This document shows positions 1 through 64,000 of a DNA stretch of 64,000 nt, piece after piece. The notes under the pieces are model-generated. The model made no database searches, had not been told where the DNA came from, and worked only from the letters and a program-made list of their open reading frames with translations. Within the stretch, counting starts at the first letter, position 1; every line of letters starts with the position of its first letter. Where the stretch lies: positions 9,176,001 to 9,240,000 of the forward strand of contig JAKZAN010000005.1 of assembly GCA_023053545.1 (NCBI GenBank), given 5' to 3'. This stretch comes from Lepidurus packardi. Its lineage: Eukaryota > Arthropoda > Branchiopoda > Notostraca > Triopsidae. The translations under genes were made by a program, and so were the position numbers.

Positions 1-3000
1 GGTATCACTGATGAGATGGACAGATCCGGTGCGATCCCAATCAGGTTTAGGTATCGCCGGCGTATTACTAGTGGCGATTACAGTAGCGGCCGGTTTAGGA
101 TTCTGCGCCGTCATTGGCATCACTTTCAATGCTTCCACCACGCAGGTATAGAAAATAATTAGAAAAAGAAATCTAAAAAAAAAAAAGAAATCAAAAATGG
201 GAAAAAATATTATTGGGTGGGTTTTAAAACGTGATAACTTATTCGAATTTGGGGGGTAAAAGCAGTGTAGTTTCGCTACGTTCACATTGAAAAGATGCCT
301 AGATTAGTTTAGCAAGAATGTGAGGTCATTGGAGACGCACGCACTTGGAAGAGGAGATTGAATCGAAACAATTGATTGATTATTTATGATTTCAAATAGA
401 TTGTGCCGTTTTTGGCCTTGGGTCTGGGAGTGGATAACATGTTCCTGCTCATGCACACGTACTCGGAAACTTCCAAAGCAGACGTAGCGTACCAGGTAAC
501 AACCAAAGCATTGCCTCAACGAACTTTTACCCAATATGATCCAAACCATTTTTATGACCTTACGAAAGGGCACTACTCGCTTGCCCAGTATCCCAAAGTG
601 AAGTCATCATATCCACCTCCCTTGTAGCAACTAACAACATTCCTACCTTTGCAAATTATGCATGGGAAGGTACTTAAAAGATTATTTTCTTTGAGTTTTG
701 GCCAAATCATTTGTATTTGTTCTCGACCTCCCTCAAAGAGCCTCAAACCCACCCCGTTTTCGCGTTCTATACCCTTTTCAAGAAACTCAACAGGGGTTTG
801 GAATCTTCCATTTAACGTCATGCATTATACCTTTTGAACATGGTATCTCAATCAACTTTCAGTACCTTCCTCCTCATAATCATTTTTCATCGCCCTTTTC
901 TCCATTGAATGTCTTTTTTGGGGTCAGAAATAAGCTATTCAAAGAATAATTGAACGCGATTTGGCAGGAAAACACAAAAACGTGCATTTTCCAGCCCATA
1001 ATCATTCACCTGCCATGTTCTAAAGTAATTTTTCTAAAAGAATTTGATAAACATTGGGATGAAATATGCTCAAAATTTCATTCTTCAAAAATTCGCTCCA
1101 TTCGCCAGTTCAACTAAGCGCAAAGGAAAGGTTTGGTGCATATGAAGAAAGTTTTGACACTTGGTAGCGCAAATCGCGGTTCTGTTTCACCTCCCATATT
1201 CTAAAGGAATATGGTACACCGTTTGAATTAAATATTCCCATTGTTTAAAAAAAATTCACTCCACTCGCCAGTTCAACTTTGTGTAAATTGTAAAGGAAAG
1301 GTTCAGTGCTTATGAAGAAAGCTTGGCCACTCGGTAGAGCAAATCGCGGTTCTGTTTCAACCCAACAAATTTCTATTTTGACAAGAGGAAGTAAGCGTTA
1401 AAAAGTTGTTTGCACTTAACATCTCACTCTCTCCTTTTCAATTTTTCTTCCTCCTTTTCTTTACAGGGAAACTACCCTCAACTCAAACCCCAATTGTTAA
1501 CTCTCCAACAGCCATAAGGCTCCTTTTTCCCCCAGAAAAAAATTGTTTAGTCTCGGCAACATTTGGAGCCCAAGAAAAGCCATCTTATCTCTCCCCGTCC
1601 AGACTGTTAGATCTGTCCTTTTTTCCCACCTTTGGCGCACCCCCTGCCGCGGTAACCTTTTTAGGGTGGGCAATAGACCACCCGAGAATTTTTCAACAAT
1701 ACTCTTTTTACCCCCCTAAAGAAACCTCAAAGAAACCTTCCCCTGTTTAAGATCACCCATCACCCGAGCTAAAAATTTTCGTATTAGTTCAAACCACCCT
1801 CCTCCCCCAAACTCGCACTTCCTTTCCATACAACACATTGGACCTAATTCATCAGGGGAAAAAAAGGAAAAGGGGGAAAAAAAAGGTTTTTAGGCCCGAA
1901 ACCGGAAATTCACTTGAATGATTTCACCTCCTTCTAGACACGAACCAGACGCACATTTCCTTACACAATTTTATGTCAAATGCCCCAGAAAGGAATTATG
2001 GTTCCTGCGTCTCCTCGACAGCTGTTCAGCTTCTAGGTTCTCCCTGGCTCTTGAAAATTCTTTTTTTCTTCCTCACATTTTAACGGGTCCCCAAACCCTG
2101 ATTTCCTTCTCCAAAAATTTATTTGGGGGGAAAGGAAATCCATAGATGCAATGGAAGAATGCTTCAATCAAGCTTATTTACCAAAATACCTATAAATTTA
2201 AGTTGAAGAAAATAGTTCTAAGCTTAAAATAAAAAAATAAATATACAAATTTAGGAAATCGAAGAATTTAAAGAGCACGGAAAAAAAGAAGGAAACTAAG
2301 GTGTGGGGATATGGACCGGTGCGGTCAAAACGTGAAAGGTGTTTCTCTTCCAGTTTGTCTCAATAGCCAAAATTGCATTTGGTCTTTTCATTGTCGGTGT
2401 CGCCCTGATCATAAAACGTGTCTGGGAGGTGTGCCTTATCGCCTGGGCATTTTTTTGTTATCACACAGCATCACTTTGAAGTCGTACGACACTATGAGCA
2501 CATGCTCTCTCTCCTCCTTTTCCTCCCCCTTTTTTCTCCAAGAAAGCCATAAATTGGTTCTTCTATGTTGTTGTGTGGCCAAAAGGTACCTTTTTATGAG
2601 TCTTGCTCTCTCTCTTTCTCTGCCTTGAAAAGAGTTTGAATGTTTTGCCTTGCAAATTTTACTCTCAAATTCCTGAAGCATCTTAACCTTAAAAACTTTT
2701 TTCTTTTTACAGGATCGTACGGGCGAAACGTTGAAAAGGACAGGCGTGAGTGTCCTCCTAACGTCCATTAGCAATATCGGCGCCTTTTTTGCCGCGGCTA
2801 TTATTCCTATCCCAGCTTTGAGAGCCTTTTCGCTCCAAGTAAGTCTCCGCGCGCCTAAATCCCCTAGATACTGTATTGCTAATATTCAACCATAAAGACC
2901 ATTTACATAGTTACATTTACCGTTTACTTTCGTTCAGACGGTTGTTTGAGCGTTCTATTTGCTTTTAATTTATAAACAATGAGACAGTTTACTTTAGAAT

Positions 3001-6000
3001 ATTTTGTTTTTACTTTTGCTATAATCTTTTGTATTACTTCAGTTTTATTTTTCTTTGATATTTTTATATTAAGCATTATAAGTTACTATAACATATTACT
3101 TTACTGTCTGCTGAGTGTTAGATTTCTTTCAAATGGGAGATTTGAGCTTTGTTTTAAGTGGTGCAAAAAATGGGTTTCTAATGCAAGATTTCGTTGTCCA
3201 CAGGCTGGGATCCTAGTCTTTTTTAACGCGGCTTCGTTATTCCTCATTTACCCGGCCGTCATCAGCTTGGACGTCCGGCGTCGTGAAGCTCGTCGAGTAG
3301 ACGTCCTCTGCTGTTTAGCCGGCTCGGATGTCCAGTGTACTTCCCGTTCTCCCGTCCCTCATTCCAATAACCCCAAATCCCCCGCTCATCTCCCTCACCA
3401 CTCCCATCACATTTCGTCCCACAAGAAACAGGCGATCACTCGCACTACACCGGACAAACCTCAACCCGTCACCGAAATTGCAACTCAAGTAAATAGAACA
3501 ACTCATTAGAACACATTGAAATTGTTGTCTTCAACCTTTAACATAATTTTTCAAATAATCCTTTTTTGTTTTCAAGGATTGGGGTGTGGTTAACAAGGCG
3601 CACGCCGCGGAAACTGGCATGGCCAATCCAGCCGTTTCAATGGAATCCATCGCCACCGCTGCGTCTACCAAGGATCTGATCGGACCCAGTCGACGCCATC
3701 TGGAAGAAGAAACTAATTTCTGCTTTCCTTCACTTTCTTCCTGGAGGAATTGGTCCCTCACCTGGTTCGCCCGCGAGCATTACGGCTACTTTTTAACCAA
3801 AACTCCCGTCAAGGTAAATAAAGAAATCTCTCATTTTACAGTATTTTAGGCAGTTTTTCAATTAAAAATAAAACAAACAACGAAAACGGATGAAACTTAA
3901 ACAGAAGGGGGCGTTCCTACCAAGGAATGTTATGTTTCTAAAGAGCTGCTTTGATTTCGCGTCAAGTTCCGTATTCCTAGTATACCTTAGGCTCCCGTAT
4001 ACCTTATCTCGGTATAGGCCGTTAGCATGGAGAATTTCTGATCAATTTTTTGAGAAAACCAGTACATTTCATGAGTAAATTCTTTGACTACATGAATATA
4101 CTAATAGCTAGTACACAACCAATAATTTTTTTTCCAGTGAGTAATAAGTTAGCAACATGTAAATGAATTTTGCAACTATGTAAAATACGATGACTCAAAA
4201 TATATCCTTTGGTTGTGCACTAGCTGCTAAAAACAAAGCTTTTGCTTCGGATTGCTTTCGAATCTGACAAGACGTTTTCGAGCATTCTTGTTCCGAAAGT
4301 TCGACTGCTTGATATGGGACATGGTGCAGTTACAGCAAACTGTGGTGGCAAGTTCTACTTTTCAGAAGCATAACAAGCCGCCATTAGCTATATGTACCTT
4401 TTATTACTTTTTTGTGCAAGGCTTTTTCAAAACACTAACAAACATCAGTGCCATCTGTGACTGTTCGCATCAATAAGCTAAGTTAATACGGGAGCCTATA
4501 GAAGCCTACGAGAGCCTACGGGAGCCTAAGTATCCACAATTATCACTCTGCAATTCTACCGCCCCCCCTTTTCAAACTTTAAGGGCTGTATAACTCTTGC
4601 ACTGGTCAGCTTTGTGGAATACCCTAAAAGCTGTCTTAATCACTGTCGAATTATCTCTCATTCAAATATAATTCGTTTCTGACTAGCATATAGGAATTTT
4701 TTGGGGGTTGAGTTGAGATTTTTCTTTTCTGTATTCCTTTAGTTCTATCTTTTACGTTTTATGGTGAATAGCTCTGTGCTGTTTACATTGTTCCAAAGTA
4801 TGAAGTCAAATTTTCTTTTTTTAGGTCTGCACGATGGTGTTTTACATCGCATTGTTGGGCGGCAGTGTCTGGGGCGTGACTAAAGTGAGAGACGGTTTGG
4901 ATTTAACGGACATTGTACCGCACCAAACCACGGAGCACGGTTTCCTCGCCGCTCAGATGAAGTACTTTGGCTTCTACAACATGTACGCGGTGACTCAGGG
5001 CAACTTCGAGTATCCGACCAATCAACGCCTCCTGTACCAGTACCACGAAGCCTTTATGCGGATTTCCAAGATTATCAAGAACGATGACGGCGGTCTACCT
5101 CCCTTTTGGCTCTCGCTCTTCCGCGATTGGCTGGCGGGCCTACAGAAGTCCTTCGACAAAGACTGGTCGCTCAACAACATCAACCAGGAGCGCTGGTTCC
5201 CCAACGCGTCTGACGAAGGCATTCTCGCGTACAAACTCTTGGTCCAAACGGGACATGTGGACAACCCGATCGACAAGAGTCTCGTGACCCAAGTTCGCTT
5301 AGTGGACGCGGAAGGATTAATTAACCCCAAAGCCTTCTACAACTACCTCAGTGCCTGGGTGTCCAACGACGCGTTAGCGTACAGCGCGTCGCAAGCCAGT
5401 TTACGGCCGGAACCCCGACCGTGGTTTCACGTGGCCGGGGACGTGGAGCTCAAGATTCCCAAATCTCCGCCCCTCATCTACGCTCAAATGCCCTTTTACC
5501 TCAATAACCTGGCCTCCACGGAAGATATCACCGAGAGCATCGAGCAAGTGCGCGCCATTTGCAAGATCTTTGAGGATAAAGGCCTGCCCAATTTCCCGAC
5601 AGGAATTCCCTTTACTTTCTGGGAGCAATACCTCCGCCTAAGGTTTTATTTGCTCCTGGCCCTCGTTTGCGTCCTGCTTGCCACGTTCTTGGTCCTCTGC
5701 ATCATGCTCATGAGCCTCTGGGCCGCTAGTTTGATCGCGCTAGTACTCGCGGGGATTGTCATTGAGCTTTTCGGCGCCATGGGCTGGCTGGGAATCAAAT
5801 TGAGCGCGGTACCGGCAGTGATTCTCATCGTAGCGGTTGGAGTGGGCGTGGATTTCACCGTTCACATTCTAGTGGTAAGTTTGGCGTCCGAAACTACTTC
5901 TTTATATTCGTTTTTCAACGCAGAAACTAGAATTTCACTCGGTTTTCTAGAATTTCACTCGGTTTTTTGTGTAAAACACATTTTAAAGCTTGTCAAATAC

Positions 6001-9000
6001 CCGAAAAGTGTGTATTGAGCCGTATTCCTTTTGCACCTTCGACTTAAACTTAGACTAGGCACACTTCCTTGACTTACGCTTATAAGCGTTCGTTTTTAGC
6101 CTAAACATTGAAAATTTACAGAAAGTCTCGAGTCAAAACGAACGTTTATAAGCAAAAGGTTACAATTGCTCCACCCATTCGGCGACGCTTGTAGAAAATA
6201 AACAAAAACGAAATACGAATTGTTCGATACCGGCAAACAAATGGGATACTTAAACACGGGGCGGGGTTAAGTTTAAGTCTGGACACAAGAGTACTCGCTG
6301 TAGACCAAAACTAAAAGTCGACTTCAAAGTTTAAGTCGACTAGCTAAAGAAAACGCTTATAAGCTCGAATTCTGGCACAGTCTACCTATCTCGAACGCTT
6401 ACAAGCGCAAAGTCTTGGGTAGACTTTTAAGACGGCTTAGATTGGGGGAAAAACGAGCACGGCTTTGGTAACTCGTAATGGATAACTTGGATTTCCCATA
6501 AGAACTCTATTTAAAAGACTACCTGAATGGGTCAAGTTTTGATGCTAAGGAGAAATACAATTTAAAAAAAAACTGGTCTGAGAAGCAGAAGACCAGGTCG
6601 CAGTCTCCATTTGTGAAAATTAATACCACGTTTTTGTATTATGTTTTAACTTTAGGGTTTTGTGACGAGCATTGGCAGCCGGAATCGACGCATGCAAATG
6701 GCCTTAGAACACATGTTCGCCCCTGTGATGCACGGTGCTTTGTCCACCTTGTTGGGTATCGTCATGCTAGCTTTCTCGGATTTCGACTTTATTGTCAAGT
6801 AAGTACTCGCACCTTACCCTGAAATGATTTTTGTAAGAAAAGAAACGAAATCTCGCCCTCCTACAGAACAAACGAAACAGGGTCATAAAAATTAATGCGC
6901 AGCAAGATCTTACGCGAGGAGAAGAAGGGGGGGGGGGGGGGGGGGTCTGTTGTGTCCAACACTTTTAAGCAAACGAGGCACGTAGAACACATTCAAAAAA
7001 CTGCTGGCTAACTTCATCAAGCCCAACTTTTAGGGAAGGCAAAAAGGGAGCCACACGTGACTTTAGAGTTTAACAACTAAGGAGAAGGCCACCCTAATCG
7101 AATTTTAAATATCCAGTAACTAATATAACCCATCCTGCTCCCCAAACTTCTGGGTGGTGGTGTGGAACTTTATTTGACCAAGAAAGGCAAAAACGCACAA
7201 TATTTTTTTTATTATTAGTTTCCTCTGGCATTTCTCGCTCGCTCTCTCCTCTTTCGTATTCAAATTGTTACAAATTCACCCGAAATTCCCCTCTGTTTGA
7301 ATGCTGAATGGGTTTCCTTCTTTTAACTCCTTGTGAGGAACTACGGGGCAATGTGTGCCCTAATTTGGTCATCTTGAGTCATAATAACCTTCTCTCTTGG
7401 GCTTGGCATGCCAAGTGACTTCATTCAGCAAAAGCTTTCCTTCCCATTTGCATAACGACTAGCACAGAAATGCCCTTCACACATTTTTTGTTTCGAAGTG
7501 ATATCAAATTCGGAGGGGACCCTTCATTTTTTTCCCTCCCCAAATTAGTTGACCAGCGTGAGGCTCAGAGAACCGTAACTAATGAGGCAAAGCGTCTCCA
7601 CCTGAGGCTTTTTTTATATTACCTTTCTGGATAACGACACAGCTACCGTTGGCCTTGTGTTATCTTGTTTAGAAATCCAAGTTCTTGGTAGCCTTTTAGA
7701 GTTTCTCGGAATAACGGAAGTTTCACTCCGCTTTTTCTTTTTCATCTTCCTGTTTTCACGTTGGGTGGATTGGAAACGTATGGCTTCGTTTGTTAAAGCT
7801 TTTAAACGATTCTAAGTGAAATTACCAATACTTCCTGTCAACTTGAAAACGATCCACGTATCGCAAACTTGAAAACGATCCACGTATCCATGTATTGCAA
7901 ACGTATGGCTTCGTTTGTTAAAGCTTTTAAACGATCCTAAGTGAAATTACCAATACTTCCTGTCAACTTGAAAACGATCCACGTATCCTGATAGCAACTT
8001 AAACGACGTGATCTGATGTTTGAACGCTTCCGGTGTTGAGTTGCACCGTAAAAAACAAGTTGAAATATCACGAACGTGGAGCAAGTCCATATTCCTTGTT
8101 AGGGCAATAAGTTTTCTATAGAAGTGACAAATAAAATGTAAACCAAAACTGATCATTTTTTTGTTGTTGTTAGGTATTTCTTCTACGTATTCTTTGCCCT
8201 TGTAATCTTGGGTCTAGCGAACGGCCTTGTGTTTCTGCCAGTCATCTTGTCCCTCATTGGACCCCCACCAGAGGTAAAACAATAATTCTCCTAAAATCTA
8301 ACAAAATAAATAAAAACATTTGATTTCTCTCTTAGATCATTCCGCACGATTACGACGACCGAATTTCCACGCCCACCCCAGAACCGTCACCGCAGTTAGA
8401 ACGCATCTCGAGGTGCAATCGGGTGGAACCTATTATAACTCGCGTGGGATCGAGTCGAAGTGGGAGTGGCAGTAATGGCGGGAGCAGTAGTGGGCGGGAC
8501 CACCGGCAAAGTAGTGGGGATCACCACGGAAATCGAAGCGGATCAGGATCCAACGCTAGTGTGGCGTACATGCCGCGGAAACTGAGAGGATCAGAGCTCT
8601 CGCTCACCACCATCACAGAAGAATCGCCGTCCTGGACGTCGAGTCACGAAATCGTGGTACAACCAGAAGTTGTTGTGGAAACGACCACATACAACGGTGA
8701 TTCTTCGTCCAAATCGACTCGTTACGCTTCGGATCATGTAAGTTTCCCGATGCAATTTCGGAATCCTTAACGATATTAACGGATTCTAAGTCAATCTAGC
8801 GCCTGCTTTCTGTCATTCTTAATTGTAAACATGTTCCTTTCCATTAGACACCTCTTTCCTTCCATCCAGACCATGGATTCAGTCGCGTTTGAATCCAAAA
8901 CTCAAACTCCTTCATTGACTCAATGCTTCGAACAATTTCATTTCCTTTTAAATGATTCTGTTTCTTTTTTTGCTTCCTAAAGATTCATTGCTTCTTGCTC

Positions 9001-9436
9001 TCTATAAGTCATTCGAGTAAAAATGATTGGGAAGTACTTTGAGTTTTGACTTATTCTGAATGTTTTGTTTACGTTTGTGCAGAGTTCTGGCAGTGATTCT
9101 CCTCCATCGAGTCCATCACCGCCTCTCCGAATTTCGAGTCACAGTCACGGCCCCCACGTGACCAAAGTGACCGCCACCGCCAAAGTGAAAGTTGAAGTCC
9201 ACACCCCTTATTCCAGCATGGACTCCAACCACCATCGTCACCGCAGACGAAGAGAACGTGAACGAGAGCGCGAACGTGAACGCGAGCGAGAAAAGGACCG
9301 GGATCATCGAGATCAGCGCGATCGCTACCGCGAAAGCCTCAGTGTGAGCAGCAGTACCAATTCGTCCACTTCCAGTACCGCAACCACTCGATCCTCAGAG
9401 TTTGAGGATGACCTTGCCCCTCCCCCAGCCACATAA
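1..9436 (+). CDS. ptc: Patched, Hedgehog receptor (5' part outside window)
   Basis: Multi-pass membrane receptor that binds Hedgehog and represses Smoothened; an RND-family sterol transporter. Exons read in frame with GT-AG borders: 1-145 (frame from base 2), 400-495, 2713-2838, 3204-3488, 3577-3813, 4825-5874, 6656-6798, 8174-8273, 8336-8737, 9083-9436, giving 978 residues plus stop. The first three exons are the second half of the sterol-sensing domain, including the TM4 motif GLGVDNMF and [12 protein letters not shown]. The 350-codon exon holds the second large extracellular loop and TM8-10 with GVGVDFTVH; the acidic residue in each of these motifs belongs to the proposed cation pathway of RND proteins. 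The tail is Ser-rich and ends in an Arg/Glu run (codons at about 9240-9330). Drosophila Patched is about 1290 residues, so roughly the first quarter to third lies to the left. Family assignment is secure; individual splice sites are inferred. Confidence 0.95.
1085..1360. repeat. Diverged direct repeat, about 100 bp x2
   Basis: Inside the second intron shown of Patched. Copies at about 1089-1190 and 1254-1360 share CGCCAGTTCAACT, AAGGAAAGGTT, ATGAAGAAAG and GCAAATCGCGGTTCTGTTTC in the same order. They differ by scattered substitutions and small indels, so this is an old local duplication. No coding sequence is seen in it. Confidence 0.7.
3986..4530. mobile_element. MITE with perfect 14-bp terminal inverted repeats
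   Basis: A 545-bp element in a Patched intron. It begins CTTAGGCTCCCGTA (3986-3999) and ends with the exact reverse complement TACGGGAGCCTAAG (4517-4530). The flanks TATAC and TATCC could be a diverged target-site duplication. There is no transposase ORF, so it would depend on another element's transposase. A degenerate relative without clear ends lies at about 12615-13080: both contain 'ggtataggc.gttagcatgg', 'acatttcatga' and 'gcaaggct.tt..aaaac' in the same order. The superfamily cannot be told from the sequence alone. Confidence 0.75.
6254..6420. repeat. Dispersed repeat, copy 1
   Basis: In the Patched intron 5875-6655. It shares a run of motifs with 49646-49800: TTAAGTTTAAGTCT, GAGTACTCG, AAAACTAAAA, TCGACTT, TAAGTCGACTAG and AACGCTTATA, in the same order and spacing. 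The rest of the intron (6020-6420) carries several more copies of the short palindromic motif CGCTTATAAGCG and variants. No ORF is associated, so it is an uncharacterised low-copy family. Confidence 0.6.
6926..6945. repeat. Poly-G tract
   Basis: An uninterrupted run of about 20 G in an intron of Patched, between exons 6656-6798 and 8174-8273. It is a likely length polymorphism and a site of possible sequencing error. The rest of that intron (6946-7773) shows nothing beyond AT-rich sequence. Confidence 0.8.
7774..7990. repeat. 125-bp tandem duplication
   Basis: Within the Patched intron 6799-8173. A unit starting AAACGTATGGCTTCG at 7774 recurs at 7899 with one substitution (GATTCTAAG versus GATCCTAAG) over its next 75 bases. 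The phrase AACTTGAAAACGATCCACG appears three times. The near identity points to a recent duplication. Confidence 0.85.
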
Positions 9437-11165
9437 CCCAAAATATATCGTTAAGAAAAGTTATCTGTAATTTCTCCGTAAGGAATATGGGTAAAAAAAA
9501 TTAAATGACTGGGAAAAAAAGTGTATACCCCCTTTAAACCAAGTCAAGGTTTTTTATTTAATGAAGAAAAAAACACAAAAAAAACTTCGTCGTCAAATGC
9601 CCAGATACAAAAGCAGCAATTCAAAACGTCTTAGCCAAACTCGGGGAAATTTTTTTTTACAAATTTTAAATATTGCATTTTTTGTTGGAACGCCAAAAAA
9701 AAGTGACTTGGACACCGAAAAGTGCGTTTGAATGTTTTGGAACTGCCAAAAGAACAAAAAACTGGTGAGAATGAAAAAATCAAACTTGTACTCGTGACAG
9801 AAAAAAAAGTCCCCAAAGATTAAAAAGCTTTGTGGGTGATTTCGAGTGTTTGGGAAATTCTCTGGAAAGTTTGAATCTGAAAGGAAAAAAAAGTGTTGGT
9901 TTGATTTAGCTTGCCATACCTCACACACATACATACAACACAGCGGAATGGGATTGGATAACGTTTAAGTATTATTTTCTCTGCCCATTACTCCCTTCCC
10001 CAATATATGTTTTGTTTTGAATTAATTATTATGAATGAACCTACTCCTATTTTTGTAATGATTGTGAAGTTGTATAGCAATTTTCTGCTCAATTTGAAAA
10101 ATGTCGTTGCTGCTACATGTCCAACTGTAAGTCGCTCTCCCACATTGAATGTTATTTTACTCAAATTTCCCCATCTAAGTTAAAACAATACCGATTGTCT
10201 AAAATTATCTTCAATTTTTTTTTTAAAGCTGACATTTCCCACTCCTTAAGTTATGCATTTGTAGAGTGTACAGATTTTTGTACTGGTTTTTAATTCTTCC
10301 TGACGATTTTTTATTGGAATTTGTTTGATGTTTTACGGATGTTCAGGTCAGTGCAAAACCCAAGACACAAAATATTATTTCACTCCCCCGGAGAAAAGTT
10401 GACAAAACGGTGGAAAACTTCTGCAGGGCATGACAAACATGTGCGGAAAAGAGGGCAAACTTTGTATAACTTTTGTGCAGGGCAGCTATAGTACCCTCCC
10501 TTTGATTGCAAATATTGAGCACTGAGTGCCTTGTTATTTTGCTAGAGTAAATAAATTGTCAACTCTGAGAACTTAAAACAATGGACTGTTTTACTAACTT
10601 AAGTAAATTCATTATTCTGCTTCACTAACATGAATCGTTTTAACAATCTATTTAGTTTGCAAACATTCTGAAGATGGATTCCCCCCTAAAAAGAGAAGTA
10701 AAACTCCGTAACGATGCAAACGTCCACCCCAACAGAGTCGGAACTCCGTGGCGCTGTTGTTCCTCTTCAATGTGCAACTAATTTATTTTCCTACATCTAA
10801 TTTTCTTCGAAATTGAAAAAAATTCAAGACCATTTTTTTCTTTCATCTTTTAGTGTTTCGAACTACGGTAACAGTAATGTGTGAGAACTTGCATGTGTGA
10901 GCTTTTAATAAAAATACTGTAAAACAAACAAATGGCCTTGTAATTATTTCGAGCGATTTTGACTCAATCCAAAATTAAGCTTTTTAATTACACTTTTAAA
11001 TACAATCAAAATGAAGACGATACAATGCAAACTTCTAGAGAATACAAGTCATGGCTATGGGCGAACCGTCAAATTTTTTTAAATCGAACAAAGGATGGAT
11101 GCTACCCTCATACACTGTACACCGGCTCAGTTCATATTTGTATTTATAGAAGTTTCACATTATAG
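9437..11165. other. Patched 3' UTR and downstream DNA
   Basis: No credible coding sequence. Two AATAAA hexamers follow the Patched stop, at 10550-10555 and 10907-10912. The second lies in TTTTAATAAAAATACTG and is the better placed candidate for the 3' end of a 1.4-kb UTR. The text CTCCGTGGCGCTGTTGTTCC near 10746 resembles part of the inverted-repeat element at 14106-14409. Confidence 0.5.
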
Positions 11166-11174
11166 TAAATATAA

Positions 11175-11245
11175 GCCTATGACCGAGTGGCTAAGACCCA
11201 AGCTCTGTGATCGAAAGGTCGTGGGTTCGAAACCCAGTCGAGGCA
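11175..11245 (+). ncRNA. tRNA-like pol III sequence (pseudogene or SINE head)
   Basis: A 71-base stretch from GCCTATG to GAGGCA. It has a near-consensus A box (TGACCGAGTGG at 11179-11189) and a perfect B box (GGTTCGAAACC). The T arm folds apart from one G/G mismatch, and the outer four acceptor pairs form (GCCT with AGGC). Acceptor pairs 5-6 are mismatched and no proper anticodon stem can be drawn. It is therefore not a functional tRNA by eye, but a decayed tRNA (Ser/Leu-like D arm) or the head of a tRNA-derived SINE. Promoter boxes look intact, so transcription is possible. Confidence 0.5.
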
Positions 11246-14105
11246 ATTTATTTGGTGAAAAAAACGAAATATTAAATGGGTATCTTTCTCTATACCTTAT
11301 GCCTTCCCGGCAATGTTCCTATTCCTATATTCGAAATTTTGAAGCTTCGGCATCACGAGCTCGAATATGGGGATAGGAAACCGAGCAGGGGAGTTGGGAA
11401 AAGGGAAAGGGGCGAGGCTTTCAATTTTTCACGATTTTTGAAGGGGACCCCCTTGATACAGCATTATTCCTTATGGAGAAAAGCCCTGAAAACGCTTTCC
11501 CCGCTCGAAAAGGAGCCACGCCCCCTTTTTGGTCCAAGCCACCAATAAGATTCGTCTTCTTTCACAGGACACACCCCTTTTAGCGGACTTTTTGAAAAAT
11601 CTCGCAAAAATTACCAAAATTTTTGCCAAATTCACTTTATTTACGCAAAATTACCAAAATTAAAAATCACACACGGAAAGGAAATTTTTGGAAACTAGAT
11701 TTTGCGGGAACGTTTTGGGTCTAGTAAAAAAGCAAATAAGAAATTCCGAGGGGGGTGAGCAAAACAGCTCATTTGCATAATTTTAAGATCTTATTTTTGG
11801 AGGTAACAAAAGTCACCAAAGAAAAATTCCAACAGATTTGGAAAACTGAGTTTTGGAAAACTGAGATTTGGAAAACTGAGCAAAGTTTGGGAGTATAACT
11901 ATACACGAAAAGCAAAAACGTTACAATTCTACTAAATTCTCAGAATTTTTCAAATAACACAAAGTCGAACTCAAAAGCTGCCATGTTGAACATCGGGACC
12001 CTTCCACTGTGTCCATCTTGCCTTAAAAGTACGATAGCCGCTGTTGGAAGGGTTAATAATTGAAACGTGATGCGTACAACCACCAGATTGACAGCCAGGA
12101 GATCCATTAGTACGTCAAAGCAGCAAGGAATCTTATTTAGGATCGTTCAATAGTCTTCTCCTCTTTCTATATACCGAAATCAGAAGCCACGAACGTTAAA
12201 TACCTACAGTAAATACATTAGGTCTGAAATGCATATAAACACATGGCATATTTATAGTATAATACCATTGTATAATACCAATAGATCGGTGCAGTTACGG
12301 ATTTGGCACAAGTACTTCCAGCGTGGTACAGCAATCTTGGCCGCAGATGCAAGGACAATTCGACAGAAGAACGACATGTACCTAACCTTGCAAGGAGCCA
12401 ATGACTTAACCGAGTTGAAGAAATTTCTGCTCATTTGCTAACCACACAAAGATAACAAAAAAATTAAGCCGTATTAATAATTACGTCATAAGGACGACGA
12501 ACCTGTGTACTGCAGATTGAGTGTACTAGTGTACACTGGATTGTGAGCCTTAAACGGACTAATTATATTCCTTTTATTATTTCCTATATACTATATTATA
12601 TTAAATTATTAGATACATTTAAGGTTCCCCTTATACCTTAGCTTGGTATAGGCGGTTAGCATGGGGAATTTCGGAACAACTTTTTGTGAAAACCATTACA
12701 TTTCATGAAAAAACTATTTGACAGTACAGAGATTACTAAGAGCAAGTACACAATCAATGCACATCTCCCAATGAATAATAAATTAACAACATGCAAATAC
12801 AGTTTGCAACTATGAGAACTTTCTTTGATAAAGTACATGAGAAATAATTAAGGAGTATAGCTTTACTTACTATAGTAAGATTACACGTGGCAATTGATAT
12901 AATCAGGTACTGTAACTTTTGTTTGGTCTGCTTCATTGTGTTACGCATCCGATAAGCAAAAGCAGCGTTCAAAAGTTGCATTCGAAAGTTTTCCCTTTCT
13001 TCTGCAAGGCTTTTCTAAAACAATACAAAACGCATGTGCCATCAAGAGAATGTAATATGAATAGGCTAAGGTATACCTGAGCTTTAACCAATCTTTCCTA
13101 AATCCCATACATAACTCTCCCACATGTTTTCAGTCAGCTTAATTTGCATAACAGGCAAACAAGGCGAAGAATTAAGGGCGTCTCGTCTAAAATAATAATA
13201 ACAATTGCGAACTGAGCAAGTATTTACTACAAAGGATAACCCTAGCGGCATCTTTTTTGGACTCGTGCAGCCTAAATGTAACAAAATCGTCTCTTTCGTG
13301 ATAAAACGTCTACAGGTCCAAACGTTTGAAAATGAAACAGCGCACTGAAAACACGCCAAAACTCCACATGAAGCTAAACCAATGATTACGGACAATACGA
13401 ATGTTGTACGTAACTAAGAATAAAGTAAAAGATTTACCTTTAAAAACACAACTATCCTAAAAGACAATCATTGCAACACCAACTCGTCCGCACAACCACC
13501 ATGTTCGGCTGCGCGAGCGCAACTGAAGCGAGGCTGCAAGTTGGGAGCACGGCCCCTGTGGCTTTTCAAGGAACGCGCGCTATTCAAATCTGATAGAACT
13601 CTCAAATAAACTCTTCTTGTTAGGGTTTAACTTACAGAAACGGACCGACAAAACTTATCCAGCATAACACATATACACTAGATCAAAAATAAAATAATTA
13701 ATGAACTTATGCATCACTTATAAAGTAAGAATAAAAATTAGATGCCGTTGCTGAAAAGCGTGGGAAGTGACACAATTCTGAATAAGTCAAAAACATTTTG
13801 TATAATACAGTCAAGGAGATATATAACACCAAAGGGTCTTCTGTGAAGTTGGACTCCTCTCCTGTGAAGTGCTACATATTTTTTATCTTTACGGAATAAC
13901 TCGGACACTCGATGAGAACTTCAACGCTACTGAGCGTGGAATATGACTTTTTGCGTGTGTTATATTCAAGGCAAATATGCTCCATTTTCTAGTTAGCTTA
14001 GCAGATTTGAAACGCTAAAACTCTATAAAAAAGAAAACTGAACATTCGGGAACTACAAAATTTCCGTGCCCTGTTGGCCAAAACAAGGACAAGGAAACAG
14101 AGCTA
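11246..14105. other. Intergenic region with decayed repeats
   Basis: No supportable gene. About 12615-13080 is a degenerate relative of the MITE at 3986-4530. 11800-11890 has a short tandem phrase 'ttggaaaactgag' three times. 13490-13560 is GC-richer than its surroundings and could be promoter-like DNA for the UBE3C gene downstream, but no motif decides this. The small ORFs between 12229 and 13395 have no recognisable protein character. Confidence 0.4.
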
Positions 14106-14409
14106 CTATTGATACCTCCATACCTCCGCGTCTATTCATGGCGCTGCTGTTCCCCTCCAAAGTCCAACTAACTAGCTTCATATGCTTTTAGTGTTACTAT
14201 TGGTTGGGTTAGGCTAGGTTCGATTAAATTAGGCTAGGTTAGGTTAGGGCTTTTCTGAGAAGCGGTTTTTCATTGCACTTTAGAGGGGAACAGCAGCACC
14301 ACGAACCGAAGCGGAGATACGAATTTCCCTCCAAAGTGCAAGACAATAGTTTCATGTTGCACTTTGTAGGGACTAGCACCGCCATGAGTCGACACTGAGG
14401 TACCAATAG
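14106..14409. mobile_element. MITE-like inverted-repeat element, about 304 bp
   Basis: Starts CTATTGATACCTC (14106) and ends with a near reverse complement, GAGGTACCAATAG (to 14409). Nested inside are further inverted segments: CATGGCGCTGCTGTTCCCCT against AGGGGAACAGCAGCACCACG and a third partial unit. Its centre holds a TTAGG-like run (14203-14250). No ORF. The flanks do not show a convincing target-site duplication. Confidence 0.5.
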
Positions 14410-14607
14410 TTTCATGTGTTTACAGTTTCTCCTGTTGGAGGGCCTTTTCTACAAAGTTATTATCTCGCCGAACAGGTGGCCTTCGCGTCGAATTCCTTAA
14501 CAATGAAAATAAATACATGATTGAACAAGTGTTTACGAAACAGTTTAGGACGGTTTAGAATCGTTAAAAATTACATCAATTTTGCGGTCCTAATATTTTA
14601 AAGAATA

Positions 14608-17600
14608 ATGTATAGTTTCGAAGGAGATTTCCGTAGGAAACCCGTGCAAAACTTAGGGGGTACCAGTCGAAAAGAACAACGCGATTCACTCCTATCACGA
14701 GCTCATTTGGAACGACAAAAAAGAGAAGTAAGAAATTGACCACACCATCTAGTTGGTTTCATTAGCCGCTAAGTCTATTACTGTTATATTATTCTTTAAT
14801 AGGATTTGAGAAAACAGATTGACAGTGCAGTCAAAATCCAAGCCCTCGTACGAGGGTTTTTGGTTCGTTCTTTTCAAAAGAAAGTCCATCGCAAACTCTT
14901 TGAAGATTTACAGACTTCGTTACAAAAAATCCCCAATATTTCCAACTTAGAAACTTTATCCCTCCTCCTTAAGTACATGAACTTCTTTTATGATGAAAAA
15001 CTCGATTCGTCCAAGCTGGTAAAACTTAAAAATTCCTCCGAAACTTCCTACATGATACGCGGCATTTTTCCTTGCTTTTTAGAATTGGCTTTCACAACTG
15101 CTTTTAAGAGCTCTTCCTGCAATTGTACAAGCTTGCCACCTTCCCAACAATGCCTGGCCGTTAAGACTTGCGAAATATCTGCGACTAACACTCCACCATG
15201 TCGTTTTCGTGATACGAAATGACTTAGAAACCAAAATGCCGTTAGCCATTCATTTCAGAATCTTGGAATCAGCCACCAACAAAGATACGTGGCTCAAGCA
15301 TGGCTCTGAACCTTCGTTGGCTCTTTTGCTTACATTTTTATTCCAAAAAGGTGACTATTTATTTAGTCAACATTACTGAACAAAAATTAATGCTCTTCTG
15401 TTTTGTAGGCTATTATGAAGATTTAAGATACATTATCGATGCAAAAGTTCCACCCATGCTCGGCAAAACTTCCAAACCACCTACTGCATTTGCTGCCACT
15501 CTTATCGACATGCTTTTAAAGCCTTTACAAGTCTATTCTACCGATATATCTTACAAGTATAAACGACTTACTCTAAAAAAAGAGTTGCTATTCGATGATT
15601 TGTATAGAAAAATGGCAATGAAAGCATTTTCGGAAGCTTTTCTTATCAAAAGCTACTCCGAGCAAGTCGACTACTTAGTTTTACCATCGTTAGCAGCGTT
15701 GGGACATCGTTTTCCATTCTTGGATCTGATCCAAGCAGTTTCCAATGAAAAAAACGTCAATCCGTGGCTGTTTTACGGTTTGGTGCTTTTGGGTCACAAC
15801 CATTCTAGTAAAACAATGAACAAAAACAACTTTTTAATATAAAGAATTTGATTTCAAAGGAATTCTTTGTTAGGTTTGAAAGAGCCAAAGGTTTTAAGTC
15901 AGTATTTGTCCGTTTTAAGCACGCACGCTTCTTCTATTTCCCAATACGCGACGGTTTCTTACGAGCGAACCGAAGAAGAGGACGTTGAGGAAGACAACGA
16001 TATAGAAATGGCAGCTTCAGATGATGAAATCAAGACTGTCATGGAATGTAGCATTGTACTGCTGAGTGAACCTTCCTTTGTCCAAACTGTCGTGTCAGTT
16101 TTGGACCACGCCCAGATGGGATTGGAAACTTTGGCAAATTTGTGCCAAATTTGTCATCATTTACTCCTCGCAGACAAATTTGCATTACATCATTACAGGT
16201 TAAGACATTCATAATCATTTCTTTCTTTTCAATTTTAGGTACTAATGAATTACGTTTTACTGTAGGATTTTGTATACATTAGCCTTCAAGCCTTCTATCC
16301 TACGCCAATTATGGTTCGCAATCCAAAACACGTCCCAAGTCTCGTTGTTCAGCTCGGAATCCAAGCCGTTAGTTCAAATGCTGGCCAAAGGAATTCCCAT
16401 GACCCTGGAGGATAGCCAGAAACTGGTGCCGCTTTTGGCGGTATTTTGTGCGCTATTTAGCCACTTGTTGATTACTCTCCATGACGATGAATTCTATGGA
16501 GAATTATTAAGTAAACTTGTTAAATTCTTCAAAGGAAAATAAAATTAAAGGATTTTTAAATTTTTGTTAGGTGAAAGTAGCAGAGGGAATGTAGTTCGAG
16601 CGATGCCCTTTTCCATTCGTCAAGTCAATGAAATGTGTAACACTTTAAAGGATGTCTGCTTGGGTCTGGTAGAACTCGCGTATCCGGATTCGCGAGCAGA
16701 ATCCAATAGATTTGCTCCGTTGAACCAGAGTCGGGTTCCCAAAGTCCACGAAGAGAGGCAAAGCACGCAAACTTGGATTCATCTGTTTAAAGTGCGAAAA
16801 AAGTAGAAAATTTTAACTAAGTTTCCATTCTATTGAGCTTGTATTCTATTTTCGTGGCAGGTTACGGTCCATTTGGTGAGGCAGCTGCATAGTCGAGACA
16901 CGAAACGCCCGTTTTGCCCCACCAACATGTGGATCTCTTCCAGAGTGTCTTTACCTCATGATCGCCCCCAGATTTCCTTGCGTAGGGTGCAAACACGCCC
17001 TTATCGACCATTTCGAGGCCTCATGGCCTTAAGCCGAACTCAGTTAGGTAAGTAATTAAACTGGATGACAGAAATGAGTGATAGAATGTGTCGACTTTAT
17101 AGAGGATGAGGGACCGCCTCTGTCAACAAGAGAGGTGCGTACATTGGCCGTTTTGAGGGAAATCCCTTTTGTGATTTCATTTCCGGACCGTGTACGCGCA
17201 TTTCAGCAGCTATTGGCAGCAGACAAGCAACAGCATCAAGGCGATATGACCCAGTTTTTGCAAGGAGCAGCTATCAGTGTGATGGTGCGCAGGAATTACC
17301 TCTACGAAGACGCTTTTGAGAAACTTTCAATTGAAAATGGTATTAATTATAAGATATCGTGCGATAAATAATACATTGTTTCGTTAATTACACAGAGCCG
17401 AATTTGAAGCTAAAAATGCGAATTCAGCTGGTGAATGCCGTAGGTTTAGATGAAGCTGGCGTGGATGGAGGAGGAATTTTCAGGGAATTCTTAACGGAAT
17501 TACTCAAAACGTCGTGTGATCCGAATCGTGGCTTTTTCAAAATGACAACTGATAACTTAATTTATCCTAACCCTAACGTGAATCTTATAGTCGAAGATTT

Positions 17601-18699
17601 TCCCAAACATTATTATTTCATTGGACGAATACTGGGCAAAGTAAATAGAACGGCTTTGTTTTAGTTATATTTTCAGAGCATAAAATTGATCTTTTTCGTT
17701 TCAGGCGTTGTATGAAAATTTGTTAGTGGAGTTACCGTTCGCAGATTTCTTTTTGTCGAAATTACTGGGGCAAGCCACAGCCGATATTCATCATTTGGCG
17801 TCTTTGGACCCTGTACTGTACCGCAATTTGATATCGTTAAGGCATTATGAAGGCGATGTGGGTGATTTAGGCTTGGATTTCACGTTAGTCAGCAACGAGT
17901 TGGGCGAAACGAAAGTAAAGAAATTAATCAATCACTTAATTAATCAATTAAATTTGTTCTATTGGTGTCCAATTCTTGAGACAAATGTTCTTTTTGATTG
18001 TTAGGTGGAAGAATTGAAGCCTAATGGGTCAAATATTGCCGTCACATCATCTAATCGTATTGAATATATCCATTTGGTGGCGGACTATAAGCTAAATCGC
18101 CAGATTCGCATGCAATGCAACGCGTTTCGACAAGTAAATTAACTTTAAAGTCAAAGTTTCAAGTTGCATAACGTTCTGTTTTGCAAGGGATTGGCAAATG
18201 TGGTAGATATTGAGTGGCTCCAGATGTTCAACTACCGCGAGCTGCAGATTTTAATATCGGGTGCATACACGCCTATAGATGTAGAGGACCTAAAGCGACA
18301 TACTAATTACGCTGGAGGCTACAACCCCGAACATCCTGTTATCCAGAATTTCTGGCGAGTCGTACATAGTTTTGATGATAAACTTCGTCGTAAATTACTC
18401 CGTTACGTTACTAGCTGCTCCAGACCGCCTTTGTTAGGCTTTAAAGTAATTTCCGTGATTGTTTCAATTGAATATTCCGATTCTTTTTTCATTAATTCAC
18501 TGATTAAATTGATTATTTTTTTTCACTTAAGGAATTAGATCCACCATTTTGCATACAAAATGCAGGTGTAGAAGACCGATTACCCACAGCAAGCACATGT
18601 ATGAACTTGCTGAAACTTCCGGAATATAAAGACGAAGCTACGTTGCGAACCAAGTTGCTCTACGCACTGGAATCTGGGGCTGGCTTCGAGCTAAGTTGA
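14608..18699 (+). CDS. UBE3C: UBE3C, HECT E3 ubiquitin ligase
   Basis: HECT-type E3 that extends ubiquitin chains on proteasome-bound substrates. Exons: 14608-14727, 14803-15018, 15083-15350, 15409-15807, 15874-16198, 16266-16510, 16571-16791, 16861-17047, 17103-17339, 17396-17640, 17705-17914, 18005-18133, 18188-18445, 18532-18699; all phases agree, giving 1075 residues against 1083 in human. The start MYSFEGDFRRKP matches the family start. An IQ motif (VKIQALVRGFLVR) follows near residue 50. The HECT domain occupies the last third, with DEAGVDGGGIFREF, HYYFIGRILGKALYENLL and the catalytic cysteine in LPTASTCMNLLKLPEY (about residue 1043), ending GAGFELS. It converges on WDR83. No upstream non-coding exon could be identified. 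Orthology is very secure. Confidence 0.96.
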
Positions 18700-18910
18700 A
18701 AAAATCGTGAAATGTGGGATACATAAAACTTTACGGATGTGGAGTCTTTCGCTTTACTGGTTGAAATTGTTTAATTTTCCATGTTTTTTTCCTTTCTTTA
18801 CAGAAATATAATGTCTATTGAATCAATTAAAAAGTGCTCAAATAAATCCAAGCTATAAAAATGTCAAAAACAAAGGACGTTTACTTAACGAACTCGAACT
18901 TTTAAGATTT

Positions 18911-20150
18911 TTAGGATCCTACATCTTCCTCATCTTCAGGCAAATGATCCCTCCAGACAAAAATCTTGCTTTGTGCTGCAGTAATAAGACAGATCTCGGT
19001 TGGGTGCGGGGTTAGGGAGTGCACCACGCGACTTTCTGGGTGCAAAATCTTGGCGATTACGTCTCCATGGACTAATGACCAAATGTATACGTGACCATCT
19101 TCAGATCCTGACATGACATGAGTATCTGTATGATTTAGACAGCTCTCGATTCTGTAATCCTTATTTGCATGCCCCACATATCTAGAAAGGGAAACACGAG
19201 ATAATCAATGTACCATATAGTTAATTATTTTTATTGGAGGATTAAAACAGATGTTTTTACTCTTGCAGCATTTCGCCGGTATCTTTATCCATGAGGTACA
19301 CGGAATTATTCAAACAGCTAACTACTAAGCCTTGGCCATCGCGGGTGAAATTAACACAAGACACTGATTGGCCCATTTCATCTGTCATAAGTTGACCATT
19401 ACGTACGTCATAACGACGGACTTTTCCATCGCCAGATCCACTTAAAATCTCGTGGTCTGACGTTTGAATGGATGTAATGCTGTCCTTAGCTTCTTCCATG
19501 ATCTAAACAATCAAAATGTGTAACATTACATGCGTCCTTTATCCTTTATACTCAGAGAAAAAAAGGCTTTATGCTTTTTAGACAGACGCAGAAGTACTTG
19601 AATGGGAGAGTTTTGCTTGGTACGACAATCCCAACACCGTAGTGAGCCGTCGACGGATCCGGAAATTGCTATAGTGGATTCTTCGTTAAACCGAACTGCG
19701 TTTACAGTTGCCATATGACCCCGAAATTTTCTAATAGGCTGACCAGTGCTTACATCCCAGAGAATGACGGTTTTATCCATACCACAGGAAACAATTTGGC
19801 TAATGATATGTTTGCAAAATGAATAAATAACTTAAATTTTCTATAATAATTTTTGTTTATAAACCTGCTATCACAGGAACCTTGGGCATCTAATACTTCA
19901 TAGCCATGGCCTGAGTAGGTCTTTAAGGCAAAACCTTTATGAGGGTTCCATAATTTTATGCTCTTATCTGATCCACACGTTATACAGTAGTTGCCATCGA
20001 CTAATTCAGAGTTAATTAGAACACAATTACGAATTAGTCTGAAATTGTTATTGCTTTTTTACCGTTGAATCTGACTGCACGAACGGCTCCTTGTTTGCAA
20101 TCTATACTTCTAACTAGAACAGACGGAATTACTTCAGCTGTTCCACTCAT
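18911..20150 (-). CDS. WDR83: WDR83 (MORG1) WD-repeat protein
   Basis: Seven-bladed WD40 scaffold of the ERK/MAPK module that is also found in spliceosomal complexes. Five exons on the minus strand: 20150-20063, 20000-19865, 19799-19598, 19502-19261, 19181-18911; 312 residues against 315 in human. The start ATG gives MSGTAEVIPSVLVRSIDCKQ, followed by GAVRAVRFN. Successive blades carry CGSDKSIKLWNP, CGMDKTVILWDV, SGSVDGSLRCWDC, SGSGDGKVRRYDV and SGSEDGHVYIWS. The C-terminus is acidic (DEEDVGS). It is divergent from PGAP1; the intergenic space between them is occupied by a MULE copy whose edge lies 300 bases upstream of this ATG. The next gene's end (UBE3C) is 211 bases from this stop. Confidence 0.94.
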
Positions 20151-20450
20151 TTTGAGTCCTAATCTTTAATGGTTTTAATTATGCTATTTTGATACAATGC
20201 GTGAGAACCTGAGTTTTGTTATGTATATACAAAAATATATGTTGTTTTGAATATTTGCATTTGCTTGCTTTAGATGGTGCCACTTGAAAGTCAAAAACAC
20301 ACAGGACTTGAAAGTAAAACATATGTTCACTTCGTGGGGTTAGTTTTTCAAAGAAATTAAAAATTAAAAGCTTCGCTGCATTTCGACAATCAAAGCTGAA
20401 TACTGAACTTTCAAATCAAATTTGAATCAATACTGAACTTTGCTCGAAAC

Positions 20451-22054
20451 TGGAATGGCTATCATAACCCTTTTCGAACGCTGCAAGCCGCTGCAACTCG
20501 CATAAAAGCGGGTTCAGCCATGTTAGGGGAGGGGCTAGCGATCCGCTGCGAGGGTTGCATGCCGCAGCACACTATATAACGCCGTTGCATTGAACCATTC
20601 TTCCTTCAGTCCTTCACTGTGTTTCGCATGTTAGCTAGCAATTGTAGCGTAGTGCCTTATAGTGTAGTTCTTCTAACCCGGATTAATTATTTAATGTAGT
20701 TCCTCTTAACCTTGGATTAGATTTTTCAGTAAGGTTATTTTTTATTGCATTCTGTGTTTCCCTTTGACTTTTTTCTTGGATTGATTATTTAGTTCTGTTC
20801 TTCTTTAACCCGGATTATTTTTTTTCCTCTTAACCCTGGATTAGATTATTTGACTTTTTTCTTCTAACAGATTAACCCTTTCTCTCTTTACTAATATGAG
20901 TAAATCAAGGGCGCAGTTTTTTAAAAATTGTCTACGCGATCTTGAACGTAGAGCAAATTTGCCTGCGTCGGCCTACGATAGTTCTTCAAGAGCGCCCATA
21001 CTGATTAGTAACGAACATTTTGAGAAGTTTAGGCAGGCGTGTTTTTCAAAGAAAACAGAGTTCGATGCTTACCCTCTCCCGAAGCGTATGGCAATATGGC
21101 AATCTCAGAGTTTTAATATTGACCAAATTGACACAACTGCTTCCAGTACTTTGCCCGAGCGTTTGAGCGAATGTTTAGCTTTGTGCAGCAATGGAGATGG
21201 GAATTGTTTCTACAATTCCGCTTCTTTGTCTTTGTTCGGCAACCAAAGGCATGCCGTTGAGTTGCGCTGCCGAGTTGTGGTCGAATTAGCAACCAATTAT
21301 GAGTTGTACTCCAGGGAGTCGGCAGGATACCTCTCGATGAAACAAATTGGAACCCTAGTCGAGTACTCAGGATTCACTTTCGACCGTGTTAAATTCACGG
21401 GCGTTGACTCAGTGTGCCCTACAGGTATTCCACCGGCGGAAGACTGTTTTAAGTACTATTCCATGGAACACGCCAGGGATCGGGAATATTCGAGCATTAT
21501 TGCATTCCCAGCTTTGGCTAATGTTTGTAAGATAGCCGTGGAGTCAGTTTATCCGAAAGCGGATGGAATCAGAGCATCTCATCAAGCGAATTTTTTAAAC
21601 GAGACGTTTTCACCAAGCGGTGCCGTTTCCTCTGAAACTATTCGAATTTTGTGGACTGGGCTTTTGGCAAACTTCACGAAGAAGGAAAATGGACGTTTAG
21701 TCCCTCCAACATCCTGGAATCCCAATCATTTTGTGCCTGTGATTGAGCGTGCTAGTCAGTCACCCCTCTTTTTGTCAGAGAACATTATATTTGTCATATT
21801 AAATATCCATTCCGTTTTATTTCTGTCAGTGGTCAAAAACCAAGCCCACTACTGAACACATAATATTTATTCTTTTGGTTCTAAGCACCCTAGGGCGTAA
21901 GCCGCGGCAAAGCATATGGAGAAAAATACAGATCACGTGCAACACTGCTGCGTTTTGCTGCTTTTAAGACACCTCCTACAACATGCCTAAACCCGCTTTA
22001 TGCGAGTTGCAGCGGACTAGAAACTGGAAGGAAATTGTCATGCTAGCTTAACGT
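20451..22054 (+). mobile_element. Short MULE derivative (1.6 kb) carrying only the OTU gene
   Basis: Matches both ends of the 6.9-kb element at 31000-37893 but lacks its middle. Left end TGGAATGGCTATCATAACCC and, reverse-complemented, right end ACGTTAAGCTAGCATGAC correspond to the two ends of the long copy. Just inside lie inverted CCGCTGCAACTCGCATAAA sequences (about 20490 and 22016). Flanks are GCTCGAAAC and GCTCGAGCA, a 9-base target-site duplication with six matching positions. Homology to the long copy's coding strand ends near 21780 and resumes near 21794 with the long copy's far end, so about 5.3 kb was lost at one junction. The left end has about 17 extra bases (TTTTCGAACGCTGCAAG) compared with the long copy. 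Confidence 0.88.
20896..21855 (+). CDS. Stand-alone OTU-family cysteine protease (MULE-borne)
   Basis: 319 codons in one exon. Residues 1-296 equal the N-terminus of the 1020-residue protein of the long MULE except for one difference (S273 here, Y there). OTU core: SNGDGNCFYNSASLSLFG with D101 and C104, and WNPNHFVPV with H278, which are the catalytic Asp/Cys/His positions of the family. OTU enzymes cleave ubiquitin or similar conjugates; the substrate here is unknown. After N296 the frame runs through 23 unrelated codons created by the internal deletion, then stops. The full upstream region and start codon of the long copy are kept (20470-20895), including TATATAA at 20573. It can encode a protease without any DNA-binding part. 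Whether it is expressed is not known. Confidence 0.8.
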   Translation: MSKSRAQFFKNCLRDLERRANLPASAYDSSSRAPILISNEHFEKFRQACFSKKTEFDAYPLPKRMAIWQSQSFNIDQIDTTASSTLPERLSECLALCSNGDGNCFYNSASLSLFGNQRHAVELRCRVVVELATNYELYSRESAGYLSMKQIGTLVEYSGFTFDRVKFTGVDSVCPTGIPPAEDCFKYYSMEHARDREYSSIIAFPALANVCKIAVESVYPKADGIRASHQANFLNETFSPSGAVSSETIRILWTGLLANFTKKENGRLVPPTSWNPNHFVPVIERASQSPLFLSENIIFVILNIHSVLFLSVVKNQAHY

Positions 22055-22307
22055 GCTCGAGCATATATAAAAATGATATCTAGTGGATTCCAACGGGGTT
22101 CATAGGATGAGACCATTTTGGTTCGGTTTATGAATGCCTTGCGGCTATCATTCTTTCACTAGAAACATCGGATCTGGAACGAAAAGTGTACGGATAGCTT
22201 ACTCGCAAGGGATTTGAAGAATGTAAACATCCGGTGTTTTTAAACATTTTGATTGTTATTATATTTATAAATGTGGTAGTTACGAATATTAACTGAATTT
22301 TTGAGCC

Positions 22308-25300
22308 ATGAAAGTAAATTATACCGTGAAATTGTTCGGATTGGTGATTTCGTTCGTGCTATTTGGCATCGGAATTCATAGTTTAATATTCCGTCGACTT
22401 CCAAATGAATGTGAAATGACTTACATGTACGGATATCCTCAGTTTACAGTAAGTTTTGTAAATGGATAGTGAATTCCCGAATACAAGTTTCTAGCTGTAG
22501 TAATTGCGTATTTTTGAGATTTTCGATTAAATACAATTATTTTTAAAAGAAATAAGACAACAAACCTAAGGTTTTGCACCAATAGATATTTTTTTACAGT
22601 ATACATTTAAGTTACTGTGTAATTTCATAAGTTACTATTGCAGTTCTCGTATTGGTATGGTTTTGACTTAGCCTCCATCTCTCTTAAAGGAACTGCATCT
22701 GCACAAGGATATTCAGATGGAATTTCCTGTTTACAGACTGCTCGTTTATGGAGAAGATAATCACGCAGACCGAATGCAAAAAGACGCTTTCAATGGTATT
22801 CCTGTGCTGTTCATACCAGGAAGTGCTGGGTCCTACAAACAAGGTAAGTGCGTCTAAGTTTTAAAAATTGTAGGGAGAAATTTAGCAATTAAAAAACTCA
22901 GCGTTGAATTTGTCAACTGCTAGCAATTTTCTACCTTTCTGTGCTCACAATTTTTTTTAAAGTGTCCAGAGTTGCAATCTTTCTTAATTGCTGTACTTTG
23001 AATCGGGAAATGATTGAGTAGGAATATAGCGATTTTGTCCCAGCAATTACTAATAAAACAAATGCTGCTTCTTGGTTTTCGTGTAGTTTAAATCGACGGA
23101 GCCCTTTTTGTCTAGCAGCTAATTTCTATCTTTCTAAACTTCCTTATTACTGCAGAATAAGTACAATTATTGCGCCGGTTTCTGAACGTGAGCGCATTGC
23201 GTGCGGATCCGCGGTCTGCGGATTTGCCGTATCTAGATTGGTCCGTGGGTATTTCAGTGAATTCTAGTTATTTAGGTTAACTGGAAATCTGCTTCTGTTC
23301 TCTTTCCCTATCCTACGGTTTAATATCTTCGTGCACTTCTAACACACAGTGTTAAATTTTGATAAATTTTATTTCTCCAGTTCGATCACTCGCTTCAGTG
23401 GCACTGAGGAAATATGTGGACTCGCGGATGCCGTTTCATTTTAATTTCTTCACGGCAGACCTAAACGAAGAATTTTCTGCCTTACAAGGATCAGTTTTGG
23501 TCCGACAAGCCGCTTTTGTTAAACATTGTGTCCCCCATATACTTAGCTTATACTCCCATACGCGATACCCACCCAAGTCGGTCGTCTTGATCGGCCATTC
23601 TATGGTAAAGTTGCGTAGCTACAAAGCAGAAAATAGTTTGAATTTATAGGTTAAGTTTTAGGGTGGAATGATTGCCAAAGGAATATTTTCCTTCACTGAC
23701 TTCAATCCGCAAACCGTGTCTATTATATTCACGCTTGCAACGCCTCACCGGTCGCCCGTTTTGAATCTCGACAAAGATATCTTAAACTTTTATGACCAAG
23801 TTCGCTCGGATTGGGAGCTAGACCGTAAAAAAACAGAGCATGTTATGCTGGTATCAATTGGAGGTGGCGCAAGTGATTGGCACGTGCGATCAGAATTGAC
23901 TTTGGTTAGCCCGCCTGCCATCAGTGCTTTGGTAAGTCCTGTACATTACACATCTTCAAATTTTAATGTGGTCTATCATATGCCAATGTTATTTACTGTT
24001 TAATTTGCTTATAAAGAAAACAAAAAAACGTTACGCATGCGAATTCTTGCAAATCGAACCTTGAATGTTCTTTTTTTGTGTTAGACCACAAGTATTCCTG
24101 GTGTTCAGTTAACAACGGACCATTTGTGCATGGCGTGGTGCAAGCAGTTGGTCCTAGTCATTGTACGTTCGTTATTTGATATGGTCGATACGAAGACTAA
24201 CCAGATTATTGAAGATTCAGAAACAAAAAGAGATGTGGTAAATTACCACGTGTTAAACGTAAATATTTTCTATAAAATCATTTTAAGTTTGTTTATATTG
24301 TTTATATCATATCTTGGTATAGAAATGCGCGGGAAAGCGATGGGTGCGACCAAACTATGATACTATTAGATTTGACCGTGACGCCTCTTGGAGAGAAGTG
24401 ACAAAATTCAAGTTTGTTGTCGAACCGAAAGACCACACCAATGTGCACGTTACCTACTCATTAGAAAATTCTTCGAAAGATCATTTAGTTGCTGTATCGT
24501 CGCAGATGGGCAACAAGGAGTGTATTTATGGCTGTTTCAGATTTGGGGTACGCCATTCGGCTACGTTGCATTGGTAAGTCCTTTTTAGTGTAAATTTGAG
24601 ATAGTTTATTCTAAATGCCTTTTGCCAATCTTGGAAAGGAATTTAAAATAGTTTCCAAGATTGGCACTGTATAAGTACTGAATGGTGAAATTTCACTGTT
24701 CAGTACTTATACTTGTTTAACGATTGATAAACTAGAATGAAATAGAATAATTAGTATATAATTTTGTTTACCTATTTTATTACAATATAGCGAGGAAGGT
24801 CGCAGTCTCCGTGACTTTGCAGAATATCTTCCAGGCTACAGCAAACATCAAAAAGTCATTCGTCTAAATTTGCTGCTTTTAAAAGAGCGTGGATTTCTCG
24901 GTTTGGTTTTCGTTTTACCCAACACTGCGAAAAAAGTAAGCGATTATATTGGTAAACAAGTCAACATATAACGTAACTTGCTGTGTAATATTATGACGCA
25001 GTCATCGAAAATTGAAGTTGATATTTTCTCGACCCATGAAAGGACTTCAGTTTTAAGTGGGAATCTATTCACACATTTGCTTGGGCGTGAAAGCTCTTCC
25101 GCACTATTTGTATCCAACGACAAGGGTTTCGCATCCATTCTTCAGATTCCCTTTCTGCAGTTCAGTCATCAAGCGTACAAGTTTTCCGTTACTTCAGCGG
25201 GTTGTAACGAACCAGTAGTGGCTGAATTTTTGGTTCCTTGGAGCATTGGAAAAGACGTCAAAGTCATCCAGTAATTATATATCTATAAAAATTTTTATGT

Positions 25301-26975
25301 GTATTACTAAATCATTTTACCAGCCCGAACAACGTAATCGCGCAGTCGCTGTTTCTACATACTTCCAAACCATCTCATTCACATGCGGAAGATAGTGTCA
25401 GCGTATTTCTTGTAGCAAATCCAGAATGTCGATATGATGTAAAGTAAGTACGACGGAATTTGAATTTGCTGTTATGTCCTTAGATTTATTAATTATTATA
25501 TTTAGAGTTGTAGTGGATAATTTTGCCGGTGCGAAACAAAGTCTTATCCTGTATGGACCGCTGATACCTGGTTTCGTAGCAGCTGTATTGCTCGAAACGC
25601 TGAGAAACCAGATTGAATCTTTTGATGTAAAAGGATTCGTTCCGTCGTTTGTGACGTGTTTCCCCGCAATATCTGTCGTAAAGCTAGTCTTCCTGCCGTG
25701 TACAATAGGATTCGTTCTCAGGTGAGACGGCAGCGACAGGAAATATTTATTGACGTTTTTTTCTATTTCAGTTTTCTCCGTAGTTCGTCAAAACAATTAT
25801 TCATTGGTATACCCTTAACGGACAGTGAGCTTGGCAATTTACAAGGACTGTCCGGAGCAATTGTTTACGTATTGCTGTATTTTGTATCGTTGGGCATAGT
25901 TTTGGTCGTCCAATTGTGCTTAGAATTACTCGTAATGCTGAGTGTCATTTTCGAAAAGTTTGGGTAAGTCTGGATATTTAGAAAAAGTTTAAAGATATTC
26001 AGCTCAGTTCTGAAATAGTTTTGGTCTTTGAATTTCAAGCCATAAACTTTAGAGAATCTTAACTCTGTGTTATCTAAATATCCTAATTAACTCGTGTCCA
26101 TCCTGTTTCATCTTTCGAATTTAGAAAAAGGTTAGGCATTGCGGTCTACGTAGTGTGGTTGTTTAGTTACGTACTTGCAAAGCTGCAAACGTATCGTACG
26201 GCTACCCTTTTTGTTATGCTAGCTATTTCATTCGGCACTTGTGGAAGTGTCGGTTTGCTGCTCGGAATCTTACTAGGAATCCTCCAGGTAAATATATTTT
26301 TTGTTGTCAACATTGTACAGTAACCTTCCAGTAAAAAAAAGTTTTATTCACTCAGTATTTGTGGTATGCTACTATTTATGGACTTATTGAATATTTAATA
26401 AATTTTGTCGGGTTTCGGTACTTGTCTAGCTCTGCGTAGTTCAGCGAGAACAAATTGAAGCTTTCATGTTCGTAAAAGATGACAATCAAGTGGATTCCAA
26501 TGTACAAGACTTTAAAAGGTTGTCTTTCACCGTCATGAGTCTCTGGCTCACCGTCCTTATGACTGGCCTTCCTACTCTGATCCACTGGGTGAAGAATGAT
26601 GGGTAAAATATAAGATCAAGTGTAAAGCTTTACAACGTTTTGAGACTTTCAGGTACGTCCCAAGTGATCCCGTATTACTGCCAGTTTTAGTTTTCTGGGT
26701 TTGTCATCCACTGATGTGGTATCCGTTCCCGGCTCATAAACCTCGGTAAGGAAATTTTCTGAGTTTTTCCCCCTTCATTTTGCTGAAAGTAGTGAAATTA
26801 CGTTCACTTGCGTTTATATTTTCGCAGGTTTAGTTCGCGTTCAAGACTTGTTTTGGGACTTGCAGCTATAGCGTGTGTTCTATTTGCAACTGTGTCATTG
26901 TATAGAATTCCATGGATTGTTGCAGCTTCAACTGCCGTCATGCAACTTATAACTAAATTGAGTCCTTATGCGTGA
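22308..26975 (+). CDS. PGAP1: PGAP1, GPI inositol-deacylase
   Basis: ER membrane lipase that removes the acyl chain from the inositol of GPI anchors, which is needed for efficient ER exit of GPI-anchored proteins. Fifteen exons with consistent phases: 22308-22448, 22690-22843, 23381-23604, 23662-23931, 24085-24258, 24323-24573, 24791-24935, 25002-25270, 25324-25443, 25506-25721, 25772-25963, 26125-26287, 26430-26602, 26653-26745, 26828-26975; 910 residues against 922 in human. An N-terminal hydrophobic anchor (LFGLVISFVLFGIGIHSLIF) is followed by GIPVLFIPGSAGSYKQ and the lipase elbow GHSMGG (Ser about 172, split by an intron). Next come TLATPHRSPV and the DHLCMAWCKQL segment with the conserved His, then several C-terminal membrane helices. 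AATAAA at about 27029 follows the stop. The assignment is secure. Confidence 0.95.
24624..24712. repeat. Two adjacent hairpins in a PGAP1 intron
   Basis: 24624-24665: perfect 14-bp arms GCCAATCTTGGAAA / TTTCCAAGATTGGC with a 14-base loop. 24669-24712: a 44-base palindrome with arms GTATAAGTACTGAA.. / ..TTCAGTACTTATAC, nearly perfect throughout. Both lie in the 217-base intron between exons 24323-24573 and 24791-24935. They may be tiny fold-back repeats or a structured intronic RNA; the sequence does not decide. Confidence 0.75.
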
Positions 26976-28211
26976 CAGTGAAATTCCGTTTTTTCAAAAA
27001 ACATAATTTAAAAACAATACAAACTTGAATAAATGCTGTTAGTTATTGTAAAAGCATTAAACGTCGCCATAATATCTTTATTTGCAGTACCTAATACACA
27101 AATACCTAATTGTACCATAGTGCAATTGTAATTGTACCATGGTGCAAATAATTAGTACCTGATTGCACAAGTCGGCAGATTTGAAGAGAGCCTTTCCATT
27201 GGCCGGTCCGACATGACGTCAGCTCTGGACTCAACGTCAAACATTGCTACGCTGAACAAAAAAGAAAACATCGGCATACAATATTTAATTACATGGCAAA
27301 AATGGATCATATATTATAATCTTTACAGGAAAATAAAGATAACAGAGCAGTTTGTGCTTGTATGTATTATTTTAAATTATTTAGCGCTGGAAATGAAGTA
27401 TGATTAATTTAAGATGACAACAATAAATACTTGCAAAAAAGTGTTCTTTCCATAAATTTATAAAGGAATGGATTACAGAAAGGAGGAATTAGATTTAGTA
27501 TAACACAAGTAGTTATAACTGCTTTATATAAAGCCTTCTCGTGACTGCACTTTGACCTAGGAAATTTCAGACATATTCTGCAAAATTTTTAAAGGTAAAG
27601 TTTAAAATGTAAGTTTTATCTTGTTTTAAATAACGGGACTGGACTTTGGAAGTGCTACTCTGCAGGGTATAATGTTGAAAATTTCTGTTTGTTTTAAGTA
27701 ATTGAGAGTAATTATTGGACAAAATATGTAGAGGAGGGACAGGACAGTAGATAGTTTTTGAAGATTCTTAACTAAGGTGTCAGTAAAGTTGAGGAATTTT
27801 AGAAGACTTTTGGCATAGGCTTTATGCAAATTGGGCTTTAAACTAATCTTTAATCAATGATTCAAGAAATTGAAAAATTGCTTATTTAAATTTTGCGTCT
27901 TTTTTGCGTTCAGATTGGTTTTAAAATCAGGCTTCGAACAAAGATTTCATCAAAATTAATTAAAAAATTCTTCAACCTATAAGAAATTGTTTATTTCAAA
28001 TAGCAAATACATTTAACTATCGAAAGTTATTTTCGATTCGAACAATTCTCAAGCATTCGATTTCGCGCTTTATTCTTGGATGTTCCAGAGCCTGAAAAGA
28101 GAGGGTGCTAGTCTCCAAACTGGCTTTCTTGTATAGTGTCTCTATACTAGATGCACTTTGTTTTCAAGATAAATCTTAAAATTTAGATGCGCGTGTGTTG
28201 TCATAGAAAAT
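26976..28211. other. Intergenic DNA between PGAP1 and BRD8
   Basis: AT-rich, with no credible ORF. 27095-27170 holds short repeated phrases 'TTGTACCAT.GTGCAA' and 'TACCTAATTG'. The last 200 bases before the BRD8 ATG should hold its promoter, but no TATA box is evident. Confidence 0.4.
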
Positions 28212-30908
28212 ATGGAAAGTTGGAATACCAGAGAACAGCTCTGTCTTATTGACGGTGTTTTACGAAATGGTGATGCGAACTGGTATGCAATTTCTCTTGC
28301 TTAGTGCGAAATGTGAATGGTCTTTCATTATCATTATATTTTCAATGTCATTATTAGTACTACTGTAAACACTCCTGTTTATTAGGTTTCCAGTCATACA
28401 ATGTCTGAAACAATTTACCGAACTAAACCGTCCTGCCGATTCCTACTCTCAAGAAAATTGTACCCTGCAGTACCAAAATCTCGTAAAGAAAGAGAGTCTT
28501 TTTGAAGGAAAAACCGTCGCTACTATGCCAGCAACGCAGATTGATGGAAGTACCGCCGATATTTTGCATGCAAGACTTGCTCAAGGTAGGCCGACTTGCA
28601 AGACATTGCAAGCTGTCGTATGGTTACTAAGTTATTATCTTGTTGTAGATCGTGCAAAAGAATTGAGAGCCACCATTGCCGAAGCCAAGAAAAGCTACTA
28701 CTCGTATAAACAGCTACTTGCATCTTTAAAATCTGGCCTTCTAGATGATAAGTTAGCGCCATATTTGAAGCTGATTGACAAGTAAAGCTTTTTAAGTGAT
28801 CTGGTTTTATAATTAATTGCTAATTGTAGCGAAGAATCACTTCGGGATCATGAAAATACAGTACAAGACGGCTCAGTCGACCAAATCCTCGAAAATCAAA
28901 CAGTTCTCGAACCACAAATCAGTAAGTAAAAAAAAAAGCACATACATAATAATTGGAGCTATAGTCACAGATGTGACCGCCAACGAAGCTGTTCCTGACA
29001 AAGAATTCCCTGTAGTAACCGAGAAGGAAGATGACCATACTCTTGCAGTTGTTTTGGAAGTAAATTAAGAATCTAAACACCAAACAAGTTTCTACTTAAT
29101 TTTGAAATTAGGACGTAAAAGACATTATAGAAGAAGAAACGGTCGAAACGAAGATTGTTCCCTCTTCATCCCTTTTAAGTAATCTTCTGCAAGGGTCCGC
29201 GTCCAAGCCAATATCCGCTTCAAAAGTACAAGAAACGGCAACTTTTGGTAACTGTTTTCGTATCGTTGTCAAATTTGTTTTCTTAATTGTTCCCCTTTGA
29301 TTGTGTAGTTCAAGGAGTCGAACACATTGAACAGGGGGAAGTCGTTGAAGAAATATCAACCTCCTTAACGCCGAAAAAAGAAGAGGTGGACGAACTTCAG
29401 TCAGTGTACGTACAACCTGAACCCGAATCGGCAGTGGACGAAAAGCAGACGGTTACAAATCCGGTGTATGAATTTGCACCGGAAGAATCAGAAAGAGATA
29501 TTGAGCAGCCTGTAGAAGTTGAAGTAGGTAATTTACAAGGAGGCGAAGTATGGACCAAGAAAGAACCTTTAGAGCCTGTATCAGATTCTGGTGTAGAGCT
29601 CGCTGCGTCTTTGCCTAGTCAAGAAGGTAACAGTCGTAAAGACTAACATTCTACTAACTTGAGACTCGAAGAATAATGCTATTTTTCTTTAGATTTACGC
29701 TCAGCGGTGGAAGATGTAAAAGCTAGCGTAGAACAGGACAGCGATCTCCGTCTTTCGCCTATTCCGCAAATTCTAAACACGTCTTCTTCCCTTGAAGAAC
29801 CAGACGAAGCAAATCTGCCCACTGTTCAAGAAGTTGCGGAAACCGTTCTTGAACAACCTGTAGCAGGAAACGTGGACATTTCAGTTCTAGTTGAGGAACA
29901 GTCTGGGAAAACCATTGCGACAGCTGATTCAGATGACGAAGATGACATTCCTATAGGAGCATTGCGGAATAGGTTGCAACCCAAAGCAGAAGAGGCGTTG
30001 TTGCCTTCAATTGAACTACCGAGCATCGAGAGTAGCCGCGAGCGCACAGAATTGTTAATTTCCAGTTCAGTTGGCACTGCCGCTGTTTATGTGAAAGAAG
30101 AAGCTGAAGATGTCCAGAAATCACCTTTGCAAACAGACTCGATTTTGATGTACGTATATACAGTTTTTTGTTATCACTCATTCATAGCGTCTCTGTCCCA
30201 TAAAGAAAAGTAAAAAACATGAATAATTTTTCTTTACAGAGAAAGTAACCTTGAAATTGCCCGCTTTAAGAAGTCGTCTACGGGTTTTGTCAAGGAAATG
30301 AGCACCCTCAACAATGCCAGCTTATTTACCAAGCCTTTGTCCCAGGAGCTGTCATCTGGGATAAAACGGTTTGTTATCAAAACGGTTATCATTGCTCCAT
30401 ATTATGTAAATTGCATGTTTCTTAGGGCTATGGATTTTGGAGTTATTCGTAAAAATATCGAAAATCGGGTTATTCAGTCCCACACGGAATTAGTACGCGA
30501 TGTTCTCTTGATGTTCTCCAATGCGTTTCTTGCCTACGACAGTCAGAGTCAAGTTTATCAGGAAACTCGAGAGCTGTACAAGCAAACGCTCGAATTAATT
30601 AAGGTAGTGTATAGGTATAGTTTTTAGTTTCTTCAACTGATCAGTTTGGTAGTTTTGTTTTCAAAATTACATTACGTTCGTGCTAAAATCATTTTCACGA
30701 TTTTTTTGTTTAGGAAACGTTCCCTGGGATAATATCGAATGAGACAGAAGCTTTGCAAGTAACGGAGGTTTCGAAACGTAGTGTCATGTTGAAAGAAGCA
30801 CTTCCACAGTCGACAAAGTACAAAAAGGGAAAGCGACAAAGTTCTCCATTAAGCGAAGACACTTTTGGCAAAAGGAAAAAGGGTACACCTGGACTTCATG
30901 AATCATAA
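28212..30908 (+). CDS. BRD8: BRD8, bromodomain subunit of NuA4/TIP60
   Basis: Subunit of the NuA4/TIP60 histone acetyltransferase complex. Exons: 28212-28282, 28386-28585, 28649-28781, 28830-28921, 28965-29059, 29112-29247, 29309-29626, 29693-30149, 30240-30368, 30426-30603, 30714-30908; 667 residues. The start MESWNTREQLCLIDGVLRNGDANW matches the conserved BRD8 N-terminus, followed by FPVIQCLKQF. A helical segment DRAKELRATIAEAKKSYYSYKQL aligns with the BRD8 coiled coil. A long acidic, low-complexity middle contains DSDDEDDIPIGALRNR. A single C-terminal bromodomain follows (LFTKPLSQELSSGIKRAMDF, then VRDVLLMFSNAFLAYDS). The C-terminus is basic (KYKKGKRQ). The usual bromodomain asparagine seems replaced: YDS where many have YN. 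The MULE begins 91 bases after the stop. Confidence 0.9.
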
Positions 30909-33110
30909 GATTTTTGATAAATACATTGTTTTTTCCCATGCATTTATCTTCGTCTTTTTCTGTTTGCTTATATCTACGATTTGAGGTGTTCCTGTCGTAA
31001 CGTTAGGCTAACATGACCCTTTCTTCCGCTGCAACTCGCATAAAGCGGGTTTAGAGCGGGTTTAGGCATGTTGTAGGAGGTGTCTTAAAAGCAGCAAAAC
31101 GCAGCAGTGTTGCACGTGATCTGTATTTTTCTCCCCATGCTTTGCCGCGGCTTACGCCCTAGGGTGCTTAGAACCAAAAGAATAAATATTATGTGTTCAG
31201 TAGTGGGCTTGGTTTTTGACCACTGACAGAAATAAAACGGAATGGATATTTAATATGACTAAAATCATGCAGTGAAAGTTGAATGTTACCTTAACAGCCT
31301 CATCCTTTGTTGTTTAGTAACAAGTTTTAACTAAGAAGACCATTGCACGAATTATGCTTAATAAATCCATTAAATAAAAAATAAAAACCTTAAATTAAAA
31401 AAAATAAAGGACGAGAAGTTCGCAACTTTTCTTTGGGAACGTAAGTGATGCTGCTGCTGACTTTTTTCGTTCCATTATTCTTCTTGTAAGACAGCAAGTA
31501 TGACTGCTGGTAAACTTACTTATGGTGTAAAGAATTATTATTATACTTTGACCCATATAATTTTCGGAGCTCTAAAATAGGAAAGGCATTTTTTCGTGAA
31601 CTTGAAACAATCTCAAGAATTGGAAAGCTTAATCGATGGCTAAAATCTAATTCAGGTTCGCAACGAGATGTTTATTGAACTCATGGAGAAGGATTGGGCG
31701 TCTTTTTCACCTTTATTTGGACTTCATTTGGAAAAAAAACTAGAATAAATGAGCCCAGTTTGGATTTGATATGGCCCACCAAAAAGAAGTACAGATGAAA
31801 ACCCAACAGAAGTGAGTAAAATTCTCAAAATATTTACCACTCTGAAATAAAAACTCGAAATGTGGTCCGTTTTCGCCGTTTATTGACACGACAGAGAGAA
31901 TAGACGTAGATTGTTTGCAGAAGTCGGTCAAAAGTCTTCCAAGTATCCTCCACCCCCTATTTTCGCGGTATTGGTATGGGAAGGTCGTGAAGAACGAAAG
32001 AAGCAAAAGTGAAGGACATTTATTTTGATCGCAAGAATTAAAATGAAAAGACAATGAAAGTGTTGGGCTTTTTAGATTATAGTTAAAGGAACTTGTTTTA
32101 CTTGGCTACTTTTACAAGAGCTTGCGTAGATTGCGTGAGCGCTGGCGAAGAATTACATCTTTTGCCTATGCTGATTCCACTTTATATATCCGCAAGAGAT
32201 AATCTCCTATATAGGGTATTGGAGGCTGTTCTACGAAAAGTCTAGGAAGTGCTAGCCAAGTTAAGTCAATAGGCCCTTCTAAGGAATAAGTATAAAGGAA
32301 CACAATAAGAAAGTCAACATAGAAGACAACTCATAAGGGGTCCAAAGAGGGCAACTTAGAATTTCCGATTAGGGAATTCTGGAACCGGTGTTGCTGAAGC
32401 AAATTTTTTTCATAGCTTAAGTTTATGACCAGTTGATTTGGCGTAAGTTATCTTCGTATTAGTTATTACAGTAGCATATATTGTATATAAGTAGTTATCT
32501 TTGTATATAGCTTCTTTATCAATACCGGTTCTTACAATTCTTATTCTTATTTGTATCAGTTCTTATTTATTTGATAGCATTTTTTTAAAACAGTAAACAG
32601 AAAAGACACATAGCCCATCAGTTATGTAGTGTCTTCTTCTATCAACACTATTAAACCGCATGGCAAATTCTTCATATAAGCCAAATTTGGAAGACAAAGT
32701 TTGAGGTAGAAAAGCCTAAAAACAAGTAGTGGGTGCGGGGCAATAGCAAAAGTAAGGAAGATTCTGGAAAAAGCAGAAAAGATTGTGTAGCCTACGTACC
32801 GTGGGAAGAGAAGACAGGAAGGGAGTACACGGTGAGCAGTACTGACTTTTTGCCTAAAAGCCTAAACCCGGAGCGACTAGGCGGCAAAACCTCGAAAAGC
32901 CGAAACCCGGAGCGACTATAGGCAACCACCTAGCAGTCTACAAAGTTGTATTTAGTTTTTGCAAGTAAGGAAAGCCGTTAAAATGATCAGAAAAGATTTT
33001 GCAGACGTTGCTAACCTTCCTGTCAAAAAATCCATCTCGAGTTATGAGTTTTTTGTTTAAGCGGACCTATAGAGCGTGGGAAGGTAAGACAAGAGCAGTT
33101 CGAGCAGCCC

Positions 33111-33708
33111 TATATAAGTTGCCAACTTTAGAAGCTCCTTATTCAGTCCAAATCCAGCAAGGAAGAAAGTAAGCACTTTTTAAGCATTGGTTGAATTTAT
33201 ATTTAAGTTCTTGCGGTTTTTAGTGTCTTTTTTTCATTCTTTTTGTCAATAATTTGTCGCTTCATTTCGCTATTATTTTTTATATGTTTTAAACGTAATC
33301 ATCACAAACCTTGCATATTTCGAAAGCTAAGAAAAAAACTCGTAAAAGAAAATAAAAGAAACTTTCTTGTTTCTTTTGTTTACTATCTAGATGGAAACCA
33401 CCGTTACGGCTGCTGCCGTCGCCCCGCCTGCTGCCGTCGCCCCCACGCCTGCTGCTGTCGCCCCTACGCCTGCTGCCGCCCCCACGCCGGCCGCCAGCGC
33501 CATCCCAGGCCTGTCTAAGCGCGGAGGGCGGGGCAGATGGAGGGGAGGACATAGGGGAAGGAACCCCTATGCTCTCCCCTCCATCTGCCCCGCCCTCCTT
33601 AATTGTATATTTCTGCAATGTTCTAAAAAAATTCAAATTTCAAAACACAACACAATGAAATGGAATTCACAACAATTCGAAGTGCTTGCGGGTCCCACTC
33701 AGCGATGA
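33111..33708 (+). CDS. Possible small spliced Ala/Pro-rich gene inside the MULE
   Basis: On the strand opposite to the MULE ORF, CCTATATAAG at 33109-33118 looks like a TATA box. It is followed by a short candidate exon to 33168 (GAAAGAAA|GTAAGC-type donor), a T-rich intron and an acceptor TATCTAG ending at 33390. An ATG starts at once at 33391 and opens 105 codons: METTVTAAAVAPPAAVAPTP, further PTPAA repeats, a basic GGRGRWRGGHRGR stretch, then the palindrome at 33523-33598. The codons downstream look non-coding. It may be a nested element or a spurious ORF in repeated DNA. Nothing in it is recognised. Confidence 0.3.
33523..33598. repeat. 76-bp near-perfect palindrome, GC-rich
   Basis: Arms of 35 bases beginning GGAGGGCGGGGCAGATGG and ending CCATCTGCCCCGCCCTCC are fully complementary except for two adjacent positions (GA against CT). 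The loop is AAGGAA. GC content is far above the surrounding AT-rich DNA. As RNA it would form a very stable stem on either strand. Confidence 0.9.
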
Positions 33709-33860
33709 CACGGTTACCGAGTGTACTGATATTAATATTCCAATACATCTCAGTCGTGTCACGGTGTGTGGTACCCCTTTTTACCTTCACACCCATAAAC
33801 TCAATTCACAACCATACATCGAATTCACAATCATAAATACAATTCAGCTTGAAAACTTAA

Positions 33861-34035
33861 ATCACAACTTTGCTGAATATAATTGCTGATGTATAACTCG
33901 CAGATTATTTGGAAACACGAATCACAACTTTGCTGCATATAGCTGCGTTCTGCGAGTAAGACTATCAGACTTCGTGGAAACTAAAAATCACAACTTTGCT
34001 GCACATAGCTGCACCCTGCGAGTAAAACTCCCAAA
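33861..34035. repeat. Three tandem units of about 60-66 bp
   Basis: The phrase ATCACAACTTTGCTG begins at 33861, 33921 and 33987. Each unit continues with ATATAGCTGC-like and CTGCGAGTAA-like segments and with TGGAAAC before the next unit. Divergence is moderate. Located inside the long MULE, in its unexplained part. Confidence 0.85.
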
Positions 34036-34117
34036 CTACCTTTGACTACCTTGACACTTATTGACATGAATACGGCAATAAAATGCGAAGTCAATCAAAA
34101 AATTGCTATTGCTAATT

Positions 34118-34148
34118 AGTATTGCTTTGCGAAATGCAAAGCAATACT
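34118..34148. repeat. Perfect 13-bp hairpin
   Basis: AGTATTGCTTTGC, loop GAAAT, then GCAAAGCAATACT. Lies inside the MULE between the tandem units and the end of the 1020-codon ORF. On the minus strand it is about 240 bases downstream of the ORF stop, so it could sit in the transcript's 3' UTR. Function unknown. Confidence 0.85.
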
Positions 34149-34249
34149 ACATTATCCCTTTCATTAACACAGACAAGGCATATTGTTGCGGATGACCTTT
34201 TCTAGACTTAGCCTTCTTTAGATTCTTAGTGTTATTCTTAGGGGCCTTC

Positions 34250-34375
34250 ATTACATTCTTAGTTGCATTCTTAGTTAGTGGAAGACTCTTAAGAGAAGGT
34301 CGAGGTCAGAGGACCAAGGTTGACTTAATTGCATTCTTAGTTAGTCGAGGTCAGAGGACCAAGGTTGAAGGAAGC
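34250..34375. repeat. Direct repeat of about 40 bp
   Basis: TTGCATTCTTAGTTAGT occurs twice (about 34264 and 34330). GTCGAGGTCAGAGGACCAAG also occurs twice (about 34299 and 34346), each followed by GTTGA. It borders the 3' end of the MULE ORF. Confidence 0.8.
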
Positions 34376-34383
34376 ATCTTTGT

Positions 34384-37300
34384 TCATGGAAGTGGTATAA
34401 AAAGATACGCCAATGTACAGACGATAAAGTTGGGTTTTAGACCAAGCAAAGAAATACAGCATTGAAAAAAAACCATCCGTGACAATATGTACTGAATATC
34501 ATGTAAGTCGTCCATTGGTATACTATTTAGGCATAAATCTGGCTGCTGCTTGTGAGCGCAAGTTATATGAAACCAAGACTTACACACGCTGCAACAAACC
34601 CAAGTAATATCATCATCAAGGTCGTCATCAGGATCGTTTCGTTTGCTGCAACCAGCGCAGAGTTGCGGTACGATGTCATCTAAAACGTCGGATGGCTGAT
34701 CGCTAAATCCATGTCTTAGAAAGACATTCGATGGTTTGTTATTGTACGGCTTGCGCGTCCGATGAAATTCTCTTTGAGGTATAAATTTGGCATTAGAACG
34801 GACGTCAGTTAATTTTTCGAACGTCTCTTTTACTATCTTTTCCTCTGGTGGTCTACTGTTAACAAGTCTTGCTGTAGCCACAAGAATCTCCAAATCACGG
34901 ATGGCTCCAGGATCAGTTGTTAACGTATTAAGAATCTCGCGCAAGTCTCTACGAATGTTTGCCAAGGAAACGGCTGGCGGTTTAGTTGTTCTAGCTAACT
35001 TTTCTAGCTGGGCATTTTCAGCGATCTGTTGCTCTACTAATGCCGCTCCTATGACACGTGAATGACGCAGATTTTTCTGAGCGAGGTTATGTAAATCTTT
35101 CATGGTAACGGCCTGGTTCCTAGAAAGTACATCACTGATGATGGGTTCTGCCATACAACTCTCAATAATTTTGGGTTTAGGGATTCCGATCAAAAGCTTA
35201 TGTTGTAATTCTTCTGTTCCTTCATGAAGGCGACAACGACCTGGTAAACGATCATGGCCAACATGAGTTAGGCAACATGTAACCTCAATTCTTTTTGTAA
35301 GGTGCCATACTTGCGCAATTATAAAGCTGGTACAATGGACACCCGTACAACAAGACTTTAGTCGCTTCAGGGCACGTTTGCCTGTACCCTGATTTTTATA
35401 CGAGAAAGAGCGATTGCACACGTAGGTTGTTGTACTGTAACTAGTGCACTTCCGAGCTCCCCTTCGATTACGAAAACTAACACAAGCATTTCTTTCTATC
35501 TCTGTTTTCCACGACATGAAACTGTTCTCGTTACAAAAACTGAATTCCTCTAGCTGGCAGGACAAACCATGTTTATCGTGAACATGCTCAACATAAGACG
35601 TCAGGCGTGACAGCTTCTCTTCACAACCAGGGTGATAGCAAATTATTCTTGGTAGCTGTTCGAGCTTTCTCTTTTTTCTAGCAACGTTACAGAATTCGTC
35701 GTCAGAATCGATGACTAAAGTACTGCAATTAATGGTATCAGCAGACACGCTACCACTAACACTGCTCTGAAACGCAGAATTTATTACTGGGTCGTAAGTC
35801 GGCTCTGACTGATCTAACTCGACTAAGATGTGCAATTGCTGCTTGTCAACTGAAATCAAGTTTAAGGAATGCTCCTTGTCTACCGGGCCAATTAAGGGGA
35901 TCTCCTCAGAAGTACGTGTTTCTTCTAATTCAAGAGAATGAACTAATTCTACATGACGGGTGAGCATGTCTGCTCTAGAAAACTGCAAACTACACTGTGG
36001 GCACTCAAAACTAGACTTGCTACATCTTTTCTTTTCTATATGCAACTTCAAATTGCTCTTCCTTGTGAAAACGGTTTTACAGTCTTCGCAAATAAAGCCC
36101 TTAGATCCTTGCTCGGCAAGCAGAATCTGACTAGAGCTTTGTTTTCCTAGCTGAAACTTGCAGCGCTTGTTTTTAATGTGATTCTTCAAATTTTGATTTG
36201 TTTTGAACGTAGTTTCACATCCCTTGCACGAAAATTTTGAAGGCCCTTGTTTGGTATGAGATACTACTCTGCCTGACTTCACACCAGGTGTTTTACCATT
36301 CGATGAAATGGCTTTAGTGACATTTTCTTCGTGCTCTCCATTATTTGCGGCAAAAGCTTTTGGGACAGACAATTCAAAATCTGAGCTTGAATTTTCATGC
36401 GAGAACGACTCGCGAAGCCCTGAACTAACAGCGCTACTACTATTTTGCATAGAGCTGCAAAAAGAAACTGCAACAGGTGTTATCACATTTGCAGTTTCAA
36501 TTGGATGACTGGGAATAACTGACGCAGTTTCTACCACATCAAGAACCGGAAGAGTGCAGTTCTCTGACAAAAAGAGGGGTGACTGACTAGCACGCTCAAT
36601 CACAGGCACAAAATGATTGGGATTCCAGTATGTTGGAGGGACTAAACGTCCATTTTCCTTCTTCGTGAAGTTTGCCAAAAGCCCAGTCCACAAAATTCGA
36701 ATAGTTTCAGAGGAAACGGCACCGCTTGGTGAAAACGTCTCGTTTAAAAAATTCGCTTGATGAGATGCTCTGATTCCATCCGCTTTCGGATAAACTGACT
36801 CCACGGCTATCTTACAAACATTAGCCAAAGCTGGGAATGCAATAATGCTCGAATATTCCCGATCCCTGGCGTGTTCCATGGAATAGTACTTAAAACAGTC
36901 TTCCGCCGGTGGAATACCTGTAGGGCACACTGAGTCAACGCCCGTGAATTTAACACGGTCGAAAGTGAATCCTGAGTACTCGACTAGGGTTCCAATTTGT
37001 TTCATCGAGAGGTATCCTGCCGACTCCCTGGAGTACAACTCATAATTGGTTGCTAATTCGACCACAACTCGGCAGCGCAACTCAACGGCATGCCTTTGGT
37101 TGCCGAACAAAGACAAAGAAGCGGAATTGTAGAAACAATTCCCATCTCCATTGCTGCACAAAGCTAAACATTCGCTCAAACGCTCGGGCAAAGTACTGGA
37201 AGCAGTTGTGTCAATTTGGTCAATATTAAAACTCTGAGATTGCCATATTGCCATACGCTTCGGGAGAGGGTAAGCATCGAACTCTGTTTTCTTTGAAAAA

Positions 37301-37446
37301 CACGCCTGCCTAAACTTCTCAAAATGTTCGTTACTAATCAGTATGGGCGCTCTTGAAGAACTATCGTAGGCCGACGCAGGCAAATTTGCTCTACGTTCAA
37401 GATCGCGTAGACAATTTTTAAAAAACTGCGCCCTTGATTTACTCAT
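34384..37446 (-). CDS. MULE protein: OTU protease, zinc fingers, PHD-like finger (1020 aa)
   Basis: Single-exon ORF of 1020 residues. OTU cysteine protease domain at about 95-285 (D101, C104, H278). A Ser-rich linker follows. Three C2HC/C2H2 fingers lie at about 405-429, 451-475 and 480-503, with a fourth Cys/His cluster at about 602-626. Residues about 650-735 (Cys-rich, then THVGH) and the following RLHEGTEELQHKLL and TMKDLHNLAQKNL resemble the WRKY/GCM-type zinc region that precedes the catalytic core in arthropod MULE transposases. A PHD-like finger at about 930-963 reads CAGCSKR, then WVCCSVCKSWFHITCA. I see no DDE triad or SWIM motif; the segment between LHNL and the PHD finger is short and helical. 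The last about 40 residues run into repeat DNA. The domain content is clear; the role in transposition is inference. Confidence 0.8.
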   Translation of the reverse strand: MSKSRAQFFKNCLRDLERRANLPASAYDSSSRAPILISNEHFEKFRQACFSKKTEFDAYPLPKRMAIWQSQSFNIDQIDTTASSTLPERLSECLALCSNGDGNCFYNSASLSLFGNQRHAVELRCRVVVELATNYELYSRESAGYLSMKQIGTLVEYSGFTFDRVKFTGVDSVCPTGIPPAEDCFKYYSMEHARDREYSSIIAFPALANVCKIAVESVYPKADGIRASHQANFLNETFSPSGAVSSETIRILWTGLLANFTKKENGRLVPPTYWNPNHFVPVIERASQSPLFLSENCTLPVLDVVETASVIPSHPIETANVITPVAVSFCSSMQNSSSAVSSGLRESFSHENSSSDFELSVPKAFAANNGEHEENVTKAISSNGKTPGVKSGRVVSHTKQGPSKFSCKGCETTFKTNQNLKNHIKNKRCKFQLGKQSSSQILLAEQGSKGFICEDCKTVFTRKSNLKLHIEKKRCSKSSFECPQCSLQFSRADMLTRHVELVHSLELEETRTSEEIPLIGPVDKEHSLNLISVDKQQLHILVELDQSEPTYDPVINSAFQSSVSGSVSADTINCSTLVIDSDDEFCNVARKKRKLEQLPRIICYHPGCEEKLSRLTSYVEHVHDKHGLSCQLEEFSFCNENSFMSWKTEIERNACVSFRNRRGARKCTSYSTTTYVCNRSFSYKNQGTGKRALKRLKSCCTGVHCTSFIIAQVWHLTKRIEVTCCLTHVGHDRLPGRCRLHEGTEELQHKLLIGIPKPKIIESCMAEPIISDVLSRNQAVTMKDLHNLAQKNLRHSRVIGAALVEQQIAENAQLEKLARTTKPPAVSLANIRRDLREILNTLTTDPGAIRDLEILVATARLVNSRPPEEKIVKETFEKLTDVRSNAKFIPQREFHRTRKPYNNKPSNVFLRHGFSDQPSDVLDDIVPQLCAGCSKRNDPDDDLDDDITWVCCSVCKSWFHITCAHKQQPDLCLNSIPMDDLHDIQYILSRMVFFQCCISLLGLKPNFIVCTLAYLFIPLP

Positions 37447-37902
37447 ATTAGTAAAGAGAGAAAGGGTTAATCTGTTAGAAGAAAAAAGTCAAATAATCTA
37501 ATCCAGGGTTAAGAGGAAAAAAAATAATCCGGGTTAAAGAAGAACAGAACTAAATAATCAATCCAAGAAAAAAGTCAAAGGGAAACACAGAATGCAATAA
37601 AAAATAACCTTACTGAAAAATCTAATCCAAGGTTAAGAGGAACTACATTAAATAATTAATCCGGGTTAGAAGAACTACACTATAAGGAACTACACTATAA
37701 GGCACTACGCTACAATTTAATACTAGCTAACATGCGAAACACAGTGAAGGACTGAAGGATGAATGGTTCAATGCAACGGCCTTATATAGTGTGCTGCGGC
37801 ATGCAACCCTCGCAGCGGATCGCTAGCCCCTCCCCTAACATGGCTGAACCCGCTTTTATGCGAGTTGCAGCGGGGGTTGTGATAGCCCTTCCACCTGTCG
37901 TA

Positions 37903-38386
37903 CCTATATCGAATGTTTTCATACTGTAATAGCCTATCTGCTTGAGAGATCGACAGTAATGCTAATTCCGCGAAAAGCTTTCTTGATCACATGTAGTTAA
38001 ATAAGCAAGATGTCTTCTGATCTGTGCGACAACAATGAATCGTACCAATTTTGAGCTGTGCAAATTAAATCACTGCTAAAGCTACACTTCGTACTAAATT
38101 GGTGTGATTTAACAGGTTAATTCCATTGAATTCTTACTTTACAAACTTACACCCCCTATGCAACAAATTACATGAAGGCGGGTTAAATGAAAGCACGCTA
38201 GATGCGGGTTGGGGATCCGTCTACGTCACGCGGCGGTTTGCCATGGTTTTCCATCAGAGTTGAGTGTCGCCGTACCCTTAGGACCATGTGCTTGTGAGCA
38301 GCTTTTATGTAAAGCAAATTTTGTAACGTCTGGTCATTTGATTAACTTGTACCTTATCGGCTTTTATTAAGACATTGCATAAGAAA
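37903..38386. other. Intergenic DNA upstream of TOMM22
   Basis: No ORF. 38200-38290 is GC-richer (CTACGTCACGCGGCGG) and includes TACGTCA, a CRE-like sequence, about 170 bases before the TOMM22 ATG. This is the likely promoter region of TOMM22 by position only. Confidence 0.4.
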
Positions 38387-39240
38387 ATGGTTACTTTGCA
38401 AGAAGAAAACGAAAGCTCTGAACTTCCTAACGAAAATGTGCAAACCCGAAATACAGTTTCCACAACTACTGCGGATCCCACATCTTCAATTGAGGACGAG
38501 CTTGAGGTATGAAGAATAAGTTGTGTTCTGCCTATTACGTTGTCAAATTGAAATTGGTTTCTAAATAAGCTGGCGTTGCTGGATTAATTAACCCCTTAAA
38601 CTTTCAATGTCACGTCAGTCGTTGACGTTACTTTTACACTTCAGACTGATCACCCGCGTAATTTATGAAACACACCACGCAGATTTTATTTTAATGTTAC
38701 TCACGTTAGATTAGTTTTAATATAATTATTGCTTGGTCGTTGACATTGAGTATTTGCAACATAACTCGTAAGCATAACTAGAAACAAATATAAACCACCT
38801 AAATGTATGTTTTTATCAGGACATTGATGAAAGCCTGTACGAAAGGATTGTCGGCTTAACAGAGATGTTCCCAGACATAGTTCGAGAAGGTACTGGGAAA
38901 ATCGTATCGTCTTCCTGTATAGCACTGCAAAGTATGTAGTGAAAAAGTGTGGAATTGAAATTAAAATATATTTTGTAGCGATTTTCAAATACGCACGATC
39001 TGTTGCTTGGATCGTGTTTAGCACCTCTGCCATTCTGGTAGCTCCGGTTATTTTCGAAGTTGAGAGAGCCCAAATGGAAGAGATTCAACGTCAACAACAA
39101 CGCCAAGTACGAATTGTTAATCAGCTTCAAATAGTTAGATTCATTTTACTATTTGTATGTAGATATTATTGGGTCCGGGAGCTGCTGTTAGCGGAGGCGT
39201 CCCAGGATTACCTGGTCTTGCCCCATCACCACGGAAGTAA
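38387..39240 (+). CDS. TOMM22: TOMM22, mitochondrial import receptor subunit
   Basis: Central receptor of the TOM complex in the mitochondrial outer membrane. Four exons: 38387-38506, 38820-38931, 38979-39106, 39163-39240; 145 residues against 142 in human. An acidic, Ser/Thr-rich cytosolic N-terminus leads to LYERIVGLTEMFPDIVREG. The single membrane helix is AWIVFSTSAILVAPVIFEVE, and the intermembrane tail holds the Gln-rich stretch EEIQRQQQRQILLGPG, ending GLPGLAPSPRK. All of these are signatures of animal Tom22. Several AATAAA-like signals follow (TCAATAAAAC at about 39288). It converges on GGA, whose stop lies 139 bases downstream. Confidence 0.93.
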
Positions 39241-39378
39241 AATACCTTTTATAAGTGTCGTGAAAATGAATTAGTTCATTTAGTTCTCAATAAAACTATT
39301 CAATGTCCGTGATTTATAACATCGCCAAAATTTAATTCCAAGCTTTATGGTAACACATTATATAAAGGATAGAGCCTA

Positions 39379-42291
39379 TTAGACTAGATGAAAATTAGGG
39401 CTTTCGCACATCTTTGATACGGTCTCGCCGGAAATTTCGAAGCTCACCAGGAACCGCAAAGAAACAGGATTCTACAAGGAAGAAACAAAGAAATAGGTAA
39501 CAGACAAAACCTCAAATTTTTCAATACTAAAATGCTTTTTTAAGGGCTAAAAATAGCCGATACAATTGGCAAAAAAAAATCACATTTCCAGTACTTACCT
39601 CAGAGGGACAGGCGATTAGTAGTATTTGTGTAACAGCCGGCGGAGGGAGGAATGGCTTGAATGCAGGAAGACTGGAGGACGTTATAGGTAAAAACTTGAA
39701 CCGACAAAAGTCAGGCACTAGAACTTGGATTGCGAGATTCGAAAGGGGATGTTCATAGCGACTAACAGCAGACACTACAATAGTGGCTACGTCGGATCGT
39801 GGCCGGTCGCACGCTAGGTGCAGTGTAACGGATAAGCCATTTGGGTTATCTAGCAAAACAACTGCTGGGCGTGAATCTGGAGTCACATCCTCAATAGAAA
39901 GTGACAAATCTCCTAGAGGCGCAGGTTCTCCCAAATTTTGTCCATTGCAAATATCGTTCAACAACGCTTCATCGCTTGTGAGTTCCAGATTTTCCATACT
40001 TCCTTGTAGGAAATCCAAGTTTTCTTCCGTGCGAATAAGTTCAGCGTCAGCACCATTCGATGCCGACATACTGACCAACAAAGTTGAGGGATCATCGACG
40101 GTGCAGTCTACAAGCTTGTAGGATGCCGAAGGTGAATCAGATACTGGGATAGATGCTTTCCTTGCGCTCCACTGGTTCATTGGTAGTTTATCGTACACCC
40201 TAGAAATACGAATTAGCTGCAAAAGAAACATTCGGATTCTTACGGTGTCACTTAGTTTATACGTACTTTGGTTCGCTTTCATAGGAGGGTAAATATTCCC
40301 TAAGCATGGACTCGCTTAAGCTGTTCAATTCTTGCAAACCTGCCGACTTGTGATGCAACGGTCCTTTAAATCCCACGTTACCTAGTAAAAGTGTCATTAG
40401 AGATTCCTAAGGTCACAAAAGATCATGCGGTTTAGGATCAAAGATACCAAATTGATCTTAAGGGTTAACGAAAATTATGAGGTTTGATATCGAAGTTAGT
40501 ATACAAAACTTGGTTAACTGTAGCTTTACCAGAAACAGATTTCATTCCTGGCGCAGGCTGAGTTTGCACCTTAATCGGAGGTAAGAGGTTACTAGGTGGT
40601 TTCAAGTTGATTCCTTCAAACTCTACAAAACACCATTGAAAAGATTAAGGAAATTTCTCTTGCAAAAAGAGCACACCTAGTAATAAGAGAGGTTCGTCTA
40701 GTGTCCGTTGGTCCACAAGCGACTCGCGATTAACTGGGATGCTAACACTTTGATCCAAAAGCAAATCACAAGAAGACATGGCTTGTCGCTTCTGTCTGAC
40801 TTGGTTGTCCGTAACTATAGTTGTATACCGCGCCAAAACCAAGTCTAGCTCATCACAGGCTTTCAAAATTTCCCCTACAATAATCTTACTATCTTTCCGT
40901 TGTTAAAATGTGTCAAATTATACCAAGTGCTTCGTCCACATCATCCGTTTCTGAGGCTAAATTTAATAAACGCGCCTTTAGCTTCCTGCAATTATTGTTA
41001 ACTTCTTTGACAAGTTCGAAATCTTCTTGACTAGACGCGCTAGTTTCCATATTATCCATCATTTCGGCAAATAACTTGATGTTATTCTCCACCGTCTGCA
41101 ACTCCATTCGTCGTAGCCTGTTTTTTTCCATTCTTAACTCGTCCTCCTTAACCATAGACTTAATCAGTCGGTTGGCGGCTTGGAGGTCTTCGGGATTTTT
41201 GCTCTTTAAAAGCTGCTCCAATAATTGGCTCTTTCCGCTATCCGTGAAAGTACTCGGCACGGGTTTTGTAGTAACTTCAGTCCGTGACGAACTACTGACC
41301 GGCGCATCCGTGTTCTGTGTGCAATCTGGGTCTTTTAGAACGATATTCTGCTTCTTCAACATGTCATACGCTTCCTTAATTTTCGGTTCGCCGTGTAGCT
41401 CGCGAGCCCACGTGTATAATAACTCGACAACTTTCTTTTTTATGGATACAGGGGTGCGGTTTCCAAGATATTTTGGGCTAACAAGTTTGATCATTTCATT
41501 CAGGAAGCGAAACTTTCCTATTTCATTCCGGAAAGGTTGTCCACAGCTTTTCATGCATTCCTCCAACAACTAAGGAAAGGATAGATTATTGATATTATAT
41601 AAATATGTAGGCATGTTTGATAGATAATACTTATACACATAATCTTAATAATTACTATCGTTTAAAATTTACTCACTTTTAAGGCATTCAGTGCTTCGAT
41701 TTCCAAAGGCGAATGAATTCGGTAGGCTAGCAATCTGGCTGCCAGCTGAATACCTTCAAACTCGGTTTTCGCTTTTTCGCAGAACTGACGGACCCAAGCA
41801 TTTTGATCTTCTGAGATGGGACTCGTTGCCTTCACTAGATATTTTTTTAGGGTAAACAACAGCAATACTTATTAGGATGTTCTGTATGATACCGTTCATG
41901 AATATATTCTTTTAAAAAAATTAAAGCTACTGTAGTCCTTCTTTGACTTTCTATAATTAGTAACAAAATTGGCAAATTTAATTCTAGTTTTTTTTCTGAA
42001 TCTCTGAAGTATTATGATACACCCTAATACGAGTTCAGAACATTTTACAGAGATAAATATTCAAAGACTTAAAATATTTTTTCAATATTCTTTTTTGTTA
42101 GGACAGTTAACATCATCATTATTTCCTATGTTATTCCAGACATCGTAACAACGGAGGCGGGTATATATTGTTAATGTTATGCTTTTGAAACTCTTTATTA
42201 TTGCTAGGATCAGGTTATTATTATTTTATTCGGAAAGGCAGGTACACTTCTTACCCATTAGTATTTCAAGGCTATCTTCGGTGGGATTCAT
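39379..42291 (-). CDS. GGA1: GGA, Arf-dependent clathrin adaptor of the Golgi
   Basis: Monomeric adaptor that sorts acidic-dileucine cargo from the trans-Golgi to endosomes. Exons (minus): 42291-42255, 41834-41677, 41569-40924, 40874-40677, 40622-40530, 40381-40267, 40199-39599, 39471-39379; 646 residues against 639 in human GGA1. VHS domain: WVRQFCEKAKTEFEG, LLAYRIHSPLEIEALNAL, NEIGKFRFLNEMIKLVSPKY. GAT domain: LLKSKNPEDLQAANRLIKSM and LLNLASETDDVDEAL. Hinge: acidic cluster with NLELTSDEALLNDIC. C-terminal GAE ear: GLSVTLHLACDRP through FLPPPAVTQILLIACP and SLRFLVSFEISGE. Animals other than vertebrates usually have one GGA, so the number in the symbol is nominal. The splice at 40530/40381 was chosen because it is the one that keeps phase. 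Confidence 0.9.
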
Positions 42292-43104
42292 TGCTGGGGG
42301 AAGGCAACAATAACAAGTAGTAAGAGCAAAAAATTCACTAGAAATTGTGAACCTGACAGTTCGAAAAACATATAAGCAGAACGTAGCTGAAAAGTTCCAT
42401 TTGTCTCCCGTAGCTCGCTTATGAACTACCGTTGCTCCATCTAAAAATCATTGGCGAAATCATCCCACCTGGTCGCAGTCCTATCATTTCTCGATTCCTA
42501 TACGATAGAATAAAATGGAACAAACATGTGCATTACGCCCGTCGATAGTTTTTATAAATCGAAATCTGGTTAGAATCGTCTAATACCCTAAAAATACCTT
42601 GCAATTTTTTCGTTTTTTACTGTCTATAACGAGGCTAAAAGTACTTTTTGAACCCTAAAATAACTGCGTAGTGTCAATACCCATTGTATAAACCCGAGTT
42701 TTTTCAATCAGATAAACCTTTTTCATCCGTACTAGAGCTAATATGACCCCTTTACTCAAGTCGCCAACTGGCAAATTGACACGCGCCCCTAGTAGAACCA
42801 ATCCGCAAACCGTTGAATTTATTACTTCAGATTGGCTCTGTACGCTCAACCCGCGTAATTCGACCGAGTAGAAGGTCCAAAATGAGAACAAAGAAATGTT
42901 AGAGCTAATTTCCTATAAGGTTGGCCTAAAGTCACTCAAAACTACAGAAAACGGAACACACTAGGTATTCACGATGAATACACAACGTGAACATATATTC
43001 ACAGATATCCATGGGTAAACGGGGTACAAAACTCGCTTTATGCGGCACATCTTTTTTGAAAACTCATGAACGATTGCATTATGTCGTACCCTTTTTAGAC
43101 AATT
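42292..43104. other. Region between GGA start and REXO-like stop
   Basis: Contains a 78-codon minus-strand ORF (42891-42655) that starts MFSFWTFYSVELRG and ends VYTMGIDTTQLF. It has protein-like composition and a plausible acceptor upstream, so it may be an exon of an unrecognised gene or a last exon of the exonuclease gene. I cannot assign it. The remainder shows no structure beyond the short GGA upstream region. Confidence 0.25.
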
Positions 43105-44305
43105 TTACAGCGTTGGAATATTAGATTTGTCAACTTTGACGTTTACGAAAGCCACACCGTTCTCCCACACCTGTCTACTGTCGCAATACTTTGGAACCGA
43201 TGAACCTCCGAACACGCAAATCATAACGCCGTTATTCTTTAACGATTTGTAAATGCTACCGACTTTCTTATCAATATTCTTCCAGGTGGCTTCGTCTCGG
43301 CTTTCGCAAGTGGTATGCATCATGCTGAAATAATGGTCTGCCATACGCCATTGCAACACACTCATTGCTTTGTTCATATCATTAGCTTCTAACATTTGTG
43401 CATTCTGTACTGAACTGGTGCTGAAATCAACTGGAAGTTTGGCTTTGGCTTTACTAACCCATTTCGCCGGAGGTTTATAATCCTTAAGCACGTCAGCAGA
43501 TGCCACACAGAAAGCTAAAAAAAATCAACTTAATTATTATTTATGTAAAAAATAACGACACTGACCTGTTCTACTGTGCACCCGAACGTAAGTATAAAAC
43601 TTGACAAATAAAGAAGAATATTTGTCTACCATGTCTTCTTCAGGTGTACTTGCTTCGCTGGTACCACTTGTTTGACTGACTTCCGTCGATAGCCCGAACT
43701 CTCGGTTTCCGCCGACGTTCTTTTTACTAGTAAGTTCCGCTTCGCGTTGCACTGCCGCCCTCAACAGTCTTTTCGGCTCTTCATCCATGGGAGCTAAAAT
43801 CACGTCACCATATTCGTAGCCTAATAACATAATTAGTAGAACCCGATAACGTTCATGCTTTCATTACTTTTGGTCAACTTATGGTTAACTAGTTTCACAG
43901 CAGCTAAACTGTCTTCGGTCGGGTCGTGTCCTGAAGTAGACTGTTGAATTGCTTCCCCCAAGAAGGTTTGAGAAAGCAACGACAATTTGGATTTCCGACG
44001 TCGGTGACCAGACAAATTGTAAATAACGGACGAGTCTATAACGTACGGATGCATCAACTGGATAAAAACATTTAAAACAATAAGTAACGCTCATTAAAAA
44101 AAATAAAAAAATTGATGCTTTACCTCCATCGCGATTAAGTCACCTCCTAGGGACTGTCCAACAAGTATGGCGTCAGGGGGTAGAATAGATTGCATCGCAA
44201 CTTGAACGTCTCGCAACGTTGTGGTACACCCCTCTAAGCAATTGTGGTGTTATACCGGAAAACTGTGTCAGATAGTCAACAACAGGCAAGTGTGGCTTCA
44301 CTAAG
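43105..44305 (-). CDS. REXO-type DEDDh RNA exonuclease (5' part lost in gap, one frame break)
   Basis: 3'-5' RNA exonuclease of the Rex1/REXO1/REXO5 family (rRNA, tRNA and snRNA trimming). Exons (minus): 44305-44124, 44057-43868, 43820-43566, 43514-43105. Visible: DYLTQFSGITPQLL, then after a +1 shift TTTLRDVQVAMQSILPPDA and LVGQSLGGDL (Exo II), LMHPYVIDSSVIYNLSG, and GHDPTEDSLAAVKLV (Exo III, H-x4-D). The Exo I D-x-E motif should lie in the missing part. An extra base near 44235 breaks the frame 70 bases from the assembly gap; it may be a sequencing error or a real mutation. The C-terminal about 220 residues are not assigned; REXO5 carries RRMs there, but I cannot demonstrate them. Confidence 0.75.
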
Positions 44306-44405
44306 NNNNNNNNNNNNNNNNNNNNNNNNNNNNNNNNNNNNNNNNNNNNNNNNNNNNNNNNNNNNNNNNNNNNNNNNNNNNNNNNNNNNNNNNNNNNNNN
44401 NNNNN
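44306..44405. other. Assembly gap (100 N)
   Basis: Exactly 100 N, a conventional placeholder for a gap of unknown size. Gene fragments on both sides are cut by it, so the order and distance across it are not proven. Confidence 1.
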
Positions 44406-44443
44406 CTTCTTAAAGAGTGCTTGAAACATAAATACTTTTAAAC

Positions 44444-45510
44444 ATGGGTGGTGCAGTTCTCTTGATCCGCTTCTTGGATCTGCACATTTCCTAGGTGCAA
44501 CATAGCCCCCAAAATCCTGAAAATGTTCTTCTGGATCTCATCATTAAAGCCCAATGAATGGAAGGCGCGATTGGTGTGCGTGAACTACCCCAAATCCTTT
44601 ACCCCATCAAGGTAAGGACTCCCGCCCTGGTTCGTGTAATGAAAGCTGTCTTAATGACAATAAAAATAAAGAAACGATTCAAAACGCAATAAAATTGCAT
44701 TTAACGCTACATAAAAGCAAAAGAAGAGCATATCGACCCACCTAAGCGTACATCCTGGTACTCGGGAAGACTAGCAGCAGCATATAACTGGTAAAAGATG
44801 TGGTAATTCCGTTCCTGGTTCGAGTGGAAGACCACCCGTGACTTTTCGAGTAAATACGTCCGTATGTTTGCTCCCGTATTATGATATAGACTGTTAAAGT
44901 CGATTTCCATATATTTGCCTATTTCCATATAAGTTGATTTCGATATATTTGCCAAATCGGGAACTGTTATCGTTTCTCGTCGTTTTCGCATTCCCAATCG
45001 CCTGCCAAAGATAACCAATTTACAAGCTTACTGTGCTCCCCGTTCATTTTTTCCCCTGCTTTTTGCCACTTTTTCAAAGGAAAAATAACAAAAATGAAGT
45101 ATATTTACCTCCATAATGGGATTCGAAGCCAAAAATGTCCTCTCCTCTTGCGTTTCAGTGGCAGAACCTCCGACAGGGGCAAAATAACGAATTGCGTACT
45201 TGGCAGAAACAGTTTTGCCTGCTCCTGACTCTCCTGACACAATGATGGACTGGTTTCGGTTCTCTCTGCAACAAAAAATCGCCCATTTTTTTTTTTTTTT
45301 TTTTTTTTTACAAAATGAGGAATTTATTGTAAAAAGGAATCAAATAGAGGGAAAATCTGAACCTTTCAAGTTTCGTATAAGCTTCATCTGCGACTGCGAA
45401 GATGTGAGGGTCTAAATTCCCATATTGACTCTGGTTTCGATAAGTCAGGACAATGTCATTGCCATAAATACGTAACTCTTCATAGGGATTAACAGCACCC
45501 AAGCGGATTC
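44444..45510 (-). pseudogene. Class V-like myosin motor fragment, disrupted
   Basis: Exons (minus): 45510-45363, 45265-45109, 45001-44742, 44645-44444. Encoded segments are GIRLGAVNPYEELRIYGNDI, DPHIFAVADEAYTKL, the P-loop [19 protein letters not shown], switch [44 protein letters not shown], and FNDEIQKNIFRILGAMLHLG. These match the N-terminal motor of myosin V. Two lesions are seen. A 34-bp tandem duplication at about 44900-44960 (GGCAAATATATcGAAATC / GGCAAATATATgGAAATC) shifts the frame right after FGKY. An in-frame TAG at 44587-44585 interrupts VKDLG*FTHTNRAF. The start and the rest of the motor are missing. It is either a pseudogene or poorly assembled sequence next to the gap. Confidence 0.75.
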
Positions 45511-45570
45511 CTACAAGAAAACAAGAAAAGAGGTTAGAATCCGGACTTGTGAATTTCTTAAAAAGAACTA

Positions 45571-45970
45571 AAACAACCTTTGAAGAATCCAGACAAACTC
45601 AACAAGAGTACAACGAAGAGAAGAACCCAGATGGCTGCAAAAAATGCTGCTGGTTCACTGCAAAGTTAGCTGCCCTGGGCGGTACCTATCGGCCAAGAGA
45701 AACAAAAACTCTATGAAAACAATTATTCATATCCTATTACCAAATTTAGCAGCAGCTCAGACACCTCGTGTCAGGACACGAACACTCTCGGCTAAAACAA
45801 CCTTTGAAGAATCCAGACAAACTCAACAAAAGTACAACGCAGAGAAGAACCCAGATGGCTGCAAAAAGGCTGCTGGTTCACTGCAAAGTTAGCTGCCCTG
45901 GGCGGTACCTATTTGCCAAGAGAAACAAAAACTCTATGAAAACAATTATTGATATCTTATTACCAAATTA
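45571..45970. repeat. Direct repeat, 177 bp x2
   Basis: Copies at 45571-45747 and 45795-45970 start AAACAACCTTTGAAGAATCC and end ATTACCAAATT. They differ at only a few positions (for example CAACAAGAGTACAACGAAG versus CAACAAAAGTACAACGCAG). The period is 224 bases with a 47-base spacer. No ORF is shared by both. The rest of 45971-46680 shows nothing recognisable. Confidence 0.9.
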
Positions 45971-46680
45971 AAGCTAGCATGTATTGCACGAATAATGTTT
46001 AAATAGCATTAAATTAAATAGTATCAAATGGAAATCAAACCAATCTACCAATAAAAAATGGCAATGAAACTGGAAAGTACTGAAGTTTTTCCACTATCGT
46101 GCTGAAAAATTCCCCGCAAAAGTGAACGCTTACCATGTGCAGTTTATTACGCCAATTTCAACGCGCCACTCTATCCCATTGTATGCTAGTAAGCTCTCCT
46201 TATGTTAAATAGAAAAAAAGTGAAAATACAAAAATCCTTCATTTTTCTAAACATTTCGTTTGTTTAGAAAAACTAAACGTTGGAACAACGTTGGAGTGTG
46301 GAGGCAACGGACAGCCTGTTATCGCTCTTAAAAATTGCAAGAACGGGCTTAACTGGCATACTTAGAGGTTAAACTTGGTACATTAATTAAGTCTAAGCGA
46401 ATGCGAATATTCCCCACTTATTTCTTACCTCTAAAACTTCCAAAAAGTTCCACTTTTTAAGACACTTATTCTGACAAAACACGCTAAACGCCAACAGGAG
46501 AGGCTTCCTTAGGGGCTGCCACCCAGCCACAGCTGCGTTCTAATAGCGCAATACGACCCGAGCGCCATTATGAGAGCTTTTGGGTATTAACGGTGCAAAC
46601 AGTCACGCATGGGGCGGTGCTTGTCGAAATAAACAATATACGAATTGTTCGTTTTTCGAGTATGGATTTCAATGGCAAAT

Positions 46681-46785
46681 TATTGTAGCTAATAGTCAAC
46701 ATAGTATATATTGTAGTTAATAGTCAACATAATATATATTGTCGTTAATAGTTAATATTGTAGTTAATAGTCATAGGGCAGTTAA
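46681..46785. repeat. Short tandem repeat, unit about 30 bp
   Basis: Four imperfect copies of TATATTGTAGTTAATAGTCA with AACATA linkers, just outside the left end of the hAT element. Confidence 0.8.
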
Positions 46786-46845
46786 TTTCTTCCATTTTTG
46801 AATCAGTTTTTAGAATTATCCAGATAATTGAAGATGTGGCTAGAT

Positions 46846-49429
46846 CAGTGGTCTTCAACCTTTTTCGGCCACCGCCCACTTTTGTCAAATTTTCCATGAC
46901 CCAAACCTGCCAGCGCCCACCAGATTTTTGTTATAATTTCATAAATATAAGCTTTTACCAGTATGTTAAACACGATAAAACTTTTTTCTATATATCACTG
47001 GAACTAGTTTATTTGGTATTATTTTGCACAACGTTTCTGATTATTTTTAAAAAATTTTACACAAACGACAAATTACTACTTAGTGAGAACCCTGACACTG
47101 ATGTTTGGAGACTAGTTCCTTTATGTCCGGCTTGAGGTTCGTAAGGAAAAGACGGAGATCTCCTCTTTCAACAATATCCAGGCGGTTTCTTTGTTTCGTT
47201 AACAAGTTCACAACGGCGCTGAAGCCTGTCTCGACTAAATATGAAGTCGGGAATGCCAAAAGCGGCAACTCCATCTCTTTCCATAAAGTCGGATATCGCA
47301 GTGTAATTTCTTTTCTCTGCCAAAGCTGCGCATATCCTCCCTGATCAAAGTACAACCGAGCTTCTTGGTCATGCTGTAGTTCCAAAACCTCCTCTTGATG
47401 AGCAACTTCAACTTCATTTATGTTACAAACGAAAGGGTTTATCATCCATGGGGCTACTTTCATTTCAAGCAGATCTCGAAAGCGATTCTGCATATCCACT
47501 TTTAATGCAGTGAGGTGTTTTCCATATTTATCAATATCGGCCGTCTCAAGTTCTGCAGAAATGGAGGACAGCTCAGGAAATTGATAGAATTCTTTCCTCA
47601 AGATATTTTGTCGGAACATGTCTAGCTTCCCAATAAAAGTCGCGATTGATCGTTTGCAGTCTATGAGTGTGACCAACTTCCCTTGAAGCTGCAAACTAAC
47701 ATCATTAAATTTCCGGTAAAGAGCGGCCAAATAAAAGGCATCTTTCTTCGCCTTTTCCAAATCATCACAATAGTTAATTTCACCGGTTTCAGTAAAAAAT
47801 TCCAGTACAGTTGTGTACAAGGCAGCAAAGCGAGTAAGGCAGTTACCCTTAGAAAGCCAGCGCACCTCTGTGTGCAGAATTAGCCGCTCAAATTCTTCGT
47901 CATTTGCGTCGCAGAGCTGACGAAATATTCTATCTTTCTTTGCATTTGCTTTAATTCGATTAATAGCAGAGACAATGACGTTCAAAGAAGCGTGAAGTGC
48001 GGGGCTAAGTTGTTTGGCCACAAGGTGCTGTCTATGAGCCACGCAATGAATTGTAAACATGGTTGGCACTTCGTGTTTCAAAAAGGCGAGTAACCCTTTG
48101 TATCGCCCAACCATGGAAGGGGCTCCGTCAGTTGCGCATGCAATAACATTCTTCATTGTAATGTAATTTTTATCAAAAAACAGTTTCAACGCTGCAAAGA
48201 CTGATTCACCTTTGGTATCAGTGACAAGCTTTTCTGCGAAAAGCATTTCTTCCTGCAAAGTGCAGTCGTCCTCAAAATACCTCACGTATGCCATTAATAA
48301 TGAAGAGTTGTCGGACAAAGTTGTCTCGTCAAGCTGGATAGAAAATTTTCTAGATTTAAGTTTCGCGGTTAGTTGGCTTTTAACATCGATTGCCATTTCA
48401 TCAATGCGCCTTTGCATGGAGGCAGCACTCAGAGGTATAACGTTCAAAACATCAGTAGGATTCTGATGCATAACCGTACTGATGACCTCTAGCAGTGCCG
48501 GCTTGATAAGCTTTTCGCCAATAGTGTGAGGTTTTCCACACTTACTAATAAGCTCGGCAATCTTGTACGAAGCGACTAGTCCGTCTTCGGCCATCGAGTT
48601 TTTCCTTTCGAACAGGGCAGTTACTGTTCTACGGTTTTGAAATTTATCCCGCAGATCTTTAAAAAACTCCAGAGGTTTTTCAATCATCAGTGGGTGCTTT
48701 GCCTGCAAATGCTCTTTTAGGCGTGACGGCTTCATCGCTTCGTTAGAGAATGTCTTTTCGCACAAGAGGCACATTGGTATACGTTTGTCATTGGCTGACT
48801 CAATAAAGCCATATGCCAAATAAGCTTGAGAATATTGACGACAGCTCTTCTTAGGTGGCATTTTTCAATCAGACATACAATTGTCATGCGTGGGAATGCG
48901 ATTCCTGAAGTTCAGAAAGTTGGAAATTTCAGTAAATAACATTGTTTACTAACCGCTTCAAAGAAAACTTTTAAGACATGTAACTTACGAAAGATATCTT
49001 CACGGAATAGTGTTCATGTAAAAATTTTGTAGATGAAAAGAATAAACGGAAATAACGGTAGCGAACAAAATCACATGTGGACAAAAAGGCAGGACTTCAC
49101 CGACTACTCTTGTTGGGGAGCTCCTTCTCTGTGCAACTTGACGTTCGACTTCGCAACGTTAAAAAAAAATACGAAAGGGGGAAAAGTGAAGAAAAGACGA
49201 TCGTAGGGAGGCAAGTTAGTACTTCGCATTTCGCTCCTTGAGAAACCCTCGTGGAAATTACCCCTATTGCAGACAACTTTTCCCCTTTTTCCAGTCCTAT
49301 CTTTCAGTGGACATGAAGTACCCAGAGAAAGCCTGAGCGCCCCCCTCACCGCCCACTCCTGGCTCACCGCCCACTGAAAAGCTCAAAACGCCCACAAGTG
49401 GGCGATATCGCCCAGGTTGAAGACCGCTG
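46846..49429 (-). mobile_element. hAT transposon, Buster-type, complete (2.6 kb)
   Basis: Left end CAGTGGTCTTCAACCT (46846-46861) and right end AGGTTGAAGACCGCTG (49414-49429) are inverted repeats with one mismatch in 16. Both sides carry an identical 8-bp duplication, GGCTAGAT (46838-46845 and 49430-49437). Eight-base duplications define hAT elements, and the central TA fits the nnnTAnnn preference described for the Buster branch. GGGCG/CGCCC motifs are repeated in the subterminal regions. It has one intact transposase ORF on the minus strand. The perfect duplication and intact ORF point to recent insertion. Confidence 0.93.
47080..48861 (-). CDS. hAT transposase (ZBED5/SCAND3-like), intact
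   Basis: 593 residues in one exon. N-terminal BED-type zinc finger: MCLLCEKTFSNEAMKPSRL with HLQAKH (about residues 30-55). Catalytic core: QLDETTLSDNSSLLMAYVRY (first Asp), ACATDGAPSMVGRYKGLL (second Asp), FTIHCVAHRQHLVAK, and EVRWLSKGNCLTRF. C-terminal hAT dimerisation region: FPTSYLVETGFSAVVNLLTK, RNRLD, then LRLFLTNLKPDI. This layout matches the Buster-derived ZBED5/SCAND3 group of animals. Because it sits inside TIRs with a target-site duplication, it is a transposon gene, not a domesticated host gene. No frameshift or stop is present. Confidence 0.92.
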   Translation of the reverse strand: MPPKKSCRQYSQAYLAYGFIESANDKRIPMCLLCEKTFSNEAMKPSRLKEHLQAKHPLMIEKPLEFFKDLRDKFQNRRTVTALFERKNSMAEDGLVASYKIAELISKCGKPHTIGEKLIKPALLEVISTVMHQNPTDVLNVIPLSAASMQRRIDEMAIDVKSQLTAKLKSRKFSIQLDETTLSDNSSLLMAYVRYFEDDCTLQEEMLFAEKLVTDTKGESVFAALKLFFDKNYITMKNVIACATDGAPSMVGRYKGLLAFLKHEVPTMFTIHCVAHRQHLVAKQLSPALHASLNVIVSAINRIKANAKKDRIFRQLCDANDEEFERLILHTEVRWLSKGNCLTRFAALYTTVLEFFTETGEINYCDDLEKAKKDAFYLAALYRKFNDVSLQLQGKLVTLIDCKRSIATFIGKLDMFRQNILRKEFYQFPELSSISAELETADIDKYGKHLTALKVDMQNRFRDLLEMKVAPWMINPFVCNINEVEVAHQEEVLELQHDQEARLYFDQGGYAQLWQRKEITLRYPTLWKEMELPLLAFPTSYLVETGFSAVVNLLTKQRNRLDIVERGDLRLFLTNLKPDIKELVSKHQCQGSH

Positions 49430-49645
49430 GGCTAGATGTTGACCGGATAATTGTCTCCCATTGGTTGTTTGCAACTTACGCTGGTGCTTCTTGTCCCAAA
49501 ATTCAATACTTTGATGAAAATATCGTTCATTGTCAATTAAAATAATAAAAAAACAATTAAAATATATTAAAAGTAGCGTATTCTTGAAAAGAATGCAGTC
49601 TCTCGGCATACGCGTAATATACAAAAAGAAAACAAATAAACAAGA

Positions 49646-49800
49646 GGCGAGGTTAAGTTTAAGTCTTGCCACATGAGTACTCGTTAAGACTTGGCTGACT
49701 TGAAATCAAAACTAAAAATCGACTTTCTAAGTCTAAGTCGACTAGATTTATGAAGTAAAAACGAATAAAACGCTTATACGTGCAAGTCTTGAATAGATTT
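49646..49800. repeat. Dispersed repeat, copy 2
   Basis: Counterpart of 6254-6420 in the same orientation: GGTTAAGTTTAAGTCTTG, GAGTACTCG, AAAACTAAAAATCGACTT, CTAAGTCGACTAG and AAAACGCTTATA. Lies between the hAT element and PSMD6. The rest of 49438-50064 has no recognisable feature. Confidence 0.6.
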
Positions 49801-50064
49801 TTAAGTCGAATTAAAACTTTCGTCATAACAACGCGTCTCAAGTTTCGTTGTCTAGGTTCAAGTTCCTACGAATGTACACTTTATGCAACTCAGAATTACT
49901 CCGGAAATTTCGGAATAGAATGTGACAAAACGGAGTTTTACCCAAAGATGTTTGCTTTTTTGGGTAGTTTAAAAGATTCACTAGAAAATGTCTGGCTATC
50001 TATTTTGGAAACGATGTATTTTGCAGCCATGTTTAAGCTATGATAAGGTTTAAAACGTGTCCAA

Positions 50065-51611
50065 TTAAATATTAATGACGCGGGAAAGTTTCTGGATCCG
50101 GTTAAGGAGAATGTCGCCTTGCTTGATGGTGGATTGGTACTGCAGATTCTTCGAATCTGGGCGATTCGTTTCAACAATTCCGCCCACTTTGTCGATACGG
50201 CAATGCAAGCGTCCGGCAGCAATAAACCGCGACAATTCCCTAATGCAAACGATAACACACGATATGAAAACCGAATGGTTAGCTGAAAAAGAGACAAAAT
50301 TACTGATCAATGTAGCTCTCGGTGACCCCGAAAGCTTGGGCCATGTACTGTAAAGTTAGACTGCGATAAGACTCCAGTAATTGTGTGTATGCCATAATAC
50401 GCATTTCCCGGACGTAATAACGAAAATGAGGTGCAAAGAAACGGTCTCTTTTCAGTATATATTCCACATTAACTGGAACAAATGTGTTAAAATGTGACAG
50501 AACTTTTTTATGCTTATTATTTCCGTCCCGACAACACTTACCCACATTACGGAAGAATTCAGCATAATGGCAATTGTACAACGAAAACAAATAATCGCGA
50601 ACATCTGGCGTGCTGTGCAAAACTTCCAGGATTTCCGAGCCTTTTATAACCTGCAATAAAAACGGTTTAACCGACAAGTACAATGGAAATATACATTCGA
50701 ATAGTACTTTGTCACGAAGTTCGTTCCTGGGTAGGGCAATCATGCTCACATAGACAGCATACTTGACAAACATGGCGTAGTCCATCAATTCATAGGAAGT
50801 GAAAGTGGAAACCGTGTCAAGGAAAAGGTTGGCGGCTTCTTTGAAATTACGAATGGATAAATTGTACAAGCCCTGATAAACCTTAAGGCGATTACGTCGA
50901 TCCCAATCTCCTCCCTCCTCAATCAAACTATTAGTCAAAAGTGATATTATGCCTGCTCTAATCAGTGTTTTGGAATGTATATGGTTGTGATTTTACCTCC
51001 TCGCTTTCTCGATATTCCGAGTTATGATATCGTGGTCATTATAGAAGAGGCCGATGCGAATATTATGGAAAACTATATCGAGACGTTGGCCCAAGGAAAC
51101 AGTCTTATCATATGTCTTGCGGAAGGCAGAAAGGGCGGCGTCCTAAGACATAAATGTTAGAAATTCCGATAGTTTTCAACCGAATTTTGAAATAACTAAC
51201 TTTGCTTCCGATGCGGCAAAGATACTCAGATTTCTTGAGATTAGCCTCCCGTACTTCCATTTCACCTAAATTACTCTCTGCATCCTCGATAGCTGCATCC
51301 AATTCCTTCAATCTGGCTTCGTTTTTAGCCTTCATGGTTGCTAACAAGGTTTGGTCAACCGACCAGGTTAAATCCACGCAGACTTCCTCATAAAACGGCG
51401 CCATATCTAATACAATAAGGATGAATTCTACCGTTTTATTCAAATTAGCATGATTACCATCAGCCTGGATAGCCGCCATGAGCTTATTTTGAATATCCGC
51501 ATTGTTTTTCTGGTCTTGTGGGTCTCTCAGGGATAACACAAACTTAAATTGTGCCAGCTCCAAATTAGGATTCTTCTCTAACCCTTCTTGCTCTAAATTT
51601 TCAGCGGGCAT
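50065..51611 (-). CDS. PSMD6: PSMD6, 26S proteasome lid subunit Rpn7
   Basis: Non-ATPase subunit of the 19S regulatory particle lid. Exons (minus): 51611-51458, 51406-51201, 51142-50997, 50927-50708, 50650-50542, 50472-50304, 50239-50065; 392 residues against 389 in human. Starts [20 protein letters not shown], followed by YEEVCVDL. Helical repeats include [20 protein letters not shown] and [14 protein letters not shown]. The PCI domain contains [56 protein letters not shown] and [20 protein letters not shown], and ends LSRVINI. Two introns (51457-51407, about 51 bases, and 50707-50651, 57 bases) lack stop codons in frame, so a naive ORF call would read through them; the family alignment shows they must be spliced. 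Confidence 0.94.
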
Positions 51612-52023
51612 TTTATCGTAAACTCACTTGTTAAAAAATCGCAAAATGCGGCTTAAGTCGGCAGAAAAGTTTCAGTTCTCTTCAGGCAAAATATGCTATC
51701 TCACTCCTTGTTGACAAAGCCGTGAAAACGATTCCAAAAACTTACTGCATCTATCGATATCTATATCACTAATAAAATCGATTTTTAAGTCTGAGAAAGC
51801 GGGCCATTATTTGGCCGAACCGCAACCACGTGCTTTACGAGAGCCGCCAATTTCAAAAAGACAATTTTCTTTATCAAGATTTTCATACACGGAATTTCCC
51901 GAATCACATTAAAAAAACGGACAATGAAATGAAAGATCAAAACTTCAAGCCTGATCACTTCGAAATGTGAAAAAAAAGCTTCGCTATTTAAAAATTCAAC
52001 TCTGCTCTACTAAACAAAGCTTA
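51612..52023. other. Intergenic region upstream of PSMD6
   Basis: 412 bases between the PSMD6 ATG and the stop of the bromodomain gene. Repeated ATCGATATCTATATC at about 51750 resembles a DRE/GATA-like AT-rich promoter motif (TATCGATA). No ORF. Confidence 0.35.
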
Positions 52024-55000
52024 TTATTGAGCACTATAACTAAGAATTTTCGGCCCATCAAGCCCCATTTGGACCTGCACTGTGAGCACAAACTCATCCA
52101 CCCGAATCTGCAACGGCGTCACTACCCCTGCAGGCAATAACCCACTTCTAGCGGCCTGCTGGACTACCGCATTCATATCAAACGACACTGATTTACTCTT
52201 AGTTTCTGGTTTCTCTGCCAGATCCACTGGCAAACTCCCTACGGGTCCCTTACTTGCTGGTAAAGTCCCCTCTTTCACTACAGTCGTGCTTGCCGAACTA
52301 GGTGGGACCATCGAAGGTCTAAAACTACTCACTTTGGTTAGAGGTTCTTGTCCAGCACCGGAGAGCATGGTCTGCTGCCTCTTTAGCGCTTGCAATTGCT
52401 GTTTTAATTCATCTTCCGTCTCCTTCCCTTTCAATTTCTTCGGCTTACGGTCTTCCCTTCGTTTTCTTACGCCCCAATCTTCATCTTCACTGTCGTCTTC
52501 GTAAGACAACGTACCCCTTTCTTCAACTTCGTCCACTTCATTTTCCTCCTTTTCATCTTTCCCTCTTTGTACCAAATTTCCGTAAACGTCAAAAGTGAGT
52601 TCATAATTCTCCTTTTTGGCGGCCTGGACAACAGGGACAGGGCTAGATTCAACTTTGGGTGCGGTTCGGTCCACAACTTTAGATGGCGATGAGGTATCAA
52701 TGATTTTAGTCTGCGCAGCTGCTGGTTGTGATCCCAGAGCAGCAATATAGCGTTTGACGTCAGCCGCAGACTTTCTGGTGGCGATTCCACCCTCCACGAG
52801 CAATCGTGGAGGACCTTCTTGTACTGGCACAGGTTCAGGAGCCATTTTCGCATGCTTAGACGGAGGTAGCATGTTAGGCTCGAAAAATTTCCGTTTTCTT
52901 AACATCCGTTTGGGGTAACGTCCCTCCCCTAGACACACAAATACACCAAAATATTTTTTTTAAAAGAAAACTTAAACTTAGAAAGTACCTTCCGACCCAA
53001 TTCCTTCATTATCGCTACCCACTGATTCTAGTATAGCATAATCACTAGTAGCAGAGTCTTTGAGATCGCCATTGTCCTCGCCAGCATGATCTTTACTTTT
53101 CTGACCACTGAAATAATAAAATTGTCCATACGATCATTATTATAAACGCTAAGAACATCATCATAAATGCTAATAATCATCGTAATAATGGCAATTAATA
53201 ATACATCCTTGGCAGATTAATAATGAATTAAATTTTAGTTTAAAACACAAATCAAAAATAAACCATTTACCCAATAACGTAAATATCCCACTCTTGCCAC
53301 ATCTTTTTTGTGATCTTCTCATGGACTCTCATTTGCTGGACAGCTAGACTCTGTTTTTCAGCTAGTAATTCTTCAAGATTTTTCCTCAGCTTGATTTCAC
53401 ATTTAACGGGCTGAAACTAGTGAAGGAAAATTTTTGGTTAGTAATAAGAAATACAAAAGAAAATTACAAAAAGAAAACCTTCTACATTTAAGTTTACTAT
53501 TACTTTTACGACCTTCCTTTGGGGTTGACCCACTTTCTTGTCGGTATTTTCTCCTTCAGGTACTTCTTCTTTAACTGGCTCTGGCGTTTCTTCGCCGCCA
53601 AACGAAACAATCCACTCTTTAAGCTCTCCGATTGAATCAATAATCAACTGAAACTTGTAAGGATCTCTAGGAATGTCCTCAGCGTCGCTTTCTAGTTTTG
53701 GGGTATCTAGAACCTCTTCGGACTCAACTGGGGGTGGGTCTTCTTCTGTTTCCATCAAAACTGACTCTTCGTCGCTTTCGCTCTTCGGAGCCACGTTTTC
53801 CTCCGCCTTCGATTCATCTTGAGCTTCCAATGACGGCTCAGTATCTTTAGTTTTGTCTTTATCTTCAGGAGAAGATTCGTCAGAACTCTTAGAGCGGGAG
53901 AAAAAAAATCAAAAGCGAGGATTAGAAAAACATTCCGGCGTGAAGACTTCAAAGGCAGATATTTAATTCGAACGAATTTCAAGAACTCGAAACTTTTTTT
54001 ACTTCCGCCAGAGCAATTCCGGACTTTTCCAAAGTCCTTGGAGAAACTCGGGTGCCATATCGTCTCGGTTTTCCTTCTTTCTTGGCCTCTGAGATTGTTT
54101 TTCTCTTACTTTCTCGTTTACTCTTCCGTTTCCCTTTTGCGCCCTTCGTGGCCTTTTCGCTTTTTGCTTCCTCGGCTTCCTTTGCTTTCTGTTTTTCGCT
54201 TTCCTTTGTTTATGAAACGGTAGTTAAAAATCGAATCGGTCTACATTCGTTTTATTATCGAATTTTTACCTCGATTCGCAATCGTTCAATGTCGTCTTGC
54301 TCTCGTTGATGACAAATGGGACCCCAATACGGATCCTTCTCCAAATCGTACCCTTTTTGTCTATAAACCCGCACATCATCGCCTGAAACTGCTGGCAAAT
54401 GAAAATAGTGGAAATTGTGTCGATCCACACCCAAATGAACTTCACGCGCGTCTGGACCCACTTCTTCTGCAATCGCTTCTTGTATGCTTTTCTCTGAATG
54501 CTAAAACGAACCAAAATAAAGTCAGAATGTTAAAACTAAATTGGAGAAAAAGAAATTTACCAAAGCAACATCACAAAGTGTTTTAAAGATCCAAACTCGT
54601 TGATGGAGACTCAATTCATGGAACTCTTTTTCATCTAAAGGATTCGTGTCACCCACGACGTCCCAAAACTGGGGCTCAATCCCCATTACGTCCAAAACCT
54701 TTTAAAATAAATAAAAAATAATAATAATTATTATTTTTTTATTACAAATACTTTATATTTACTCTAATTGGATCCATTCGTTCTTTGCGATAACACCGAT
54801 ACCATTCAGTAGACAGTCGTTTGCACAGTTTGCGTCTCCAAGGTCCATTGTCTTTAGGTGGGTTTTTATCTAAATTTATTCGAGCTTGAGGCGCCCTGAA
54901 AACATTCAAAAATTAGCCAAAAATTAGCGAAATTCCTTCTAAAATGTCAGTACGTTAATAAGTTGGTCATTAAGGTAGTCAGTAATAGAGATGCTTCGGG

Positions 55001-56568
55001 CATCAAGAACATCAACTCCAATTCCACGATAGATACTTCTTCGATACTGAGGACATGGCGCGCCAGCGAAAGAAAAAGGCCAATTTGCGGAATCTACCAG
55101 ATTAAAATATTTTTAAATTTAACTATGCAGGTTTTTCATAAAATCCTTTCGGAATTTTGCACTTTTCAGTCATTCAATGTACCTCCCACATGGCTTTAAT
55201 TAGTCGCTTGGAGGAATCCGAGAATAGCTGTTCTTCCCATTCTTTAATTCTTCGCTCGTGTTCTTCTTTCTGCAAACGTCGTGCTTGGGCCGCTTTACAG
55301 CGTATTTCCTCTTCTCTTTTTTCTCGATCTTCCCGTACCCGATAAAGTATAGGCGAATAGTATTCGACTATGAAACAAAAACAACAATAGAGTTAATCCT
55401 AAATACGTTTTAAGATTATTTGTTAATATCTTATGCATACGGGCCAAACGTTTAGAGCGACGTACGTCGGATTCAGACTCAACATGCTCCGTTCCTAGAA
55501 ACTTTGCTATGGCACATTCCTCTTTTAAGTTCCTACACAGAGTAATTCAAGTTTTTTAAAAATAAAAATGTTGATTTTAAAAAATTCATCAAATTTAAGT
55601 AGTCTTACTGGGGAAGACGACCGATTTTCTGTTCCATTAAATGTTCTAGTTTAAGAGCTCTTTTCGTGATGGGATGGACGGGTCCATTATAACGATAGCA
55701 GTTTTCAAACATGAGTCTTAAATCCTTGACAAAATCGTTCATTTTACTGTACTCGTTGTTTCGGAACTTCTCTTTGACTTTGAAATGAAAGAAAAATAAG
55801 ATATGTTTGAAATTTTATGATAATTAGAGCTACTTTTGTTAAGCCACATAGGCTTGGTTATGACTTTGTCGTAACCTAGGGCATTATCCAGTACTGGATC
55901 TACTTGATTCATAAACGGCCAATTGTTATTCTTATCAGCGATAATATCCAACAATATCCTAGAAAAAATTGCACGAAATTATAGACATTCTAAGGGTGGA
56001 AAAGGATTGCTTACATATAGCCTTCTTGGAGATCAAGACTCAAATGAGCCATTTCTTTCACAGCTTTGACTCCTCGACATTTTGCACTTGGATACGGAGG
56101 TATGGAGGGTATGGAGGCGGGGATAGCAGCTGCAGGAGCAGGAGCTCGTTGAGGAGGGTAGAATGATTTGGGGCTAAAGTTGGTTGAAGTAAGAGATTTG
56201 ATTAGATTGGCAGTAGGTCTGACGCCGTTTTGGGCTCTGGGTTGAATGAGAATCAACCTAGCGCCCGGGAGGGGCTTAGACAGTGTAGAAGGACTGCCTG
56301 GTACTGGAGGTGCAGCTCTGACGAATACAGCTTTGGTACCAACAGGTAGCGTGTTACTGGAGAGTAACGGGCGGGACTGAGCGGGGACTAACGTCAATTT
56401 CCGTTGAGGTAGCATGGCGTCCATTTGCTTGAGTCTTGTGGTTCCCATTTGTGTACCCAAAACTGTCGATACGGGGCTCGTGATATTTCCTGGACGAGAA
56501 ACAGCTAGCTCAGGTGGTTGCGATGTGGTTACTTTAACTTCCGATGCTCCTGAACTTTCCGACTCCAT
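52024..56568 (-). CDS. Large bromodomain protein (BRD10/KIAA2026-like, orthology uncertain)
   Basis: Chromatin reader with one N-terminal bromodomain. Exons (minus): 56568-56015, 55958-55834, 55777-55609, 55532-55441, 55367-55183, 54895-54763, 54698-54561, 54500-54270, 54203-54003, 53887-53504, 53416-53271, 53107-52989, 52928-52024; about 1120 residues. The bromodomain includes WPFMNQVDPVLDNALGYDKV, KPMWLNKIKEKFRNNEYSKM, and FENCYRYNGP with the acetyl-lysine-binding Asn. It is followed by a charged coiled coil (EEEIRCKAAQARRLQKEEHE). Next is a region with PWRRKLCKRLSTEWYRCYRK, ELSLHQRVWIFKTLCDVAL and YDLEKDPYWGPICHQREQDD, whose helical layout resembles DDT/WHIM modules. Then come Lys-rich and acidic segments. 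The join from 55183 to 54895 is unresolved in phase: either an alternative donor at about 55190 is used or a 93-base exon (55046-54954) intervenes. A 5' UTR exon may lie at about 56745-56800. Confidence 0.7.
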
Positions 56569-56595
56569 TCTAGGTTGGGTTTTTAAGATGCCAAA

Positions 56596-57259
56596 CTGCA
56601 TACAAAAAGTGCAAGTGATTAAATGGAATGTTAACAAGCTGAAAATTGGGTGTTTTAACAGTATTTGGCGTATTTATAACATGAAAATCGCACACAAAAG
56701 TCCAGGATTATGCAAGGCAGAAAGCTGTGCTCACCTTTAGACGTTTTGAAAGCTCCAGGAAGTAGATTTATGCGAGCTTTACGTACAGGAACTGTGATAT
56801 GATTCAAATTAAAACTAAATTACCGCCAAATGTTGGGCCAAACAGCAAAAAAATGTATGCAATGTTTACAAGCAACCAAGGTGGAACGGTTAATGGAACG
56901 TTAGCATTCCAGACTGTTGCCATAGCAAACAAACAATGAAAAATATGGGTGATATCGATATCAATTTCCTTAAATTCCTAATTCATGATCTAAATTCGCT
57001 TAGTAATGTAAATTTAGTGAATTATGAGTAATGTAATTTATATCGTGTTTCACTAACGAGTATTTCAAAATATTGCGTTAAATATTAGCTAAGGATACCT
57101 TTTTAGCTCATCGGATTGTTGGGGACAAATCGATTGTAACCGTCTTATCGATAATGCACTTCGTTTACCAACATTGGGTGCAATCCACGTGCAAAGCAAT
57201 ACTTAGCTTAAAACCGTGTTCATTCGGAAAAATAAAGAGAACGGTCCTTTACGGAAATT
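56596..57259. other. Divergent promoter region, bromodomain gene / SARS2
   Basis: A likely non-coding exon of the bromodomain gene at about 56801-56745 (acceptor ...ATCACAG, donor AAAG|GTGAGC) has stops in all frames. TATCGATA-like motifs occur at 56955-56965 and 57146-57153. No other gene is seen. Confidence 0.4.
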
Positions 57260-58685
57260 ATGTTCATATTGAAGAAAACTTGTATAGTTCAATGGAAGAA
57301 CCTGGAAGTTTGTTTTCGAACGCGTTTATTCAATTTAAGTAGAATGCTTTCTTCAAATTCAAATCTCAAGATTAATTTTACTGAAAAGGTGCCAGAGCCA
57401 TCCATTAACTGGGGCTATATCCTCAATCCTGCCAATACTTCCACCATAGCCTACAACACGCAAAACCGGAAAGGTGTGGGCGATATTTACAAAGTCCTTC
57501 GCTTACACCAGGAATATGAAAACTCTTCTCCTAAAAGCTCAGAATTGCAGCAAAAACTAGTTTCCGAGGCTGTAAAACTGCCCAATTCGTCTCATCCCGC
57601 TATTCAAAAGTATGGCGAAGATCCCCACCTAGTGAAGTACGTCAGTGAGAAACTCAACTACGATTTCAAAGTTTTAGATTTCCAAGATCTATCCAAACAT
57701 TTGAACCTCTTACGAACCGAAAATCTAGGCTTAATTACGGGCCATCGCAGTTATTATTTATTGGGTGTATTAGCCGAATTAGAACAAGCATTGATTCATT
57801 ACACAGTCGACAAGTTACTTGAAAAAGGCTTCGAGTTATATACCGTCCCAGATTTACTCCATCCTGACGTTATAGAAGCTTGTGGCATGAACACGAAAGG
57901 CGAACGAACGCAAGTTTACCGTCTAGAACCCTCCATTTACGGTGAGGTTTGCCTCTCGGGCACCGCGGAAATGGCCTTGGCCTCCTACCACATGAACGAG
58001 ACCCTCCGAAAAGCAATATTACCAGAAAGAATGGTAGCAGTCAGCCGATGTTACCGTGCGGAAACATCGCGCCTTGCTGAAGAAAGAGGCATCTACAGGT
58101 AGAAGGAGCTTAAAGAATCATGCTGGTTTCGTATTGTATGTTTTTTAATGAAATTATTGTTTTAGAGTTCACCAGTTCACCAAAGTAGAAATGTTTGGAG
58201 TTACTGAAAACGAAACAGGAACCGAAAGCGAAGAGTTGCTGGAAGAATTTCTGGATATTCAGTGCGAACTTTTCACGGCTTTAGGACTTCACTTCCAGGT
58301 TCTGGATATGCCGTTGCACGAATTAGGCGCGCCTGCGCACCGGAAGTATGACATTGAAGCTTGGATGCCCGGCATGGGCAAATTTGGCGAAATTTCTAGC
58401 GCCAGTAATTGTACAGATTACCAGTCGAGACGCTTAGGAATTCGTTACTTAGATAGCCAAAATAATTATAAATTTGTTCACACAGTCAATGGCACTGCTT
58501 GCGCGATTCCGCGCATGCTCATAGCCATCTTGGAAACTTACCAACAAAAAAATAAAAATGTGTCAATTCCAAATGTTTTACAGCCTTATATGAATAACTT
58601 GCAAGAAATTACCCCTCCTGAGGCTCAAATTAAATTTAACTTCAGTAAAAAAACTTTCAGTCCGCTTGTAGACACAAAAAATTAA
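57260..58685 (+). CDS. SARS2: Mitochondrial seryl-tRNA synthetase
   Basis: Class II aminoacyl-tRNA synthetase that charges mitochondrial tRNA-Ser. Two exons, 57260-58098 and 58166-58685; 452 residues. The start gives a basic, hydrophobic presequence ([20 protein letters not shown]), fitting mitochondrial import. Motif 1 lies around [19 protein letters not shown]. The serine-binding TAEM region reads [13 protein letters not shown]. Motif 2 is [20 protein letters not shown] followed by HQFTKVEMF. Motif 3 is [20 protein letters not shown] with its conserved Arg. The GTACAIPR form agrees with animal SARS2, not the cytosolic enzyme. The N-terminal tRNA-binding helical arm is short compared with human SARS2 (518 residues). 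A second in-frame-like ATG at 57154 is in another frame and was rejected. The insect paralog SLIMP is less likely because the catalytic motifs are intact. Confidence 0.93.
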
Positions 58686-58968
58686 TTTGTTCAGAAACTG
58701 TATTGTTTTGTCAGTTTGGAGGAAATATAGTAACACAAAGAACCATACACTTGTCTATTCACTGCATCTTTTTTTCCTTTCTATGTAAAAAATATCAAGT
58801 ATCTGCCCTTCACTAGCACCCAGAGCAATAATAAAAAATTTCGCTAGCAAAAACCCTTAATGAAACACAGTTAAATTAAGGCAGTTTTTAAGGGCCCTGC
58901 TTCAGGAAAATGTTCTCTTTGCTTATTTTTCACTTATCACAGTCATCCTTAGCCAGTTTAGGAGGGTT

Positions 58969-61900
58969 TTAGAAGTCGTTGTCGTAGTCTAAAGGCTTTT
59001 TGCGACCATAGTAACCCATACTGGATGAACTATAGCGGCCTGAACCTACACTTGTTCGCCCCAAGGCGTATTGACTGCTGTATTGCTGCCCATTCCAGTC
59101 ATTTTTCCAGTTCTCTTGCGATGGCGGCCGGAAGTTCGAATAGCCACGTACGGCAGCCACTGACGCGGGACGCGAGACTTGCCGCGTCTAAAAGTAAACA
59201 AAAGAAATTATAGGACGAGCAAAAATTATGATGATGTACTATTAGTAAATAACTGTTTAACAGCTATGTTACTTGGTGTGAACATAGCCGAGGACAAGCT
59301 TTAGCAATCTTTTACAAAATAAATAGGAATGTTTCCAGACTTTTGATAAAAAAAAAATCATGAATAAAGTGAAGAATTTTCAACACAATTGCCGAGTTTT
59401 TAAGGCAGGAACTTACTCGAGAGGTGGTGGAGGGTGGTTTGCGGCTAACATAAGGGGGTTCGTCCCATCCATCATTCATGTCATAAAACTCATCGGCTCC
59501 AACGTTGACTATGCCTTGCGACATGTGATTGCGGTTGAGTTCGTTGAGCATTTCGTCCGTTAGAGGGACATTCTTTGACCGTTTCTGGTTATTTATTCGC
59601 CGACGAACCAACTGAAAGAAATAATAACCTATTAGTACAGTCCACAAACTCGATAGAAAGATTCGTAGTTTCAAAAGAGACAGAGGAAAACGGAATCATA
59701 ACTTACCACTGTGGTTCCAAATGCAATCACAAAGATTAAAGACGCCAAGCCCACCACACTTGCAGCAATGACCCATTCACTAACTCCACCTCCTTGGCCT
59801 TCGCCCTGCCTATCTCTCACTTGATCCACACTCGGAGCCAACACTAGAAAATGTAATGTAAGATGTAAAGTTTCTTGGTAATATTTTAAACTAGTTTCAG
59901 TTAAATATACCAACGAAATCTGTCGACTGCTCATCGACTGTAAAGTCGCCAATCTTGAGTTCTCCTTCTGTTTTGGTTAACCCAGCGTGGAAAGAGCTAC
60001 GGATTTCGGCCGTGTCCAACTCAATCGTGTCGTTCAGGAGAAGATAATAATCAACCAAAACGCTCCCTCGACTGAAGCCTTCAATCACCACTCGGTCATA
60101 CTTGGATGCCAATGGTCCTTTCTGGTACACTTCATTCAACTAATTATAGAACGAAAAAGCAATAGAAGAGTATTTAGAAACCATGTCTCTCGAAATCTAA
60201 TTAATTGCATTACATAATCTTCCATAGTGTTGCGTAACCGACGCCATTCTCTCGTATTAGGGTCAGAGAACTCGGGCATCCATTGGATACCGCTGACTAA
60301 TCTTATAGTGGCCTGTAATCGACAATGATAGCCGCAAACGCCGGGGGTCGTAACCCTGGGTTCTGGAGTAGTCGTAGTAGTTGTCCTAGCAGTCGTAGTG
60401 CTAGTAGTAGTAGTGCTTCCAACCGAAATTTCGATGTTTTCAATTGGCGCCATTGGCGTGGTACTGGACGTGGGATATCCTGTGAATTCAGATACCACTC
60501 TATAAAACAAAAAGTAGATTAATTTAGCATTCTCCCTTAGATTCTTTCTTAGGTCGATCATAGCAAAACTGAAGTTAAATCTGAATTAAGCTTAACTTAG
60601 TTCTTAGACGAATTGCTTATACGTTTACAAGTCGAAAAAGTATTTGTGTATAAAAGAACTGAAAAACAGCGGAATCTACAGTTGAAAGTTTCTAATTCTC
60701 TCCCTAACTATGACATTGCAAGACTCTAAAAACTAGACATGTTTTGCTTAAAAATAATTGCATGTCTTGGTTACAAACTAATTAAGACGGCTTTATCTTC
60801 AAAAGCAGAAGAAAGGAAAAGAAATATGGAATGCGCCTTTTAGCTACAAATGAAAATACGCTTTAGTTTCTACCTTAGCCATATAAAAAACAAGTAAAAA
60901 AAATAAAGAGCCTTAAGCTGGAGGGAATAAAAGCCCAATTACGTAAAAAATCGAGTGGAATAACGTCGTAATTATTGTTGCAGGGCTCGATTTGCCTTGT
61001 CCCAGTTTCCCAGCAGTTATTCAAGCGTGAATGGTTCCACAGGAATGAGGAATGCAACGGCAATAAGAAGAAAAACGGGAGCTTTAACAGTTGAGGTTTG
61101 GTTCTTGTGAAAGCGAAAGCACATAACGGATTCTAATTCCCGCAACCTTGAACAAATCCCCTTTCGTAACAATCAACAGCCACCTCCTTTTCCCAAACCC
61201 GCAAACCTTTATAAAGAAAGTGAAATGAACCCATAAAGTCTTATATTCTTTACAAAGCTTAACAATAAAAAGGAAAGAATCTCTTTTCAATTTTAGCCCT
61301 AATTTTCTATATGATATGGCTTCCTTCAGTGCTAATCCAAACTATAAACTACATTTGTTATACATTACTTAGTTAACTGTAAAACTAGTTTCAAGATCTC
61401 TTGAAAAATTGCTAAATTGTTTACTAGTGTAGTCACTAAGCTATTGACTAAGTTCTGAAGTGTTAATCCAAACTATAAACTACATTTGTTATACATTACT
61501 TAGTTAATTGTACAACTAGTTTCAAGATCTCTTGAAAAATTGCTAAATTGTTTACTAACGTAGTCAATAAGCTATTAACTAAATTTACCTACACAATCAT
61601 TAATGAAAAGCGTACAGAATGATTACAGATTATAAAAAAATTAAGGTATGAATTAATGTGTACCTGACAGGCCAGCCAGTCCGGATTTCAAAAGACGGAT
61701 GCGTGGTTGTTTCCGACTTGGGTTTGGCGGTCGTGGGCCGAGGGGTTCCGGGTTTAGTCGTGGGAAAAACCAGGCCGATTTTTTTCGTTGTTGAATCACC
61801 ATGATTTCCCTGGCTAGTCATTTCCGTTGCTGGGGCGGCGGTTGAAGTTCTCTGCGCAGTTTCACCTTGTAGTCGATAATTCTTAAACCCTGGTGGCAGG

Positions 61901-64000
61901 AATCCTTTGACGTCGTCAGCCGCGCTCTCCAAAAGTGTATCGATCAACGATTTGGTGACAACCGGAGCTGATGCAGTAGTACTGGCATCTGCGTCTGCTA
62001 CCGGAATTTTGAATCCAGGTGGTAACAACGCACTCGCGTTTTCGAAACGCAACGTCGCTAAGGGCGAAGGCTGCGTGGTGCTGGTACCAGCAGAGGTACT
62101 AGTGCTGCTCGCGGCAGTACTGGCCTTCGTAGTGGGAGTCGCGGTGGTACTGGCTTCCGTAGATGATTCGTTAGGGTGAAGCCACTTGTTGAAGAAATTG
62201 AAACTTTTAATTGGTTTGACGACAGTGGGTACCACACGGTGGGTGCCGGTACTTCCGGCTGGATTATTTTGAGGTTGCGGAACGTGAGTTTCATTCGCAG
62301 TTTCGGGTTTAAATCCAGAAGGCAAAAGATGGCTTATGGCATCAATTTTCAAATTACCCAAAATGGCAGCCGACGATTCGGTGGTGTTAGAATCGTGGGA
62401 ATCGTTAGTTTCTGAAGATTCTTTCGTCTTATTTTCGTTCTTCATAACGAATTGACCGTTGACAAATGCACTACTGGATAGTTCAGATTGTATGCGATCC
62501 AAATTTTCGACATCGTCGAAGTTCGATTCTGGTGACTCGATTCCCTCTTCGGGTTCTGGAGTTTTCTGCACCTCCTCCGTTGGGAGTACCTGGATTGATG
62601 CTGAACCGTCGATGGCTTTGCTTTGGCGCTCGGTGTCTTTGCTTGATTCTGAAGTGGGTGGAATTAACGCTGAATTGTTGTTATTCTCTTGATTCGGGAT
62701 CGCGACAGCGACAGGTGCGCGTGGGGACTGATGGAAATCGCGGAAGACATCTGGAAGGATTATTGGGGTATTCTTCTCATTTTTAATTTGGGATGCATCG
62801 ACGATTCGCGGTTGTTCCAAGACAGGGGTGTCTTCACCCAATGGCGAAGATTCGGTCACGTGATTCTGGGCTTTCGTGGAAAAAGAGGCAGAGACGCTGC
62901 TCACCATTTTAGAGATGGTAATATTCTTGGGGGACGGTAAGGAGGGCTCGGTAGCTACCGAAATCGCGGTTTGCACCGAGACCGAAACCTCGGCACTTGA
63001 TTCGGTGACTAGAGCCATCGGATCGATGCCATTATCCGCTCCGACATTGAGACTTACCTCAGCATTGGTCGACTCAATAATGTCGTGAGGTGTACCATCA
63101 GTATCAAACTCTTCTATGATTTCAGTGGAGATTATATAATCTTGGTAATCGAAATCCGACTCTGTGTTGGGGCTGACTTCGGGAAGTAGTTCAACTAATC
63201 GAGGCGGAACTGGATCTTCATTTGATGGTCTACTTTCAGATTCGGAGAGACTTTTGTTTTGAGGCTCTTGGCTCTCCGGAATCAATGGTTCTAGGAATGG
63301 TTCTGAAGCCTCAAGCGCAGGGATTGATGTTTCTGGAGGGCTAACGGCAGTTGGTGCGGATTCTGGAGGGCTAAAGGCATTTGGCTCTGATTCTGGATGG
63401 CTAAAGGCAGTTTCTGCTGATCCTTGGACTAATTCCGTATCTTGGCCGTCAACATTTTGAACATTTACTGTTTCTGGGTCTGAGAATTGATCGTTGGCAG
63501 TGTTTGCTGATTCAGGGACTTGAAAGTTCACAGGGTTGACAGATTCTGGTTGTTGAACTTCTGGGTTCTCAGGAATAAAAGATTGTGGAACAAAGTCTGC
63601 TTCTGAAGCTTCGACACTCGTGGGATTCACTGATTCTTGGACAGGCTCCGATTCAGGGTTTACATGAGTTGGAATCAATTCTGGTATAGGTTCCGATTCT
63701 TGAGAGTCATCTACAGGAATCAATGATTCTGGTTCTTGCATGTCATCTTTTTCAATTGCCAATTCTGGCACAACGTCCGTTTCTAGAACATCAGAGGTCT
63801 CAGGATTGATCAGTCCTTGGACAGAATCGGGCTCTGGAATTCTGGGATCAAAACTCGCCTGATTCACTAATTCTGGTGCGGTGATCTCCACAGAATCTAA
63901 CTCTCTATCAAAGCTTCCTGGGAAACTAGGACCATCCACGGACGGTTCTTCTCTTGCTGCGCCCATATGTTTAGCAAATTCACTTCTTGGCGGCTGGCCA
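58969..64000 (-). CDS. Mucin-like single-pass membrane protein with SEA domain (5' end outside window)
   Basis: Exons (minus): 64000-61664 (open to the window edge), 60499-60214, 60139-59911, 59843-59707, 59611-59417, 59187-58969. The long first exon is Glu/Pro/Ser/Thr-rich with degenerate PES/PEP repeats, then Ser/Thr-rich stretches suited to O-glycosylation. A motif recurs three times: LLPSGFK, LLPPGFK and FLPPGFK. A SEA domain follows (YHCRLQATIRLVSGIQWMPE to DFTVDEQSTDF), with SRGSVLVDYYL matching the GSVVV-type autoproteolysis site. The transmembrane helix is WVIAASVVGLASLIFVIAFG, followed by RRRINNQKRSK and a cytoplasmic tail of about 140 residues rich in Tyr, Ser and Arg, ending YDNDF. 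No signal peptide is seen because the start is outside. I do not recognise a named ortholog. Confidence 0.8.
60500..61663. other. Long intron of the SEA-domain gene
   Basis: AT-rich, with no coding signal. Apart from the tandem repeat at 61330-61590, nothing stands out. Phrases such as CTTATACGTTTACAAGTCG near 60617 weakly resemble the dispersed repeat at 6254 and 49646. Confidence 0.5.
61330..61590. repeat. 131-bp tandem duplication
   Basis: TAATCCAAACTATAAACTAC begins near 61334 and again 131 bases later. Both copies run to AAGCTATTGACTAA / AAGCTATTAACTAA with only a few substitutions. Lies in the intron between the mucin-like exon and the SEA exons. Confidence 0.9.

Follow-up and report, generated by a model that had tools for sequence, protein, structure and literature searches.

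Does a Mutator-like element (MULE) that encodes only an OTU-like protein persist on account of that protein, or is its reading frame simply what a deletion happened to spare? The question is raised by a 1,604-bp internal-deletion derivative of a MULE, with both end coordinates confirmed, at positions 20451-22054 of the window, i.e. the whole 64,000-nucleotide stretch of Lepidurus packardi DNA analysed here (G000:C4:9176001-9240000). An earlier sequence-only reading had seen in it a possible transposon satellite that supplies a free, deubiquitinase-like protein in trans. Searches of the assembly (108.6 Mb, 344 contigs) lead to a different answer: with a probability of about 0.77, the short copy is a young, single-copy and passive internal-deletion derivative of an OTU-fused MULE.

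The anatomy of the short copy (Table 1) bears out what the sequence-only reading had described. Its ends, its ATG at 20896 and a junction after 21783 are confirmed. The description as a MULE deletion derivative encoding only an OTU-like protein is supported, and the 319-codon frame carries D101, C104 and H278 where they had been placed. Residues 1-296 correspond to the OTU-like region of the family, while residues 297-319 form a new tail derived from the 3′ non-coding region. Terminal inverted repeats are present (20488-20532 against 21972-22015 inverted, 87%), with no inverted match reported for the outermost 37 bp. The comparison with a longer copy in the same window was equally accurate: over the N-terminal 296 residues the two differ at a single site, 273 S/Y (one nucleotide in 888), and the loss of ∼5.3 kb holds as the difference in size between them (6,894 - 1,604 = 5,290 bp). 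At position 273 most aligned rows carry Ser (23 of 32, with Y in two), so that within family A it is the long copy that has changed, to Tyr.

Table 1. Features of the short and long MULE copies in the window (positions are those of the window)
Feature	Position	Strand	Basis
Left flank GCTCGAAAC, imperfect target-site duplication	20442..20450	.	6/9 identical to 22055-22063
Left terminus TGGAATGGCTATCATAACCC and inverted-repeat segment 20488-20532	20451..20532	+	alignment, terminus search
5′ upstream region kept	20533..20895	+	alignment to L013
ORF, 319 aa, ATG at 20896	20896..21855	+	ORF reading
D101-G-N-C104 motif	21196..21207	+	32-row alignment
H278 of the W-x-P-x-H-F-V-P motif	21727..21729	+	32/32 rows; invariant in 5 family representatives
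Deletion junction after 21783	21783..21792	+	alignment; one full genome match among candidates scored
3′ end kept, including inverted-repeat segment 21972-22015	21784..22054	+	alignments including L013
Right flank GCTCGAGCA, imperfect target-site duplication	22055..22063	.	flank comparison
Long-copy perfect 9-bp duplication TACGACAGG	30991-30999, 37894-37902		flank comparison
Long copy, 6,894 bp, without transposase core	31000..37893	-	alignment, profile search
Long-copy ORF, 1,020 aa: OTU-like region, C2H2 fingers, PHD-like pattern (by eye)	34384..37446	-	profile search
Junction marking the in-frame loss of the DDE core, AGAAAAAT/CTGCG	35070..35071	-	common to L029

Elsewhere in the window, the minus strand holds exons of a GGA-type adaptor gene (39527-41554; VHS, GAT and adaptin C-terminal domains) and an ORF of 593 aa (47080-48861) in which a BED-type zinc finger is weakly recognised and which may be another transposon-derived protein. 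One of 12 contig-end stretches read ends in (TTAGG)n, the usual arthropod telomere repeat.

The family to which the short copy belongs is recognisable from its full-length relatives, in which a single ORF comprises an N-terminal OTU-like region, C2H2 fingers, a MULE core and an end that looks PHD-like by eye. The clearest cases are L048 (C5:10844300-10848900, a duplicate of L040), with an ORF of 1,453 aa, a PF10551 MULE match at E 1.6e-9 and three C2H2 stretches, and L047 (G000 C2:1024650-1029500), with PF10551 at E 8.9e-9. The N-terminus of L048 (as L040) is 70% identical to the OTU region in the window; at its other end no Pfam match is obtained, the PHD-like cysteine pattern there being read by eye. 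Perfect target duplications of 9 or 10 bp, within the 8-11 bp typical of MULEs, flank eight of the 13 insertions with both ends in hand, when five read copies from a tandem array are taken as one; none is found at L015, L016, L026 and L032, and the left flank of L026 is common to L027. These duplications, together with PF10551, identify the family, which on such sequence grounds is a member of the MULE superfamily.

At least 250 of the 319 query residues are covered at 63 places (43 in family A, 10 in family B and 10 more distant), so the OTU region is a family trait rather than something acquired by the short copy. No internal stop interrupts 60 of these places, the three with a stop being array copies (frameshifts lie outside that count). 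Capture of a host OTU gene, as in a Pack-MULE, was rejected, given that the OTU region is the native N-terminus of the transposase ORF in L047, L048 and L022. No confirmed relatives were found in viral_contigs and genome_contigs. Between L047 (family A) and L048 (family B), the DNA of the DDE core is ∼97-100% identical and that of the OTU part ∼75-89%; judging from this one pair, the two families appear to have exchanged segments. In two open frames, of 1190 aa (C1:4559093-4562449) and 1079 aa (C2:5671630-5674692, minus strand), the DDE core appears to be present twice, once at ∼99% and once at ∼48-49% identity to that of L047.

How far the N-terminal region deserves the name of OTU protease depends on the level considered. 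The sequence-only reading had called it a complete OTU catalytic domain. At the level of motifs this stands, the catalytic Cys and His lying in the expected motifs with C104 and H278 conserved in 32/32 rows; at the level of profiles it does not, the short ORF scoring 15.5 bits for Pfam OTU against a cut-off of 23.3. Weak matches to the same profile occur in four of five family representatives (best E 0.0031). D101 had been proposed as a catalytic residue and occupies the position claimed, but it is variable, being D in 27 of 32 rows and N in five; a guess from the alignment makes D79 rather than D101 the suspected catalytic acid. Alignment with A20-type OTU deubiquitinases brings the GDGNC and HFVPL motifs of the family into register with theirs at E 0.6-0.7, below significance. 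A profile search of solved structures returned no significant relative, and single-sequence fold prediction reached a mean pLDDT of 38.

The nearest relative of the short copy is not its neighbour in the window. The long copy was rejected as its parent, the left 37 bp and two 5′ indels being different. Among 20 loci the closest is L013, a 9,214-bp element with a perfect 9-bp duplication on a contig other than that of the window, whose identity to the short copy is 99.8% in the first 1,333 bp and 97.4% in the last 272. Relative to L013, ∼7.6 kb are missing, from just past the OTU region into the 3′ non-coding end. Of the 9 nt after 21783, six match the 3′ region of the parent, beyond which the alignment runs on; these nucleotides are either filler or diverged sequence. 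The 3′ parts of L013 and of the long copy include ∼3-4.7 kb devoid of any ORF of at least 150 aa (L013 4430-9100; window 31270-34384), and in the long copy a near-perfect G+C-rich hairpin is seen by eye at ∼33522-33598.

Internal deletions in cut-and-paste elements usually originate from interrupted repair after excision, and the present one probably arose in the same way. Its ORF would have survived because the OTU region lies upstream of the breakpoint and the copy has not existed long enough to decay. Given a working promoter, it could yield a free OTU-like protein; nothing indicates that the copy is retained for that. The OTU-like region is the N-terminal module of the full-length transposase. 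By analogy with the OTU and Ulp1 domains of other transposases, it may act on ubiquitin-type modifications during transposition or, alternatively, may protect the transposase from turnover.

The most serious challenge to this passive reading comes from derivatives larger than the OTU-only copy. Profile searches find no MULE domain in the short ORF and no MULE core in the long-copy ORF, which jumps in frame from residue 844 to about residue 1236 of the L048 frame; lacking this core, the long copy is not autonomous. Family A was read across the ORF at 24 loci. Five of these are array copies, and one, L016, continues into the 3′ region. Another six are free of DDE-core deletions in the ORF (L014, L022, L024, L028, L047 and L038; the reading of L038 stops at the limit of the sequence analysed, and L022 lacks its own end). 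In the remaining twelve, the core is wholly or partly deleted within the ORF, and eight distinct junctions can be told apart, one out of frame (L021) and seven in frame (L013; L015/L031/L032; L025; L026/L027; the long copy/L029; L030; L037). Against the one third expected, seven of eight corresponds to a binomial P of 0.0026, in a test chosen after seeing the data. In family B, only L048 was read across the ORF, and the other open-frame lengths look compatible. Left breakpoints of several distinct DDE-core deletions (L016, L021, L037, L029 and window 35071) lie at the same GCTCAGAAAAA stretch.

Such figures can be read as the trace of selected products: transposase-less proteins with OTU, zinc-finger and C-terminal parts, that of the long copy included, would bind element ends without cutting them and serve as regulators, KP-like repressors or helper subunits, and the OTU-only copy would be a by-product of the deletion process that generates them. 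The in-frame excess speaks for this, but it comprises eight junctions only, and segment exchange between copies could reduce the number of independent events. Two of the in-frame junctions are present at several sites, as would be expected if copies had moved once the core was gone: that of the long copy recurs in L029, at another site with its own, different and perfect duplication, and that of L015, L031 and L032 is accompanied by a duplication in L031 alone. In families A and B together, an OTU region of at least 250 residues is found at 53 places (38 counting the array once), against 14 places with a DDE core spanning 300 or more of 350 residues (identity 89% or higher). On the other side, many copies are frameshifted elsewhere in the ORF (e.g. 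L013, L029, L031 and L037), and the OTU region evolves near neutrality within family A. Selection on these proteins is thus a possibility that we would not favour. The fuller version, in which an OTU-fused MULE repeatedly sheds its DDE core in frame, the resulting proteins being selected as regulators or helpers in trans and the OTU-only copies representing the extreme of reduction, is judged unlikely. If any derivatives are selected, it would be the transposase-less OTU/zinc-finger proteins and not the OTU-only copy, and these in-frame DDE-less derivatives are the more promising lead. Were this true, the family would be converting its own transposase into a deubiquitinase-bearing DNA-binding regulator. 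Should the surplus of in-frame junctions in DDE-less copies prove robust, it would be evidence at the sequence level that such derivatives work as proteins.

The satellite proposed at the outset fares worse. It holds that the short copy is kept because its free deubiquitinase-like protein acts in trans, either aiding transposition or blocking ubiquitin-dependent host control. An intact frame behind its own 5′ region and ATG, and the invariance of C104, W274, H278 and F279 in 32/32 rows, speak for such a role. The sequence-only reading had said beforehand that a single copy genome-wide would point to a random deletion, and a single match to the whole junction is what the genome search returned (best 40 of 111 candidates scored). 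An amplified non-autonomous family built on this copy was rejected on the same result.

A second, independent OTU-only form also speaks for the satellite. Allowing up to two mismatches, 43 left termini are found in the genome, and the right-end pattern is found 37 times; among elements below 5 kb found by both end patterns (a right end such as that of L026, which departs from its pattern at more than three positions, is missed), there are two kinds, namely the window copy and a 2,504-bp form. The latter is present at 16 places (12 on C20, two on C21 and two on C6), at 15 of which the right-end pattern follows at a distance of 2.3 kb, and encodes a 386-aa ORF in the five copies read (L017-L020 and L023). 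These five have identical flanks and an identical 10-bp duplication, and therefore represent one insertion multiplied with its surroundings in a tandem array; for these five of the 16, a mobile OTU-only family was rejected. Moreover, a TGA lies inside the OTU frame at three of the 16 places and the frame is shortened at one. The form sits in a repeated stretch with ∼92-bp subrepeats downstream (L017-L020 and L023; C20, C21 and C6), and ribosomal DNA was rejected as the identity of the array, 50 kb giving no Rfam match at gathering score. Neither the window short form nor the 2,504-bp form shows any sign of having moved to new sites.

Codon evolution provides no further help to the satellite. 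The alignment used comprises 32 rows (24 of family A including the five array copies, three of B and five of C or D), and omits L016, which is frameshifted, and L048, which duplicates L040. Between families A and B, dN/dS in the OTU region is 0.48-0.50 at dS 0.42-0.43 (three pairs). Within family A, 35 nonsynonymous and 11 synonymous distinct changes give a pN/pS of 0.90 (20 rows, four array copies being dropped), which is near neutral. On these codon counts, constraint on the OTU region is visible between families A and B and not among present copies, which indicates that the region has been constrained in propagating lineages. The OTU codons of the short copy are those of the family consensus, with 0 changes in 290 codons. 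The copy is therefore young and its intact frame carries no information on selection, for which dN/dS has no power at zero changes. With one junction, consensus codons and near-neutral variation in family A, action in trans is left unsupported and is held to be very improbable.

The insertion history of the short copy is not clean, as this otherwise young copy has an imperfect duplication and clustered 3′ differences. Six of nine duplication bases agree (GCTCGAaac / GCTCGAgca), leaving a mismatch of three bases, and two further two-base differences from L013 lie near the 3′ end; clustering in two or three bases would fit clustered errors or multi-base mutations alike. An empty insertion site was sought with both 300-bp flanks and none was found. 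A sequence or assembly artefact, in which a mis-joined pair of element ends simulates a short copy, could account for both anomalies but is the least credible explanation of all, since each 300-bp flank matches this site alone in the genome and agreement of the first six of nine duplication bases has a chance probability of ∼0.0002 at that register.

Passive origin of the short copy is thus favoured by the junction found once (among the best 40 of 111 candidates), the identity to L013, the consensus codons, the pN/pS of 0.90 and the presence of OTU region and MULE core in one ORF. Counted against it are the imperfect duplication, the clustered 3′ differences, the A-B dN/dS of 0.48-0.50 and the retention of the OTU frame in two of two short forms with both ends, an argument that is weak because n = 2 and the OTU region lies near the 5′ end.

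Among known systems, the family shares with Mutator-like elements PF10551 in its full-length relatives and perfect 9-10 bp duplications, and differs in that its ORF also encodes C2H2 fingers and, at the N-terminus, an OTU-like region. In the texts of two MULE surveys (PMC6446971, PMC13359780) OTU does not appear once as a word, and no OTU-bearing MULE is among the literature matches listed; within these sources, an OTU-fused MULE family is unusual. Rehavkus elements, described from arthropod and annelid hosts, have a PHD finger in the transposase and a 9-bp duplication (PMC6446971). The 9-bp duplication and PHD are shared, the family's PHD-like pattern being seen by eye only and giving no Pfam match, while the OTU and C2H2 modules set the family apart. 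Rehavkus elements have a minisatellite ahead of the 3′ end; in the 3′ part of L013, the one copy inspected, there are only short low-copy repeats.

KP and other internally deleted P elements have lost catalytic parts, are mobilised in trans and in some cases encode repressors, the KP-type repressors keeping the DNA-binding domain without the catalytic part (PMC12393704). On that account, their closer parallel is found in the in-frame DDE-less MULE ORFs, including that of the long copy, which fits. The OTU-only short copy differs in being without a recognised DNA-binding domain, its ORF matching no zinc-finger family at E 0.1 in a profile search.

A further source reports OTU domains in the proteins of Ginger1 elements and Helitrons, and Ulp1 domains in those of Mutators, suggests a role of the ubiquitin pathway in transposition, and presents ubiquitin- and SUMO-protease domains as recurring in unrelated transposases with their role still open (PMC2836005). 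The family differs from Ginger1 and Helitrons in its transposase, the OTU domain of Ginger1 is C-terminal, and the Mutators named carry Ulp1 rather than OTU. What is common to all of them is a ubiquitin/SUMO-protease-like domain fused to a transposase, and in a young family that combines protease-like, DNA-binding and DDE modules in various ways, the natural deletion copies allow the role of the protease-like module to be put to the test.
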